Source: Stutzerimonas stutzeri (lineage in GTDB: Bacteria; Pseudomonadota; Gammaproteobacteria; Pseudomonadales; Pseudomonadaceae). From it: a stretch of DNA of 64,000 bases. A program made the position numbers and the translations under genes. The stretch covers positions 62,001 to 126,000 of the forward strand of contig NZ_JAMOIH010000002.1 in the NCBI RefSeq assembly GCF_024448955.1, read 5' to 3'. Below the pieces are notes generated by a model. It ran no database searches, was not told where the DNA came from, and saw only the letters and a program-made list of their open reading frames with translations. Below, piece after piece: positions 1 through 64,000 of this stretch; position 1 is the first letter of the stretch, and each line of letters starts with the position of its first letter.

Positions 1-581
1 GCCTGTTGTCGCACTGGGCGAGCCATGGATTCGTAGTCGCTGCGGCGGAAACCTCCAACGCCGGGACCGGGCGGGACATGCTGGCGTGCCTCGACTATCT
101 GGTACAGGAAAGCAACCGTACCTTCGGCGCCTACGTGGGCGTCCTCAATACAGGCCGGGTCGGCACGTCCGGTCATTCCCAGGGCGGCGGCGGTTCGATC
201 ATGGCCGGGCAGGATGATCGCGTAAGTGTTACTGCGCCGATTCAGCCCTACACCATTGGCCTTGGCCATAACCCAGCCTCCCAGCGAAATCAGAAAGGGC
301 CGATGTTCCTGATGTCAGGCGGAGGGGACAACATCGCGATCCCTTATCTCAACGCGCAGCCGGTCTATTCGCGAGCCAATGTGCCGGTGTTCTGGGGTGA
401 GCGACGTTTCGTCAGCCACTTCGAGCCGGTCGGTGACGGTGGGGCCTATCGCGGACCGTCCACAGCGTGGTTCCGTTATCACCTGATGGAAGATCAGACG
501 GCCCGCAGCACCTTCTATGGTCGCTTCTGCGGCTTGTGTACCAGCACCTTGTGGACCGAGCAGCGCAAGGATATCGAGTAA
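1..581 (+). CDS. PETase/cutinase-like alpha/beta hydrolase, 5' truncated by window
   Basis: This is the C-terminal ~192 residues of an alpha/beta-hydrolase; the reading frame is open to the window edge, so the start lies upstream. The nucleophile elbow GHSQGGGGS (Ser codon at 177-179) is followed by SGGGDNIAIP, placing the acid Asp, and by FVSHFEPVG, placing the catalytic His. This order and the phrase ASHGFVV are characteristic of the polyesterase-lipase-cutinase family that includes PET hydrolases. Two Cys near the C-terminus (FCGLC) could form the terminal disulfide seen in that family. Secretion cannot be judged because the N-terminus is missing. The likely role is extracellular or periplasmic ester hydrolysis; substrate unknown. 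It converges on rlmI. Confidence 0.75.
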   Translation, partial: LLSHWASHGFVVAAAETSNAGTGRDMLACLDYLVQESNRTFGAYVGVLNTGRVGTSGHSQGGGGSIMAGQDDRVSVTAPIQPYTIGLGHNPASQRNQKGPMFLMSGGGDNIAIPYLNAQPVYSRANVPVFWGERRFVSHFEPVGDGGAYRGPSTAWFRYHLMEDQTARSTFYGRFCGLCTSTLWTEQRKDIE

Positions 582-590
582 GCGTTGCGC

Positions 591-626
591 CGAAACCCTC
601 GCACACATTGCAGTGCGGGGGTTTCG
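591..626. terminator. Bidirectional terminator hairpin
   Basis: A 14-bp stem (591-604 with 613-626, one G-T wobble) closes an 8-nt loop between the convergent hydrolase and rlmI genes. It is very stable but lacks a long U-tract on either side, so strength is inferred. Confidence 0.6.
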
Positions 627-640
627 TCTGCAGTGAGTCA

Positions 641-1837
641 TCAACTGTTGGGCAGGATCCGGCAGGTGATGCTCTTGATGTACCGCGTTTCCGGGATCGC
701 CGGGTGCACCGGATGATCCGGGCCCTGGCTACCACGTTCGAGCAGCTGGATGTTGCGATCCAGATGGCGTGCGCTGCCGAGCAGGATGTTCTGCAGGTTG
801 TCTTCCTCAAGATGCATCGAGCAGCTGGCACTGACCAGAATGCCGTCCTTGTTGAGCAGGCGCATCGCGGTTTCGTTAAGGCGGCGATAGGCGGCCTCGC
901 CGTTCTTCAGGTCCTTCTTGCGCTTGATGAACGCGGGCGGGTCGGTGATGACCACGTCGAAGCGCTCTTCGGCGTTCTTCAATTCCTTCATTGCCTCGAA
1001 AGCATCGCCCTCGACGCAGGTCATCTTCTCGGCGACGCCATTGAGCGCGGCATTGCGCTCAACGCCATCCAGCGCAAAGGCCGAGGCGTCGACGCAGAAC
1101 ACCTCGCTGGCGCCGAAGGCGGCGGCCTGCACGCCCCAGCCGCCGATATAGCTGAACAGATCGAGCACGCGCTTACCCTTGACGTAGGGCGCCAGGCGCG
1201 CGCGATTCATGCGGTGATCGTAGAACCAGCCGGTCTTCTGACCTTGCAGCACCGGCGCTTCGAATTTCACGCCGTTCTCTTCCAGGGCGACCCACTCGGG
1301 CACCACACCGAAGGCGGTATCGACGTAACGCTCCAGACCCTCGGCATCGCGGGCGCTGGAATCGTTCTTCCACAGCACGCCACGCGGTTTGAGCACCTGG
1401 ACAAGCGCTTCAAGCACGGCGTCTTTGTTGCGCTCCATGGTGGCCGAAGCCAACTGCACCACCAGATGATCGTGGAAGCGATCCACCACCAAACCCGGCA
1501 GCAGGTCGGAATCACCATAGATCAGGCGGTAGCAGGGCTGATCGAACAGGCGCTCACGCAGCGACAGCGCGACCTGGATGCGATGCACCAGCAAGGATTT
1601 GTCCAGGCTGTGCTTGAGATCGCGCGACAGCAGGCGCGCGCAGATCAGGTTGTTCGGCGACACGCCGACGATGCCCAGCGGCTTGCCACCAGCGGCTTCG
1701 AGAATTGCCTGATCGCCTGCGGCAAAGCCGCTCAGCGGCGTGGCAGCGGTATCAACCTCGTTGCTGTAGACCCACAGATGACCGGCGCGCAGGCGGCGAT
1801 CGGCGTTGGCTTTGAGGCGCAGGCTGGGCAGGGTCAT
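641..1837 (-). CDS. rlmI: 23S rRNA (cytosine1962-C5)-methyltransferase RlmI
   Basis: 398 aa, the usual family length. An N-terminal PUA-like RNA-binding region (residues ~1-75, with HLWVYSNEV) precedes a class I SAM methyltransferase. QKTGWFYDHR (200-209) and LDLFSYIGGWG (225-235, SAM site) are followed by DPPAF (299-303) and SASCSMHL with the conserved Cys339. The family methylates C1962 of 23S rRNA on the large subunit. Monocistronic; converges on the upstream hydrolase gene. Confidence 0.9.
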   Translation of the reverse strand: MTLPSLRLKANADRRLRAGHLWVYSNEVDTAATPLSGFAAGDQAILEAAGGKPLGIVGVSPNNLICARLLSRDLKHSLDKSLLVHRIQVALSLRERLFDQPCYRLIYGDSDLLPGLVVDRFHDHLVVQLASATMERNKDAVLEALVQVLKPRGVLWKNDSSARDAEGLERYVDTAFGVVPEWVALEENGVKFEAPVLQGQKTGWFYDHRMNRARLAPYVKGKRVLDLFSYIGGWGVQAAAFGASEVFCVDASAFALDGVERNAALNGVAEKMTCVEGDAFEAMKELKNAEERFDVVITDPPAFIKRKKDLKNGEAAYRRLNETAMRLLNKDGILVSASCSMHLEEDNLQNILLGSARHLDRNIQLLERGSQGPDHPVHPAIPETRYIKSITCRILPNS

Positions 1838-2155
1838 CGGCGGGGCTCCCGGAAAAAGGCGGGCATTGTATAGGAGCGGCAGGCTGCAAGCTCCAGGTTA
1901 AAAGCCAAGGCTTGTCTGGGTCGGCTGTTGCCAAAGCGGCTCGGGGCTTTGCTCGGAGCGAGAGGCTGCCCGCTTTAGCCTATGCAGACCGCATTGGTGG
2001 GCTGAAGCGGAACGCCGACCGGCTGAACCTACAGGCTGTAGCGAATCCGTAGGGTGTGCTTTAGCGCACCGGGTTTGTTCAGCAACGTGGCGAAGCACGA
2101 CATCGCCTTTGGTGGGCTGAAGCCCACCCTACGGAAGCGCTGACATAACGCGATA
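1838..2155. repeat. 318-bp intergenic region with REP-like palindromes
   Basis: No gene is visible here. The region holds a perfect hairpin GGTGGGCTGAAGCCCACC at 2111-2128, a diverged hairpin GGTGTGCTTTAGCGCACC at 2053-2070, and a half-site GGTGGGCTGAAGC at 1996-2008. Near rlmI (about 1879-1897) is a CTGCAAG/CTCCAG heptamer-type repeat like those at 27930, 45183 and 59520. The paired hairpins look like a REP cluster. Confidence 0.7.
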
Positions 2156-2695
2156 TCAGCCGCCCAGCGCCTTGATGAGCGCCTCGTTGAATGCCGGAAT
2201 GTCGTCTGGCTTGCGGCTGCTGATCAAATGGCCGTCGACAACCACCTGTTCGTCCACCCAGTCGGCGCCGGCGTTTTTCAGGTCGTCGGTGAGCGAAGGC
2301 CAACTGGTCATGCGTTTGCCCTTGACCAGACCGGCCGAGGCCAGCAGCCAGGCGCCATGACAGATCACCGCGATGGTCTTGTTCGCCCGCGCCGCGTCGC
2401 GCACCAGTTCCTGGGCCATTTCGTCGGTGCGGATGGTGTCGGAATTCACCACCCCGCCGGGCAATAGCAGGGCGTCGTAATCCTCCATGCGGATGGCGTC
2501 GAAGGTTTTGTCGACATGAAATTTGGTTGCCGGCGTGGTGTGGTTCCAGCCGGTCACTTCGCCGTTGCTTGATGAAATAATCTCGGCAGTCGCGCCGGCC
2601 TTTTCCAGCGCGTCCTTCGGGCCGGTCAGCTCGACTTGCTCGAAACCGTCGGTCACCAGAATCGCCACGCGTTTGCCTTTCAGGGAATCGGTCAT
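2156..2695 (-). CDS. DJ-1/PfpI family type 1 glutamine amidotransferase-like protein
   Basis: 179 aa. The ATG at 2693-2695 is chosen because a strong GAGGAGGAAA ribosome site precedes it; the frame stays open 69 nt further upstream without such a site. AILVTDGFEQVEL supplies the conserved Glu19, and AVICHGAWLL supplies the nucleophilic Cys112 followed by His113. The protein matches the PfpI/YhbO group (intracellular protease I-like; several members act as chaperone or deglycase, which is debated). Cytosolic; probably stress-related. Monocistronic, divergent from mutM. Confidence 0.85.
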   Translation of the reverse strand: MTDSLKGKRVAILVTDGFEQVELTGPKDALEKAGATAEIISSSNGEVTGWNHTTPATKFHVDKTFDAIRMEDYDALLLPGGVVNSDTIRTDEMAQELVRDAARANKTIAVICHGAWLLASAGLVKGKRMTSWPSLTDDLKNAGADWVDEQVVVDGHLISSRKPDDIPAFNEALIKALGG

Positions 2696-2874
2696 TGGGT
2701 TTCCTCCTCGTCGGTTTGACTTGTCTACTTGAAATCCGACCATGAGCTCAGCCAAAGTTCGCATCTGTTCGCTGATGGCCTTGCGCCATCCGTTCGGCTG
2801 ATTTGCTCGCAGCCGGAAGCTCGCCGCTCTACCGCCATGCTAGGATTCAGCGGTCCTCGATCTGCCCGATAGCC

Positions 2875-3687
2875 ATGCCTGAACTACCTGAAGTCGAAAC
2901 CACCCGCCGTGGCATCGCGCCACACCTCGTAGGCCAACGCGTCAGTCGTGTCATCGTGCGCGAGCGGCGGCTGCGCTGGCCGATCCCGGAAGATCTCGAT
3001 GTGCGGCTGTCAGGCCAGCGCATCGAAGCCGTCGAGCGCCGGGCCAAATATCTGCTGATAAAAGCCGAGGTCGGCACCTTGATTGCTCACCTGGGCATGT
3101 CGGGGAGTCTGCGGCTGGTTCCGGCGGATCTGCCGGTGGGCAAGCATGAGCACGTCGATATCCTCCTCGAATCCGGTATGGCGCTGCGCTACACCGATCC
3201 GAGGCGCTTCGGTGCGCTGCTCTGGAGCGATGAGCCTCTGAGCCATGCGCTGCTGGCCAATCTCGGTCCGGAGCCACTCGATGATGTGTTCGACGGTGAT
3301 CGTCTGTTCCAGATGTCGCGCGGGCGCAGCATGGCGATCAAGCCGTTCATCATGGATAACGCGGTGGTGGTGGGGGTCGGCAATATCTATGCGAGCGAGG
3401 CGCTGTTTGCCGCCGGGATCGATCCGCGGCGGGCGGCGGGGGCTGTTTCCAGGGCGCGTTATCTGAAGCTCGCCGCCGAGATTAAGCGGGTGCTCGCTTA
3501 TGCTATCGAGCGTGGCGGCACGACCTTGCGCGACTTCGTTGGCGGCGACGGCAAGCCGGGCTATTTTCAGCAGGAGCTTTTCGTTTATGGCCGTGGCGGG
3601 GATTTCTGCAAAACTTGCGGTTCGACCCTGCGTGAGATCCGGCTGGGTCAGCGGGCCAGTGTCTACTGTGGCCGCTGTCAGCGATGA
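2875..3687 (+). CDS. mutM: Formamidopyrimidine-DNA glycosylase MutM (Fpg)
   Basis: 270 aa. The start at 2875 is fixed because the mature enzyme needs Pro2-Glu3 as catalytic residues, and the sequence begins [13 protein letters not shown]. The C-terminus carries the four-Cys zinc finger (CKTCG ... CGRCQ) used for DNA binding. MutM removes 8-oxoguanine and formamidopyrimidines and nicks the abasic site. All signature residues are intact and the length is normal. Confidence 0.95.
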
Positions 3688-3800
3688 CGCGGTGACTGTG
3701 CAGGCATTGACGGTGTTCACGATCAACAACGGCCGGCCACTGCTATAGTGACCGCCACAACAATCATCTGCCTCGTTTCGCCCAGCTGAAGGACCACACC

Positions 3801-4142
3801 ATGAATCTGTTTCGTTCCACTGCTGTTGCTTTGGCCCTGACCACTGGTCTGTTGACGATGCCGGCTCAGGCGCAATCGGTGCAGCAGAACGCCAGCGGCG
3901 ATCCCATGTATACCGTCGAAGCGCCGAAGGCGTTTTCCATTGTTGGTGATCTGCTGATCGCCCGGCCGCTACTGATTGCGGCGACTGTGGTCGGTGCCGG
4001 CCTGTTCGTCGTCAGCCTGCCGTTTACCGCCATGGGCGGCGGCATCAAGGAAACCGGCAAGGCGCTGGTAGTCGAGCCGGGTGCCGCTGCTTTCGCTCGC
4101 TGCCTGGGCTGCACCCGCGTTGGTTATAACCGCCAAGACTGA
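3801..4142 (+). CDS. Small conserved exported/membrane protein of unknown function
   Basis: 113 aa. An N-terminal signal peptide ([20 protein letters not shown], probable cleavage after AQA) is followed by one hydrophobic segment at about residues 50-75 and a short tail with two Cys (CLGC). I recognise it only as a conserved pseudomonad hypothetical found beside mutM. It may be a small inner-membrane protein with a periplasmic N-terminus; no catalytic motif is visible. It ends before two strong hairpins. Confidence 0.7.
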
Positions 4143-4152
4143 TCGCGGTGCC

Positions 4153-4220
4153 ATCGGATCGAGGCCTCGATCCGATCTGCTTTTCCCACGGCTTCGCCGC
4201 GTTACGCGTGCGAAGCCGTG
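4153..4220. terminator. Tandem hairpins between convergent genes
   Basis: A perfect 24-bp palindrome at 4153-4176 (ATCGGATCGAGG and its complement) is followed by TCTGCTTTT. A second hairpin pairs 4187-4196 with 4211-4220 and has an inner CGCG-TTA-CGCG stem. They separate the small membrane protein gene from the convergent ferredoxin gene and probably terminate both. Confidence 0.65.
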
Positions 4221-4258
4221 TTGCGTTGGGCAGTAAAAAATTGCGAGCGGCTGGGTGA

Positions 4259-6820
<2,562 letters not shown>

Positions 6821-6857
6821 CTCGGCTCCTTGATGGGAAAGGTGGTGCAGTGGATGG

Positions 6858-7406
6858 TTAGATGCTTGGCGGGCCAGGGTAGCCGCAGTGTTGCCAAGAC
6901 TCCGCGCGGCCATACCAAGCCATGAGAATCATCTGCTGCAGCGAGGCGCAGCCTTGTCGCAGCAGGGCTAGCGAACTGTTCTCCCAGCGCTGCAGAAATG
7001 CCTGGATATCGACATCCTGCGCCTGTTCCCAGCCACTCCAGATACCGGTCAGCGGGCCGCGAGTCAGCGGCAGGCTGAGAAGATCGAACAACTGCTGAAC
7101 CTGTCGTGCCACGGCGGGCGGCAAGTGCGCGAGTCCCAGGTCGAGACTCTCCAGGGTGCCTTGGGCGGCGCGAGCCATGACTGACGCCGATGTCGCGCCC
7201 TCCAGCACCACGGGTATGAGACGGCGCAGCATCGGCAGATCACTGTCGCGCAGCTGCATGAAGCCACTTGCCGGACGCTCGGCACTGCAACCGGAGAGGC
7301 TGCCGAGCACTCCGGCGCCGGCCAGCGCGGCGCTGCCGAACAGCCCGACCTTGAGGAGGCCGCGGCGGGTAAAGGACGGGGCGGGGCGGGGCATCGTGGT
7401 CGTCAT
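6858..7406 (-). CDS. Tat-exported lipoprotein, likely small subunit of the GMC dehydrogenase
   Basis: 182 aa. The twin-arginine motif SFTRRGLLK (residues ~11-19) is followed by a hydrophobic stretch and a lipobox LSGC. The mature part is mostly helical with no cofactor motif and resembles in layout the small subunit (subunit 3 type) of gluconate 2-dehydrogenase-like complexes. It lies 37 nt before the GMC gene and 11 nt after the aldehyde dehydrogenase gene. Inference: it chaperones or anchors the GMC subunit at the membrane. Confidence 0.75.
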   Translation of the reverse strand: MTTTMPRPAPSFTRRGLLKVGLFGSAALAGAGVLGSLSGCSAERPASGFMQLRDSDLPMLRRLIPVVLEGATSASVMARAAQGTLESLDLGLAHLPPAVARQVQQLFDLLSLPLTRGPLTGIWSGWEQAQDVDIQAFLQRWENSSLALLRQGCASLQQMILMAWYGRAESWQHCGYPGPPSI

Positions 7407-7417
7407 CGGTGGCGAGT

Positions 7418-8848
7418 TCAGCGCACGAAGAGCTTGTAGATCAGTTTCTGCAGCGCTTTGCCGTAGGGCGGGTAGATCAGTCGGGCGGCGTTGAAACGCT
7501 GCTTGATGAAAACCCCCTTGGCCTTGCTGAAGGTGAGAAACCCCTCGTGCCCATGATAGTGGCCCATGCCGGAAGGGCCGACGCCGCCGAACGGCAGGTC
7601 GTCCTGTGCGACATGCAGCAGCGTGTCGTTGAGGCAGACGCCGCCGGAGTGGGTGTGACGCAGCACTCGGCGCTGCTCGGCTTTGTCGTAGCCAAAGTAA
7701 TAGAGCGCCAGCGGGCGCGGGCGGGCATTGATGTAGGCGAGCGCCTGATCGGGCTCGTCGTAGGGCACGATGGGCAGCAACGGGCCGAAAATCTCGTCCT
7801 GCATCAGCTGCATGTCATCGCTGACGTCGAGCACCACACAGTGCGGCATGCGTCGCTGCTGGCCTTGATCGAACAGCGGCAGCAGGCGCGCGCCCTTGGT
7901 CTGGGCATCGTCCAGATAACCCTGCAGCCGAGCGTGCTGACGCGGATTGATGATGGAGGTGTAGTCAGGATTGTCCGTCAGCTGCGGGTAAAAGCGCCGT
8001 ACAGCGTCACGATAGGCATCGACGAAACCCTCGATACGCTGCCGCGGAACCAGCACATAATCCGGGGCGACGCAGGTCTGGCCTGCATTAAGTGTCTTGC
8101 CGAAGGCGATGCGCTCGGCGGCGTCGGCCAGCGGTACGTCGGCCGAGACGATGGCGGGCGACTTGCCGCCCAGTTCGAGGGTGACCGGCGTCAAATTCTC
8201 CGCCGCGGCGCGCATCACCTGCCGACCGATGCTGGTGCTGCCGGTGAACAGCAGGTGATCGAACGGCAGCTGCGAAAAGGCGATGCCCGTCTCGGCTTCA
8301 CCGAGGATCACCGCGACCTGTTCGTCAGGGAAAATCTGCGCCAGCAGCTCCTTCAACAGCTGCCCTGTGGCTGGCGTCGACTCGCTCATTTTCAGCATCA
8401 CCCGATTGCCCGCCGCCAGCGCGCCGATCAACGGGCCGATGGCCAGATACAGCGGATAATTCCAGGGCACGATGATGCCGACCACGCCGAGCGGCTGATA
8501 CACCACCTTCGCGCTGGCCGGCTGAAAGGCTAGGCCGACGCTGCGCCGCGAAGGCTTCATCCACTTGCGCAGCCGTCGTTTGGCGTAACGAATTCCATGC
8601 AGACTGGGCATGATCTCGGCCAACCGCGTTTCATCCGCCGAGCGGTTGCCGAAGTCCTCGCTAATGGCCTCGATCAGCGGCTGCTGATGGCGCGCCAGCA
8701 GGTCATGCAGGGCCTCCAGCCATTGCAGGCGATCCTCGGCGCCCGGGCTGGGCTGGGCCTGAAATGCGCTGCGCTGACGTTCGAACAGCGGTTGCAGACG
8801 CTCGAATTCGGATTGCGTCGGGTCCAGATAGGCGACAGTGGCAGGCAT
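7418..8848 (-). CDS. Coniferyl-aldehyde-dehydrogenase-type aldehyde dehydrogenase
   Basis: 476 aa, the length of the CalB/YwdH-like ALDH branch. Catalytic residues are in place: Asn130 in PWNYPL, Glu225 in ELGGKSP and nucleophile Cys259 in NAGQTCVAPDYV. It oxidises an aldehyde with NAD(P)+. The hydrophobic, basic C-terminus (KLIYKLFVR) could associate with membrane. First gene of the operon with the Tat lipoprotein and GMC oxidoreductase, divergent from a TetR regulator that probably controls it. The coniferyl name is by family resemblance only. Confidence 0.88.
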   Translation of the reverse strand: MPATVAYLDPTQSEFERLQPLFERQRSAFQAQPSPGAEDRLQWLEALHDLLARHQQPLIEAISEDFGNRSADETRLAEIMPSLHGIRYAKRRLRKWMKPSRRSVGLAFQPASAKVVYQPLGVVGIIVPWNYPLYLAIGPLIGALAAGNRVMLKMSESTPATGQLLKELLAQIFPDEQVAVILGEAETGIAFSQLPFDHLLFTGSTSIGRQVMRAAAENLTPVTLELGGKSPAIVSADVPLADAAERIAFGKTLNAGQTCVAPDYVLVPRQRIEGFVDAYRDAVRRFYPQLTDNPDYTSIINPRQHARLQGYLDDAQTKGARLLPLFDQGQQRRMPHCVVLDVSDDMQLMQDEIFGPLLPIVPYDEPDQALAYINARPRPLALYYFGYDKAEQRRVLRHTHSGGVCLNDTLLHVAQDDLPFGGVGPSGMGHYHGHEGFLTFSKAKGVFIKQRFNAARLIYPPYGKALQKLIYKLFVR

Positions 8849-8879
8849 GGCGACGTCCGATATAGGCAGGATCGGAATG

Positions 8880-8908
8880 TTTTAGAGTTATTGCTCTAGT
8901 CTGTCAAT
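8880..8908 (-). promoter_or_regulatory. Promoter and TetR-type operator of the aldehyde/alcohol dehydrogenase operon
   Basis: On the minus strand, TTGACA (8908-8903), a 17-nt spacer and TAAAAA (8885-8880) form a sigma-70-like promoter 32 nt before the aldehyde dehydrogenase start. A perfect inverted repeat TAGAG-N6-CTCTA (8884-8899) sits in the spacer and touches the -10. A repressor bound here would block transcription. It lies in the shared intergenic region with the TetR gene. Confidence 0.6.
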
Positions 8909-8966
8909 CGAGGTGCTTGCACGCGGCGTCGGGGTTATCTTTGCGCTTCTGCTTCAAGCGCGACGG

Positions 8967-9641
8967 ATGAGCCGCTCCCAGATGCCTGCAAAACCTAATA
9001 CCCGCGAACGCATCCTCGAGGCCAGCCTGGAGCTGTTCAACAGCCAGGGCGAGCGCAGCGTGACCACCAACCACATCGCCGCGCACCTCGGCATGTCGCC
9101 GGGCAATCTCTATTACCACTTCCGCAACAAGCAGATGATCATCGCCGAGCTGTTCGTCATCTACAAAGCGCAGGTGGATGGCTTCTTGCGCCTGCCATCG
9201 GCGCGGCCACTGACCGTCGAGGACAAGACCGTCTATCTAGAGGCGCTGCTGGCGGCCATGTGGCAGTACCGTTTCCTGCATCGGGATCTGGAGCATCTGC
9301 TGGCGGCGGATCCGCAGCTGGCCGAGGACTATCGCCAATTCGCCCGCCGCAGCCTGGACAGCGCCCAGGCGATCTACCGGGGCTTCGTCGAGGCAGGCGT
9401 GCTGCGGATGAGTCCCGAGCAGACCGAGGCGCTGGCCATCAATGCCTGGATCATTCTGACTTCCTGGGTGCAGTTTCTCGGCACCGTCGGTGGTGCTTCC
9501 AGTACGCCGCTCAGCCAAGATTTGCTGCGGCGCGGCATCTTTCAGGTGCTGGCGCTGGAGCAGGGGTTCGTCGCCCCCGCCGCGCAGCAAGAGGTGCAGT
9601 GCCTGCTCGATCGGCTGCACGTGCCGCTGGCTTTCGATTAG
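8967..9641 (+). CDS. TetR/AcrR family transcriptional regulator
   Basis: 224 aa from MSRSQMPAKPNTRERIL; an ATG at 8982 is an equally plausible start and an upstream extension to 8913 is unlikely. The N-terminal helix-turn-helix reads ILEASLELFNSQGERSVTTNHIAAHLGMSPGNLYYHFRNK (given in pieces: recognition helix around MSPGNLYYHF). The C-terminal ~150 residues are the ligand/dimer domain. Divergent from the oxidation operon, with a palindrome between them, so it most likely represses that operon and responds to an alcohol, aldehyde or fatty ligand. Confidence 0.88.
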   Translation: MSRSQMPAKPNTRERILEASLELFNSQGERSVTTNHIAAHLGMSPGNLYYHFRNKQMIIAELFVIYKAQVDGFLRLPSARPLTVEDKTVYLEALLAAMWQYRFLHRDLEHLLAADPQLAEDYRQFARRSLDSAQAIYRGFVEAGVLRMSPEQTEALAINAWIILTSWVQFLGTVGGASSTPLSQDLLRRGIFQVLALEQGFVAPAAQQEVQCLLDRLHVPLAFD

Positions 9642-9654
9642 GTTCTCAGCTGCT

Positions 9655-10674
9655 TCAATCCAGCGTCAGCCACGCCGGTATCCGCCGCTCCAGGTAATAG
9701 CGCGGCCTGATCGGCGAGCCTTCGACGAAGCCGACATGACCGCCGGTGCGGTGCAGCTCCAATGTTGTGGTCGACGAGAGTTCGGCCGCTTCGGGGACGC
9801 TGTGGCGGAATACGAATGGATCGTCCTCGGCCTGAATCAGCAGCGTTGGGATGCGGATATCTGGTAGGAAATAGCGACTGGAAGCGCGCCGGTAGTAGTC
9901 GCTGGCATCGGTGTAGCCATGCAGGGGCGCGGTGAAGCGGCCGTCGAAATCCCAGAAGGTGCGCAGGCCTCGCAACGAGCCGAGGCGTTGGAGCGTCGAT
10001 AGATGTTCGGCGTTGCCTAGGCTGGTAAAGAAGCGCTGTTTATCCTTCACATACGCCACCATCTCACGCATGAAATGCGCCTGGTACACGCGCGAAAAGC
10101 CGGTGCCGATGCGGTCGGCGCACTGGTCCAGCCGGAACGGCACAGAAACCGCCACGGCTTTGTGCAGCGGCGTCGTGCTTCCGGTTTCGCCGAGATACTT
10201 GAGCAGCACGTTGCCGCCCAATGAATAGCCGACTGCATGGAGCGGCGCCATTGGCCGCGTGGCCTGCAGATGGGCAATGACTTCGGTCAGGTCGTCGCTG
10301 GCGCCGGAGTGATAGGCGCGTGGCAGCAGGTTCGGCTCGCCGGAACAGCCGCGCCAGTTGACGGCGACGCTGGCCCAGTTCCGCTCGGCCAGTTGCCGCT
10401 GCAGGCCCAGCACATAGTGCGAGTTGGACGAGCCGGTCAGGCCGTGCAGGATCAGCACCAGAGGCGCCGTCGGATCGTGTGGGCCATGCCAGTCGAGGTC
10501 GATGAAGTCGCCATCGGCCAGCCACAGGCGCTCGCGCTGGCGAGATAGTTTGGTGGCGCGACGGCAGAAGGGGTTCCATAGCGTCTGCAGATGGCCGCCC
10601 GGCAGCCATCGGGCCGGCGTAAAGGTTTCGTCGCTGGCGGTACAGCAGCTGGTGTGCGGGTGCGTGGTGGTCAT
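9655..10674 (-). CDS. YheT family alpha/beta hydrolase
   Basis: 339 aa. The start region FTPARWLPGGHLQTLWN is the YheT/ABHD1-3 signature. LILHGLTGSS is the oxyanion region, GYSLGG carries nucleophile Ser151, and GHVGFVEG near the C-terminus carries the catalytic His. Cytosolic esterase-like protein, physiological substrate unknown. It lies 37 nt after rsmD and ends 13 nt from the convergent TetR gene. Confidence 0.88.
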   Translation of the reverse strand: MTTTHPHTSCCTASDETFTPARWLPGGHLQTLWNPFCRRATKLSRQRERLWLADGDFIDLDWHGPHDPTAPLVLILHGLTGSSNSHYVLGLQRQLAERNWASVAVNWRGCSGEPNLLPRAYHSGASDDLTEVIAHLQATRPMAPLHAVGYSLGGNVLLKYLGETGSTTPLHKAVAVSVPFRLDQCADRIGTGFSRVYQAHFMREMVAYVKDKQRFFTSLGNAEHLSTLQRLGSLRGLRTFWDFDGRFTAPLHGYTDASDYYRRASSRYFLPDIRIPTLLIQAEDDPFVFRHSVPEAAELSSTTTLELHRTGGHVGFVEGSPIRPRYYLERRIPAWLTLD

Positions 10675-10711
10675 GCTCGGGTGCGACAGATGGAGATAAC
10701 GATCAGCCAGT

Positions 10712-11305
10712 TCAGGCGTTGCGCTCCCATAGCGCGTAATGCACCGTGCCGGCCTTCTTTTCCCGGTGCAGCCGCCAGTTGCCGGGCAGGCCGAGGCTCG
10801 ATGGCACGGCTTCGCTTTCGGTATAGACCCAGGCGTGGTCGGCTAGCCAACCTTTGTTTTCCAGCAGCTCGCACGCTGGTTGCAGCAGGTTCTTGTTGAA
10901 CGGCGGGTCGAGGAACACCAGGTCGAAGGGCGTTGGCGACTGGGTTTCCAGATAGCGCAGGGCATCGCTCTGCAGCAGCTGACCCTGCCCGCACTTGAGC
11001 GTATCCAGATGCTTGCGCAGGCTGGCGATGGCGTTGGCATTCACGTCCAGCGCCAATGCCATGCTGGCGCCGCGCGACAAGGCTTCGAGATAGAGCGCGC
11101 CGCTGCCGGTGAACGGATCGAGCACGCGGGCACCGGACATATAAGGCGCGAGCCAGTTGAACAGCGTTTCGCGTACCCGGTCCGGCGTTGGGCGCAGGCC
11201 TTCGGCGTCAGGGAAGGCGAAGCGCCGGCTGCGCCACTCGCCACCGATGATGCGCAGCTGGCCCTGGCCGCCGTGGGCGGAAGGGCGAATGGGTGGGTAG
11301 GCCAT
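10712..11305 (-). CDS. rsmD: 16S rRNA (guanine966-N2)-methyltransferase RsmD
   Basis: 197 aa. RIIGGEWRSRR and RPTPDRVRETLFNWL are the family signatures; LDPFTGSGAL is the SAM site and DLVFLDPPF the catalytic motif. It methylates G966 of 16S rRNA during 30S assembly. The ATG at 11303-11305 overlaps the stop of the preceding M16 gene by one base (TGATG), so translation is probably coupled. Confidence 0.92.
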   Translation of the reverse strand: MAYPPIRPSAHGGQGQLRIIGGEWRSRRFAFPDAEGLRPTPDRVRETLFNWLAPYMSGARVLDPFTGSGALYLEALSRGASMALALDVNANAIASLRKHLDTLKCGQGQLLQSDALRYLETQSPTPFDLVFLDPPFNKNLLQPACELLENKGWLADHAWVYTESEAVPSSLGLPGNWRLHREKKAGTVHYALWERNA

Positions 11306-12837
11306 CAATGCTCCGGAACGCTGCTGGGTTGCTTGAGGGGCTTTTCGCTCGGTGGCGGCAATGGCTTCTGCTCGACCTCCGGGCCGGCGGTGACGATCAC
11401 GAAGCCGTCCGCGCTCAGGTGCTCGTTCATCGCCACCTTGACGTCTTCGACCGACAGCGCCTGGACCTGTTGCATGAAGTCTACGAGATAGGTCAGCGGC
11501 AGGTCGTAGAAGCCGATGCTGCCCAGCTGGCCAACGATGTCGGCGTTGCTGGCGGTGGACAACGGGAAGCTGCCGGCGACCTCGCGCTTGCTGCGCTCCA
11601 GCTCGGCTTGGGTCGGGCCGTCTTCGAGGAACTGCGCGACCAGTTGCTGCACCAGCTGCAGAGTGCCATCGGCCAGTTCGGCGCGAGTCTGCAGGTTGAT
11701 CATGAAGGGGCCGTTGGTCTGCATGGGGCTAAAACCGGAATAGACGCCGTAGGTCAGGCCACGCTTTTCACGCACTTCCTCCATCAGCCGGGTACCGAAG
11801 CCGCCGCCGCCAAGAATCTGGTTGCCCAGATAGAGCGCGGCGTAGTCTGGATGGCCACGGGGAATACCGAGTTGCGCCAGCAGCAAATGGGTCTGGTTTG
11901 ACGGAAAGTCGATGTGCTCGTGCGTGGCTGCAGGAGGCTGCGGCGCGGGCGGTGGCGGCAACGCGGCGCCTTGGGGTAGGGCGGCGGACACCTGTGCGGC
12001 GATCGCCTCGGCCTCTTCGCGGCTCAGGTCGCCGACCAGCGCGATCACCACATTGCCGGCGGTGTAGGCCTTGGCGTGGAAGTCGCGCAGCTGCGCGGCG
12101 TCGATGCCGGGAATGGATTCAGGCGTGCCTTCGCTGGGATGCGCGTAGGGATGGTCCTGGTACAGCTGCTCGAACAGCTCCAGACTGGCCAGCTTGCCGG
12201 GGTTCTGCTTCTGGAATTCGAAGCCGGTCAGGACCTGATTTTTGATGCGTTGCAGCGCATCCTCGGGGAAGGTCGGCTGGCCGACCACCTGGCTGAACAG
12301 TTCCAGCGCTGGCAGGCGTTTGTCTGCGGCGCTCAGGCTGCGCAGGCTGGCGATGGCCATGTCGCGGTAGGAACCGTTGCCGAAGTCGGCACCCAGGTCT
12401 TCGAAGCCTTCGGCAATGGCGGTGACATCCTTGCCCTCGATGCCTTCGTTGAGCATGGCGTTGGTCAGCATCGCCAGGCCGGGCGTGGCGCCGTCCTGGC
12501 TGCTGCCGGCGGCGAAGGTCAGGCGCAGGTCAAACATCGGCAGCTGACGGGCTTCGACGAACAGCACCTTGGCGCCGCCTTCGGTCTGCCAGCTCTGGAT
12601 GTCCAGCTCGCGACGCGGTAATGGCTGGTCGCCCAGTTCGGTAAGCGACTCCAGGCGGGTTTCGTCCTGCGCGGCATTGGCGATGGCCTGGCCGGATTCG
12701 GCGGGTGTCGCGACGTTCTTCGCCGGAGGGATGACCGCGGCGGTATCGCCGGTTTCGCTGTCGCAGGCGGCCAGGCCCAGGGTGCCGAGCAGGATCAGGC
12801 CGAGCAGGCCGCGACGCAATAGGGTGCGATCACTCAT
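11305..12837 (-). CDS. M16 peptidase-like lipoprotein lacking the HxxEH zinc motif
   Basis: 510 aa from MSDRTLLRRGLLG. A lipoprotein signal peptide ends LAAC, so the protein should be lipid-anchored. Two M16 repeats are present, but the position of the zinc motif reads FAAGSSQDGATPGLAML with no HxxEH. This is therefore the non-catalytic partner of a heterodimeric M16 pair. The start overlaps the stop of the catalytic partner by 8 nt. The C-terminal region contains RGLTYGVYSGF typical of the family. Confidence 0.88.
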   Translation of the reverse strand: MSDRTLLRRGLLGLILLGTLGLAACDSETGDTAAVIPPAKNVATPAESGQAIANAAQDETRLESLTELGDQPLPRRELDIQSWQTEGGAKVLFVEARQLPMFDLRLTFAAGSSQDGATPGLAMLTNAMLNEGIEGKDVTAIAEGFEDLGADFGNGSYRDMAIASLRSLSAADKRLPALELFSQVVGQPTFPEDALQRIKNQVLTGFEFQKQNPGKLASLELFEQLYQDHPYAHPSEGTPESIPGIDAAQLRDFHAKAYTAGNVVIALVGDLSREEAEAIAAQVSAALPQGAALPPPPAPQPPAATHEHIDFPSNQTHLLLAQLGIPRGHPDYAALYLGNQILGGGGFGTRLMEEVREKRGLTYGVYSGFSPMQTNGPFMINLQTRAELADGTLQLVQQLVAQFLEDGPTQAELERSKREVAGSFPLSTASNADIVGQLGSIGFYDLPLTYLVDFMQQVQALSVEDVKVAMNEHLSADGFVIVTAGPEVEQKPLPPPSEKPLKQPSSVPEH

Positions 12838-14185
12838 CGCGGGTCTCCTTGGGCAGAACATGGGCCACGCTCAGGCGCGAGCGGGTGAAGTAGGTACGGG
12901 CGGCCTGCTGGATGTCTTCCGGCGTCACCGCCTCCAGGGCGCTGAGTTCCTCGTCCATCAGGCGCCAGGACAGGCCCACGGTTTCCAGCATGCCAATGGT
13001 GGTGGCTTGCTGAGTGATGGAATCGCGCTCGTAGACCAGGCCGGCGATGACCTGGGCGCGAACCCGCTCGAGCTCTTCTGCCGTAGGGGCGGTCTGCTTG
13101 AGCTGTTCGAGCTGCTGCCAAAGACCCGCCTCCACTTCTTCCAGCGTGCGGCCCTTCTGCATGTTGGGCGCGGCGCTGAGGACGAACAGGCTGTCGCCGC
13201 GGGCATGGGCGTTGTACCAGGCCGAGGCGCTGGTCACCAATTCTTCGCCGCGCTCCAGTTGCCTGGGCAGGCGGGCGCTGTAGCCGCCGTCGAGCAACGC
13301 AGTGATCAGGCGCAGCGCATGGATCTGCCGCGGGTTGTCCGTTTCGGTCGCCAGACTGGCCGTGTTGAAGGCCATCATCAGGCTTGGTACCTGGGTGTTG
13401 AGATGCAGTGTAAGGCGGCGCTCACCGGGTTCGTCCAGCTCCAGCGGACGTTTGGCGCTGGGGATCGGGCGCTTTTCGATCGGGCCGAAATAGCGCTCGG
13501 CTAGGGTTCTGACTTCATCAAGCGTCACGTCGCCGACCACCACCAGAGTGGCATTGTTAGGCGCGTACCAGGCCTCGTACCAAGCGCGTAGCTCCTCGAC
13601 AGTCATGCGTTCGAGGTCATCCATCCAGCCGATGGTCGGGGTGTGATAGCCGCTGGCGGGGTAGGCCATGGCTTTGAAACGCTCGTAGGCGAGCGAGCTG
13701 GGCTTGTCGTCGGTGCGCAGCCGGCGTTCTTCCTTGATTACCTCTATCTCGCGGGCAAATTCGTCGGCCGGCAGCTTGAGGCTGGCCAGGCGGTCGGCTT
13801 CCAACTCGAAGGCCACCGCCAGGCGATCGCGCGCAAGCACCTGATAATAGGCGGTGTAGTCATCGCTGGTGAAAGCGTTCTCCTCGGCGCCGAGCTCGCG
13901 CAGGATGCGTGACGCCTCGCCAGCGCCAAGCTTGCGGCTGCCCTTGAACATCATGTGTTCCAGCGCATGGGAAAGACCGGTCTGCCCGGGCGATTCGTAG
14001 CTGGAGCCGACCTTGTACCAGAGCTGGGATACCACGACAGGTGCGCGGTGGTCCTCGCGGACGATCACCTTGAGACCGTTGTTTAGAAAGAATTCGTGGG
14101 TTGGCTGAGTGTCGGCTGCGGTGACCAGCGGCAAGTACAGAGCGGCAAGTAGCAGAGCAGCGGCGCGTCGTAGCATCAGAGACAT
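12830..14185 (-). CDS. M16 family zinc metallopeptidase (catalytic subunit)
   Basis: 451 aa from MSLMLRRAAALLL. A signal peptide cleaves about residue 23. The inverted zinc motif HALEH (73-77) and downstream Glu in the ADRLASL region mark an active pitrilysin-type peptidase. Probably periplasmic, working with the lipoprotein encoded downstream. Residues upstream of the chosen start look non-coding because they enter the ftsY control region. First gene of the M16-M16-rsmD-yheT operon. Confidence 0.9.
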   Translation of the reverse strand: MSLMLRRAAALLLAALYLPLVTAADTQPTHEFFLNNGLKVIVREDHRAPVVVSQLWYKVGSSYESPGQTGLSHALEHMMFKGSRKLGAGEASRILRELGAEENAFTSDDYTAYYQVLARDRLAVAFELEADRLASLKLPADEFAREIEVIKEERRLRTDDKPSSLAYERFKAMAYPASGYHTPTIGWMDDLERMTVEELRAWYEAWYAPNNATLVVVGDVTLDEVRTLAERYFGPIEKRPIPSAKRPLELDEPGERRLTLHLNTQVPSLMMAFNTASLATETDNPRQIHALRLITALLDGGYSARLPRQLERGEELVTSASAWYNAHARGDSLFVLSAAPNMQKGRTLEEVEAGLWQQLEQLKQTAPTAEELERVRAQVIAGLVYERDSITQQATTIGMLETVGLSWRLMDEELSALEAVTPEDIQQAARTYFTRSRLSVAHVLPKETRDE

Positions 14186-14422
14186 AGTGAAGACTCGTTC
14201 AGAAATGAATCCCGCCGTAATGGTGCTGGCAGGCGGAAACACGCGGGGCATGGTACTGGGGCGTTGTGGTCGGAGGCAAAGTGTCAGGGGATTCGAACTG
14301 CGCAGCGATGTTCCAGGTCCGATGGCCACGCTTAGCGCAGTCGGTTGCGCGGTGCTAGGATAGCCCCCGTCTGGCCGGTGGCGTGGCCGCCGGCGTTTCG
14401 CCCTCTTGAGAAAATCTTCTCC
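14186..14422. promoter_or_regulatory. Divergent control region between the M16 operon and ftsY
   Basis: 237 bp with no credible ORF of its own. It must hold the promoters of both divergent units. I could not pick a clear -35/-10 pair with confidence. Confidence 0.4.
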
Positions 14423-15730
14423 ATGTTTGGTTCCAACGACGATAAGAAGGCGCCGGCCGAGGCCGGCGAGAAGAAAGGCCTGTTCGGCTGGTTGCGCAAG
14501 AAGCCGCAGACCCCGGCAGCCGAACCGCCGCCATCCGAGCCGCTGGAAGACAGCCAGCCGTTCGCCGATGAGCCCGATGAGCAGGCCAAAGAGCAGCTGG
14601 TCGAGGCTGAGCAGCCCGAGTCCATCGCCGAGGCGCAGATCGAAGCGCCAGCCGCGCCTCAGCCCGAACCCGAGCCGGTAGCGCAACTCGACGAACCCCT
14701 GGAGGTGCCGGAAGCCCCGGCGCTCGCTGAAATCGCCGTCGAGCCAGCACCGGTTCCCGTTGCGGAAGAAGTACCGGCCAAGCTGGGTTTCTTCGCTCGC
14801 CTCAAGCAGGGCCTGTCCAAAACCAGCGCCAGCATTGGCGAAGGCATGGCCAGCCTGTTCTTAGGCAAGAAGGCCATCGACGACGACCTGCTGGATGAGC
14901 TGGAAACCCGCCTGCTGACCGCCGATGTTGGCGTCGAGGCCACCACGGCGATCATGCAAAACCTTTCCCGCCGCGTCTCGCGCAAGGAACTGGCCGACAG
15001 CGGCGCGCTATACAAGGCGCTGCAGGAGGAGTTGGCCGGCCTGCTCAAACCGGTCGAGCAGCCGCTGCGGATCGAGCCCGGCAAGCAGCCGTTCGTGATC
15101 CTGGTGGTCGGCGTCAACGGCGTCGGCAAGACCACCACCATCGGCAAGCTGGCCAAGAAGCTGCAGCTCGAAGGCAAGAAGGTCATGCTCGCCGCCGGCG
15201 ATACCTTCCGCGCCGCCGCCGTGGAGCAGCTGCAGGTCTGGGGCGAGCGCAACAACATCGCGGTGATCGCCCAGCACACCGGCGCCGACTCCGCCTCGGT
15301 GATCTTCGATGCCGTGCAGGCCGCCAAGGCGCGTGGCGTCGACGTGCTGATCGCCGACACCGCGGGCCGTCTGCACACCAAGGACAACCTGATGGAGGAG
15401 CTGAAGAAGGTCCGCCGGGTCATGGGCAAGCTCGACGAGACGGCCCCGCACGAAGTGCTGCTGGTGCTCGACGCCGGCACCGGCCAGAACGCCATCAACC
15501 AGACCAAGCAGTTCAACCAGGCGGTGGAGCTCACCGGGCTGGTGCTGACCAAGCTCGACGGCACCGCAAAGGGCGGGGTGATCTTCGCCCTGGCCAAGCA
15601 GTTCGGCACGCCGATCCGCTACATCGGAGTAGGCGAGGGCATCGACGACCTGCGCGACTTCGAGGCCGACGCCTTCGTCAGCGCGCTGTTCGCCGAGAAA
15701 GGAACGAGCGCAGGTAATCCCCCGTCATGA
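14423..15730 (+). CDS. ftsY: Signal recognition particle receptor FtsY
   Basis: 435 aa starting at [13 protein letters not shown]. An acidic, Glu/Pro-rich A domain (residues ~1-130) precedes the NG GTPase domain. [15 protein letters not shown] (near 230) is G1, DTAGR is G3 and [10 protein letters not shown] is G4. FtsY docks SRP-bound ribosomes at the membrane. The start is set by family N-termini; an in-frame extension to 14345 has no ribosome site. It overlaps ftsE by 4 nt in the conserved ftsYEX operon. Confidence 0.95.
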
Positions 15731-16398
15731 TTCGTTTCGATCAGGTCGGCAAGCGCTATCCCAACGGTCACGTCGGGTTGCATGAACTGTCCTTCCAGGT
15801 GCAGCGCGGCGAATTCCTGTTCGTTACCGGCCATTCCGGCGCCGGCAAGAGCACGCTTCTGCGTCTGCTGCTGGCGATGGAACGGCCCACCAGCGGCAAG
15901 TTGCTGCTGGCCGGGCAGGACCTGTCGCGCATCAGCAATGCGCAGATTCCCTTTCTGCGTCGGCAGATCGGTGTGGTGTTCCAGAACCACCAGCTGCTGT
16001 TCGACCGCACTGTGTTCGACAACGCCGCGCTGCCGCTGCAGATCCTCGGCCTTAACAAGCGCGAGATCGGCCAGCGGGTGATGACCGCGCTGGAGCGCGT
16101 CAGCCTCAAAGACAAGGCGCTGCAATATCCCTCGGACCTTTCCACCGGGCAGCAGCAGCGCGTCGGCATCGCCCGCGCCGTGGTGCATCGTCCAGCATTG
16201 CTGCTCGCCGATGAGCCGACCGGCAACCTCGATCCGCGCCTGGCGGCGGAGATCATGGGCGTGTTCGAAGACATCAACCGCCTCGGCACCACCGTGCTGA
16301 TCGCCAGTCACGACCTGGCACTGATTGCCCGCATGCGCCATCGCATGCTCACCCTGCAGCGTGGCCGTTTGATCGGCGATGGGGAGGCTGCTCGATGA
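15727..16398 (+). CDS. ftsE: Cell division ATP-binding protein FtsE
   Basis: 223 aa ABC ATPase. Walker A GHSGAGKST, signature LSTGQQQRVGIARA and Walker B LLLADEPTGNLD are all intact. With FtsX it forms the complex that couples cytokinesis to periplasmic murein hydrolase activation. The start overlaps the ftsY stop by 4 nt (ATGA) and the gene overlaps ftsX by 4 nt. Confidence 0.95.
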   Translation: MIRFDQVGKRYPNGHVGLHELSFQVQRGEFLFVTGHSGAGKSTLLRLLLAMERPTSGKLLLAGQDLSRISNAQIPFLRRQIGVVFQNHQLLFDRTVFDNAALPLQILGLNKREIGQRVMTALERVSLKDKALQYPSDLSTGQQQRVGIARAVVHRPALLLADEPTGNLDPRLAAEIMGVFEDINRLGTTVLIASHDLALIARMRHRMLTLQRGRLIGDGEAAR

Positions 16399-17405
16399 GC
16401 GCACCCGAAAACAATCCGAACCCGGCCGAACGCGCTGGCGGCGTGCGGAGCAAGCCCGAGCAGCCCAGAGACGACGAGCCGGATTTCAAAACGCTGTTCC
16501 ACGCCTGGCTGGAAAGCCATCGCGCCAGCATGGTCGATAGCGTCGGGCGGCTGGTCAAGCAACCGATCGGCAGCTTCTTTACCTGTCTGGTCATGGCCGT
16601 CGCGCTGAGCCTGCCCATGGGGTTGGCGCTGCTGCTGGATAACGTCGAGCGGCTCGGTGGGTCCTGGCAACGCGCGGCGCAGATTTCGTTGTTCATGCAG
16701 CTGAACGTGGACATGGAGCAGGGGAGCGCACTGCGCGAAGAGATTCTGACGATGCCGGACGTCTCGGAAGCCAGCTGGATCAGCCGTGAGCAGGCGCTGG
16801 AGGAGTTCCAGCAGCTTTCGGGGCTTGGCGAGGCGCTACGCGAACTGCCGGAAAATCCGCTGCCCGGCGTGATACTGGTGACGCCCAGCGAGATCGATCG
16901 TGACAATCTCGAAGCGCTGCGTCAGCGTCTGGCGGAATTGCCCGGAGTGGAGCAGGCGCAGCTGGACCTGCTTTGGGTCGAGCGCCTGACGGCCATTCTG
17001 AAGCTGGGCGACCGCTTCGTCTTCGGCCTAACGTTGCTGCTGATCGCCACCCTGCTGCTGGTGATCGGCAACACCATTCGCCTGCATATCGAAAATCGCC
17101 GCACCGAGATCGAAGTGGTCAAGCTGGTCGGCGGGACCGACGGTTATGTACGGCGCCCGTTCCTTTACATGGGCGCCTTGTACGGATTGGGCGCCGGGCT
17201 GATCGCCTGGCTGCTGCTGGCTTACGGACTGGGCTGGTTGAACGAGGCGGTTGTGGGGCTGGCCGGCCTGTATGGCAGTGATTTCGGCCTGGCTGGCGTG
17301 CCGGTCGAAGATGGCCTGTCGCTGGTACTCGGCGCCTTGCTGCTGGGTTACATCGGTGCCTGGCTGGCGGTGGCGAGGCATTTGAGCGAACTTGCGCCGC
17401 GTTGA
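16395..17405 (+). CDS. ftsX: Cell division permease-like protein FtsX
   Basis: 336 aa. A Pro/Glu-rich cytosolic N-terminus is followed by TM1 at about residues 55-78, a periplasmic domain, and three further TM segments (about 218-240, 263-285, 305-328). The topology and length are those of FtsX, the membrane partner of FtsE. Translationally coupled to ftsE by a 4-nt overlap. Confidence 0.94.
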   Translation: MSAPENNPNPAERAGGVRSKPEQPRDDEPDFKTLFHAWLESHRASMVDSVGRLVKQPIGSFFTCLVMAVALSLPMGLALLLDNVERLGGSWQRAAQISLFMQLNVDMEQGSALREEILTMPDVSEASWISREQALEEFQQLSGLGEALRELPENPLPGVILVTPSEIDRDNLEALRQRLAELPGVEQAQLDLLWVERLTAILKLGDRFVFGLTLLLIATLLLVIGNTIRLHIENRRTEIEVVKLVGGTDGYVRRPFLYMGALYGLGAGLIAWLLLAYGLGWLNEAVVGLAGLYGSDFGLAGVPVEDGLSLVLGALLLGYIGAWLAVARHLSELAPR

Positions 17406-17443
17406 TAACTTCTTGATTCATAAGGTTTTTGTAGAGCTGTAAG

Positions 17444-17471
17444 GGAACTTTTCCATAGGCTTGCAGTCTGA
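17444..17471 (+). promoter_or_regulatory. Sigma-E (AlgU/RpoE) promoter of rpoH
   Basis: GGAACTT (17444-17450), exactly 16 nt, then TCTGA (17467-17471) is a perfect envelope-stress sigma-E promoter. It ends 45 nt before the rpoH start codon. In P. aeruginosa an AlgU-dependent promoter of rpoH is known, so the match agrees with established biology. A weaker housekeeping-like TTGCAG-N17-TAAACT overlaps it. Confidence 0.85.
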
Positions 17472-17516
17472 CCCGGCAGTGCTAAACTGCTGCAGCTTCA
17501 TTATTGGAGGATCTGC

Positions 17517-18371
<855 letters not shown>

Positions 18372-18390
18372 TCGTTCGTGGCTGCTCCCG

Positions 18391-18418
18391 AGGCGCTGCA
18401 ACTGCAGCGCCTTTTTTA
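18391..18418 (+). terminator. rpoH intrinsic terminator
   Basis: A 9-bp perfect GC-rich stem (18391-18399 with 18404-18412), AACT loop, and a run of T residues form a textbook rho-independent terminator 20 nt after the rpoH stop. Confidence 0.92.
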
Positions 18419-18456
18419 TATCTGTCTAACCGGTGCTTGCTTGTCCTTGAAGCGGC

Positions 18457-21012
18457 TCACGGACGAGGTTCGGAGCGTTCCAGGCTATCGGTAACGGCAA
18501 TCAGCAGCTGTGCCGCGCTGATGGGTTTGTGTAGCCAGGTGATGCCGGTATCTGTATCGCTCTGCTCGAACCGGCTGGCCGCCGTTATCACAATAATCGG
18601 AAGATCCTGGGTGTCGGGATTGGCGCGTACCTCGTCGATCAGCTCGCGCCCGCTCCCGTCGGGCAGGTGCCAATCGAGGGTCATTGCTTCATAGCGAACA
18701 CTGGCGAGTTTGCTTCGTGCTGTATGCAGGCTCTGCACACGATCAACCGCATAACCGGCATCCCGCAGCATCAGATGCAGCAGTCGACCGGTATCCGGTT
18801 CGTCTTCGATTACCAGCAGCCTTGGTTGGCCCTGATCCACCGTAGAGGTGGTCGATTCGAGTACCGGCAATTCGCACCAGAAGGTCGTGCCTTGGCCTTG
18901 CTCGGTGTCGAAGCCGACCCGGCCGCCCATACGCTCGATAAACTCTTTGGTAATGGCGAGTCCCAGGCCTGTGCCGCCTTGCTGGCGGCTGTCGGAGGCG
19001 TCGGCCTGGGCGAACTTCTCGAATACACGGTTCTGGAAGCCCGGAGGGATGCCTGGGCCCTGATCCGTGACGTTGATGCGTACCTGGCCGGTTTCGGTCA
19101 GATTGCAGTGCAGAGTTACTTCGCCGCCTTCCGGGGTGTATTTGATCGCGTTCGACAGGAAGTTCGTCAGCACCTGTTGCAGACGCAGCCCATCGACCCA
19201 GACGTTGATCTGAGGGGCATCGCGTAATACGCAGTTCACGCCGAAATGGGTGGCAAAGGCCTGATTGCTGGCCAGGGCCTCTTCCAGCAGCCGGCACAGC
19301 GAGTGCTCGCGCATGTCGAAGGCCATCTTGCCTGCAGTGATCTTTTCCATGTCCAGCAGATCGTTGATCAGATGTCCCAGGCGCAAACTGTTGCGATGAG
19401 CGATCTCCAGCATCTGCTCCATGCCCGGCGGAACGTCGCCCAGGGCGCCGCCGGTCACCAGGCCCAGGGCGCCGCTGATGGAGGTTAGTGGGGTGCGCAG
19501 CTCGTGGCTGACGGTCGAGACGAACTCGTCCTTCATCTGCTCGATGCGTTTGTGTTCGGTCAGGTCCATGCTGGTGCCGCTGATGCGCAGCGGCTGCCCG
19601 TTTCGGTCGCGTTGGATGTAGCCTCGGATCAGGGCCGGAACCAGCTTGCCGCTCTTGTGCTGGAAACGCAGCTCGGTCGTGAAGTGATCGACTGCCGAGA
19701 GCATGGTCTGCGCCAGTTGTTTTTTGGCCGGAAGCAGGTCGTCGGGCGCCATGACCCTTTCCCAGAGCTTCAGATCCGAATGCAGCTCGCCGGGACGATA
19801 GCCGAGCATGTGCCAGGCGCGTGGCGAGGCATAGAAGGTGCCGGCTTCCAGATTCAGATCCCAGAGCCCGTCGTTGCTGCCTTTGAGGGCAAGGCTCAGG
19901 CGCTCTTCGCTGAGCTGAAGGGCGCGTTTGTTCTCGCGGATATGCTCGGTCATCTGCTGGGCCAGCGCCTCGGCCCGGCTGCGTCTAAGCGATAGCGAGG
20001 AGGTGAGGAAGAACAGCAACATACTGAAGCCGAGACCGAGGCCGATCACCAGCCCGTCGTTGCCATGGAAGAAGGCATCGAACTCCGGCAGGCTTTGCAG
20101 GTTCAGGGTCCAGGTTTGCCCATACAGGTCCAGCCGCAGGGTCTGGCTGTATCGTGGGGCTTCGGCACGCGGCTGACTGCGGCTGGCAAAGATGAGCTGT
20201 TCGGCCTGCTCTTGCGGCCCGGCGTAGATGCGCAGGCTGATATTCGGATCGGCCACGCCGAGGATTCCGCGCATCAGGTCGTCCATCCGATAGGGGCTGT
20301 AGACGAACCCGCGCAGTGCCTGCATCCGCTGTTCCGGCGAATCGATGGGGACACCCTGACGGTACACCGGGACATACATCAGTACCCCGGCCTGCACCTC
20401 GCCATGGGTCTCCTGCCGCAGCTTGACCTTGCCGGTGAGGCGCGTCTGCCCGGTTTCGGCGGCTGTCGACATGGCTTGCCAGCGTACCGGTTCGGCAAAC
20501 ATGTCATAGCCGAATGCGGCGAGGTTGCGGTCAGCGAACGGCTCGAGATAAACGATGGGTGTATAAAGCGGGCGCTCGCCAGGCGGATGGATATCGTAGT
20601 CGGCGAAGCCTTCTTCGCGAACGCCCTGGACATGGGCGACGCGCTGCTCCGGCAACACTGCCTTGGCGAAGCCCACGCCCTGGATTCCAGGATAGCGCTT
20701 GGCCAGTTGCAGGCGTTCGTTATATAGGCGCCACTGCTCGCGTGAAACATCGCCGCTGGTGTCGAACAGGGCAGCGGCACCCAGCAGGATCTGCTCATGA
20801 TCGATCAGCCGCTTGCCGATGGCTTCGGTGGTCTTTTCCACCAGAAACTCGAATTGGGTGATGGCTGCGCGCGTTTCGTTGCTGCGCAGGTGTTGCATGA
20901 TGACCAGCTGCACGAGCAGCGTGAATACCAGAACAAGCCAGGCAACGCTGTTGCGCCAGTTGAAGAATTGCCGTACCCCGTCGAGGGTCGTGCTGTGTCC
21001 GGTTGCGCTCAT
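18457..21012 (-). CDS. CHASE-PAS hybrid sensor histidine kinase/response regulator
   Basis: 851 aa. A TM segment at about residues 22-42 precedes a periplasmic CHASE domain (about 75-290, with GVGFAKAV), and a second TM lies at about 325-347. A coiled linker and a PAS domain (about 365-480) follow. The HisKA box VSHELRTPL contains His503; HATPase N and G boxes are NFLSNAIKYTPEG and GTGLGLAI. A C-terminal receiver has phospho-acceptor Asp780 in TLDWHLPDGSG. CHASE domains sense small extracellular ligands; the ligand is unknown. It lies alone on the minus strand between rpoH and mtgA, convergent with rpoH. Confidence 0.9.
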   Translation of the reverse strand: MSATGHSTTLDGVRQFFNWRNSVAWLVLVFTLLVQLVIMQHLRSNETRAAITQFEFLVEKTTEAIGKRLIDHEQILLGAAALFDTSGDVSREQWRLYNERLQLAKRYPGIQGVGFAKAVLPEQRVAHVQGVREEGFADYDIHPPGERPLYTPIVYLEPFADRNLAAFGYDMFAEPVRWQAMSTAAETGQTRLTGKVKLRQETHGEVQAGVLMYVPVYRQGVPIDSPEQRMQALRGFVYSPYRMDDLMRGILGVADPNISLRIYAGPQEQAEQLIFASRSQPRAEAPRYSQTLRLDLYGQTWTLNLQSLPEFDAFFHGNDGLVIGLGLGFSMLLFFLTSSLSLRRSRAEALAQQMTEHIRENKRALQLSEERLSLALKGSNDGLWDLNLEAGTFYASPRAWHMLGYRPGELHSDLKLWERVMAPDDLLPAKKQLAQTMLSAVDHFTTELRFQHKSGKLVPALIRGYIQRDRNGQPLRISGTSMDLTEHKRIEQMKDEFVSTVSHELRTPLTSISGALGLVTGGALGDVPPGMEQMLEIAHRNSLRLGHLINDLLDMEKITAGKMAFDMREHSLCRLLEEALASNQAFATHFGVNCVLRDAPQINVWVDGLRLQQVLTNFLSNAIKYTPEGGEVTLHCNLTETGQVRINVTDQGPGIPPGFQNRVFEKFAQADASDSRQQGGTGLGLAITKEFIERMGGRVGFDTEQGQGTTFWCELPVLESTTSTVDQGQPRLLVIEDEPDTGRLLHLMLRDAGYAVDRVQSLHTARSKLASVRYEAMTLDWHLPDGSGRELIDEVRANPDTQDLPIIVITAASRFEQSDTDTGITWLHKPISAAQLLIAVTDSLERSEPRP

Positions 21013-21186
21013 GCTGTCGCTGCCATGCGTAGGGCGAATCGAGCGAGAGGTTACTGCATGGGGCCATCTACCTGACAGCCTTCCCCTGCATCTCGCAACA
21101 TGTCGGCTGCAGCTTACTCGTTGCGATGGCGCCCTGCCATAACGCTCCGTCAGCCAGCCTTGGCGGTCTTTTCACGACGGCGGATC

Positions 21187-21900
21187 TTAGCGTGCTTCTG
21201 GCTCTTGCAGTCCGTTCAGGTAGTGACTGCCGCCTAACTGGCGAACCTGCTGGCGAATCCAGCCGGCACGCTGGCGGACGTGCGGACCGGGACGGCCGGC
21301 GTCCCACTCGCGCGGGTTGGGCAGCACGGCGGCCAGCTGACTGGCCTGGGCGGCTGAAAGATTCGCAGCGCCAGTCCCGAAATGGTGCTGCGCAGCCGCT
21401 TCGGCGCCGAATATTCCGTTGCCCCATTCGACGCTGTTCAAATAGATCTCCAGGATTCGCTCTTTCGGCCACAGCAGCTCGACCCATCCGGTGAACCAGA
21501 CCTCGAAGCCCTTGCGCACCCAGCTTCGCCCGGACCAGAGAAACAGATTCTTGGCCACCTGCTGACTCAGCGTGCTGGCGCCGCGCAGCGAGCCGCCGCG
21601 CTCGTTATGCGCAAGTGCGGAGCGGATCGCCTCGACATCGAAGCCCCAGTGATCGGCGAATTTCTGGTCCTCGGCGGCGATGACCGCCATCTTCAAATTG
21701 TCCGGCAAAGCAGTCCAGGGCCGCCAGGTGCGCTGCAAGTCGATGCTCTGGCCGCCCTCCCGCCAGGATTCCAGCTTGCGCTCGATCATGAGGGCGGTGA
21801 ACGGCGGCGGAACCCAGCGCAGCACGAGGACCAGCAGCACGGACAGCGCGGCTAGCCAGAGCAGCAGTTTGATGAGTCGGCGCAGCAGGGCTCGGAACAT
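21187..21900 (-). CDS. mtgA: Monofunctional biosynthetic peptidoglycan transglycosylase MtgA
   Basis: 237 aa from MFRALLRRLIKL. One N-terminal TM helix anchors a periplasmic GT51 domain. The catalytic Glu is in AAEDQKFADHWG, with the conserved GASTLSQQVAKNLFL, and KERILEIYLNSVEWG further along. It polymerises lipid II into glycan strands. A longer in-frame start at 22161 would overlap the divergent DUF423 gene and is rejected. Confidence 0.94.
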   Translation of the reverse strand: MFRALLRRLIKLLLWLAALSVLLVLVLRWVPPPFTALMIERKLESWREGGQSIDLQRTWRPWTALPDNLKMAVIAAEDQKFADHWGFDVEAIRSALAHNERGGSLRGASTLSQQVAKNLFLWSGRSWVRKGFEVWFTGWVELLWPKERILEIYLNSVEWGNGIFGAEAAAQHHFGTGAANLSAAQASQLAAVLPNPREWDAGRPGPHVRQRAGWIRQQVRQLGGSHYLNGLQEPEAR

Positions 21901-21971
21901 GTGGACATAGTCGCAACCAGAGGGAACGGGCATTATAGCGACCGCCATACACCCTGACCGGAAGCTGCCGA

Positions 21972-22346
21972 ATGATTCGCGCCTATCTCCTAATTGCCGC
22001 CTGTTCTGGACTGACCGGTGTGGCGCTGGGCGCCTTCGCCGCGCATGGCTTGAAATCCCGCCTCGGCGCCGACTACCTCGCTGTATTCCAGACCGGCGTG
22101 CACTACCAGCTGATTCATGCCCTGGCGTTGTTCGGGGTTGCGCTGCTCGCCTTGCATGCACCGAGCCGCCTGCTGACTGCCGCGGGCGGTTTGTTCTCGC
22201 TCGGCGTCCTGCTGTTCTCCGGCAGTTTGTACCTGCTGACTCTGACTGGTATGAGCAAGCTGGGCATCATCACGCCCATCGGCGGGACTGCATTTCTGGC
22301 GGGATGGATCTGTTTGATGCTTGCGGCCTGGAATCTTCGCGGCTGA
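21972..22346 (+). CDS. DUF423 family small membrane protein (YgdD-like)
   Basis: 124 aa with four predicted TM helices. GLTGVALGAFAAHGLK and the FQTGVHYQLIHALALF signature define DUF423. The function of this widespread inner-membrane family is not established. Divergent from mtgA; about 100 nt before thiS, with which it could be cotranscribed. Confidence 0.9.
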   Translation: MIRAYLLIAACSGLTGVALGAFAAHGLKSRLGADYLAVFQTGVHYQLIHALALFGVALLALHAPSRLLTAAGGLFSLGVLLFSGSLYLLTLTGMSKLGIITPIGGTAFLAGWICLMLAAWNLRG

Positions 22347-22448
22347 AAAACGGCCTTGTGATGGCAGATGAATGGCGGCGCTTGGCGCCTTGGTGCGCCG
22401 GGTTGATCGGGCTAGAATGCGGGCCCCTTGGCTATGGTGGCGATCACT

Positions 22449-22649
22449 ATGCATATTCAGTTGAACGGCGAGCGCTACGAGCTCCCTGACGGTCAGTCGG
22501 TGGCCGATCTGCTGCAACGCCTGGAACTGACTGGGCGTCGGTTGGCGGTCGAGCTCAATCGCGACATCGTGCCGCGCAGCCAGCATGCCGCAACGCTTTT
22601 GGTCGAAGGTGATCAGGTCGAAGTCGTGCATGCCATTGGCGGCGGCTGA
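22449..22649 (+). CDS. thiS: Sulfur carrier protein ThiS
   Basis: 66 aa from MHIQLNGERYELP. Ubiquitin-like fold with the essential C-terminal Gly-Gly (AIGGG) that is adenylated and thiocarboxylated. It donates sulfur for thiazole synthesis together with ThiG. The gene sits directly before thiG, separated by 81 nt in which I see no riboswitch-like fold. Confidence 0.93.
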   Translation: MHIQLNGERYELPDGQSVADLLQRLELTGRRLAVELNRDIVPRSQHAATLLVEGDQVEVVHAIGGG

Positions 22650-22730
22650 CGAGCTCGCCATATTGATATTCCCGGACGTCGCCCGTGCAGCGGCGTATTT
22701 CGCTTCATTACGTCTGAACAGGATGGTCCC

Positions 22731-23525
22731 ATGAGCCCAGTTCCGCACGACAAACCCTTTACGCTCGCAGGCCGCACTTATCAGTCGCGCTTGCTGGTGG
22801 GTACCGGCAAATACAAGGATCTCGACGAGACCCGCGCCGCCATCGAGGCGTCCGGCGCCGAGATTGTCACTGTCGCGGTGCGCCGCACCAACATCGGCCA
22901 GAACCCGGGCGAGCCCAATCTGCTCGACGTCATCTCGCCGGATCGCTACACAATTCTGCCGAACACCGCCGGTTGCTATGACGCCGACGAGGCAGTGCGT
23001 ACCTGCCGCCTGGCTCGCGAACTGCTGGACGGCCACAAGTTGGTCAAGCTGGAAGTACTGGCCGACCAGAAGACGCTGTTCCCCAACGTCATCGAAACCC
23101 TCAAGGCTGCCGAAGTGCTGGTCAAGGACGGCTTCGATGTGATGGTTTACACCAGCGACGATCCGATCATCGCGCGCCAGCTGGCCGAGATCGGCTGCAT
23201 CGCGGTGATGCCACTGGCGGGGCTGATCGGCACTGGCTTGGGTATCTGCAACCCCTATAACCTGCGCATCATCCTCGAAGAGGCCAAGGTGCCGGTGCTT
23301 GTCGATGCCGGCGTCGGTACGGCGTCCGATGCGACCATCGCCATGGAACTGGGCTGCGAGGCGGTGTTGATGAACAGCGCCATCGCCCATGCGCAGAACC
23401 CCGTGCTGATGGCTGAAGCCATGAAGTACGCGATTGACGCCGGGCGTCTTGCCTATCTGGCCGGACGCATGCCGAAGAAGCTGTATGCCAGCGCCTCTTC
23501 GCCTCTGGAAGGTCTGATCCGCTAA
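22731..23525 (+). CDS. thiG: Thiazole synthase ThiG
   Basis: 264 aa TIM-barrel enzyme. Lys106 in [11 protein letters not shown] should form the Schiff base with deoxyxylulose 5-phosphate. GTGKYKD and the phosphate-binding [10 protein letters not shown] loop are conserved. It forms the thiazole ring of thiamine using ThiS thiocarboxylate. A rho-independent terminator follows. Confidence 0.96.
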
Positions 23526-23540
23526 TTCTCTCCGTATTCC

Positions 23541-23571
23541 GCCGCGCACTCGCCCGATTGCGCGGCTTTTA
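23541..23571 (+). terminator. thiG intrinsic terminator
   Basis: The 8-bp stem GCCGCGCA / TGCGCGGC (23541-23548 with 23559-23566) is followed by TTTTA. It lies 16 nt after thiG and only 17 nt before trmB, so trmB may depend on read-through or its own promoter. Confidence 0.75.
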
Positions 23572-23586
23572 TCCGCAGGTTCGTTC

Positions 23587-24297
23587 ATGAGTGACACTTC
23601 TACCCCGGCCGAGGGCCAACGGCGCATGCGCACCATCAAAAGCTTCGTGATGCGTGCCGGTCGCATGACCGAGGGCCAGCAGCGCGGCCTGGATCAGGGT
23701 TGGCCGCGGTTCGGCCTGGAGCTGGCCGATGGTCTGCTCGATTTCGATCAGGTCTTCGGCCGACAGGCGCCACGCACGTTCGAAATCGGCTTCGGCATGG
23801 GCCATTCGACGCTCGAGATGGCTGCAGCGGCGCCTGAGCAGGATTTCATCGGGGTCGAGGTGCATTCGCCGGGTGTCGGCGCACTCTTAAACGGGCTTTT
23901 GTCACAAAACCTGAATAACGTGCGGGTCTACAGTTGCGATGCGCTGGAAGTGCTGCGTGAATGCGTGCCCGACGCGAGCCTGGACCGGGTTCTGCTGTTT
24001 TTCCCCGATCCCTGGCACAAGAGTCGTCACCACAAGCGGCGCATTGTCCAGCCGGCATTCGCCGAGCTGGTACGGCAAAAACTGAGGATCGGTGGCGTAT
24101 TGCATATGGCAACCGATTGGCAAGCCTATGCCGAGCACATGCTCGAGGTTATGAGCGTCGCGCCTGGCTATCGCAACCAGGCCGTAAACGAGCAATACGT
24201 CGAGCGCCCTCAGGAGCGCCCTACGACCAAGTTCGAGCGCCGCGGTGAGCGCCTGGGCCACGGCGTCTGGGATCTCAAGTTCGAGCGCATCGGCTGA
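23587..24297 (+). CDS. trmB: tRNA (guanine46-N7)-methyltransferase TrmB
   Basis: 236 aa. Motifs include [15 protein letters not shown] (SAM site), [17 protein letters not shown] and the C-terminal [17 protein letters not shown] signature. It makes m7G46 in the tRNA variable loop. Standard length with intact residues. Confidence 0.95.
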
Positions 24298-24454
24298 CCG
24301 CCAATACTAGAGCCGTATCAAACGGCCCACGGAAGAACTGACAAGAACGCAACGCCAGGAAGGCTCGATCTCCCCCCAACACCTAATGAGAGCCCTGTCT
24401 GCCGGCAGAGGCCGTTACATGCAGCGCACCCGTTGCGCAGCAAGGAGCAAAGTG

Positions 24455-25792
24455 ATGTACAGGAAATTCGGAATTCTGCTGCTGGCGGCCTGTGCCAGCC
24501 AGGCCCAGGCCAAGGTGGACGAGGCTCAGGCCGCCCGACTGGGTCAGGACCTTACCCCGCTGGGTGCCGAGCGCGCCGCCAACGCCACCGGCACGATTCC
24601 GGCCTGGACCGGTGGAGTCCAGGCGCCCGACAGCTACTCCGTTGGGATGCACCATCCTGATCCCTATGCTGCTGATCCCGTGCTTTACCGGGTCGACAGC
24701 AGCAATGTCGCCGAATATGCCGCACTGCTGCCGGAAGGCCTCCGTGCGCTGGTCGAGCGGTATCCGGATTTTCATCTACGCGTGTTCCCATCACGCCGCA
24801 GCGCCTCGGCGCCACAGCGTATCTATGACGAGACGCGTGCCAATGCCGTCTCTGCCGAGCTGATCGCCAACGGCAACGGAATCAAGGGCGCCGCGTCCGG
24901 CATCCCCTTCCCGATACCGCAGGACGGTATGGAAGTGATCTGGAACCACGTCTTGCACTACAAAGGTGAGCAGATCCACATGGTCAATAACCAGGCCGTG
25001 GTGATCAACGGCAGGGCGAACCTCATCAAGCGGGATCGGCACATTTACAACGTGTACAACCGCGAGGGCATGGACCAGGCGCAGTTGGACAACACGCTGC
25101 TCTATTACAAATACCGGGTCACCGCGCCTGCGAAGCTCTCCGGCACCTCACTAGTCGTGCAGGACCCGTTGGATCAGGTGCTGGCGATCCGCAAGGCCTG
25201 GCGTTACAGCCCGAGCGACCGCCGTGTACGGCGCCTGCCTTCGCTGGCCTACGACTCGCTGCAGCCGGACACCAGCGGCTTGGCTACCGCTGACGTGGTC
25301 GATTCCTTCAATGGTGCGCCGGATCGCTATGAGTGGAAGCTGGTAGGCAAGCGCGAGATGCTGGTGCCGTACAACAGCTACGCGGTTCACCAGCAAGGCA
25401 TCCCTTACGATTCGATCGTCGGCGCGCGCACCCTGAACCCCGAACTGCTGCGCTACGAACAGCATCGCGTATGGATCGTCGAAGCGACCATGCGCAAGGG
25501 TTTCAGCCATCCGTACGACATGCGACGGTTCTACATCGATGAGGACAGCTGGCAGATTCTGGCGGTGGATCTGTTCGACGAAAATGCCGAGTTGATCGGG
25601 TTGCAGGAAAGCCATCCGATCAGCTACTACGAAGTACCGATGTTTGCTAGCACGCTGGAGACGCTGTATCACCTCAAGGACGGTAACTACTTCGTCGATG
25701 GGTTGGATAACAATGAGCCGATGTATGACTTCGGCGTCAGGCTCAGCCCACGGGACTTTTCGCCAGCGGCGTTGAGGCGAGGGGGAAATTAA
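24455..25792 (+). CDS. DUF1329 (outer-membrane lipoprotein-sorting-like) exported protein
   Basis: 445 aa from MYRKFGILLLAACA, preceded by AAGGAG. A signal peptide is cleaved about residue 19 (SQAQA). The rest matches DUF1329: LTPLGAERAANATGTIPAWTGG near the N-terminus (given over two motif parts, LTPLGAERA and GTIPAWTGG) and repeated RVYNVYNREG/RRLPSLAYD-like strands. Such proteins have a LolA/LolB-like fold, often lie near efflux or siderophore genes, and are thought to bind lipophilic ligands. Function unproved. Monocistronic, followed by a large palindromic repeat. Confidence 0.85.
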   Translation: MYRKFGILLLAACASQAQAKVDEAQAARLGQDLTPLGAERAANATGTIPAWTGGVQAPDSYSVGMHHPDPYAADPVLYRVDSSNVAEYAALLPEGLRALVERYPDFHLRVFPSRRSASAPQRIYDETRANAVSAELIANGNGIKGAASGIPFPIPQDGMEVIWNHVLHYKGEQIHMVNNQAVVINGRANLIKRDRHIYNVYNREGMDQAQLDNTLLYYKYRVTAPAKLSGTSLVVQDPLDQVLAIRKAWRYSPSDRRVRRLPSLAYDSLQPDTSGLATADVVDSFNGAPDRYEWKLVGKREMLVPYNSYAVHQQGIPYDSIVGARTLNPELLRYEQHRVWIVEATMRKGFSHPYDMRRFYIDEDSWQILAVDLFDENAELIGLQESHPISYYEVPMFASTLETLYHLKDGNYFVDGLDNNEPMYDFGVRLSPRDFSPAALRRGGN

Positions 25793-26465
25793 TAAAAGGA
25801 GCGGTTTTTAAAGGCGTTGGGTTTTCGTGGGCCACAACGCTTTTCCCGGCTGAGCTATGGGTTGCGCCTTGTACGGCGCGTCACTTTTTCTTGTGTGGCC
25901 AAGAAAAAGTAACCAAAAAGGAGGCCACCCCTGCATCCGGGTTTTGCTTCGCAAAACTTCCCTCACTCCGGCGTTGCTCCGGGGGGCGTCGCGAAGGGCC
26001 ATCCATGGCCCATCACTCCTCGCTCGGCGTCCTGCCTCGCGACCCCCTGCGCAACGCCTGCGTTCGGCCTTCTGGAGGGGAAGGGAGCCCGAGTCGTTTG
26101 GAGGTTGGTTTGAGGTCGGCTTGCTTTTAGAAGCACAGACTGTCAGGCAACACGAAACGCCCCTTTTAGAAGGCCGAGTGGAGTTGCTGTGTAGGAGAGC
26201 GAGCGGCATGGATGCCGCGAGAGGCGTAAAGGGTCGGGGCCGCCATCGGTATGGATGGCCCCCTTGTACGCCGGCCCCCGGAGCAGCGATGGAGCGAGGA
26301 AACCCCGGCGCACCCAGGGTCGGATGAGGGGCAAGCGGTTTTGGTTACTTTTTCCGCGATTGTAAAAAAAGTGACTCGCCCAGCAGGGCGAAACCCGTGC
26401 GTTCAGGCAACTTGATAAGCCTGAGAAAACACGGTGTTTCAGCAAATTCCGGTGGCGGCTAACAC
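25793..26465. repeat. 673-bp intergenic region containing a 538-bp nested palindromic element
   Basis: The element spans about 25859-26396 between convergent genes. Its ends mirror each other: each has a GC hairpin (25864-25879; 26377-26390), then an A/T-rich hairpin (25884-25909; 26347-26372), then GTAACCAAAA (25909-25918) against TTTTGGTTAC (26339-26348). Further in, GCTCCGGGGG (25976-25985) pairs with 26275-26284, GGGCCATCCAT (25996-26006) with 26251-26261, and CGGCCTTCT (26065-26073) with 26168-26176. Small hairpins mark the centre, for example GCGGCAT-GG-ATGCCGC near 26203-26218. Frames open here look non-coding. Confidence 0.8.
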
Positions 26466-26789
26466 CTAATTCCGATCAGCCACCACCCCAATGATGAACA
26501 GCACCAGAATCAACACCGGCGCCAGCGTGTAATTGTTGAACTGCGCCAGCCCCTTGGCCAGCCAAGGACTCAGATAGATGATGCCGAGTCCATAAACCAC
26601 AGCACAGAACACCACGAAAGCCAACGTCCGCAGAACGAAATTCAACCCGCCGATATTCCTCTGCACCCAGGCGTTAAGCGCCGGCCCGAACAGCACGAAC
26701 AGCGTGGCCATGATCGCCAAGGAAATATCGAACAGATGACCGCGGCTCCAGCGCGAGAGGGTGGCGATTAGGTCGAGTACAAGATCCAT
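26466..26789 (-). CDS. DUF3392 family small membrane protein
   Basis: 107 aa with three to four TM helices (about 20-38, 50-72, 85-104). The sequence LVLDLIATLSRW ... VLFGPALNAWVQ matches DUF3392, a conserved inner-membrane family of unknown function. The ATG at 26787-26789 is preferred over the TTG one codon earlier. It ends the metX-to-DUF3392 operon, 9 nt after hemW. Confidence 0.82.
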   Translation of the reverse strand: MDLVLDLIATLSRWSRGHLFDISLAIMATLFVLFGPALNAWVQRNIGGLNFVLRTLAFVVFCAVVYGLGIIYLSPWLAKGLAQFNNYTLAPVLILVLFIIGVVADRN

Positions 26790-26798
26790 CAAGGGTCC

Positions 26799-27953
26799 TT
26801 AGGGCAGAAAGAGTTGCAGCAGGTCGTTGAGAAACAGCTGGCCTTTGGGCGTCGCCACTAGGCGCTGCGAGTCAGCGACCAGCAGGCCGCGGGCTTCGGC
26901 TTCGCGGCGGGCGTCGGCCAGCTGCCCCAGCGGTAAACCGGTGCGCTGAGTGAACAACAGGGCGGGCGCGCCGTCGGTGAGGCGCAGCACATTCATCAGG
27001 AATTCGAAGGGCAACTCCTCGGCCTTCAGCTGCTTTTCACCAGCACGAAAGCGTTTGGCCGGTTCCAGATAGTCCTTAGGCAGGCGGGTTTTCCAGTTGC
27101 GCAGGATGCGCCCGTCGGGCCGGCTGATCTTGCCGTGGGCGCCCGCGCCGAGGCCGAGGAAGTCACCGAAGGTCCAGTAGTTGAGGTTGTGCCGCGCCTG
27201 GCGTCCGGGTTGGGCGTAGGCTGAGGTTTCGTATTGGGCGTAGCCCTGTTCGGCGAGCAGCGCCTGGCCAGCTTCCTGGATGTCCCAGAGGGTATCGTCC
27301 TCGGGCAGTTGCGGCGGTCTGCTCCAGAATTCGGTGTTCGGCTCGACGGTGAGCTGGTACCAGGACAGGTGCGTCGGCTGTTGGGCAATGGCGGTGCGCA
27401 GGTCGCTCAGGGCATCTTCCAGACTCTGCTCGGGCAAGCCATGCATCAGGTCCAGGTTGAAGTTGTCGAAACCGGCGGCGCGCGCCATGTCGGCGGCACG
27501 GATGGCTTCATCGCCATCATGTATGCGACCCAGGGCCTTCAACTTGGCGGGCTGGAAGCTCTGTACACCGATGGACAGGCGATTGATCCCGAGACGGCGG
27601 TAATCGCGAAACTTGGCCTGCTCGAAGGTACCCGGGTTAGCTTCCAGGGTAATTTCGATGTCCTCGGCAAAGCCGACGCGATGCTCCAGCCCTTCGAGAA
27701 TCCTGCCTAGCGCCTGGGCGGAAAACAGGCTGGGCGTGCCGCCGCCGAAAAAGATCGAGCCAAGCCGGCGGCCCTGGACCTGATCGAAATCCTCCTCGAG
27801 ATCGGCCAGCAGCGCCGCGACATATTCATCTTCGGGCAACTGCGGCCCGGCAGCGTGGGAGTTGAAGTCGCAGTATGGGCACTTGCGCACGCACCAGGGG
27901 ATATGGATGTAGGCCGCCAAGGGCGGCAGCTGGAAGCTGGAAGCTCCGCTCAT
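26799..27953 (-). CDS. hemW: Radical SAM heme chaperone HemW
   Basis: 384 aa. The radical SAM motif CVRKCPYC has Cys21, Cys25 and Cys28, with HemW-type HIPWC before it; FFGGGTPSL and the C-terminal HemN-like domain are present. It belongs to the coproporphyrinogen III oxidase-like family; HemW members insert heme rather than oxidise coproporphyrinogen. The start overlaps rdgB by 4 nt. Residues 4-9 are encoded by a heptamer repeat (CTGGAAG x2 at 27930-27943) that also occurs between genes elsewhere in the window. Confidence 0.92.
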
Positions 27954-28546
27954 TCAATCCCCAGCCGCGCTTTGAGCGACGCCATGGCCCGGGCGCGGTG
28001 GCTGAGCAGGTTCTTGTCGAGGGGCGTCAGTTCAGCGCTGGAGCAGTCGCGTTCGGGCACCCAGAACAGCGGGTCGTAGCCGAAGCCCTGCTCGCCACGC
28101 GCTTCATGCAGGATGCGGCCATGCCAGAGGCCTTCGCAGATGATCGGCAGCGGGTCGTCGGCATGCCTGACCAGCGCCAAGGCACAGACGAACTGCGCGC
28201 CGCGCTCGGCGTCAGGGACCTCTTTCAGAGCGTCCAGCAATTTGGCATTGTTCGCCGCATCGCCCTGACCGTCGGCATAGCGCGCCGAGTAGATACCCGG
28301 TGCGCCGCCGAGATGATCGACTGCAAGGCCCGAGTCGTCGGCCAGCGCCGGCAGGCCGGACACCCGTGCGGCGTTGCGCGCCTTGAGGATGGCGTTCTCG
28401 ATGAACGACAGGCCGGTTTCTTCCGGTTCCACATCGCTGAATTCGCCCACCGAACGCACGCGCACGGCGTCGCCCAGCATGGCCTGGAGTTCTTTGAGCT
28501 TGCCGGCATTGTGGCTGGCCAGCACCAGTTCTTTGAAGGGCATCAT
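27950..28546 (-). CDS. rdgB: XTP/dITP pyrophosphatase RdgB
   Basis: 198 aa. [27 protein letters not shown] and the SHRARAM C-terminal signature mark the Ham1/RdgB family. It hydrolyses non-canonical purine nucleotides such as dITP and XTP. Two adjacent ATGs (28546, 28543) overlap the stop of the DUF4426 gene, so the exact start is ambiguous by one codon. Confidence 0.94.
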
Positions 28547-28965
28547 TCGTCAGGGAAGAATTCTTGGTTGAAGGTAAAGCTGATCGGATCGGCCCCCATG
28601 GGCTGCACGGTCAGGGCGAAGCGCAGCGTCTCGCGCGAGTCGAATGGGAACTGGGCCAGGTAGTAGATGGCTTCGTCACCTTCCTTGAGTTGCTTGAACG
28701 TCAGTGGCCGATCCTGGCCCAGGAGGTTCTTGACCGTACCGCTGACCAGCGCCATTGTCGGCTTGCCGGTCTTGAGCACCGAGATGTTGACCACCCCTTG
28801 GGTTTTGCTGCGCACCAGGCCGGCCGCCGCCGCGATGTCCGGCTGCAGGAAGCCGGAATTGAAGGCGATGTGGTGAATGTCGTATTCGCCAAAGCTGTGC
28901 TTACGCTCGGCCCAGGCCGGTAACGTCAGCAGCAGGGTCAGCAGGCCGATGAGGCTGCGTTTCAT
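28543..28965 (-). CDS. DUF4426 exported protein of unknown function
   Basis: 140 aa from [20 protein letters not shown], a clear signal peptide cleaved after AWA. The mature protein is a small beta-rich domain (DUF4426) conserved in pseudomonads between metW and rdgB. No catalytic motif is visible. It overlaps the rdgB start and follows metW by 26 nt. Its invariant placement suggests cotranscription with the methionine genes, not necessarily shared function. Confidence 0.8.
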
Positions 28966-28991
28966 GGTGTTCCCTCCATCATTGAAGCGGG

Positions 28992-29591
28992 TCATCTGTT
29001 CGGTCCGGTGACACGGTAAATACCGATTTCGCCGATCAGGTTCGGCCACAGGCGGCTGCCCCAGCCATGCTTGTGGTGACGGTCGACCGCGAGTCGTTCG
29101 AGGACTCGCGCGCCGCGCTCCTGACACAGTCGCTCGAAATCCTCGAAGGTGCAGAAGTGGATGTTGGGCGTGTTGTACCAGGTATACGGCAGGAACTCCG
29201 AGACCGGCATGCGCCCCTTGCTGGCCAGATACCAGCGGCAGCGCCAGTGGCCGAAGTTGGGGAAGGTGATGATGCATTCGCGACCGACGCGCAGCATTTC
29301 CTTCATCAGCAGATCGGGGTAATGCACGGCCTGCAGCGCCTGGGTCATCACCACCATGTCGAAGCTGTCGCTGGCGAAGTTGCCGAGCCCCTTGTCCAAG
29401 TCTTGCTCGATGACGTTGACGCCTTTTTCGACGCAGGCGGCGATGTTGTCCGGGTCGATCTCCAGCCCATAACCGCTGACCTGTTTTTGGTCGCGCAGCC
29501 AGGCCAGCAACTCGCCGTTGCCGCAGCCGAGGTCGAGCACCCGGCTGCCGGCAGGGATCCAGTCTTGGATGATTTCCAGATCGGCGCGCAT
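28992..29591 (-). CDS. metW: Methionine biosynthesis protein MetW
   Basis: 199 aa methyltransferase-fold protein. RVLDLGCGNGELL is the SAM-type site, and the C-terminal half contains the MetW signature FITFPNFGHWRCR. MetW partners MetX and is needed for full homoserine acylation in Pseudomonas. It lies 9 nt after metX. Confidence 0.92.
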   Translation of the reverse strand: MRADLEIIQDWIPAGSRVLDLGCGNGELLAWLRDQKQVSGYGLEIDPDNIAACVEKGVNVIEQDLDKGLGNFASDSFDMVVMTQALQAVHYPDLLMKEMLRVGRECIITFPNFGHWRCRWYLASKGRMPVSEFLPYTWYNTPNIHFCTFEDFERLCQERGARVLERLAVDRHHKHGWGSRLWPNLIGEIGIYRVTGPNR

Positions 29592-29600
29592 GTCGGTTCC

Positions 29601-30740
29601 TTATACGGCGATGCGGTTCATGTAACCGCGGAAGGCTTGCAGGTAGCGTGGGATCGGAATCAGGAAGGCATCATGGCCTTGCGGTGCGTCGATTTCCAAA
29701 TAGCAGACGTTCTTGCGTGCCGCCATCAGCGCGTTGACGATTTCCTGCGAGCGCTCCGGCGAGAAGCGCCAGTCGGTGGTGAAAGACATCACGCAGAAAT
29801 CGGCTTGGGCACCTGCCAGCGTCGCAGCCAGATCATCATCATGCGCGGCGGCCGGATCGAAGTAATCCAGCGCCTTGGTCATCAGCAGGTAGGTGTTGGC
29901 ATCGAATCGGCCCGAGAATTCCTCGCCTTGGTAGCGCAGGTAGCTCTCGACCTGGAACTCTACGCTGTTGAAGTCGTAGTTGAGCTTTTCGCTCTTGAGC
30001 CCGCGCCCGAACTTGGTGCCCATGGCGTCATCGGATAGGTAAGTGATGTGGCCGACCATGCGCGCCAGCATCAACCCACGCTTGGGAATCACGTTCTGTT
30101 CCTGAAAATGGCCGCCATGAAACTCCGGGTCGGAGAGGATGGCCTGACGCGCTACTTCATTGAACGCGATGTTCTGTGCCGACAGCTTGGGTGCCGAGGC
30201 AATCGCCACGCAGTGACGAATCCGCTCGGGGTAGCTGATGCTCCACTGCAGCGCCTGCATGCCGCCGAGGCTGCCGCCGACCACCGCGGCCCATTGCTCG
30301 ACGCCCAGCACATCGGCCAGGCGCGCCTGGCTGTTGACCCAGTCCTCCACGGTCACGACCGGGAAATCGGCGCCGTAGGGCTTGCCGCTTAGCGGATTGA
30401 GGCTGCTCGGCCCCGTCGAGCCGTTGCAACCGCCAAGGTTGTTCAGGCTGACGACGAAGAAGCGATTGGTATCGATGGCCTTGCCGGGCCCGATGCATGA
30501 ATCCCACCAGCCCGGCTTGCGATCGTCCACGCTGTGGTAACCGGCGGCGTGGTGATGGCCGGAGAGGGCATGGCAGATCAGCACGGCATTGCTGCGCGCG
30601 GCGTTCAGTTCACCGTAGGTTTCGTAGATCAGTTGGTAATCGGCCAAGGTGCGGCCGCAAGCGAGCACCAGTGGTTCGGCGAAATGCGCGACCTGCGGGC
30701 TCACCAGACCAACGGAATCGGCTGGTATGTCAGTGGGCAT
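29601..30740 (-). CDS. metX: Homoserine O-acyltransferase MetX
   Basis: 379 aa alpha/beta-hydrolase-fold acyltransferase. [11 protein letters not shown] is near the N-terminus; [12 protein letters not shown] holds the nucleophile Ser, with the acid Asp in FTTDWRFSP and His in GHDAFLIP. It acylates homoserine in methionine synthesis; pseudomonad MetX enzymes generally use succinyl-CoA, which sequence alone cannot settle here. First gene of the metX-metW-DUF4426-rdgB-hemW-DUF3392 operon. Confidence 0.93.
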
Positions 30741-30819
30741 CGAGCCTGGCTCTTGCGAAAAGAAGGCGGCAAAGTCTAAAGGTAAGCGCGCTTCAATTCA
30801 TCCTCAATCGAAACGCCGC

Positions 30820-32781
30820 TCAACCCGGAATGGCGCTGGTCAGGCTGACGACCTTGCTCTGGCGTCTGATCGGCGCCGGGCGGCGCAGCAATCGCAACAT
30901 CTCCGCGGCCTGGGCCAGTTGCTGCTCCAGCTCGAGGATGTAGCGTGCAAGCAGTCGACCGCGCTGGCTGGCCTGCTGGCCGTCCTGTGCCAGGCTCTTG
31001 AGGCGCAGCATGTGGGCTTCGAGCTGTTGCTTGTGTTCCAGCGAGTGTTGCATCAGCGGCATCAGGGCTTCGCCTGCCCAGTGTTCGGCCTCTTGGCGCA
31101 GGCGTTGGTGCAGCCCGATGACCTCCTGCACCAGCGTGGCAAAGAATCGTCGCGTCAGGGTGCGCTGTTCGGTGAGCAGCGTCTTGAGTTGCAGGCGGAA
31201 CTGATCGGCCTTGTTCTGCAAGCCCTTCAGCTCCTGCTGATACGGGGCTAGGCGGAACAGCGGCGCATCCAGACCATGCAGCGGGTTTGCCTCGTTGTGA
31301 CGACGATAGATCGCCGTCACCATTTTGTTCGCCAGCGCAGCTTCCTGCGCAAGGGCGCCCAGGTCCTGCTCTACCGAGCGGAAGAAGTGCAGGATGCTGA
31401 GATTGATACCGAGGGTCGTCAGGCTACCGGTCAGGCTGCGGCGCAGGCGTGTCAGGTGTTCTTCAAGGCGCTCCGCACGCACGGTGCCGCGTAACAAATC
31501 ACCCTGACGTTGCAACAGGTGCTGGTTGGTCTTCAGCTGGAGCAGGCGTTTGTGGTGCTGATTATGGTCGTGACGGGTACGGGCGGTGAGTTCCAGCAGT
31601 AGCTGGCCGTTATCCTGACGATGACTGTCGAGCAGCTCGCTTTGCTCACGAACCTTGGCAAGGCGCTGGCTGAGAATCTGCTGGCTGTTGTGCAGCAGGG
31701 CGAGCACCTGGCGGACCACTTGCTGCTCCAGCAGGTGCTCCTTTTGCGCGAGGATGCGTTCGCAGAGTAAGTGCTCCAGCGTCGCTAGCCGGCTGCGCTC
31801 AAGCAATGCCTGGTCGTCGCGGATCTTGGCCAGCAGCGCCTGCTTGGCCGAGAGTGGTAGCACGTCCTCAACAGCGATACCCAGTTGCTGGGCGGTGCTG
31901 ATCTGCATCTGCCGGATTGCGTCCTCGACGAAGGTGCTACCGGATACGTCGTCCCAGAGGACGTCGATTTTGTTGAGCACGGCGAACAGGCGATTGCGCT
32001 TGCCGTCATCGAGCTGACTGATGTGCTGCTGCCAGATACCCATATCGCTGGCGGTGACGCCTGCGTCGGCCGACAGCAGAAAGATCACCGCCTGTGCATT
32101 CGGCAGCATCGACAGGGTGAGTTCTGGCTCGCTGCCCAGGGCATTGAGGCCCGGGGTATCGAGAATGCGCAAACCCTGGCGCAACAGCGGATGGTCGAAG
32201 TTGACCATGGCGTGCCGCCAGGCCGGCACCATCACTTCGCCGGCAACCTCCGAGTCCTCCAGTGAGTCAGGATGGAAACCGAGCTGAATGGCGTGCTCGA
32301 CAGGCATCGATTTGGTCGAGGCGACCTGGCTGAACGCTTCTACCATGGCGTCCGGGTCGTCCGGATCCAGTGCAATGGTTTGCCAGAAGCGCGGCGTACG
32401 CTTGAGCTGGGCGATGCTGTTGTCGTCCAGGCGCGACTCGATCGGCAGCAGGCGGATATAGGACCGCTCCGCGCGTGGATCGAAGAACAACTCGGTTGGG
32501 CACATGGTGGTACGGCCGGCACGCGAAGGCAGGATGCGCTGGCCGTATCCCGAGAAAAACAGACTGTTTATCAGCTCGGTCTTGCCGCGAGAGAACTCCC
32601 CGACGAAGGCCAAGGTGATGTGGTCGGTCCGCAGCAGCTTCAGCGCACGTTCCAGTCTGGAGTCGACCGCCTCTGAGGTGAGGCGGTTGTGAGCCAGCCA
32701 GCTGCGGTAGCGAGTGATCTCGCGCACCAGATCGCGCTTCCAGTTGACGTAAGCATCCACCTGTCGGTCGAGTCGTTCCAT
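30820..32781 (-). CDS. Bacterial dynamin-like GTPase
   Basis: 653 aa. G1 is GEFSRGKTELINS (residues ~61-73), a conserved Thr in RAGRTTMCPTE is the probable G2, G3 is DTPGLNALG (~208) and G4 is NKID (~267). The remaining ~350 residues are long, Gln/Leu-rich helices with coiled-coil character, as in dynamin stalks; no clear TM helix is seen. The C-terminus is basic (RRPAPIRRQSK). Likely a membrane-remodelling or stress GTPase. It stands alone, 79 nt upstream of metX on the same strand; partner proteins are unknown. Confidence 0.85.
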   Translation of the reverse strand: MERLDRQVDAYVNWKRDLVREITRYRSWLAHNRLTSEAVDSRLERALKLLRTDHITLAFVGEFSRGKTELINSLFFSGYGQRILPSRAGRTTMCPTELFFDPRAERSYIRLLPIESRLDDNSIAQLKRTPRFWQTIALDPDDPDAMVEAFSQVASTKSMPVEHAIQLGFHPDSLEDSEVAGEVMVPAWRHAMVNFDHPLLRQGLRILDTPGLNALGSEPELTLSMLPNAQAVIFLLSADAGVTASDMGIWQQHISQLDDGKRNRLFAVLNKIDVLWDDVSGSTFVEDAIRQMQISTAQQLGIAVEDVLPLSAKQALLAKIRDDQALLERSRLATLEHLLCERILAQKEHLLEQQVVRQVLALLHNSQQILSQRLAKVREQSELLDSHRQDNGQLLLELTARTRHDHNQHHKRLLQLKTNQHLLQRQGDLLRGTVRAERLEEHLTRLRRSLTGSLTTLGINLSILHFFRSVEQDLGALAQEAALANKMVTAIYRRHNEANPLHGLDAPLFRLAPYQQELKGLQNKADQFRLQLKTLLTEQRTLTRRFFATLVQEVIGLHQRLRQEAEHWAGEALMPLMQHSLEHKQQLEAHMLRLKSLAQDGQQASQRGRLLARYILELEQQLAQAAEMLRLLRRPAPIRRQSKVVSLTSAIPG

Positions 32782-32900
32782 GATCGTCGTGCTTCCAGAA
32801 AGGCGTGATCGGGCGATTATCCCCGCAGGCCGGTACAGGTCAATCGAGCCGCTGTGAACTGACGCTCAAAGGCCGTATGAGGCGATTGAGCGGTTGCGCC

Positions 32901-33491
32901 TCAGATCAGCGAGCGGAGGATGTTGGGCATATGCGTCATCATCGCCAGGTTGTTAATTACCAACATGTCGATCAGCTTGATCGCGAGGAACGCGAAAATC
33001 GGCGAAATATCCAGGCCGCCTAGGTTGGGCAGCAAGCGGCGGAAGGGGGCGAGCGCCGGTTCGACGATCTGGCTGACCAGTTGCGCGCCGGGGTTGTGGC
33101 TGCCGGGCGCTACCCAGGACAGGATCACGCTGATGATCATGGCGTAGAAGAATATGTTGAGAAACAGTCCGGTGACTCCAATGATCGCCCAGACCAGCAG
33201 CTGCAGCGGGTTACCGATAGTGCCGTAGGCCAACATCAGGATTGCGGCCATCAGCAGTACTTGAACCACGATGGCCAGCACCAGCGAGGATAGGTCGAGC
33301 CCGCCGACGCTGGGGATCACCCGGCGCAAAGGCTTCAGCAGCGGGTGCGTAGCGCGCACGATGAACTGGCTCAGTGGATTGTAGAAATCAGCTCGGACCA
33401 ACTGCAGAATGAAGCGCAACAGAACGATCAGCAGGTAAAGGCTGCCGAGCGTCTGGACGATCAGGATCAGGGCTTGCGAGAGTTGCGACAT
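32901..33491 (-). CDS. YggT family membrane protein
   Basis: 196 aa with two repeated YggT units, each with two TM helices. LLRFILQLVRADFYNPLSQFI and its C-terminal counterpart (VISVILSWVAPGSHNP) show the duplication (quoted in parts). Function is not established; homologs affect osmotic tolerance and membrane organisation. Directly after proC in the yggS-proC-yggT operon. Confidence 0.9.
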   Translation of the reverse strand: MSQLSQALILIVQTLGSLYLLIVLLRFILQLVRADFYNPLSQFIVRATHPLLKPLRRVIPSVGGLDLSSLVLAIVVQVLLMAAILMLAYGTIGNPLQLLVWAIIGVTGLFLNIFFYAMIISVILSWVAPGSHNPGAQLVSQIVEPALAPFRRLLPNLGGLDISPIFAFLAIKLIDMLVINNLAMMTHMPNILRSLI

Positions 33492-33500
33492 GAAGGTTCC

Positions 33501-34328
33501 TTATTTGCCCAATTGTTCAGCGAGTTCGGCCGAGCGTCGTGCGGCTGCGTTCATCGCCTGTTGTACCAGGGTCTCGAAGCCGCTCGCCTGAAATGCTTGG
33601 ATCGCCGCTTCGGTGGTTCCGTTCGGTGAAGTGACCCTGCGCCGCAATTCGGCCGCTTCGACGTCGCTTTCGCAGGCCATCCGCGCGGCGCCGAGTGCGG
33701 TGTGCATGGTCAGCTGAGCCGCCGTGGCGCGAGGTAGGCCCAGCTGTTCACCAGCGGCGGTCATGGCTTCGATCAGCAAAAAGAAATAGGCCGGGCCGCT
33801 GCCGGAAACCGCGGTCACGGCGTCGATCAGTTCTTCCCTGTCCAGCCAGAGTGCCAGACCCACCGCCGACAATAACTGCTCGGCCTGTTGCCGTTGTGCA
33901 TCGTTGACCTGGGCGTTGGCATAAAGGCCGCTAACGCCCTGACGCAGCAGCGACGGCGTATTCGGCATGCAGCGCACGATGGCCCGTGGTGTTTGCTCGC
34001 CGAGCCATGTTTGCAGGCTTGCGCAATTGATGCCGGCGGCAATCGACACGATTAGCTGGTTCGAATGCAGGTGCGAGGCCAAGTCGCGACAGACAGTCTG
34101 CATCACCTGCGGCTTAACGGCGAGCACGATGACATCGGCTCCAGCCAGCGCCTGACCGTTATCGGCAAAAGTCTCGACGCCGTGGGTCGCGTTCAACTCG
34201 TCACGTTTGTCGGCGCCGGGATCGCTGGCGCAAATGGATGCGGCTGGAATGCCCTGGGCACGCAGCCCGCCGATCAGGCTGGCGGCCATGTTGCCGGCGC
34301 CGATGAAGGCGATACGGGGTGTGCTCAT
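33501..34328 (-). CDS. proC: Pyrroline-5-carboxylate reductase
   Basis: 275 aa. N-terminal NAD(P) motif FIGAGNMAASLIGG; the C-terminal dimer domain carries the signature AAQLTMHTALGAARM with the following VTSPNGTTEAA loop. It reduces pyrroline-5-carboxylate to proline. 12 nt after yggS and 9 nt before yggT. Confidence 0.96.
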   Translation of the reverse strand: MSTPRIAFIGAGNMAASLIGGLRAQGIPAASICASDPGADKRDELNATHGVETFADNGQALAGADVIVLAVKPQVMQTVCRDLASHLHSNQLIVSIAAGINCASLQTWLGEQTPRAIVRCMPNTPSLLRQGVSGLYANAQVNDAQRQQAEQLLSAVGLALWLDREELIDAVTAVSGSGPAYFFLLIEAMTAAGEQLGLPRATAAQLTMHTALGAARMACESDVEAAELRRRVTSPNGTTEAAIQAFQASGFETLVQQAMNAAARRSAELAEQLGK

Positions 34329-34340
34329 GCGTGGGTTCCT

Positions 34341-35054
34341 TTATTCATGCGGAGGGGCATCCGTAGCTGTCTGCGACGGATAAGCGCGGGCGCCGAACAG
34401 GGCGGTGCCGATGCGGACCCAGGTGGCGCCTTCGGCGATGGCAGCCTCCATGTCATGGCTCATGCCCATGGAGAGGGTGTCGAGACCGAGGTCGAGCTCG
34501 CTCTGCAACTGACGCAGGCGGGCAAAAGCGGCGCGTTGCTCGGTCGGGTCTTCAGTCGGCTCGGGGATGGCCATCAGTCCGCGCAAACGCAGACGAGGCA
34601 GGGCGGCAATGGCGTGGGCCAGCTCCGACACGGCCTGCGGTTCGCAGCCGGACTTGCTGGCTTCGCCGCTGACGTTAACTTGCAGGCAGATGTTCAGGGG
34701 CGGCAGCGACTCGGGGCGCTGGTCGGAGAGACGCTGCGCGATTTTCAGCCGATCCACCGAGTGGATCCAGTCGAAGTGTTCGGCGATCTGCTTGGTCTTG
34801 TTCGATTGAATCGGACCAATGAAGTGCCAGGTGAGAGGAAGCTCGGCTAGCTCGGCCTGTTTCTGCAAGGCTTCCTGCAGGTAGTTTTCGCCAAAATCGC
34901 GCAGCCCGGCGTCGCACGCCTGGCGGATGGCCTCGGCCGATTGCGTCTTGCTCACTGCCAACAGACGCACCTCGTCGGGATCGCGCGCTACAGCTTGCGC
35001 CGCCTCACGGATGCGCGTTGCGACCTTTGCAATATTGTTCGCTATCGTGGACAT
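34341..35054 (-). CDS. YggS/PLPBP family pyridoxal phosphate homeostasis protein
   Basis: 237 aa. PLP Lys36 in LLAVSKTQSAE; HFIGPIQSNKTK and LSMGMSHDMEAAI are conserved cofactor-binding motifs. The family binds PLP without enzymatic activity and buffers vitamin B6 and amino-acid pools. Divergent from pilT, which begins 66 nt away. Confidence 0.93.
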   Translation of the reverse strand: MSTIANNIAKVATRIREAAQAVARDPDEVRLLAVSKTQSAEAIRQACDAGLRDFGENYLQEALQKQAELAELPLTWHFIGPIQSNKTKQIAEHFDWIHSVDRLKIAQRLSDQRPESLPPLNICLQVNVSGEASKSGCEPQAVSELAHAIAALPRLRLRGLMAIPEPTEDPTEQRAAFARLRQLQSELDLGLDTLSMGMSHDMEAAIAEGATWVRIGTALFGARAYPSQTATDAPPHE

Positions 35055-35120
35055 TACCTGCGCCTGCCACCTTAGGGTCTGCGCGGCATTCTACCTGCTT
35101 GCTTGTAATTGGGGAGTCCC

Positions 35121-36155
35121 ATGGATATCACAGAGCTGCTGGCCTTCAGTGCCAAGCAGGGTGCGTCGGATTTGCACCTTTCGTCCGGCTTGCCGCCGAT
35201 GATCCGCGTCGACGGAGACGTGCGCCGCATCAATCTGCCCGCGATGGACCACAAGCAGGTACACGCGCTGATCTACGACATCATGAACGACAAGCAGCGT
35301 AAGGATTTCGAGGAGTTTCTCGAGACCGACTTCTCGTTCGAAGTGCCAGGCGTGGCACGCTTCCGGGTCAACGCCTTCAACCAGAACCGGGGCGCCGGCG
35401 CGGTATTTCGGACCATTCCCTCCAAGGTGTTGACCATGGAGGATCTCGGCATGGGCGAGGTCTTCCGCAAGATTACCGATGTGCCGCGCGGACTGGTGCT
35501 GGTCACCGGGCCGACCGGTTCGGGGAAGTCGACCACTCTGGCGGCGATGCTCGATTACCTGAATAACACCAAATATCACCACATTCTCACTATCGAAGAC
35601 CCGATCGAATTCGTTCACGAATCGAAGAAGTGTCTGGTCAACCAGCGCGAAGTGCATCGCGACACGCTCGGCTTCTCCGAGGCGCTGCGCTCGGCGCTGC
35701 GGGAAGACCCGGACATCATCCTGGTCGGTGAAATGCGCGACCTGGAAACCATCCGCCTGGCATTGACCGCCGCGGAAACCGGGCATTTGGTGTTCGGTAC
35801 CCTACACACCACCTCGGCTGCCAAGACCATCGACCGCGTAGTTGACGTCTTCCCGGCAGAAGAAAAATCCATGGTCCGCTCGATGCTCTCCGAATCGCTG
35901 CAGGCGGTGATTTCCCAGACCCTGCTGAAGAAGGTCGGTGGCGGTCGGGTGGCCGCCCACGAAATCATGATCGGCACGCCGGCGATTCGTAACCTGATCC
36001 GCGAGGACAAGGTGGCGCAGATGTATTCCTCAATCCAGACCGGTGGCTCGCTGGGCATGCAGACGCTCGACTCATGCCTCAAGGGCTTGCTTGCCAAAGG
36101 GCTGATCTCGCGAGACAGCGCCAAGGAAAAAGCCAAGCAGCCTGAAAATTTCTAA
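35121..36155 (+). CDS. pilT: Type IV pilus retraction ATPase PilT
   Basis: 344 aa from MDITELLAFSAKQ, the same length I recall for PAO1 PilT. The N-terminal PAS-like domain precedes Walker A GPTGSGKST (~130), the Asp box, Walker B EDPDIILVGEMRD and the His box HTTSAAKTIDR. The AIRNLIRE retraction motif is present. PilT depolymerises pili to drive twitching. A GGGGAG ribosome site supports this ATG over the upstream TTG. Confidence 0.97.
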   Translation: MDITELLAFSAKQGASDLHLSSGLPPMIRVDGDVRRINLPAMDHKQVHALIYDIMNDKQRKDFEEFLETDFSFEVPGVARFRVNAFNQNRGAGAVFRTIPSKVLTMEDLGMGEVFRKITDVPRGLVLVTGPTGSGKSTTLAAMLDYLNNTKYHHILTIEDPIEFVHESKKCLVNQREVHRDTLGFSEALRSALREDPDIILVGEMRDLETIRLALTAAETGHLVFGTLHTTSAAKTIDRVVDVFPAEEKSMVRSMLSESLQAVISQTLLKKVGGGRVAAHEIMIGTPAIRNLIREDKVAQMYSSIQTGGSLGMQTLDSCLKGLLAKGLISRDSAKEKAKQPENF

Positions 36156-36233
36156 TCTACGGGAGACTTGGCGGCGATGTCGCCAGGTTTCCGCTTCGCT
36201 ACGACGCGGCTACGCCAGACTACGAGAACGACG

Positions 36234-37379
36234 ATGGAATTCGAGAAACTGTTGCGCCTGATGGTGGAAAAGGGCGGCTCCGATCTGTTCATTACTGCTG
36301 GTGTTCCGCCTTCTATGAAGGTCAACGGCAAGATCATGCCGGTGAACAAGACGCCGATGTCGCCTGAGATGACTCGCGAAACCGTGCATGCGGTCATGAA
36401 CGAGCAGCAGCGCCGCGAGTTCGCCGAAAATCACGAATGCAATTTCGCCATCAGTGCGCGGGGCATTGGCCGTTTTCGCGTCAGTGCGTTCTACCAGCGC
36501 AACTTGGCCGGAATGGTACTGCGTCGCATCGAGACCAATATCCCGACGCTCGAAGATCTGAAATTGCCGGATGTGTTGAAGAAGCTGGCAATGACCAAGC
36601 GCGGGCTGGTGCTATTCGTGGGCGCGACCGGTACCGGTAAATCGACCTCGTTGGCGGCAATGATCGGCTACCGCAACAAGAATTCCAGCGGTCACATCAT
36701 TTCCATCGAAGACCCGATCGAATTCATCCACCAGCACCAGAGCTGCATTGTTACCCAGCGTGAAGTCGGAATTGACACTGACTCATTTGACGTCGCACTG
36801 AAGAACACGTTGCGCCAAGCGCCAGATGTGATTCTCATCGGTGAGGTGCGGACTCGGGAGACCATGGACTACGCGGTCGCATTCGCCGAAACCGGCCATC
36901 TTTGTCTCGCGACCCTTCACGCCAACAATGCTAACCAGGCGCTTGACCGAATCATCAACTTCTTTCCCGCCGACCGGCAGCAGCAGGTCTGGATGGACCT
37001 CTCCCTGAACCTCAAGGCAATCGTTGCCCAGCAGTTGATTCCCACGCCTGATGGCAAGGGTCGTCGCGCAGTCATCGAAGTGTTGATCAACACGCCGCTG
37101 GCAGCTGACCTGATTCGCAAGGGCGAAGTGCACGAACTCAAATCGCTGATGAAGCGCTCCACTGATTTGGGCATGCAAACCTTCGATCAGGCGCTGTACA
37201 ACCTCTATGTGCAGGGCGAAATCACCTATGAAGATGCGCTGCTGCATGCTGACTCGTCCAACGACCTGCGGCTGATGATCAAGCTGGGGTCGGAAACGGA
37301 TGGTGAACACCTGAACAGCGTATCCCAGGGATTGACGTTGGAGGTCAGCGACGACGATCCGGGGCGCAGCTTTCGCTAA
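36234..37379 (+). CDS. pilU: Type IV pilus accessory retraction ATPase PilU
   Basis: 381 aa from MEFEKLLRLMVEKGG. Walker A GATGTGKSTS, Walker B APDVILIGEVR and the His box HANNANQALDR are present. PilU assists PilT retraction. It follows pilT by 78 nt; an in-frame extension to 36168 is probably untranslated leader. Confidence 0.96.
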   Translation: MEFEKLLRLMVEKGGSDLFITAGVPPSMKVNGKIMPVNKTPMSPEMTRETVHAVMNEQQRREFAENHECNFAISARGIGRFRVSAFYQRNLAGMVLRRIETNIPTLEDLKLPDVLKKLAMTKRGLVLFVGATGTGKSTSLAAMIGYRNKNSSGHIISIEDPIEFIHQHQSCIVTQREVGIDTDSFDVALKNTLRQAPDVILIGEVRTRETMDYAVAFAETGHLCLATLHANNANQALDRIINFFPADRQQQVWMDLSLNLKAIVAQQLIPTPDGKGRRAVIEVLINTPLAADLIRKGEVHELKSLMKRSTDLGMQTFDQALYNLYVQGEITYEDALLHADSSNDLRLMIKLGSETDGEHLNSVSQGLTLEVSDDDPGRSFR

Positions 37380-37382
37380 AAT

Positions 37383-37525
37383 CGTTGCAAAAACGTAAGC
37401 GAGGCAGACAAGACGAGGCGCAACGACGAACGGGAGTAACAGCCGGAGATGCGGAGTTTAGTGGTCTAATCGAGCAGTCTGACTGGGCTCGCAACCGAGG
37501 CTGTTTTAACGATGTATTGCAACGC
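37383..37525. repeat. Possible 143-bp MITE-like element downstream of pilU
   Basis: The gap between the convergent pilU and DUF4130 genes begins with CGTTGCAA (37383-37390) and ends with its complement TTGCAACG (37518-37525). The interior contains short runs of GAGGC and GACGA. No gene is visible. The short terminal inverted repeats make a mobile or repeat origin possible but unproved. Confidence 0.35.
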
Positions 37526-37527
37526 AG

Positions 37528-38361
37528 CTAGTCTTGCAGGCCGATACGCTTGCCCGGCTGGCTGGCAACACGTTCGGCCTGACCGTCACGTTGCGCACCG
37601 GCTCGGGCGCGGCTCATCAATTGCGGAATCAGCGGCCCTTCCGGCAGGTTCCTCCAGAAGCGCACCGGCAAGTTGCTTCGCATCACCTCGCGATTCAGCC
37701 GCGCGGGGTTGAAGGTGCTTTCGTAATAGGTCTTCCACAGTTCCACGCCGGAATCTTGTACATCTTGCGCCAGCTGTCGCCAGATGGTCGGGCAGGGGTT
37801 GGCGTAGTGCATGTTCTGGCCATCCCACAACACCGCATCATCAGGCGTCGCGATCAGCCATGAATGCAGGCCCATGCGCTCAGCGAAGTGTGGCGATGCA
37901 CTGAGCAGGATGTCGTGTGCCGGCTCGAACCAGGCCACATAGTCCGGAGCGGTTTCGCTATTTAGTGGGCTAAAGCGGAGGAAGGCATGCATATGGTGAG
38001 CTTCGCGGCGTACCGCCTTGATCCGCGCATGCAGTTCGCTGCCATCGACATCGCCGGCGAGCCTGGCCGTCTGATCGCCCTTGGTGACCCGCCAGAGAAT
38101 GCGATACAGCAGGCTCCAGCGGTCGGCGCTGCGAAACCGCGCTGCGCTTTCCAATTCGTCCAGCAACTGCCGCGGAATACGGACGGGTAGCGAGGGTTCG
38201 GTCGGCTCGGGTGAGGCATCGCGACAGTCGAACAGACTGCCTGGGGCATCGCCGCTCAGCCATTCGGTCTCATGAGGGGCGACGCCCGAACCAAGCAGGG
38301 CGCGGGCAGCATTGCGCCAACCTTCGAAGCTGCCATCGAAGCGCACCTGACGCATCACCAC
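37528..38361 (-). CDS. DUF4130 / TIGR03915-type probable DNA metabolism protein
   Basis: 277 aa. The family core is visible as YRILWRVTKGD, REAHHMHAFLRFSPL (pieces near residues 90-135) and WKTYYESTFNPARLNREVM with the ending LPVRFWRNLPEGPLIP. This domain is often fused behind the uracil-DNA-binding protein UdgX; here it stands alone. It overlaps the upstream radical SAM gene by 7 nt, so the two are cotranslated. The biochemical activity is unknown. A basic tail extends beyond the domain. Confidence 0.85.
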   Translation of the reverse strand: MVMRQVRFDGSFEGWRNAARALLGSGVAPHETEWLSGDAPGSLFDCRDASPEPTEPSLPVRIPRQLLDELESAARFRSADRWSLLYRILWRVTKGDQTARLAGDVDGSELHARIKAVRREAHHMHAFLRFSPLNSETAPDYVAWFEPAHDILLSASPHFAERMGLHSWLIATPDDAVLWDGQNMHYANPCPTIWRQLAQDVQDSGVELWKTYYESTFNPARLNREVMRSNLPVRFWRNLPEGPLIPQLMSRARAGAQRDGQAERVASQPGKRIGLQD

Positions 38362-39566
38362 AGCGCCATCTGCTGGGGACCTTCGCTGAGTTGCTGGCGC
38401 AAGGCTGCTGACTCGCGGTAGGCCAGCGGCGGCCGGTAGTCATGGGTTATGACGAAGGGTTTGGCCTTTTCCAGCGAGCAGCGCAGCCGCGTCAGATCTT
38501 CGAACCGGATGCGTTTTTGCCGACGCAGAGCGACCAGTCGTTTGGCACTGAGCATTCCGATGCCGGGGATGCGTGCGATCAACGACGGCTCGGCACGGTT
38601 CAGGTCGACCGGAAAGTACTCGCGGTTGGACAGCGCCCAGGCAAGCTTGGGGTCGATATCCAGCGGTAGATTACCTGGGCCGGCGAGTAGCTCGCCGGCA
38701 CGGAAGCCATAGCCGCGCATGAGGAAGTCGGCCTGATACAACCGATGCTCACGTAACAGTGGCGGTGCTTCGAACGGCACGGTCTTGGGGCTGTGCGGAA
38801 TTGGGCTGAACGCCGAGTAATAGACCCGGCGCAGGCGATAATCGCCATATAGCGACTGTGCGGTATGCAGAATGGTGCTGTCGTCAGTTGCGTCGGCGCC
38901 AACGATCATCTGTGTGCTTTGCCCGGCTGGAGCGAAACGCGGCGAACCTTTCTCCGTCTGGGCTTCGGTCTCTCCTTGATGAATCGAATGCATGGCCTGT
39001 TTGATCGTCACTACCTGCTTTTCCGGTGCCAGGCGGATCAGGCTGGTCTCGGTGGGCAATTCGATATTGACGCTGAGGCGATCGGCGTAGCGGCCGGCCT
39101 CGGCGATGAGCAGTGGGTCGGCGTCCGGGATGGTCTTCAGATGGATATAGCCGCGGAACTCATGCTCCTCGCGTAGCAGTTTGGCTACGCGGTTCAGCTG
39201 TTCCATGGTGTAGTCCGCCGAGCGGATGATGCCGGAGCTTAGAAACAGACCGCTGATGCAGTTGCGGCGATAGAAATCCAATGTCAGCGTCACCACCTCT
39301 TCCGGGGTGAAGCGTGCGCGCGGCACGTCGCTGGAGCGGCGATTCACGCAGTATTGGCAGTCGTACAGGCAGAAATTGGTCAGCAGGATCTTCAGCAGTG
39401 CCACGCAGCGGCCATCGGGTGTAAAGCTATGGCAAATGCCCATGCCATCGGTAGCGCCAAGCCCGCTGCGGCCTTTCGAGCTGCGTTTTGGCGCGCCGCT
39501 GCTGGCGCATGACACGTCGTATTTCGCGGCGTCGGCCAGAACGCTGAGTTTGTCGATCAATTGCAT
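38355..39566 (-). CDS. Radical SAM protein of the putative DNA modification/repair family (TIGR03916-like)
   Basis: 403 aa. The Fe-S motif CLYDCQYC has Cys66, Cys70 and Cys73. An N-terminal segment has further Cys (C20, C45, C54). A C-terminal helix-hairpin-helix region (SLIARIPGIGMLSAKRLVALR) suggests DNA binding (quoted in part). The family is predicted to act in DNA modification or repair. A perfect SOS box lies 16 nt before its start, and it is cotranscribed with the DUF4130 gene. No experimental function is known to me. Confidence 0.88.
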   Translation of the reverse strand: MQLIDKLSVLADAAKYDVSCASSGAPKRSSKGRSGLGATDGMGICHSFTPDGRCVALLKILLTNFCLYDCQYCVNRRSSDVPRARFTPEEVVTLTLDFYRRNCISGLFLSSGIIRSADYTMEQLNRVAKLLREEHEFRGYIHLKTIPDADPLLIAEAGRYADRLSVNIELPTETSLIRLAPEKQVVTIKQAMHSIHQGETEAQTEKGSPRFAPAGQSTQMIVGADATDDSTILHTAQSLYGDYRLRRVYYSAFSPIPHSPKTVPFEAPPLLREHRLYQADFLMRGYGFRAGELLAGPGNLPLDIDPKLAWALSNREYFPVDLNRAEPSLIARIPGIGMLSAKRLVALRRQKRIRFEDLTRLRCSLEKAKPFVITHDYRPPLAYRESAALRQQLSEGPQQMALW

Positions 39567-39581
39567 GGTAAGAAGCGTCGA

Positions 39582-39605
39582 GATACTGTTCGTGCATACA
39601 GTATC
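39582..39605 (-). promoter_or_regulatory. LexA operator (SOS box) of the radical SAM/DUF4130 operon
   Basis: CTGT-N8-ACAG (39586-39601) is embedded in 8-bp perfect arms, GATACTGT and ACAGTATC. This fits the gammaproteobacterial LexA consensus. It lies 16 nt upstream of the radical SAM start codon, where LexA would block transcription. Confidence 0.82.
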
Positions 39606-39729
39606 ACGGCCGCTTCATCCGGCAACCTCCGCTCGGCAGAAGGTTCGAATGAAGTGAATCGGATAAGCTCGACATGCAATGCCAACGCAGGTGCTTTCAA
39701 CGGCCTGCTAAACAGACAGCGAGGCTCAG

Positions 39730-40128
39730 ATGCGGCAGAACACTCATAGCACCCTGATCGGCTATCTCCTGTGGATATTCGGTTTTCTCGGTTCCCACCG
39801 CTTCTATTACGGCAAGCCGGTGACCGGCACCATCTGGTTCTTCACGCTCGGCCTGTTCTTCATCGGCTGGATCATCGACCTGTTCCTGATTCCATCGATG
39901 GACCGCGAGGCGGACATGCGCTTTCAGCCGGGACCGATCGATTACACCATTGCCTGGATCCTGCTGACCTTCCTCGGCATATTCGGTGTGCACCGGATGT
40001 ATCAGGGCAAATGGATCACAGGGATCATCTACCTGTGCACGGGCGGATTGTTCTTCCTCGGCGTGCTCTACGATTTCTGGACGCTGAATGATCAGGTCTC
40101 GGTGCGTAACGTAGAAAAGAATCGATAA
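39730..40128 (+). CDS. TM2 domain membrane protein with two tandem TM2 repeats
   Basis: 132 aa. Two copies of the TM2 signature occur: GFLGSHRFYYGKPVTGT and GIFGVHRMYQGKWITGI, each followed by a hydrophobic pair. Four TM helices in total. TM2 proteins are common small membrane proteins of unknown function. A hairpin follows at 40135-40164. Confidence 0.85.
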   Translation: MRQNTHSTLIGYLLWIFGFLGSHRFYYGKPVTGTIWFFTLGLFFIGWIIDLFLIPSMDREADMRFQPGPIDYTIAWILLTFLGIFGVHRMYQGKWITGIIYLCTGGLFFLGVLYDFWTLNDQVSVRNVEKNR

Positions 40129-40134
40129 GCGCGA

Positions 40135-40164
40135 CGGAGGCTAGACGAAAAAGTCGAGCCTCCG
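40135..40164. terminator. Hairpin between TM2 gene and pyrC'
   Basis: CGGAGGCT (40135-40142) pairs with AGCCTCCG (40157-40164), with an inner GAC/GTC pair around AAAAA. There is no strong U-tract, but the site lies between convergent genes. Confidence 0.5.
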
Positions 40165-40174
40165 ATTTCAGGCT

Positions 40175-41446
40175 TCAAACATGATAGCTGACCCGGCCAT
40201 CGACGAGGGTGTAGCGCACCGCCCCCGGCAGGCAGTGGCCGATGAAGGGGCAGTTGCGGCCTTTCGAATACCAGGCCTCGCCCGCGAGGGTCGAGCTGTG
40301 CGGATCGAACAGCACTAGGTCCGCTGCCTCGCCGACAGCCAGGCGTCCAGCGGGTAGCCGCAGAGCACTAGCCGGCCCGTGGCTCAGGCGGGCAAGCAGA
40401 GTCGGCAGGTCCAGCAGGCCGTCTTCCACCAATGTCAGCGCCAGCGGCAGAAGAATGTCCGCACTGCTGATGCCGGGCTCGGTTTCGCCGAACGGCGCCT
40501 GCTTGGCATCTATCTCATGGGGTTGGTGATGGCTGGAAATGGCTGAGATGACGCCGGACTTGACCGCTTCGCGCAGGCCGTCACGGTCGGCTCTGCTGCG
40601 CAATGGCGGCTGCACGTGGTACAGGCTGGAAAAACCGTGCAACGCTTCATCGGTCAGGATCAACTGATACATCGCCACGTCGGCCGTGACCGGCAGGCCG
40701 CGCGCCTGGGCATCGGCAATCATCTGTGCGCCGCGGGCCGTGGTGAGCTGGCTGAAGTGGGCGCGCACGCCGGACTGCTCCACCAGCAACAGGTTGCGAG
40801 CCAGCGCAACGGTTTCGGCCGTTTCGGGAATACCGGCCAGGCCGAGAAATGCCGCGCTGGGGCCTTCGTGCGCCAATCCACCTTCGGCCAGGTCGCTGTC
40901 CTGGGAATGGATGATGACGGTGAGGTCGAAAGTCGCCGCATACTCCAGCGCGCGGCTAAAGTTGCGATTGCTGGTGAAGTTGGTCAGCCCGTTGCCAAAG
41001 GCCACGCAGCCCGCATCGCGTAGCGCGATCAGTTCCGACAGCTGTTCGCCGGCCAGGTTGCGGGTCAGGGCGCCAATCGGAAAGACCTTGGCGTGGCCGG
41101 ATTCGCGCGCCCGGTCGAGAATCAGCTCGGCCACGGCGGCGGTGTCCAATACTGGTTTGGTCGCGGGCGGGCAGCACAGGCTGGTAATGCCGCCGGCAGT
41201 GGCCGCAAGTGTCTCGCTGGCAATGCTGCCTTTGCGGCTGTAGCCCGGCTCGCGCAGGGCGACGGACAGGTCGACGAGTCCGGGGGCGGCTACCAGTCCC
41301 TGGGCATCGATGGTGTGCGCGGCTTCGAAGCCTGCCGGGGCCGGGCCGATGGCGGCGATCTTACCGTCTGCGCAGTAGATATCAGTGATTTCATCGCGAC
41401 CGCTGGCGGGGTCGATCAGCCGAGCACCGAGGATCTGGGTTGGCAT
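40175..41446 (-). CDS. pyrC': Dihydroorotase-like non-catalytic ATCase subunit (PyrC')
   Basis: 423 aa of the amidohydrolase fold, but key ligands are lost. The usual DLHVHLREPG reads DLSVALREPG, removing the HxH zinc pair, and the usual ATDHAPH Asp region reads SSHHQPH. In Pseudomonas such a PyrC' is required for assembly of the large ATCase holoenzyme without dihydroorotase activity. It overlaps pyrB by one base. A true dihydroorotase must be elsewhere in the genome. Confidence 0.92.
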   Translation of the reverse strand: MPTQILGARLIDPASGRDEITDIYCADGKIAAIGPAPAGFEAAHTIDAQGLVAAPGLVDLSVALREPGYSRKGSIASETLAATAGGITSLCCPPATKPVLDTAAVAELILDRARESGHAKVFPIGALTRNLAGEQLSELIALRDAGCVAFGNGLTNFTSNRNFSRALEYAATFDLTVIIHSQDSDLAEGGLAHEGPSAAFLGLAGIPETAETVALARNLLLVEQSGVRAHFSQLTTARGAQMIADAQARGLPVTADVAMYQLILTDEALHGFSSLYHVQPPLRSRADRDGLREAVKSGVISAISSHHQPHEIDAKQAPFGETEPGISSADILLPLALTLVEDGLLDLPTLLARLSHGPASALRLPAGRLAVGEAADLVLFDPHSSTLAGEAWYSKGRNCPFIGHCLPGAVRYTLVDGRVSYHV

Positions 41447-42462
41447 CAGTTCTGCTCCTCGGCGGCATATTCGTTTTCGAGCTGGCGTTGCGCGGTCTGG
41501 CCGCTCATCGCCATGGATAGCACCGCCATGCGGATGGCGATGCCGTAGGTCACCTGGTTGAGAATCACCGACTGGGCGCCGTCGGCTACCGCCGATTCGA
41601 TTTCCACGCCGCGATTGATCGGGCCCGGATGCATGACGATGGCGTCCGGTTTGGCCAGGGCCATGCGTTGCGTGGTCAACCCGTAGAGCCGATAGAACTC
41701 TCCCTCGCTGGGCAGCAGTCCGCCCTGCATGCGCTCGCGCTGCAGGCGCAGCATGATCACAACGTCGACGTCGCGCAGCCCTTCGCTCATGTCGTGGTGA
41801 ACGCTGACGCCGTATTGCTCCAGCCCCACCGGCAGCAGGGTTTTCGGGCCGATGACGCGGATGTCCGGGCAGCCCAGGGTCTTCAATGCCAGCATGTTCG
41901 AGCGAGCGACGCGCGAATGCAGGATGTCGCCGACGATCGCTACGGAGAGTTTTTCGAAGTCGCCCTTGTGTCGACGGATGGTGAGCATGTCGAGCATGCC
42001 CTGGGTCGGGTGCGCGTGGCGCCCATCACCACCATTGATGACCGCTACATCGGGGCAGACGTGCTCGGCGATGAAGTGCGCCGCGCCTGAATCCGCGTGA
42101 CGCACGACGAACATGTCGGCCGCCATGGCTTCGAGATTACGCAAGGTGTCGGTAAGGGTTTCGCCCTTGCTGGTCGACGAAGTCGAAACGTTCAGCGTGA
42201 TCACGTCTGCGGACAGGCGTTTGGCCGCCAGTTCGAAGGTAGTGCGCGTGCGCGTGGAGTTTTCGAAAAACACATTGCAGACGGTCTTGCCGCGCAGCAG
42301 CGGAACCTTCTTGACCGCCCTGGCGCCGACTTCGAGAAAGGAGTCGGCCGTGTCGAGTATTTCAGTCAGCAGTTCGCGCGGTAGGCCGTCCAGCGACAGA
42401 AAGTGGCGCAGTTGACCGTTATCGTTCAGCTGTAGTGGGCGCTTGGCGTCGAGAGGCGTCAT
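41446..42462 (-). CDS. pyrB: Aspartate carbamoyltransferase catalytic chain
   Basis: 338 aa from [12 protein letters not shown], the N-terminus known in pseudomonads; an ATG four codons earlier (42474) overlaps the pyrR stop. Carbamoyl-phosphate motif [13 protein letters not shown] and the HPTQGMLD aspartate region are intact. It condenses carbamoyl phosphate and aspartate in pyrimidine synthesis. Part of pyrR-pyrB-pyrC'. Confidence 0.95.
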
Positions 42463-42470
42463 CGAAGATC

Positions 42471-42983
42471 TCATTGGGCGGAAACGAGGGTCTGTAGCTC
42501 AAGAACGAGCGGCGACGGCCCGAGCAGCTTGATCCGCTGCTCGGGCGGCAAGGATAGCGTCGCGCCAACCACATCTGGCCGGATAGGCAATTCGCGGGCG
42601 TCGAGATCCAGCAGGCAAACCAGGCTGACGCTGGCGGGCCGGCCGTAATCGAACAGCTCGTTGAGCGCGGCGCGAATGGTGCGGCCGCTCATTAGCACGT
42701 CATCGATCAGCACCAAGTGCTGGCCTTCGATCTCGAAGGGCAACGCCGATGGACGAACCTGCGGATGCAGGCCGTTCTGGGTGAAATCGTCGCGATAAAA
42801 AGACACGTCCAGCACGCCGAGCGCTTCCTGCTGGCCGCGCAGGCCCAGAAGCGCCTGAGCAACCCAGACGCCGCCAGTGTGGATGCCGATGAAACGGGGC
42901 TCGGTTATGCCGTGCCTGGTGAGGTGTCGATCAAGCGCTGCGGCCATCTCGGGCAGTAGCTGATCGGGGTTCGGCAATGTCAT
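42471..42983 (-). CDS. pyrR: Pyrimidine operon regulator / uracil phosphoribosyltransferase PyrR
   Basis: 170 aa from [13 protein letters not shown], preceded by AAGGAG. PRTase motif [18 protein letters not shown]. In Gram-negative bacteria PyrR has UPRTase activity and is linked to pyr regulation, though the RNA-binding role is less certain than in Bacillus. A longer in-frame start to 43493 would overlap ruvX and is rejected. Confidence 0.93.
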
Positions 42984-43003
42984 GAGTTCTCCTTGATGGC
43001 GGC

Positions 43004-43432
43004 TCAGGCGGTTTGCTGCGCGGCCAGCCAGCCTTCGAGCAAAAGCGCCGCGGCCAGGGCGTCGACAGGGCGCTCGCGATAGCCGCCTTGCTGTCCTTTG
43101 CGCAGGCGTTCGCCTTTGGCTTCGTAAGTCGTCAGGCGCTCGTCGTGGGTGTGCACTGGCAGATTGAAGCGGCCATTGAGGCGTCGGGCGAACTTTTCCG
43201 CGCGATCGCTCATTTCGCTGGGGCTGCCATCCATGTTCAGCGGCAGGCCCACCACCAGCGCGTCCGGCTGCCACTCGCGCAGCAACGCCTCGATCTGCGA
43301 CCAGTCGGGCACGCCATTCTGCGCCTTGAGCACGCAGAGTTCGCGCGCCTGGCCGGTGACGGCCTGGCCGACCGCGACGCCGATCTGTTTGGTACCGTAA
43401 TCGAAACCCAGCAACAGACGCAGGGTGCTCAT
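43004..43432 (-). CDS. ruvX: Putative Holliday-junction resolvase / 16S pre-rRNA processing nuclease RuvX (YqgF)
   Basis: 142 aa, RNase H-like fold. [14 protein letters not shown] carries the first catalytic Asp, [12 protein letters not shown] the second region with HDERLTT, and [13 protein letters not shown] the last Asp. The E. coli homolog is essential and processes pre-16S rRNA. Overlaps yqgE by 4 nt. Confidence 0.93.
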
Positions 43433-43998
43433 GCGTGGCCCACCTGTGTGCTAAGCAGGCCGAGGTCGACGCCCAGCGATGCGGCGGCTGCATTTAGGCG
43501 CTGTTCGTAAGGCAAGTCGAAGAGAATGTGAGGTTGTGCTGGGCAGCTCAGCCAGGCGTTGTCGAGCAGCTCAGCCTCCAGCTGGCCTGGCTCCCAACCC
43601 GCGTAGCCGAGGGCGATGAAATGCTGTTTGGGGCCGTGACCGTCGGCGATGGAAAAGAGCACGTCCTGAGAGGTGGTGACCCCTAGCTGACCGAGGCCGA
43701 GCGTGGCTTGAAACTGAGCGTCGGCCGGATGCAGCACGAATCCTCTATCAGTTTGTACCGGCCCGCCTGAGAAGATCGTTACCTGCTGGCTCGCGGGATC
43801 GACGGGGCCATCCGGGCGCAATTGTTCCAATATGTCGAGCAGGTTGAGTCCGCTTGGGCGATTGATGATGAGGCCCATCGCGCCTTCTCGATTGTGCTCC
43901 ACCAGATAAATTAATGTCTGGGCAAAATTGGGGTCCACCATGTGCGGCATGGCAATCAGGAAATGATGCTTGAGATAGGACGTCGTGGCGTTTTTCAT
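43429..43998 (-). CDS. YqgE/AlgH family protein
   Basis: 189 aa from [20 protein letters not shown]. Signature [11 protein letters not shown] and [14 protein letters not shown] are present. In P. aeruginosa the homolog is called AlgH and has been linked to alginate regulation; its biochemical role is unclear. Usually adjacent to ruvX, as here. Confidence 0.92.
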
Positions 43999-44026
43999 GC
44001 GGGCTAGTTTCGGGCTTCGACGCGGC

Positions 44027-44092
44027 GGCTTCAAGCTTCAAAAAGCAGCGATAAGCTTCAAGCGGCGAGCTTCAGATAAAGCGAAGTCTGGT
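44027..44092. repeat. Heptamer-type CTTCAAG repeat between yqgE and tonB
   Basis: Copies of CTTCAAG/CTTCAAA occur head to tail in the 134-bp gap between tonB and yqgE. The unit is a variant of the CTTCCAG array at 45183-45210. No gene is visible. Confidence 0.6.
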
Positions 44093-44132
44093 AGCCGTTC
44101 GGGACCAGTCGCTACCGCTGTTCGCTTGCGAC

Positions 44133-45032
44133 TTATTGGCTCGAGAGGCGGTCGCCGCGCTCGAAACGCCAGGTTCTGATGATTTCCACCTGATCGAATT
44201 TCTGCGCGAGCTCCCCCGAGAAGGGCGCAAACGGTGCGGCGAGCCTGACGATGCGCATTGCGGCCTCGTCGAGCACCGCCTGCCCCGACGACTCAAGCAC
44301 GCGAAGCTCCTGCACGCTGCCGTTGCGGTCAATCACCACCAGCATGCGCAAACTGCCGTAGATCCTTTGACGGCGAGCTTCGTCGGGGTAGTTGAGATTG
44401 CCGATGCGCTCGACTTTTTTGCGCCATTCATCGCGATACCAGGCGCTGATGTCACGCATGGTGGCCGCGCTGTTTTGACGGCTGACACGAGGCCGTTTGG
44501 CATATTGCTCCACCTGCTGGGCGAGCTCTGCCTCGAGGCTGGCGATTTCGGCGCTCAATTGCGAACTGTCGAAGACCGGAGCCGGCTGCGTCTGCGGTTG
44601 CGGCTTGTCCTTCTGCGGCTTAGTCGGGGTCTTGTCCTTCTGCGGCGCGCGCGTTGCTACGGCGGTCTTTTCCGGAGCCTCGCTCCGGTTGCTTGGTGGC
44701 GGCGAGGCGGCCGGCGTGACCTTGCGCACCTCGTTGTCCTGGAACGGTGCCTGCTCGGTGGTTTTCGGAGATGCCTTGTGTTCCAGGGTGCCGCTTCCCT
44801 GCTGGTTATCTTGAGCCAGGAAGTCCGCGTCCTTGGGCTTTTCTTCGCTTTTGAAGGTGGAAAGAGTGATTTCCAGCGACTTGCTGATCTGCTTCGGTTC
44901 GCTCAGGGAAAAGCCAAGTCCAAGGATCAAGGCCGCGTGCAGTGCGGCCGCGAGAAATATCGTGAAGCCGAGACGATCCGCCGGACGGACGCCGGTGTTG
45001 GCAGGGAGGGATTGGCGTGTAGCGGCGTTCAT
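44133..45032 (-). CDS. tonB: Energy transducer TonB (PAO1 TonB3-like)
   Basis: 299 aa. One N-terminal TM helix (residues ~21-41, LGFTIFLAAALHAALILGLG) is followed by a long Lys/Pro/Gln-rich periplasmic linker (residues ~75-150) and a TonB C-terminal domain with NYPDEARRQRIYG and ending RTWRFERGD. The position between gshB and yqgE matches PAO1 tonB3, which is required for normal twitching. It therefore may energise an outer-membrane process tied to type IV pili. Confidence 0.88.
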   Translation of the reverse strand: MNAATRQSLPANTGVRPADRLGFTIFLAAALHAALILGLGFSLSEPKQISKSLEITLSTFKSEEKPKDADFLAQDNQQGSGTLEHKASPKTTEQAPFQDNEVRKVTPAASPPPSNRSEAPEKTAVATRAPQKDKTPTKPQKDKPQPQTQPAPVFDSSQLSAEIASLEAELAQQVEQYAKRPRVSRQNSAATMRDISAWYRDEWRKKVERIGNLNYPDEARRQRIYGSLRMLVVIDRNGSVQELRVLESSGQAVLDEAAMRIVRLAAPFAPFSGELAQKFDQVEIIRTWRFERGDRLSSQ

Positions 45033-45182
45033 CTAAATTCGGTCGGCTAGAGGTGCGCGCAGTCTGCCGACTTTGAGCTTGAGGCCGCAAGCTTCAAACT
45101 CAAAGCTGATAGCTCGGTCATAGAAAAGCGGTTAGAAGCTTGAAGCTGGGAGGCAAAGAGCTGGCAGCTCCTGCATTTCCAA

Positions 45183-45210
45183 CTTCCAGCTTCCAGCTTC
45201 CAGCTTCCAG
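45183..45210. repeat. Heptamer array CTTCCAG x4
   Basis: Four perfect tandem copies of CTTCCAG run directly into CTTTT and the gshB 3' end. More diverged copies (CTTGAAG, CTTCAAA, AGCTTGAGG) occur from 45075 onward. It fills most of the 181-bp gap between tonB and gshB. Confidence 0.75.
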
Positions 45211-45213
45211 CTT

Positions 45214-46164
45214 TTAGCGCTTCAGCTTTCCGGCGATCGCATCCATCAGGCGTTCCCCGATGCGCGTGTCGAACGCATTGTCGATCTCGCGAATGCAGGT
45301 TGGGCTGGTGATGTTGATTTCAGTAAGGAAGTCACCGATCACGTCCAGCCCGACGAACAGCAGCCCGCGCTTGCGCAGCTCCGGCCCGACGATGGCTGCG
45401 ATCTCTCGGTCGCGGTCGGATAGCGGTTGTGCAACGCCGCGCCCGCCAGCGGCGAGATTGCCGCGGGTTTCGCCGGCTGCCGGAATGCGCGCCAGACAGT
45501 AGGGCACCGGCTCGCCATCGATCATCAGAATTCGCTTATCGCCGTCCTTGATGGCTGGGATGTAGCGCTGCGCCATGATCTGGCGGTTGCCGTGTTCAGT
45601 CAGCACTTCGAGGATCACAGACAGGTTGGGGTCCCCTTCGCGATGACGGAAAATCGAGGCGCCGCCCATTTCATCCAGTGGTTTGAGAATGATGTCACGC
45701 TGCTCGCGGGCGAACTCCCGCAGAATGTCGGACCGTCGGCTGACAAGCGTTGGCGGCGTGCACTGCGGAAATTGGGTCGCAAAGAACTTCTCGTTGCAAT
45801 CGCGCAGGCTCTGCGGTCGGTTCACCACCAGCGTGCCGGCCTGTTCGGCGAGTTCAAGCAGATAGGTTGCGTATACGTACTCGCTGTTGAAAGGCGGGTC
45901 CTTGCGCATCAGGATGACGTCGAGTTCGGCGAGAGGGCCGTCAAGCTCGTCGCCGGTTTCGTACCAGTGCTGGGGATCGTTGAAGACCTTGAGCGGACGC
46001 ATGCGGGCGCGCGCTTCGCCGCCGAGCTGGTACAGGTCGCGCTGCTCCATGTAGTAGATCGTCCAGCTGCGAGCCTGGGCTGCCAGCAGCATGGCCAGGG
46101 AGCTGTCCTTCTTGAATGCGATCTGCGCGATTGGGTCCATGATGATCCCGACGCGAACAGTCAT
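45214..46164 (-). CDS. gshB: Glutathione synthetase
   Basis: 316 aa ATP-grasp enzyme. IIMDPIAQIAFKKDSSLAM begins the protein; LKPLDEMGGASIFR is an ATP-grasp loop and RGNLAAGGRGVAQPL the glycine-rich lid; EINITSPTCIREID holds metal ligands. It adds glycine to gamma-glutamylcysteine. Divergent from pilG, 235 nt away. Confidence 0.96.
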   Translation of the reverse strand: MTVRVGIIMDPIAQIAFKKDSSLAMLLAAQARSWTIYYMEQRDLYQLGGEARARMRPLKVFNDPQHWYETGDELDGPLAELDVILMRKDPPFNSEYVYATYLLELAEQAGTLVVNRPQSLRDCNEKFFATQFPQCTPPTLVSRRSDILREFAREQRDIILKPLDEMGGASIFRHREGDPNLSVILEVLTEHGNRQIMAQRYIPAIKDGDKRILMIDGEPVPYCLARIPAAGETRGNLAAGGRGVAQPLSDRDREIAAIVGPELRKRGLLFVGLDVIGDFLTEINITSPTCIREIDNAFDTRIGERLMDAIAGKLKR

Positions 46165-46269
46165 GTGATGATCTCCAACGAGGGGGCAGAGCAGGGCTGC
46201 CGAGGCTGAAATGTCGACGCAGATTGGCGGTGGATGTGCGTTGGGTCAAGGAAAATCCCGCTGCTACGG

Positions 46270-46285
46270 TGGCGGATGGCTTGCA
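46270..46285 (+). promoter_or_regulatory. Possible sigma-54 promoter upstream of pilG
   Basis: TGGC at 46270 and TTGCA at 46281 have exactly the -24/-12 spacing (11 nt) expected for RpoN. The pattern TGGCGGATGGCTTGCA departs from the fuller consensus after TGGC. It lies 115 nt before pilG. No enhancer-binding site was recognised. Confidence 0.3.
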
Positions 46286-46399
46286 TTTGAGGAGTGTGCT
46301 AAAAAGGTCCGGCGATTGGGTGCAGCCCATCGATGGCAGGGCCTCTAGCGCACTGACATAACGATAAACTACGACTCACCGAGGCGATGGTAGGGCGAA

Positions 46400-46807
46400 A
46401 TGGAACAGCACTCCGAGGGCTTGAAGGTCATGGTGATCGACGATTCGAAAACGATTCGTCGGACCGCCGAAACGCTGCTGAAGAAGGTTGGTTGTGATGT
46501 GATCACGGCGGTGGATGGCTTCGATGCGCTCGCCAAGATAGCGGATAGCCGCCCACGCATCATTTTCGTCGATATCATGATGCCTCGGCTTGATGGTTAT
46601 CAGACTTGCGCGCTGATCAAGAACAATAGTTCGTTCAAGTCCACGCCGGTAATCATGCTGTCTTCCAAAGATGGCCTGTTCGACAAGGCCAAAGGGCGGA
46701 TTGTGGGGTCGGACCAATACCTCACCAAGCCTTTCAGCAAAGAAGAGTTGCTCGGTGCTATCAAGGCTCACGTGCCTGATTTCGCACCGACAGAGCAAGT
46801 ATCCTGA
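46400..46807 (+). CDS. pilG: Twitching motility response regulator PilG
   Basis: 135 aa single receiver domain. DDS at residues 14-16, phospho-acceptor Asp58 in IIFVDIMMPRLDG, Thr and Lys in LSSKDG and YLTKPF. PilG acts as a CheY-like output of ChpA and promotes pilus extension. First gene of the pil-chp operon. Confidence 0.95.
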   Translation: MEQHSEGLKVMVIDDSKTIRRTAETLLKKVGCDVITAVDGFDALAKIADSRPRIIFVDIMMPRLDGYQTCALIKNNSSFKSTPVIMLSSKDGLFDKAKGRIVGSDQYLTKPFSKEELLGAIKAHVPDFAPTEQVS

Positions 46808-46850
46808 AGTTCGGCCCTGTGTGCCGCTGAAGCCTTTCCGTGGAGAAATC

Positions 46851-47216
46851 ATGGCTCGCGTTCTGATTGTTGATGACTCGCCGACCGAGATGTACAAGTT
46901 GACGGCCATGCTGGAAAAGCATGGTCATGTCGTTCTGAAAGCCGAAAACGGTGCCGATGGTGTAGCGCTCGCGCGTCAGGAAAAACCCGATGCGGTCCTG
47001 ATGGATATCGTCATGCCTGGCCTGAATGGCTTTCAGGCTACTCGCCAACTGACCAAAGATGCTGAAACCAGTCACATTCCGGTGATCATTGTGACGACCA
47101 AGGATCAGGAAACCGATAAGGTCTGGGGCAAGCGTCAAGGCGCCAAGGATTACCTGACCAAGCCGGTAGATGAAGCGACACTGCTGAAGACCCTGAGCGC
47201 GGTACTCGCCGGTTAG
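46851..47216 (+). CDS. pilH: Twitching motility response regulator PilH
   Basis: 121 aa from MARVLIVDDSP. Phospho-acceptor Asp52 in VLMDIVMPGLNG, Lys in DYLTKPVD. PilH counteracts PilG in the Pil-Chp system. The ATG is preceded by GTGGAGA; a longer frame overlapping pilG is rejected. Confidence 0.95.
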   Translation: MARVLIVDDSPTEMYKLTAMLEKHGHVVLKAENGADGVALARQEKPDAVLMDIVMPGLNGFQATRQLTKDAETSHIPVIIVTTKDQETDKVWGKRQGAKDYLTKPVDEATLLKTLSAVLAG

Positions 47217-47254
47217 TCGGCGGCTTGCAATTCGAACAAGGGATGTTGCCAGCA

Positions 47255-47791
47255 ATGTCGGATACGCCTACGCCGTTTCAGCGACTCCTGGAGATTGATG
47301 CTCGTTGTCGCGCAATGGCCGCCGGACTGCCTTCGCAGCAGGAAGCCATTCAGACCTGGGCTGGTATCGGTTTTCGGATGGGGGGGCGACTGTTCGTTGC
47401 TCCGATGGGGGAGGTCGGCGAAATACTCCATGAGCCACGCTATACCTTGCTGTCCGGTGTGAAAACCTGGGTCAAGGGTGTGGCGAACGTGCGCGGCAGG
47501 CTATTGCCGATCATGGATCTGTGCGGTTATTTCGGCCTGGAATTGTCGGCGCTGCGCAAACAGCGGCGCGTGCTGGTGGTCGATCACCGGGAAGTGTTTG
47601 CGGGACTGACGGTCGATGAAGTGTTCGGCATGCAATATTTCCCGGTAGATGCCTTCTCCGAGCAATTGCCTCCGGTCGAGGCGTCGATTCAGCCCTTCAT
47701 TCATGGTGTCTTTCAGCGTGAGCAGCCCTGGCTGGTCTTCAGTCCGCACGCGCTTGCCGCGCATCAGACTTTTCTGGACGTGGCGTATTGA
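47255..47791 (+). CDS. pilI: CheW-like coupling protein PilI
   Basis: 178 aa from MSDTPTPFQRLLEID. CheW domain with VANVRGRLLPIMDLCGYFG. It couples receptor PilJ to ChpA. The size matches PAO1 PilI as I recall it. Confidence 0.94.
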   Translation: MSDTPTPFQRLLEIDARCRAMAAGLPSQQEAIQTWAGIGFRMGGRLFVAPMGEVGEILHEPRYTLLSGVKTWVKGVANVRGRLLPIMDLCGYFGLELSALRKQRRVLVVDHREVFAGLTVDEVFGMQYFPVDAFSEQLPPVEASIQPFIHGVFQREQPWLVFSPHALAAHQTFLDVAY

Positions 47792-47869
47792 TTTAGGTGG
47801 GGTCGGCTGATGCCGGCCTTTTGGTTCTTGGAAGGAAACGTACGGGTGGTCCAGGCGGGGGCCGGAAAA

Positions 47870-49918
47870 ATGAAAAAAATGAACGCAAAAGCATTGCTGG
47901 CAGGGGTGCGTAGCAATACGTTGATCGCCGGGCTGTTTATCCTTCTGATCGTGTCGATGGTGCTGTTGTTCGTGAACTTCGCGTACATCAATACCCAGGC
48001 CGACTATGACAACGAATACATAGGACACGCAGGTGAGCTGCGAGTTCTGTCTCAGCGCATCGCGAAGAACGCGGTGGAAGCGGCCGCCGGTACGCCGGAA
48101 GCGTTCGCCTCGCTGAAAGACGCACGAAACGACTTCAGCCAGCGCTGGGGTTATCTGTCCGAAGGTGACGACCGTATCGGCCTACCCGCCGTTCCGCAGT
48201 CGCTCCAGGCAGAAGTGGCCACGGTACAGCAGGACTGGGATACGTTGCGGCAGAACACCGACGCGATCCTCGCCAGCGAACAAACCGTACTGTCGCTGCA
48301 TCAGGTCGCCGCGACCCTCGCCGAAACCATCCCGCAGCTGCAGGTTGAGTACGAAGAGGTCGTCGACATTCTTCTCGAGAGTGGTGCGCCGGCGGCTCAG
48401 GTTTCGGTTGCTCAGCGCCAGTCGCTGCTTGCGGAGCGTATTCTGGGCTCGGTGAACAAGGTGCTGTCTGGTGACCAGGACTCGGTTCAGGCCGCCGACA
48501 TGTTCGGTCGTGATGCCAGCCTGTTCGGTCGTGTACTTACGGCGATGCTCGAAGGCAATGAAGCCATGGGCATCACTCGTGTCAACGATGTCGAAGCGCT
48601 GGATCGCCTGGCCGCGATTTCCGAGCTGTTCCAGTTCGTTTCCGGCTCGGTGGACGAGATCCTCGAAACCTCACCTGAACTGTTCCAGGTGCGCGAATCG
48701 TCGAACAGCATTTTCGAGGTTTCGCAGACGCTGCTTGAAAAGACTTCCGTGCTGACCCAGGGCCTACAAGAGCGTGCCGACGCCCGTTACGTCAATACTC
48801 TCGCCGGTTATGTTCTCGGTGCGCTGGCCCTTGCGTCGATTCTGCTGATCGGTCTGGTCATGGTGCAGGAAACGCGCCGTCGTCTGACTGAGACAGCGGA
48901 AAAGAACGAGCGTAACCAGACCGCGATTCTGCGTCTGCTCGACGAAATCGGCGACTTGGCTGACGGTGACCTTACGGTTGCCGCTACGGTTACCGAAGAC
49001 TTCACCGGCGCCATCGCCGACTCGATCAACTACTCCATCGACCAGCTGCGTGATCTGGTCGAGACAATTAACCAGACTGCCGTTCAGGTATCGGGTGCGG
49101 CGCAGGAGACGCAGGCGACCGCGATGCATCTAGCCGAGGCGTCCGAGCACCAGGCTCAGGAAATCGCCGGGGCCTCGGCGGCCATTAACGAAATGGCCGT
49201 CTCGATTGACCAGGTATCGGCTAACGCCGCCGAGTCGTCCGCGGTAGCGGAACGCTCCGTAGCCATTGCCAACAAGGGTAACGAGGTCGTTCACAACACC
49301 ATCACCGGCATGGATAACATCCGTGAGCAGATTCAGGACACCTCCAAGCGGATCAAGCGTCTCGGTGAGTCCTCCCAGGAGATTGGTGACATCGTTAGTC
49401 TGATTAACGACATTGCCGACCAGACCAACATCCTCGCATTGAACGCAGCCATTCAGGCATCCATGGCCGGCGACGCGGGCCGAGGCTTCGCGGTGGTTGC
49501 GGACGAAGTACAGCGTCTTGCTGAGCGTTCTTCCGCTGCAACCAAGCAGATTGAAGCGCTGGTCAAGACCATTCAGACCGACACCAACGAAGCCGTTATC
49601 TCCATGGAGCAGACGACCTCCGAAGTGGTACGAGGCGCTCGCCTGGCACAGGACGCGGGTGTCGCGCTGGAGGAGATCGAGAAGGTATCGAGGAGCCTCG
49701 CGGCACTCATCCAGAATATTTCCAATGCCGCTCGCCAGCAGGCGTCTTCGGCCGGTCATATTTCCAACACCATGAACGTCATCCAGGAAATCACCTCGCA
49801 AACCTCATCGGGCACCACCGCGACCGCGAAGAGCATTGGTAATCTCGCGAAGATGGCCAACGAAATGCGGCATTCGGTTTCCGGCTTTACCTTGCCGGAA
49901 ACACAGGAACAGGCCTGA
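47870..49918 (+). CDS. pilJ: Methyl-accepting receptor PilJ
   Basis: 682 aa from [16 protein letters not shown]1 at ~17-38, periplasmic PilJ sensor domains with two helical repeats, TM2 at ~305-327, HAMP, then the signalling hairpin with [20 protein letters not shown] near residue 525 (quoted in part). There is no C-terminal CheR-docking pentapeptide. It senses mechanical or pilin-related signals for ChpA. Confidence 0.95.
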
Positions 49919-49959
49919 TTGAGAACACGGCAGCCGGATGACGGCTGTCGTGAACGTTC

Positions 49960-50844
49960 ATGAGTGAGGGGCAGGGCATGCAGCCAAGCGTTGACTGGTC
50001 ACTGAGACCCTTGGCCGATATGTCGTCAGCGGAGTTCCATGATTGGCAGGCGTTGCTCGAAGAACGCTCCGGCATGGTGGTCACGGAGCACCGACGAGCA
50101 TTCCTGCAAGCGAACCTGAGCAGCCGTATGCGCGAAGTCGGTGTGGCTGATTACGCCAGCTACTATCGTCAGGTTACCGATGGCCCACGGGGCGCGGTGG
50201 AGTGGTCGTCCCTGATGGACCGCTTGACGGTGCAGGAAACCCGCTTTTTTCGCCACCCGCCTTCGTTTGCGCTGCTTTCGCGCTACATGCAGCAACGCTG
50301 TGACGTGCGCAACGATGCGCAGCCCTGGTCGTTATGGAGCGTAGGTTGTGCAAGCGGTGAGGAAACTTACTCGTTGGCGATCTGTGCTGCCGAGGCGTTG
50401 ACACGCAGCGGTGACGAGGCGCAATACGGCGTGATCGGCACCGATATCAGCCTCAGCGCCTTGGCACGGTCGCGGGATGGCTTCTACAGTCATCGTCGAC
50501 TCGAGCACCTGGCCTCAGACCTGCGCGAACGGTATTTCCAGTTGCTACCGGATGATCGTTTTCAAGTATTACCCAGCTTGGCGGCACGTGTGTGCTTCGC
50601 CAGGCTTAACGTGCTGGAGCTGGCTGGCGCGCCCATGTCCAATATGGACGTCATCTTTTGTCAGAACCTGTTGATTTACTTCCGTCGCTGGCGCCGCCGC
50701 GAAATCCTCAATCGTCTGGCCGAGCGCCTGGCGCCGGGAGGGTTGCTGGTCATCGGTGCGGGAGAGGTAGTCGGCTGGCAGCACCCGGAGCTGGTGCCGG
50801 TGGCTGATAGTCAGGTTTTGGCTTTTACCCGGAAATGTTTATGA
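49960..50844 (+). CDS. pilK: CheR-type methyltransferase PilK
   Basis: 294 aa. CheR motifs: QETRFFRHPPSF, SVGCASGEETYSLA, GTDISLSALARSRDG and FCQNLLIYF. Predicted to methylate PilJ. The stop overlaps a possible chpA ATG (50841). Confidence 0.93.
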   Translation: MSEGQGMQPSVDWSLRPLADMSSAEFHDWQALLEERSGMVVTEHRRAFLQANLSSRMREVGVADYASYYRQVTDGPRGAVEWSSLMDRLTVQETRFFRHPPSFALLSRYMQQRCDVRNDAQPWSLWSVGCASGEETYSLAICAAEALTRSGDEAQYGVIGTDISLSALARSRDGFYSHRRLEHLASDLRERYFQLLPDDRFQVLPSLAARVCFARLNVLELAGAPMSNMDVIFCQNLLIYFRRWRRREILNRLAERLAPGGLLVIGAGEVVGWQHPELVPVADSQVLAFTRKCL

Positions 50845-50855
50845 GCGGAGTCGCT

Positions 50856-53800
50856 ATGGGTGATCGGCACGATTATGTCGCCCTGGAGTGGGTGAAGGGC
50901 GAAATTGCCGAAACGCTGAAGCAGGCGCGGCAGGCCTTGGAAGCGTTTGTCGAAAACCCACAGGACTCGACACGGATGCGCTTCTGCCTGACCTATGTGC
51001 ATCAGGTGCACGGCACCTTGCAAATGGTCGAGTTCTACGGTGCTGCGCTGCTTGCCGAAGAAATGGAGCAGCTTGCCAGTGCCTTGCTGGATGAGCGCGT
51101 CGCCAGCCAGACCGAAGCGCTAGAAGTGCTGATGCAGGCCATTCTGCAAATGCCGGTGTACCTCGACCGTATTCAGAGCGCCCGTCGTGATCTGCCGATG
51201 GTCGTGCTTCCGTTGCTCAACGACCTGCGTGCCGCGCGCGGCGAGAAGCTGTTGTCGGAGACCAGCCTGTTCTCGCCCAATATGACTGTCCGAGCACCGG
51301 CGCTTGCGGATGAATTTCTGGCCCAGCGGCAAACCGCTGATCTACCAGGACTGCTTCGTAAGCTGCGGCAGATGCTGCAAGTTGCATTGGTCGGGGTTAT
51401 CCGTAACCAGGACCTGCCTACCAATCTGGGATATATGGCGCGGGTGTTCGCGCGCCTGGAAATGCTCTGTAAGGATGCTCCGCTGGGCGCGTTGTGGCGG
51501 GTCGCATCGGGTGTGGTCGAGGGGATGGCCAGTGGCGCGGTCGCCAACGGCACCACGGTCCGGAACCTGCTGCGCCAAGTCGACAAGGAACTCAAGCGGC
51601 TTGTCGCGCAAGGCGCCGATGGTATCAACCAGGCTGCACCTGACGAGCTGACCAAAAATCTACTTTTCTATATAGCCAAGGCGCCAACCCAGTCCCCACG
51701 CATACAGGCCTTGAAAGCCGAGTACAGCCTGGACGATGCGCTGCCCGACAGCACCGTCGTCGATGAAGAGCGTGCACAGCTGTCAGGACCGGATCGTGGC
51801 GCCATGCGTTCGGTTGTAGCGGCACTATGCGAAGAACTGGTGCGGGTAAAAGACAGCCTGGATCTGTTCGTGCGCAGCGATCGCATGGGCGTGACCGAGC
51901 TGGGCGCGCTGCAGCCGCCGCTCAAGCAGATTGCCGACACGCTTGCGGTGTTGGGGTTCGGTCAGCCACGCCGGATCATTCTCGATGAGATCGGGGTGAT
52001 CGAAAGCTTGATGCAAGGGCAGCAGCAGCCTGACGATGCGGCGCTGATGGATGTCGCGGGGGCGTTGCTGTACGTCGAGGCGACGCTGTCTGGCATGGTC
52101 GGTGGCACTCCCGAGGAACGGCGAGAAGAGAGTCATCTGCCGACAACGGATGTCGCGCAAATCCACCAACTGGTCATCCGCGAAGCGCGCACGGGGCTCG
52201 AGCAGGCCAAGGATGCGATCATCGAATTCATCGCGTCCCAGTGGAATCACCAGCACCTGGCTCGCGTGCCGGAGCTGCTGACCCAGTCACGAGGCGGGCT
52301 TGCGATGGTCCCGCTTGCACGGGCCGCTGCTTTGCTGGACGCCTGCAATCGCTATATTCAGGAGCAATTGCTCGCGCCACAAGCGATCCCCGACTGGCAG
52401 AGTCTGGATACGCTCGCCGATGCCATCACCAGCGTTGAATATTACCTAGAGCGCCTTAGCGAGGATCGCGGTTCGCAAGGTGATCTCATTCTCGACGTGG
52501 CCGAAGAGAGCCTGCAGACGCTGGGCTATCCGTTGCGAGAGCAGTCAATGCCGGATACCAGCGACGATTTCGGTCGTGAAGCTGACCTCGATTTGTCCGA
52601 TCCGCTGGATGAAATCGAAATACTGATGCCCGAAGCTGCGGTGGATGTGCTGGCAGATGAACCGTCGGGTCAGGGCGATGCCCTGATACAGGCGTCGACT
52701 GATGGGCAATTGTCAGACGTTACCTGGCCGGCCGTCGATTGGAGTGGCGAAGAAGGAGCAGCCTCTGCCGAGGCTCTAGCCGAGCCTGAATTCGCCGACC
52801 TGACGGGCGAGCCCTACGAGCTGGAGTCCGCGTCGGAAAACATTGCCGATAACATTCCGGTCGACGAGCAGGCCGAAGACTCGCTCGGCTATGGGGTGGA
52901 GTGGAGCGAAGCCGAAATGGCAGAGCTCGACATCCCAGAGGTGATCCTGCCTGAGCTGATGGAGCAGCCGACGACTGTCGAACCGGCGCTGAGCATGGAA
53001 GACGTCATGGCTGCGCCGGTCGTCTCGATCAATCCTCCGGCACAGAACGTTCCGCCAAGCTTGCTGCCACCGCCTGAGGGTGAAGAGCCGGTCGATGAAG
53101 ACCTGCTCGAAGTCTTCATCGAGGAGGCGGCCGAAGTGCTCGAAACCATCGACGTGTACCTGCCACGCTGGTGCGCCGATACCGCCGACAAGGACGCGCT
53201 CGGTGAAGTGCGGCGAGCCTTCCATACTCTCAAAGGCAGTGGACGCATGGTGCGTGCACTTATCATCGGCGAGCTCGCCTGGTCAGTGGAAAATCTGCTC
53301 AATCGCGTTCTCGACCGAAGCATCGACGCCAGTGAGCCCGTGAAGAAACTTGTGGCCGACGTGGTCGCGCTGATGCCGGCGCTGGTCGAAGAATTTGCAG
53401 CGAAGGCACAGCGTCAGCGCGACGATGTCGATCGGTTAGCGGCCGACGCCCACGCGCTCGCTAAGGGTCAGCCGATCGACCCTGGCCCGCAGGGTGGCGT
53501 AGCGCTCGATGAGTCACCGGCTCCGGAATCTGCAGCTAAGGAAATGCTCGATCCGCAGTTGCTGGAGATCTTTCGTAACGAGGCTGAAGCCCATCTCGGT
53601 ACGCTGGTCGACTTCCTCGCCGACTGTGCGCAACGCCTGCCTCAGCCGGTCACCGACGCCTTGCAGCGAGCGTTGCATACCCTCAAGGGTAGCGCGCACA
53701 TGGCTGGGATCCTGCCGGTGGCGGAGATTGCCACTCCACTGGAAAAAATGGTCAAGGAATTCAAGGCCAACCTGATTCCAATGGATCTGGCCGAGGCGGA

Positions 53801-56800
53801 ATTGCTGCACGCTGCGGAGCAGCTGTTGCGTCATGGACTGGAGAACCTCGAGCGCGACCCGCTGGCGCCCATCGATGGGGCCAGTGAGTTCATCATCCGG
53901 GTCCATGCGCAGCATCAGGCTCGGCTGGACGCTGCCAGCGAGCGTGGTGACACCGATCAGGGCGAGCCGCGGGATCCGGGCATGATCTCGCTCTTTCTCT
54001 CGGAAGGCATGAACATCCTGCTGGATGCCGAAGACCTGTTGCTGCGCTGGCGCGAGCATCCTGCCGAGCACCAAGAGTTGACTGCGCTACTCGAAGAGCT
54101 GACGACGCTCGGCCGTGGTGCGCAAATGGCCGACTTGCCGCAGATCGATGCGCTATGTCAGGTGCTGCTGAATCTGTATGCCGTGGTACAGGATGGTCGT
54201 CTCGCGATCAGCGGGCGCTTCTTCGATGACGTCGAGCAGGCCCACGAGGCGCTGGTTGGCATGATGGATCAGGTTGCCGCCGGTCTTCAGGTTACCGGTC
54301 AGCCTGAACTGGTCGCCCGTCTCGAAGAATTGCTCGCCGAGGCGATCGACCCGAGCGCATACGAAATCCCTGCAGACGATATGCAGGCGGAAGCCGCTGT
54401 CTCGGCCTCTGCTATCGAAGATGCCGGCGAGCATGATGCCGAAGCCGAAGCCGAAGCCTGGCCTCTCGACACATCCTTGGTTCAGGACGACCTGAATGAG
54501 GAAATGGTCGACATTTTCCTCGATGAGGCGGTCGACCTGCTCGAAAGTGCCGGTGGTGCGCTGGAGCGCTGGCTGGGTACCCCCACTAACCAATTGGCAC
54601 TATCTGCTCTATTGCGAGATCTGCACACCCTCAAGGGTGGCGCGCGGATGGCTGAGATCCGTCCGATTGGCGATTTGGCCCATGAGCTTGAAACCCTCTA
54701 TGAGGGGCTTTCGGATGGTCGCTACGTGTATGCGGACGATCTTGCCGCGCTGCTGCAACGCAGTCACGATCATCTGGCGGTGCAGTTAGAACAACTGCAA
54801 GCACGCAGGCCGATGGACGCCGCTGCGGAGCTAATCGAGCATATTCGAGCCTATCGGCAAGGCGTTACGCCGACGTTCGAAAGTGGTCTCACGCGCGAAG
54901 AACCGGCAGTCAAGGGTGATGATCAACTTTCGGAACTCCCCGCGGATGACTTCCTGCTTTCGGCCAGTGAGTCGGCGGATCGAACCGATGCGACGGCCGA
55001 CATGGATGTCGGTCAGGTTGAAACTGAAGTTCCATCGGACGAGGCCTTCGCTCTCGAACCCGAAATTGAGAACGAGGACGCGTTGCAACGTTCGGCTAAT
55101 GCGCCAGATCCCGAGCCGCTCGAGCCTGTCGAGGAACAGGTGCCGACAGAGATGGCGGAGCCCGCCAAGACAGCAGCAGAGGGCTGGGAAGAGCGTGACC
55201 CTGAGCTGGCGGAGATCTTCTTGGAGGAAGGTTTCGACATCATCGAACGTGCCGGAGCATCGCTACAGCGCTGGATGGAGGACGTCGACAATACGTATGA
55301 GGTCGAAGCGCTACAACGGGATCTGCACACCCTCAAAGGTGGCGCGCGAATGGCGGACATCCGTGAGATCGGTGATCTCGCGCATGAGCTAGAGTATTTA
55401 TACGAGGGGCTGTGCGCCGGTAGTTACCGGGCAAGTCCGTCCCTGTTCACTTTGCTGCAGAGCTGCCACGACCGGTTGGCGGCGATGCTCGATGCGGTGC
55501 GCGCCTATCGCGAACTGCCGAGCGGGTTGGATCTGATCGAAACGATTCGGCGCTTCCGGGCGAACCCGGAAGAGCAATTGAGCATGCCCAGCAGTGTCGC
55601 CTTGACCTCGGCTCAGGACGCCGCCGAAGCCGAGATTCTGGATATCTTCGTCGAAGAAGCCGATGAGCTGCTGGAAGAGATGGAGTCCGCGCTGGGACGC
55701 TGGGAAGCCACGCGTGATGGCGTAGCGCCCTTGGCCGACATGATGCGCGTTCTACACACTCTGAAGGGGGGCGCGCGGCTGGCGGCTCAAGGTCGCCTGG
55801 GTGATATGGCGCACGACCTAGAGCACAGGCTAGGTGAGGCTCAGCTGCAGGGCGAGTCCTGGACGGACAGCTTGTTTCTTGATGTACAGGCCGGCTATGA
55901 CGGCTTGCTCAAGGAAGTCGAATCGATGCGTTCGCGGTTGTCGAGCGAGCCTGAAGTCGTTTTCACTGAGCAAATGCCGGAAGGCGTTGAAGATCAGCCG
56001 CAGTCCTCGGTTATCGTGCTCGAAACACCGATCGTCGCCGCCAGCGTGCAGGCGCCGACAACCAATACACCAGCCAAGGTACTGCCGTTCGTCCGCAAGG
56101 CCGAACAGGCGGCGCTGGATGCCGCATCACGTCGTGCGCCGCAGGAACTGGTCAAAGTACCGGCCGAGCTTCTCGAAGGGCTGGTCAACCTGGCCGGCGA
56201 AACATCGATTTTCCGCGGTCGGGTCGAGCAGCAAGTCAGTGACGTCGGTTTCACGCTGAGCGAAATGGAAGCCACCATCGAGCGGGTTCGCGACCAGCTG
56301 CGGCGGTTGGATACCGAAACCCAGGCACAGATTCTCAGCCGCTATCAGGCCGAGGCAGAGCGCGCGGGCTACGACGATTTCGATCCGCTGGAAATGGACC
56401 GTCACTCGCAGCTCCAGCAGCTTTCCCGCGCCTTGTTCGAGTCGGCTTCCGACTTGCTGGACCTGAAAGAAACCCTCGCCGCGCGTAATCGCGACGCCGA
56501 AACCTTGCTGCTGCAGCAGGCACGGGTCAATACGGAACTCCAGGAAGGACTCATGCGCACGCGCATGGTGCCCTTCGACCGGCTGGTACCGCGCTTGCGG
56601 CGGATCGTTCGGCAGGTTGCCGGTGAACTGGGCAAGCAGGTTGAGTTCCACGTCGGCAACGCAACGGGCGAGATGGACCGCAGCGTTCTCGAGCGGATCG
56701 TCGCGCCGCTGGAGCACATGCTGCGCAACGCCGTGGATCACGGTATCGAAACCGCGGCCAGGCGTGTGGCCGCAGGCAAGCCCGAGCAGGGCAATATCCG

Positions 56801-57986
56801 CCTGGATCTGACGCGCGAAGGCGGCGACATCGTCCTTGCGCTGAGCGACGATGGTGCGGGTATCAATCTGGAAGCCGTGCGACGCAAGGCGTTGGAGCGG
56901 GGCCTGATGGTGCCCGGTAATGATCTGTCGGACCATGAGATCCTGCAGTTCATCCTCGAGGCAGGGTTCTCCACTGCCGAACAGGTAACGCAGATATCCG
57001 GCCGCGGTGTCGGCATGGACGTAGTGCACTCGGAAGTCAAACAGCTCGGCGGCTCCATGAGCATCGAGTCGACGCTCGGCAGTGGCACGCGCTTTCTGAT
57101 CCGCCTGCCATTCACCGTATCGGTCAACCGGGCGCTGATGGTGTATTCCGGCGAAGACCTTTATGCGATTCCGCTGAATACGATCGAGGGCATCGTGCGC
57201 GTGTCGCCATACGAGCTGGAAGCCTACTACCAGCCGGGCGCCTCGCGCTTCGAGTATGCAGGTCAGACATACGAGCTGCGCTATCTCGGCGAGCTGCTGA
57301 ATAACGGACAGCGACCCAAGCTGGTCGGTCAGAGCCTGCCTCTCCCGGTGATTCTGGTGCGCTCGAACGAGCACAGCGTGGCGGTACAGGTCGATAGCCT
57401 CGCCGGCTCCCGCGAGATCGTGGTAAAGAGTCTCGGCCCGCAATTCGCCACGGTACCGGGCATCTCCGGCGCGACCATTCTGGGTGATGGTCGCGTGGTG
57501 GTGATTCTCGACTTGCTCGCGACCATCCGTGTGTTGCATGCGCATCTGCTCACGCAGCAACAACCGCTTCGGTTGCTGGGCAATGACGAGCCGGTCGAGA
57601 CCGAAGTTGATCGACCGACGCTGGTCATGGTCGTCGACGACTCGGTTACCGTGCGCAAGGTCACCAGCCGCTTGCTCGAGCGCAACGGCATGAACGTCAT
57701 GACGGCCAAGGATGGTGTCGATGCAATCACTCAGCTGCAGGAACGTAAGCCGGACATCATGCTGCTGGACATCGAAATGCCGCGGATGGACGGTTTCGAA
57801 GTGGCGACCCTGGTTCGTCACGATGAGCAGCTGAAGGATCTGCCGATCATCATGATCACCTCGCGAACCGGTGAAAAGCACAGGGATCGAGCAATGGGCA
57901 TCGGTGTAAACGAGTATCTGGGCAAGCCGTATCAGGAGTCCCTGCTACTCGAGGCCATCCAGCAGCTGGTCACGCGCCATGAGTGA
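50856..57986 (+). CDS. chpA: Chemosensory histidine kinase ChpA with multiple phosphotransfer domains
   Basis: 2376 aa from MGDRHDYVALEW, preceded by GGAG at good spacing; an ATG at 50841 overlaps the pilK stop. Five canonical Hpt domains carry HTLKG His at residues ~790, 941, 1257, 1491 and 1634. A Tpt-like site has Thr1083 in place of His (TTLGRGAQMAD), and the N-terminal third holds degenerate Hpt-like units. CheA-type HATPase includes MLRNAVDHGIE (~1955); a CheW domain and a receiver with Asp2305 (MLLDIEMPRMDG) follow. It is somewhat shorter than the PAO1 protein I recall (~2470 aa). Acidic linkers separate the Hpt domains. It drives PilG/PilH phosphorylation. Confidence 0.95.
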   Translation: MGDRHDYVALEWVKGEIAETLKQARQALEAFVENPQDSTRMRFCLTYVHQVHGTLQMVEFYGAALLAEEMEQLASALLDERVASQTEALEVLMQAILQMPVYLDRIQSARRDLPMVVLPLLNDLRAARGEKLLSETSLFSPNMTVRAPALADEFLAQRQTADLPGLLRKLRQMLQVALVGVIRNQDLPTNLGYMARVFARLEMLCKDAPLGALWRVASGVVEGMASGAVANGTTVRNLLRQVDKELKRLVAQGADGINQAAPDELTKNLLFYIAKAPTQSPRIQALKAEYSLDDALPDSTVVDEERAQLSGPDRGAMRSVVAALCEELVRVKDSLDLFVRSDRMGVTELGALQPPLKQIADTLAVLGFGQPRRIILDEIGVIESLMQGQQQPDDAALMDVAGALLYVEATLSGMVGGTPEERREESHLPTTDVAQIHQLVIREARTGLEQAKDAIIEFIASQWNHQHLARVPELLTQSRGGLAMVPLARAAALLDACNRYIQEQLLAPQAIPDWQSLDTLADAITSVEYYLERLSEDRGSQGDLILDVAEESLQTLGYPLREQSMPDTSDDFGREADLDLSDPLDEIEILMPEAAVDVLADEPSGQGDALIQASTDGQLSDVTWPAVDWSGEEGAASAEALAEPEFADLTGEPYELESASENIADNIPVDEQAEDSLGYGVEWSEAEMAELDIPEVILPELMEQPTTVEPALSMEDVMAAPVVSINPPAQNVPPSLLPPPEGEEPVDEDLLEVFIEEAAEVLETIDVYLPRWCADTADKDALGEVRRAFHTLKGSGRMVRALIIGELAWSVENLLNRVLDRSIDASEPVKKLVADVVALMPALVEEFAAKAQRQRDDVDRLAADAHALAKGQPIDPGPQGGVALDESPAPESAAKEMLDPQLLEIFRNEAEAHLGTLVDFLADCAQRLPQPVTDALQRALHTLKGSAHMAGILPVAEIATPLEKMVKEFKANLIPMDLAEAELLHAAEQLLRHGLENLERDPLAPIDGASEFIIRVHAQHQARLDAASERGDTDQGEPRDPGMISLFLSEGMNILLDAEDLLLRWREHPAEHQELTALLEELTTLGRGAQMADLPQIDALCQVLLNLYAVVQDGRLAISGRFFDDVEQAHEALVGMMDQVAAGLQVTGQPELVARLEELLAEAIDPSAYEIPADDMQAEAAVSASAIEDAGEHDAEAEAEAWPLDTSLVQDDLNEEMVDIFLDEAVDLLESAGGALERWLGTPTNQLALSALLRDLHTLKGGARMAEIRPIGDLAHELETLYEGLSDGRYVYADDLAALLQRSHDHLAVQLEQLQARRPMDAAAELIEHIRAYRQGVTPTFESGLTREEPAVKGDDQLSELPADDFLLSASESADRTDATADMDVGQVETEVPSDEAFALEPEIENEDALQRSANAPDPEPLEPVEEQVPTEMAEPAKTAAEGWEERDPELAEIFLEEGFDIIERAGASLQRWMEDVDNTYEVEALQRDLHTLKGGARMADIREIGDLAHELEYLYEGLCAGSYRASPSLFTLLQSCHDRLAAMLDAVRAYRELPSGLDLIETIRRFRANPEEQLSMPSSVALTSAQDAAEAEILDIFVEEADELLEEMESALGRWEATRDGVAPLADMMRVLHTLKGGARLAAQGRLGDMAHDLEHRLGEAQLQGESWTDSLFLDVQAGYDGLLKEVESMRSRLSSEPEVVFTEQMPEGVEDQPQSSVIVLETPIVAASVQAPTTNTPAKVLPFVRKAEQAALDAASRRAPQELVKVPAELLEGLVNLAGETSIFRGRVEQQVSDVGFTLSEMEATIERVRDQLRRLDTETQAQILSRYQAEAERAGYDDFDPLEMDRHSQLQQLSRALFESASDLLDLKETLAARNRDAETLLLQQARVNTELQEGLMRTRMVPFDRLVPRLRRIVRQVAGELGKQVEFHVGNATGEMDRSVLERIVAPLEHMLRNAVDHGIETAARRVAAGKPEQGNIRLDLTREGGDIVLALSDDGAGINLEAVRRKALERGLMVPGNDLSDHEILQFILEAGFSTAEQVTQISGRGVGMDVVHSEVKQLGGSMSIESTLGSGTRFLIRLPFTVSVNRALMVYSGEDLYAIPLNTIEGIVRVSPYELEAYYQPGASRFEYAGQTYELRYLGELLNNGQRPKLVGQSLPLPVILVRSNEHSVAVQVDSLAGSREIVVKSLGPQFATVPGISGATILGDGRVVVILDLLATIRVLHAHLLTQQQPLRLLGNDEPVETEVDRPTLVMVVDDSVTVRKVTSRLLERNGMNVMTAKDGVDAITQLQERKPDIMLLDIEMPRMDGFEVATLVRHDEQLKDLPIIMITSRTGEKHRDRAMGIGVNEYLGKPYQESLLLEAIQQLVTRHE

Positions 57987-59031
57987 GGTTACCGCGGCAC
58001 GCATCGGCGTGATCGCCGACACCTCGTTGCAGCGCCATGTACTGCAGCAAGCTTTGAGCGCGAACGGTTATCAAGTGGTGTTGAACAGCGATCCGGCACG
58101 GCTGGAGGATGCGGATCTGGCTGCGGTGGAAGCCGATTTGTGGCTGGTCGATCTGGCGCAGACGGAAGATTCGCCTCTGGTCAACGCCCTGCTCGAGCGG
58201 GACAGTTGTCCAGTACTGTTCGGCGAAGGCCATGCGCCAGAGCGTCATTCCGAGCACTATCCCCGTTGGGAGCGGCGCTTGTTCGGCAAGCTGAAGCGGC
58301 TTGTCGGTGATCCGTCGAGGGTCGTCGGCCCTCGTCTTGAAGGGCTGCGCGGGGATGCGGAGCGCCCTGCTTGCCTGGAATTACCCGCGGCTTTGGCAAA
58401 TGCCGTTTCGGTAGCGGGCCAGCCGGCCCAAGAGGTCTGGTTGTTGGCGGCTTCGTTAGGTGGGCCTGAGGCGGTAAAGGCCTTTCTCGATGCGCTACCG
58501 GCAGGCTTGCCTGTTGGTTTCGTCTACGCCCAGCACATCGAGGCCAGTTTCGAGTCGGCACTGTCGCAAGTAGTCGGACGGCACAGCCGATGGAGCGTCA
58601 ACCAGAGCCGGCAGCGCGACTCGATTCGCTGCGGCGAAGTCGTGGTAGCCCCCATCGGTCAGGAAATGGGTTTCGACAGGGATGGCGCCATGCTGCTCAG
58701 TGGGCGTAGCTGGCCCGAGCCCTACAGCCCTTCCATCGATCAGATGATGCTCAATCTGGCGCAGCAGTTCGGCAGCCGTTGCGGCGTGATCGCCTTTAGC
58801 GGCATGGGCAGCGATGGAAACGCCGCGGCGGCCTATGTGCTACGTCAGGGTGGCCGTGTATGGACCCAGCGTGCAGATTCCTGCGTTTGCTCCAGCATGC
58901 CGGACAGCCTTCGCGAAGGCGGCTACAGCTCATTCAGCGGCGACCCGCGCGAACTGGCCCAAGCGCTGATCAATCATTTTTTGCAGCAGGCTCGCCGGCC
59001 CGTTGCGGCTTTGCAAATGGATAACTTATGA
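57979..59031 (+). CDS. chpB: CheB-type methylesterase ChpB
   Basis: 350 aa. The N-terminal ~120 residues resemble a degenerate receiver. The CheB domain has the Ser in LLAASLGGPEA, His in YAQHIEAS and Asp in SGMGSDGNAA. Predicted to demethylate PilJ. Overlaps chpA by 8 nt and chpC by 4 nt. Confidence 0.93.
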   Translation: MSEVTAARIGVIADTSLQRHVLQQALSANGYQVVLNSDPARLEDADLAAVEADLWLVDLAQTEDSPLVNALLERDSCPVLFGEGHAPERHSEHYPRWERRLFGKLKRLVGDPSRVVGPRLEGLRGDAERPACLELPAALANAVSVAGQPAQEVWLLAASLGGPEAVKAFLDALPAGLPVGFVYAQHIEASFESALSQVVGRHSRWSVNQSRQRDSIRCGEVVVAPIGQEMGFDRDGAMLLSGRSWPEPYSPSIDQMMLNLAQQFGSRCGVIAFSGMGSDGNAAAAYVLRQGGRVWTQRADSCVCSSMPDSLREGGYSSFSGDPRELAQALINHFLQQARRPVAALQMDNL

Positions 59032-59498
59032 GTCAATCCGCTATCGCTCAGGATACGCCCGCCAGCATCACCGGTCTTTTGGTGCCACTGGCCGACCGGA
59101 CGCTACTGTTGCCCAACGTCGCCGTTGCCGAGCTGATCCCCTATCGCGCACCGCAGCCAGCCCAGGACGCCCCGGCCTGGTTTCTCGGACAGGTGTCGTG
59201 GCGAGATCTGACTCTGCCGCTGCTATCGTTCGAGGCGGCGTCCGATGGCCAACCGGAAACGGGATCGCGGGCTCGGGTGGCGGTACTCAACGCCGTGGGC
59301 GGGCGCGATCATGTGAGATTCATTGCGTTGCTGGTGCAGGGCATCCCTCGCTCGGTCAAGGTTGACCCGAGCCTGGCGCGTTCGGACATCGTGCCGGCTC
59401 CGCTGGAGCTGGACGTGGTGAACCTCGGCGACGTACAGGCGAGGATTCCGGATCTGGTCGCGCTGGAGCAGAAGCTGGCTGATGCGGGGTTGGTCTGA
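59028..59498 (+). CDS. chpC: CheW-like coupling protein ChpC
   Basis: 156 aa with a single CheW domain (LLVPLADRTLLLPNVAVAEL, quoted in part, and LGQVSWRDLTLPLL). A second adaptor that links ChpA to additional receptors. The pil-chp operon ends here; chpD and chpE, present after chpC in PAO1, are absent. Confidence 0.92.
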   Translation: MSQSAIAQDTPASITGLLVPLADRTLLLPNVAVAELIPYRAPQPAQDAPAWFLGQVSWRDLTLPLLSFEAASDGQPETGSRARVAVLNAVGGRDHVRFIALLVQGIPRSVKVDPSLARSDIVPAPLELDVVNLGDVQARIPDLVALEQKLADAGLV

Positions 59499-59571
59499 CG
59501 CTAAAAAAGCAGCGCAAGCTTCAAGCCGTGAGCTTCAAGTAGAAGGGTGCTGAACAGCTTGCAGCTGCAGC
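59499..59571. repeat. Heptamer-type CTTCAAG/CTTGCAG repeat after chpC
   Basis: Copies of CTTCAAG, CTTGCAG and CTGCAG fill the 73-bp gap between chpC and the convergent rsmE. Same family as 1880, 44027 and 45183. It could also work as terminator through local pairing. Confidence 0.6.
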
Positions 59572-60288
59572 TTAAAAATCCCCCCACAACTGCTGCGCTA
59601 CGCCCAGGGCGACGACCGGTGCGGTTTCGGTGCGCAGCACGCGCGGGCCGAGGCGGGCAGAATGGAACCCGGCGGCGCGCGCTTGCTGGACTTCCGTATC
59701 GCTCAGCCCACCTTCAGGGCCGATCAGAAATGCCAGAGAGTCTGGCTGTTCATGGCGTGCCAGTGGTTCGGCGACAGGATGCAGGACCAGCTTCAGCTCG
59801 GCCTCCACGGCGAGCCATTGTGCAAGTGGCGCGGGCGGATGGATCACTGGAATGACCGAGCGCCCACACTGCTCGCAAGCGCTAATGGCGATCTGGCGCC
59901 AGTGGGCCAGGCGCTTGTCGGCCCGCTCATCTTTCAGCCGCACTTCGCAGCGCTCGCTGACAATAGGCGTGATTTCCGCAACGCCCAGCTCAATGGCCTT
60001 CTGGATCGCCCAGTCCATTCGCTCGCCACGCGAAAGGCCTTGGCCAAGATGAATTCGCAGTCGCGATTCGGGCAAGCCGGCGAGTTGTTCATGCAGCTCC
60101 ACCCGCACCTGCTTCTTGCCCACCTCGACCAGTTCGCCCTGATATTCCTGGCCGCTGCCGTCGAATAATTGCACGGCCGCGCCCGGTGAGAGGCGCAGCA
60201 CTCGACCGATGTAATGGGCCTGGGCCTCGGGCAGTTCGTGCTGGCCGAGGGAGAGCGGGGTATCGACGAAGAATCGGGATAGGCGCAT
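59572..60288 (-). CDS. rsmE: 16S rRNA (uracil1498-N3)-methyltransferase RsmE
   Basis: 238 aa from MRLSRFFVDTPL. N-terminal PUA-like part, then SPOUT domain with FLIGPEGGLSDTEV and RLGPRVLRTETAPVVAL (knot). Methylates U1498 in 16S rRNA. Same strand as bioA, 93 nt upstream. Confidence 0.95.
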   Translation of the reverse strand: MRLSRFFVDTPLSLGQHELPEAQAHYIGRVLRLSPGAAVQLFDGSGQEYQGELVEVGKKQVRVELHEQLAGLPESRLRIHLGQGLSRGERMDWAIQKAIELGVAEITPIVSERCEVRLKDERADKRLAHWRQIAISACEQCGRSVIPVIHPPAPLAQWLAVEAELKLVLHPVAEPLARHEQPDSLAFLIGPEGGLSDTEVQQARAAGFHSARLGPRVLRTETAPVVALGVAQQLWGDF

Positions 60289-60381
60289 GAGAGCTGCGAG
60301 CGGCAAGTTGGAGCGGCAAGTTTAAAGCATCTACCGTCCTGCTAGCAGTGCTTGGCTTGCCACTCGGGCTTGTCGGCGCTG

Positions 60382-61788
60382 TCAGCCCGGATCGTGAAAG
60401 TTCGCAGGAGCGCCGGGCGCCACGGCCACACTGACCGAGGCCCGAGTGGCTATGTCGATGCCCTCGGTGGCGACTTCGGCGAGGAAGTCGATCTGCTCTT
60501 CGGTGATGGTGTAGGGCGGCAGGAAGTACACGACGCTACCGAGTGGACGCAGCAGGGCGCCGCGCTGCAGTGCATGCTGGTAGACCTTGAGGCCGCGCCG
60601 TTCCTGCCACGGGTAGGGCGTCTTGCTGGCTTTGTCGGCGACCATCTCGATAGCCACTGCCATGCCGGTCTGTCTGACTTCAGCAACCTGCGGGTGATCG
60701 GCCAGGTGCGCGGTGGCCGTTGCCATGTGCGCCGCCAGCGTTTTGTTCGCTTCGATCACCCGGTCCTGCTCGAATATATCCAGCGTCGCCAGCGCCGCAG
60801 CGCAAGCCAGTGGGTTCCCGGTGTAGGTATGTGAATGGAGGAAGGCGCGCAGCGTCGAGTAATCGTCGTAGAACGCCTGATATAACTTGTCGGTGGTCAG
60901 CACGGCGGCCATCGGCAGGTAGCCGCCGGTGAGCGCCTTGGACAGGCACAAGAAGTCGGGCGTGATGCCGGCCTGTTCGCAGGCGAACATGGTTCCGGTG
61001 CGCCCGAAGCCGACGGCGATCTCATCGTGGATAAGGTGCACATCGTAGCGATTGCAGGCTTCGCGTAGCAGCTGCAGATAGATCGGATGGTACATGCGCA
61101 TGCCGCCCGCGCCCTGGATCAGCGGTTCGACGATCACCGCCGCGATTTCGCGGTGATGATCGGCCAGCGTCTGCTCCATGTGCGCGAACATGTTGCGCGA
61201 ATGTTCTTCCCAGCTCATGCCGTCGGGACGCTGATAGCAGTCGGGGCTTGGTACCTTGAAGGTGTCTAGCAGCAGTGGTTTGTAAGTATCGGTGAACAGC
61301 GCGACGTCGCCCACGGACATCGCCGCGACGGTTTCACCATGGTAACTGTTGGTCAGGGTGACGAAGCGCTGCTTGTTCGGCTGACCACTGTTGCGCCAGT
61401 AGTGAAAGCTCATCTTGAGCGCAACCTCGATACCGGTCGAGCCGTTGTCGGTGTAGAAAACTCGATCGAGACCAGGCGGCGTGATCTGTACCAGGCGCTC
61501 GGACAGTTCGACCACCGGTTGATGGCTGAACCCGGCGAGCATCACGTGCTCCAACTGGTCGAGTTGATCCTTGATGCGCTGATTGATGCGCTGGTTGGCG
61601 TGGCCGAACACGTTGACCCACCAGGAGCTGACCGCGTCGAGGTAGCGCTTGCCGTCGAAATCTTCCAGCCAGACGCCATCGCCGCGGCGGATCGGAATCA
61701 CGGGCAGCTGTTCGTGATCCTTCATCTGGGTGCAGGGGTGCCAGAGAACGGCAAGGTCGCGCTGCATCCAGCTGTCGTTCAGGCTCAT
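60382..61788 (-). CDS. bioA: Adenosylmethionine-8-amino-7-oxononanoate aminotransferase BioA
   Basis: 468 aa class III aminotransferase. The PLP Lys is in LCLSKALTGGYLPM, and DAVSSWWVNVFGHAN is the substrate-gating region. It makes diaminopelargonate in biotin synthesis. Two ATGs are adjacent; 61788 has better spacing from the GAGGA ribosome site. Confidence 0.95.
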   Translation of the reverse strand: MSLNDSWMQRDLAVLWHPCTQMKDHEQLPVIPIRRGDGVWLEDFDGKRYLDAVSSWWVNVFGHANQRINQRIKDQLDQLEHVMLAGFSHQPVVELSERLVQITPPGLDRVFYTDNGSTGIEVALKMSFHYWRNSGQPNKQRFVTLTNSYHGETVAAMSVGDVALFTDTYKPLLLDTFKVPSPDCYQRPDGMSWEEHSRNMFAHMEQTLADHHREIAAVIVEPLIQGAGGMRMYHPIYLQLLREACNRYDVHLIHDEIAVGFGRTGTMFACEQAGITPDFLCLSKALTGGYLPMAAVLTTDKLYQAFYDDYSTLRAFLHSHTYTGNPLACAAALATLDIFEQDRVIEANKTLAAHMATATAHLADHPQVAEVRQTGMAVAIEMVADKASKTPYPWQERRGLKVYQHALQRGALLRPLGSVVYFLPPYTITEEQIDFLAEVATEGIDIATRASVSVAVAPGAPANFHDPG

Positions 61789-61955
61789 CATCGTTCCTCG
61801 TACAGGTGAGACGGCGCAGCCTAGCAGAAGTAATGTCGGCTTTAGGGAAGCGGACGAAAACATCAACCCGTTCGATATTTTGCAACGAAAAAATACGCTC
61901 TACTTCGATCGGTTACTCGTTAGGCTTGTCTCACCTCAATCCGGGAGACCCGTCG

Positions 61956-62510
61956 ATGCAATGGCGAAACTCATCCACCAACTATGGCCTCGTCAGCATC
62001 CTGCTGCATTGGCTGGTTGCGATTGCCATGGTTGGATTGTTCGCGTTGGGTTACTGGATGGTCGGGCTGACCTACTACAGCAGCTGGTACCGTACGGCTC
62101 CGGACATTCACAAAAGTGTCGGACTATTGCTGCTTGCTCTGATGGTGGTTCGGGTCATCTGGCGATTCGTCAGCGACGGCCCCGCTCCGTTGCAGAGCCA
62201 TGGCCGTATGACACGTCTTGCGACGAAGGTAGGGCATGGCGTCCTCTATATCGGTTTGTTCGCCCTGATGATCTCCGGTTACCTGATTTCCACTGCCGAT
62301 GGGCGACCAATCGGGGTGTTCGGTTGGTTCGAGGTGCCAGCGCTGATCACTTCGATTCCGAAACAGGAGGATATCGCCGGCCTGGTTCATGAATATCTGG
62401 CCTGGGGCCTGCTGATCTTTTCCGGTCTGCATGCCCTAGCGGCACTCAAGCACCACTTCATCGATCGTGATCCGACTCTGAAACGGATGTTCGGCCGCGC
62501 CGATGACTAA
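61956..62510 (+). CDS. Cytochrome b561
   Basis: 184 aa with four TM helices. Heme-ligand His occur in LLHWLVA, DIHKSVG, GHGVLY and [17 protein letters not shown]. Family members are diheme quinol-linked cytochromes. Overlapping context with yceI 22 nt downstream on the same strand suggests an operon, common in proteobacteria. Confidence 0.92.
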
Positions 62511-62532
62511 TCTCACTCAAAGGAGAATTCCT

Positions 62533-63108
62533 ATGCTCACGAAAACCTTTGCTGCACTTGCCCTGGGTTCGATGCTTTTCGCTGGACAGGCGATGGCCGC
62601 CGACTATGTGATCGATAAGGAAGGCCAGCATGCCTTCGTCAATTTCAAAATCAGCCACCTTGGCTACAGCTGGCTGTGGGGTACCTTCAAGGATTTCGAG
62701 GGCAGCTTCAGCTTCGATGCCGCGCAGCCGGAAGCCAGTAAGGTCGAGGTGACTCTGCAGACCGCCAGCGTCGACTCGAACCATGCCGAGCGCGACAAGC
62801 ACCTGCGCAGCGAAGACTTCCTCAATGTCTCCGAGCACCCGACCGCGACCTTCGAGTCCACTTTGGTGAAGTCGACCGGCGAAGGCACCGCCGATATCAC
62901 GGGCGACCTGACCCTTAATGGCGTGACCAAGCCGGTCGTGATCGCTGCCAAGTTCATTGGTGAAGGTAAGGATCCATGGGGCGGCTATCGCGCCGGCTTC
63001 GAAGGCACCACGACGTTAAAACTGAAAGATTTCGACATCAAGATGGACCTGGGGCCGGCATCGCAGACCGTGGATCTGATCATCTCGGTCGAAGGTGTTC
63101 GTCAGTAA
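62533..63108 (+). CDS. YceI family periplasmic protein
   Basis: 191 aa from [12 protein letters not shown], preceded by AAAGGAG. A signal peptide ends AMA. The lipocalin-like domain shows [15 protein letters not shown] and a C-terminal [12 protein letters not shown]. YceI proteins bind polyisoprenoid quinones. In an operon with cytochrome b561. The PAO1 homolog was described as the protease PasP; that assignment is not evident from sequence. Confidence 0.93.
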
Positions 63109-63126
63109 TAGAACACGTGTAAAACC

Positions 63127-63156
63127 ACGCCGGCGCAAGCCGGCGTTTTGCTTTTC
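63127..63156 (+). terminator. yceI intrinsic terminator
   Basis: Perfect 8-bp stem ACGCCGGC / GCCGGCGT (63127-63134 with 63139-63146), GCAA loop, then TTTTGCTTTT. A clear rho-independent terminator 18 nt after yceI. Confidence 0.92.
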
Positions 63157-63236
63157 GGCCAGCGGGCGGGGCGGCTGAAAGCAGGTTGCAGATGCCTTCT
63201 ATGGGCTGCTGTAGCCGGGGTTAAAGCGCTATCGGC

Positions 63237-63268
63237 TATTTACAAACAGTCGTGCATGTAAGTATATT
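63237..63268 (+). promoter_or_regulatory. TtgR-type operator overlapping the adaptor-gene promoter
   Basis: TTTACA (-35, 63239-63244), 18 nt, TATATT (-10, 63263-63268). Inverted TTACA/TGTAA arms (63240-63244, 63257-63261) sit on the promoter. The sequence strongly resembles the P. putida ttgA operator bound by TtgR as I remember it. It lies 74 nt before the adaptor gene. Confidence 0.7.
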
Positions 63269-63341
63269 TGCCGCATTCTGCCATCATTATCTGGCCCAGG
63301 GGCGCCCGCTTCCCTGGTTTGCCTGTTCAACGAGGTTCCCA

Positions 63342-64000
63342 ATGTCCATCAAGTCGGCCAGCGCTGCACTGATCTCTCTTTTCGCCGTGGCAACACTGCT
63401 CGTAGGCTGCCAGGACGAACAGGCAGCGGCACCCGCCGCGCAGGAGACGCCTCAAGTCGGAGTGGTGACGCTCGAGGCCGAGTCTTTTGCGCTGACTACC
63501 GAACTGCCCGGTCGGGCTCAACCCTATCGCATCGCTGAAGTTCGACCTCAGGTAGATGGGATCATTCAGAAGCGCTTGTTCACCGAGGGCCGTGACGTCA
63601 AGGCCGGGCAGCAGCTCTACCAAATCGATGATTCGGTTTATCAGGCTGCATACAAGAGCGCCCAGGCCAGCCTGGCCTCGGCCAAGTCGCTATCCGATCG
63701 CTACGCGTTGCTGGTCGAAGAGCAGGCGGTGAGCAAGCAGGCTTACGACGAGGCGCGCGCGACCAGTCTGCAAGCCGAAGCCAATCTCGAACAGGCGCGC
63801 ATCAATCTTCGCTATACAAAGGTGCTGGCTCCGATTTCGGGACGCATAGGCCGCTCGGCTGTTACTGAGGGTGCGCTGGTGAATAATGGCCAGGCTCAGG
63901 AGATGGCGATCATCCAGCAACTGGATCCCATCTATGTCGATGTGACGCAGCCGGCCCGGGAACTGCTCAACCTGCGCCGCGACCTGGCGGAAGGCCGGCT
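63342..64000 (+). CDS. RND efflux periplasmic adaptor (MexA/TtgA-like), 3' truncated by window
   Basis: First 219 codons visible. A lipoprotein signal peptide ends LLVGC. The HlyD/MexA core shows LPGRAQPYRIAEVRPQVDG, a biotinyl-lipoyl-like half and a helical hairpin (residues ~98-150). It should join an RND pump and an outer-membrane channel to expel solvents and antibiotics. Operator similarity suggests the TtgABC/MexAB-OprM branch. Pump and channel genes are expected beyond the window. Confidence 0.92.
   Translation, partial: MSIKSASAALISLFAVATLLVGCQDEQAAAPAAQETPQVGVVTLEAESFALTTELPGRAQPYRIAEVRPQVDGIIQKRLFTEGRDVKAGQQLYQIDDSVYQAAYKSAQASLASAKSLSDRYALLVEEQAVSKQAYDEARATSLQAEANLEQARINLRYTKVLAPISGRIGRSAVTEGALVNNGQAQEMAIIQQLDPIYVDVTQPARELLNLRRDLAEGR

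Follow-up and report, generated by a model that had tools for sequence, protein, structure and literature searches.

The window, i.e., the entire 64,000-nt stretch of DNA analyzed, hosts a two-gene operon in which a radical SAM gene is followed by a DUF4130 gene and preceded by a LexA-type (SOS) box (Table 1). Profile searches confirmed the radical SAM-DUF4130 pair named by the original prediction. Specifically, the first gene product scored 536.8 bits against the NCBIfam family TIGR03916 (cut-off, 343.5), which we take to be COG4277, and the second scored 203.9 bits against TIGR03915 (cut-off, 112.25) and 124.8 bits against Pfam family PF13566; the named close relatives of the latter are Stutzerimonas proteins. 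The extent to which the two genes overlap depends on the start codon of the second: the 7 nt claimed previously holds if translation begins at GTG 38361, while ATG 38355 leaves 1 nt (TGATG). With script-chosen starts, the 1-nt overlap was found in 41/47 loci of the genus, a count that carries little weight because the script was guided by the ATG of the window.

Table 1. Positions of the genes and sequence features in the window
Feature	Position	Strand	Description
Radical SAM gene, operon gene 1	38355..39566	(−)	TIGR03916 (rSAM_link_UDG), 403 aa
DUF4130/TIGR03915 gene	37528..38355	(−)	275 aa from ATG 38355; alternative start GTG 38361
LexA-type (SOS) box GATACTGT-N8-ACAGTATC	39582..39605	.	Core CTGT-N8-ACAG at 39586-39601; 8-bp arms
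CxxxCxxC cluster motif, residues 66/70/73	39348..39371	(−)	Invariant in 72 aligned homologs
Cys20, Cys45-His46, Cys54	39405..39509	(−)	Invariant in 72/72 homologs; N-terminal to the radical SAM motif
Helix-hairpin-helix region, residues 320-359	38490..38609	(−)	HHH_3 (PF12836) just below cut-off
C-terminal DUF4130 tail	37531..37647	(−)	Linker-like, as between DUF4130 and UdgX in fused relatives; not followed by UdgX

Next, we explored how widely this arrangement occurs. The radical SAM gene was present in 47/56 genomes of the genus and is therefore not essential, since the other nine lack it; TIGR03916 scored above its cut-off in 53/299 genomes drawn from the phylum, and the family was also found in Bacteroidota. 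DUF4130 was encoded in 58/60 loci and always followed the radical SAM gene, at a distance of <75 nt in all but one locus (561 nt). Typing of the flanking genes gave an ATPase of the PilT/PilU type and a TM2 protein; the TM2-domain gene (39730-40128, (+) strand) points away from the operon, with the SOS box in the spacer between them.

Features of the radical SAM and DUF4130 proteins

C66, C70, and C73 of the first protein form the CxxxCxxC motif by which the radical SAM superfamily is recognized, and Pfam Radical_SAM scored 28.7 bits, just below its cut-off of 29.5. The AF2 model had a mean pLDDT of 83.4, and the closest solved folds to its core were LipA, HydE, MgmA, and BioB. Lipoyl synthase, HydE, and biotin synthase nevertheless belong to different families, sharing 9-17% identity with the window protein in the rows compared, and differ from it in Cys spacing and in lacking its helix-hairpin-helix (HhH) tail; no lipoyl synthase profile match was obtained. 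The additional invariant residues Cys20, Cys45-His46, and Cys54 possibly form a second metal or Fe-S site, although residues 18-55, which contain them, were not confidently modelled (pLDDT <50).

These features bear on whether the protein directly reverses UV photoproducts in the manner of SplB. A radical SAM enzyme with a damage-type box and a DNA-binding motif would fit such an activity, and DUF4130 partners are termed SplB-like in the available part of PMC3765255. However, no NCBIfam family besides TIGR03916 matched at E ≤0.001, leaving no SplB-family assignment, the closest solved folds are those named above (though SPL is compatible), and the extra invariant Cys residues appear to separate the family from SplB. 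We regard SplB-like reversal as improbable.

The C-terminal HhH region claimed by the original prediction is discernible, but its score falls just short of the Pfam threshold (HHH_3, 26.2 bits versus a cut-off of 27), and the matches to RuvA and ComEA-type HhH profiles were weak (E 0.006-0.03). This region is predicted to contact DNA. Alternatively, it could contact RNA or protein in an SOS-induced modification of either, given that the nearest folds include LipA, HydE, MiaB, and RlmN, which act on proteins, cofactors, and RNA; fusion of DUF4130 to a uracil-DNA domain in relatives, together with the HhH region, points instead to DNA, leaving RNA or protein modification very hard to credit.

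The DUF4130 protein was modelled with a mean pLDDT of 91.2, and comparison of its fold with solved structures returned no firm match. Its invariant positions include His, Arg, and aromatic residues, whereas no Asp was invariant among 75 rows; conserved metal-binding Asp/DHH residues characterize the RecJ/DHH phosphoesterases.

The LexA-type box in the genome and across lineages

The box is, as claimed, a perfect CTGT-N8-ACAG palindrome with 8-bp arms, but it lies 15 nt, not 16 nt, from the ATG of the radical SAM gene. A CTGT-N8-ACAG match alone is weak evidence, no more than chance, with one occurrence in the 64-kb window and 0.66 expected by shuffling. What sets the operon box above chance is its wider palindrome and its conservation. 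The exact form TACTGT-N8-ACAGTA occurs at only two sites in the 4.35-Mb genome, namely the operon box and a site before imuA, and six more sites carry one mismatch. Four of these six lie beside recA, umuD with SRAP, a PA0069-family radical SAM gene, and a tyrosine recombinase gene, while no named gene was found alongside L004 and L008. Since sites with up to two mismatches (n = 32) were fewer than those of a reversed control pattern (n = 71), only sites with zero or one mismatch are meaningful, and weaker ones carry no signal. As for conservation, the mean frequency of the top base across 47 promoters of the genus was 0.91 in columns −39 to −16 versus 0.65 further upstream, and the half-site bases CTGT and CAG were invariant. 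The genome encodes LexA (TIGR00498, 255.8 bits), whose own gene is immediately preceded by an exact CTGT-N8-ACAG; a simple scan found no sigma-70-like promoter.

The company kept by the strongest boxes raises the idea that the pair acts in mutagenesis or DNA modification, altering bases or helping error-prone synthesis instead of restoring the DNA. Strong boxes in the same genome also precede imuA and umuD, and DUF4130 is termed a predicted mutagenesis-related enzyme in the available part of PMC3765255. The flanking genes that were typed include no polymerases, however, and we consider such a role unlikely.

Two of the one-mismatch sites merit separate description. The PA0069-family gene (NF033668; L007:1534-2598, C13) has TACTGT-N8-ACAGTT just upstream and, like the radical SAM gene of the operon, is probably controlled by LexA; it resembles that gene in its class and in its box but belongs to a different family, with Radical_SAM as its only Pfam match. 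The 419-aa tyrosine recombinase (L009:1554-2813, C21) starts ~43 nt from the center of its box and is possibly an SOS-controlled integrase.

We then surveyed boxes in relatives, as proposed with the original prediction, counting matches in the −120 to +30 region against 100 shuffles per set. Among the 47 genus loci, which are closely related so that their counts are not independent, 42 had an exact CTGT-N8-ACAG and all 47 had a match within one mismatch (shuffled mean, 1.88). The corresponding numbers were 2/5 and 5/5 in other genera of the family (shuffled mean, 0.30) and 8/11 and 9/11 in other orders of the class (shuffled mean, 0.35), and the single same-order locus with LexA also had the CTGT-N8-ACAG box (1/1). 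The exact motif was absent (0/35) from the loci of a different class of the same phylum (probably Alphaproteobacteria), all 35 of which carried GTTC-N7-GTTC or GAAC-N7-GAAC (shuffled mean, 0.15). A LexA-type motif preceded 33/58 Bacteroidota loci (shuffled mean, 0.22), with two or more copies of GGA-N5-TCC in 16/58 and CTAA-N5-TTAG in 17/58, both of which are published for Bacteroidetes (PMC8565304, available part); a recognized box was absent from the remaining 25/58.

Further loci had no such box. The class loci L068 and L157 had no recognized box, although both genomes have LexA. The exact motif was also absent from the Psychrobacter/Moraxella-like loci (0/15, with two within one mismatch and 0.40 expected), the Acinetobacter loci (0/5), and the Neisseria/Brachymonas loci (0/3). 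One Psychrobacter-like whole genome contained no full-length LexA, its sole LexA-type match (62.8 bits) being C-terminal, and LexA scored above its cut-off in all 13 other genomes tested; the remaining Moraxellaceae and Neisseria are not known to encode LexA. A record titled Streptomyces cinereus (L087) contains a Psychrobacter/Moraxella-like operon whose radical SAM protein shares 78% identity with that of L047, and it probably represents contamination or mislabelling.

Taken as sequence evidence, the box, its conservation in the genus, and the lineage-specific motifs support the LexA control that had been predicted, and they do so beyond a single site because the operon carries each lineage's own LexA-type motif. 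The further claim that the box supports a role in DNA damage holds for the timing of expression; the box says nothing of what the pair does.

Fused, decayed, and absent UdgX domains

The original prediction also described a DUF4130 protein without UdgX, in families often fused or linked to it elsewhere, and proposed searching the genome for UdgX. Both statements were borne out. TIGR03914 (UdgX) had no match above its cut-off in the operon or genome (best, 28.8 versus 189.95 bits), and two UDG-superfamily genes, one of them presumably Ung-like by its motif, lie outside the operon. Judged by length, the UDG domain was fused in 35 of the 53 phylum-sample loci, with 14 stand-alone and 4 unresolved.

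Within the genus, TIGR03914 scored above its cut-off in 3/56 genomes and matched less strongly but still clearly in another two (141 and 108 bits), and all five copies sit inside the radical SAM-DUF4130 operon; the other matches were weak (≤~36 bits), that of the window genome being a 228-aa UDG-like protein. The main motifs of the fused domain were kept in 3/47 loci, key residues were lost in 2/47, and the domain was absent from 42/47. Both the Glu of motif A and the His of the R-loop, residues with a demonstrated importance in UdgX (PMC10359453, available part), are gone from the two decayed copies (L018 and L184). By comparison, GEQPG and the R-loop His were kept in 38/41 fused proteins. 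A KRRLH/KRRMH loop was retained in the class-level relatives L075, L210, and L212, and GEQPG with a TRxH loop in L023, L043, and L211; L193 kept GEQPG with an altered loop (LRRH). The box was present whether the domain was fused (5/5 genus operons) or not (42/42).

A quick tree of 122 rows required at least 11 changes of UDG state, at least 5 of them forced by starred branches. The window belongs to a starred group of 40 UDG-less rows, beside which the tree places L184 with its decayed UdgX (support 88, not starred). For 10 locus pairs lacking UDG, with dS >1 in several, dN/dS ranged from 0.016 to 0.046 for the radical SAM gene and from 0.078 to 0.169 for the first 240 residues of DUF4130. Given the UdgX decay, the linker-like tail, the tree placement, the low dN/dS, and the retained box, we read the locus as one in which a decayed UdgX domain was lost in the window's lineage while the box and core were kept.

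This distribution also bears on the published interpretation that COG1573-COG4277 serves base excision by UDG during the SOS response (PMC8565304, available part). Fusion in the 35 phylum-sample loci and the motifs kept in 38/41 fused proteins are what uracil excision would lead one to expect. On the other hand, UdgX is missing from this operon and genome and from 42/47 genus loci, the fused copies L018 and L184 lack the motif A Glu and R-loop His, and a home-made UDG profile, run against the operon stretches of 80 named loci including the 58 from Bacteroidota, found nothing. Uracil excision cannot fit forms without UDG, and we give it little credence.

Proposed role of the pair and published systems

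We favor, with moderate confidence, a LexA-repressed, damage-induced two-protein DNA-repair unit with UdgX as an optional module. LexA would occupy the promoter box and keep the operon repressed until RecA-driven LexA cleavage frees the promoter, allowing joint production of both proteins. Through its HhH region, the radical SAM protein would bind DNA, and its 5′-deoxyadenosyl radical would be used on a damaged base or sugar, either to reverse the damage or to modify the site; a further metal cluster, N-terminal and coordinated by Cys20/45/54, may assist, while DUF4130 would recognize or present the lesion or single-stranded DNA. UdgX, where attached, would add uracil/AP targeting, a module lost here with the core kept.

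The radical SAM and DUF4130 proteins look like an SOS-selected core with UdgX as an optional attachment, because the box stays where UdgX has decayed or vanished. Persistence of a LexA-type box through motif changes as well as UdgX loss suggests selection on this core under DNA damage. As to chemistry, a radical reaction that repairs or modifies damaged DNA would be the most likely. That the SOS effector is the pair and not UDG, and that it performs a new DNA-repair chemistry with a DNA-tethered, possibly two-cluster enzyme, is a serious but tentative proposal. If it is true, SOS-regulon lists that name the operon UDG base excision follow a domain many members lack. With UdgX motifs that are kept, decayed, or absent, the genus itself provides a series in which the core can be studied apart from the uracil domain.

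SOS control of such operons, read as uracil excision, is already published. In its available part, PMC8565304 (2021) places COG1573-COG4277 under predicted SOS control in Bacteroidetes and, by citation, in Verrucomicrobia and Alphaproteobacteria. The Bacteroidetes operon is, like the pair in the window, a two-gene unit under predicted LexA control; its motifs precede the 33/58 Bacteroidota loci above, whereas the window has CTGT-N8-ACAG, and its reading as UDG base excision contrasts with the absence of a UDG domain from the window form and the 58 Bacteroidota loci. DUF4130-UdgX fusions beside TIGR03916 (29/35 other-class loci) share the partner, the DUF4130 domain, and a LexA-type motif with the window, which retains only the linker-like tail in place of UdgX. 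Mycobacterium smegmatis UdgX (PMC10359453) belongs to the same family (TIGR03914) as the domain fused in relatives of the window but is absent from the window genome, and the available part of that paper makes no mention of DUF4130. For Acidovorax citrulli, the accessible text of PMC6595937 (2019) reports CTGT-N8-ACAG upstream of genes for DNA modification/repair and radical SAM proteins as data not shown; the box type is the same, the gene wording resembles the NCBI name of TIGR03916, and the genes may include this family. The Streptomyces venezuelae LexA regulon lists a radical SAM gene in the available part of PMC9380542.

The literature searched contained no functional study of DUF4130, TIGR03915/03916, COG4277, or UdgX with radical SAM or LexA. 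Within it, four observations are new: the box before the UDG-less form in the window's genus, the series of UdgX decay under a retained box, the 58 Bacteroidota loci without UDG in their operon stretches, and the extra invariant Cys residues of the radical SAM family.

Database names and records add some minor observations. One radical SAM homolog (P0214) bears the source name "predicted DNA-binding helix-hairpin-helix protein". Four stand-alone DUF4130 proteins (P0034, P0087, P0101, and P0103) are named uracil-DNA glycosylase at source with only PF13566 listed, a label that may have been carried over from fused forms. Finally, TIGR03916-like radical SAM proteins are encoded in records called phages from human fecal samples (L258, MT835514.1), with 48-51% identity in the rows shown.
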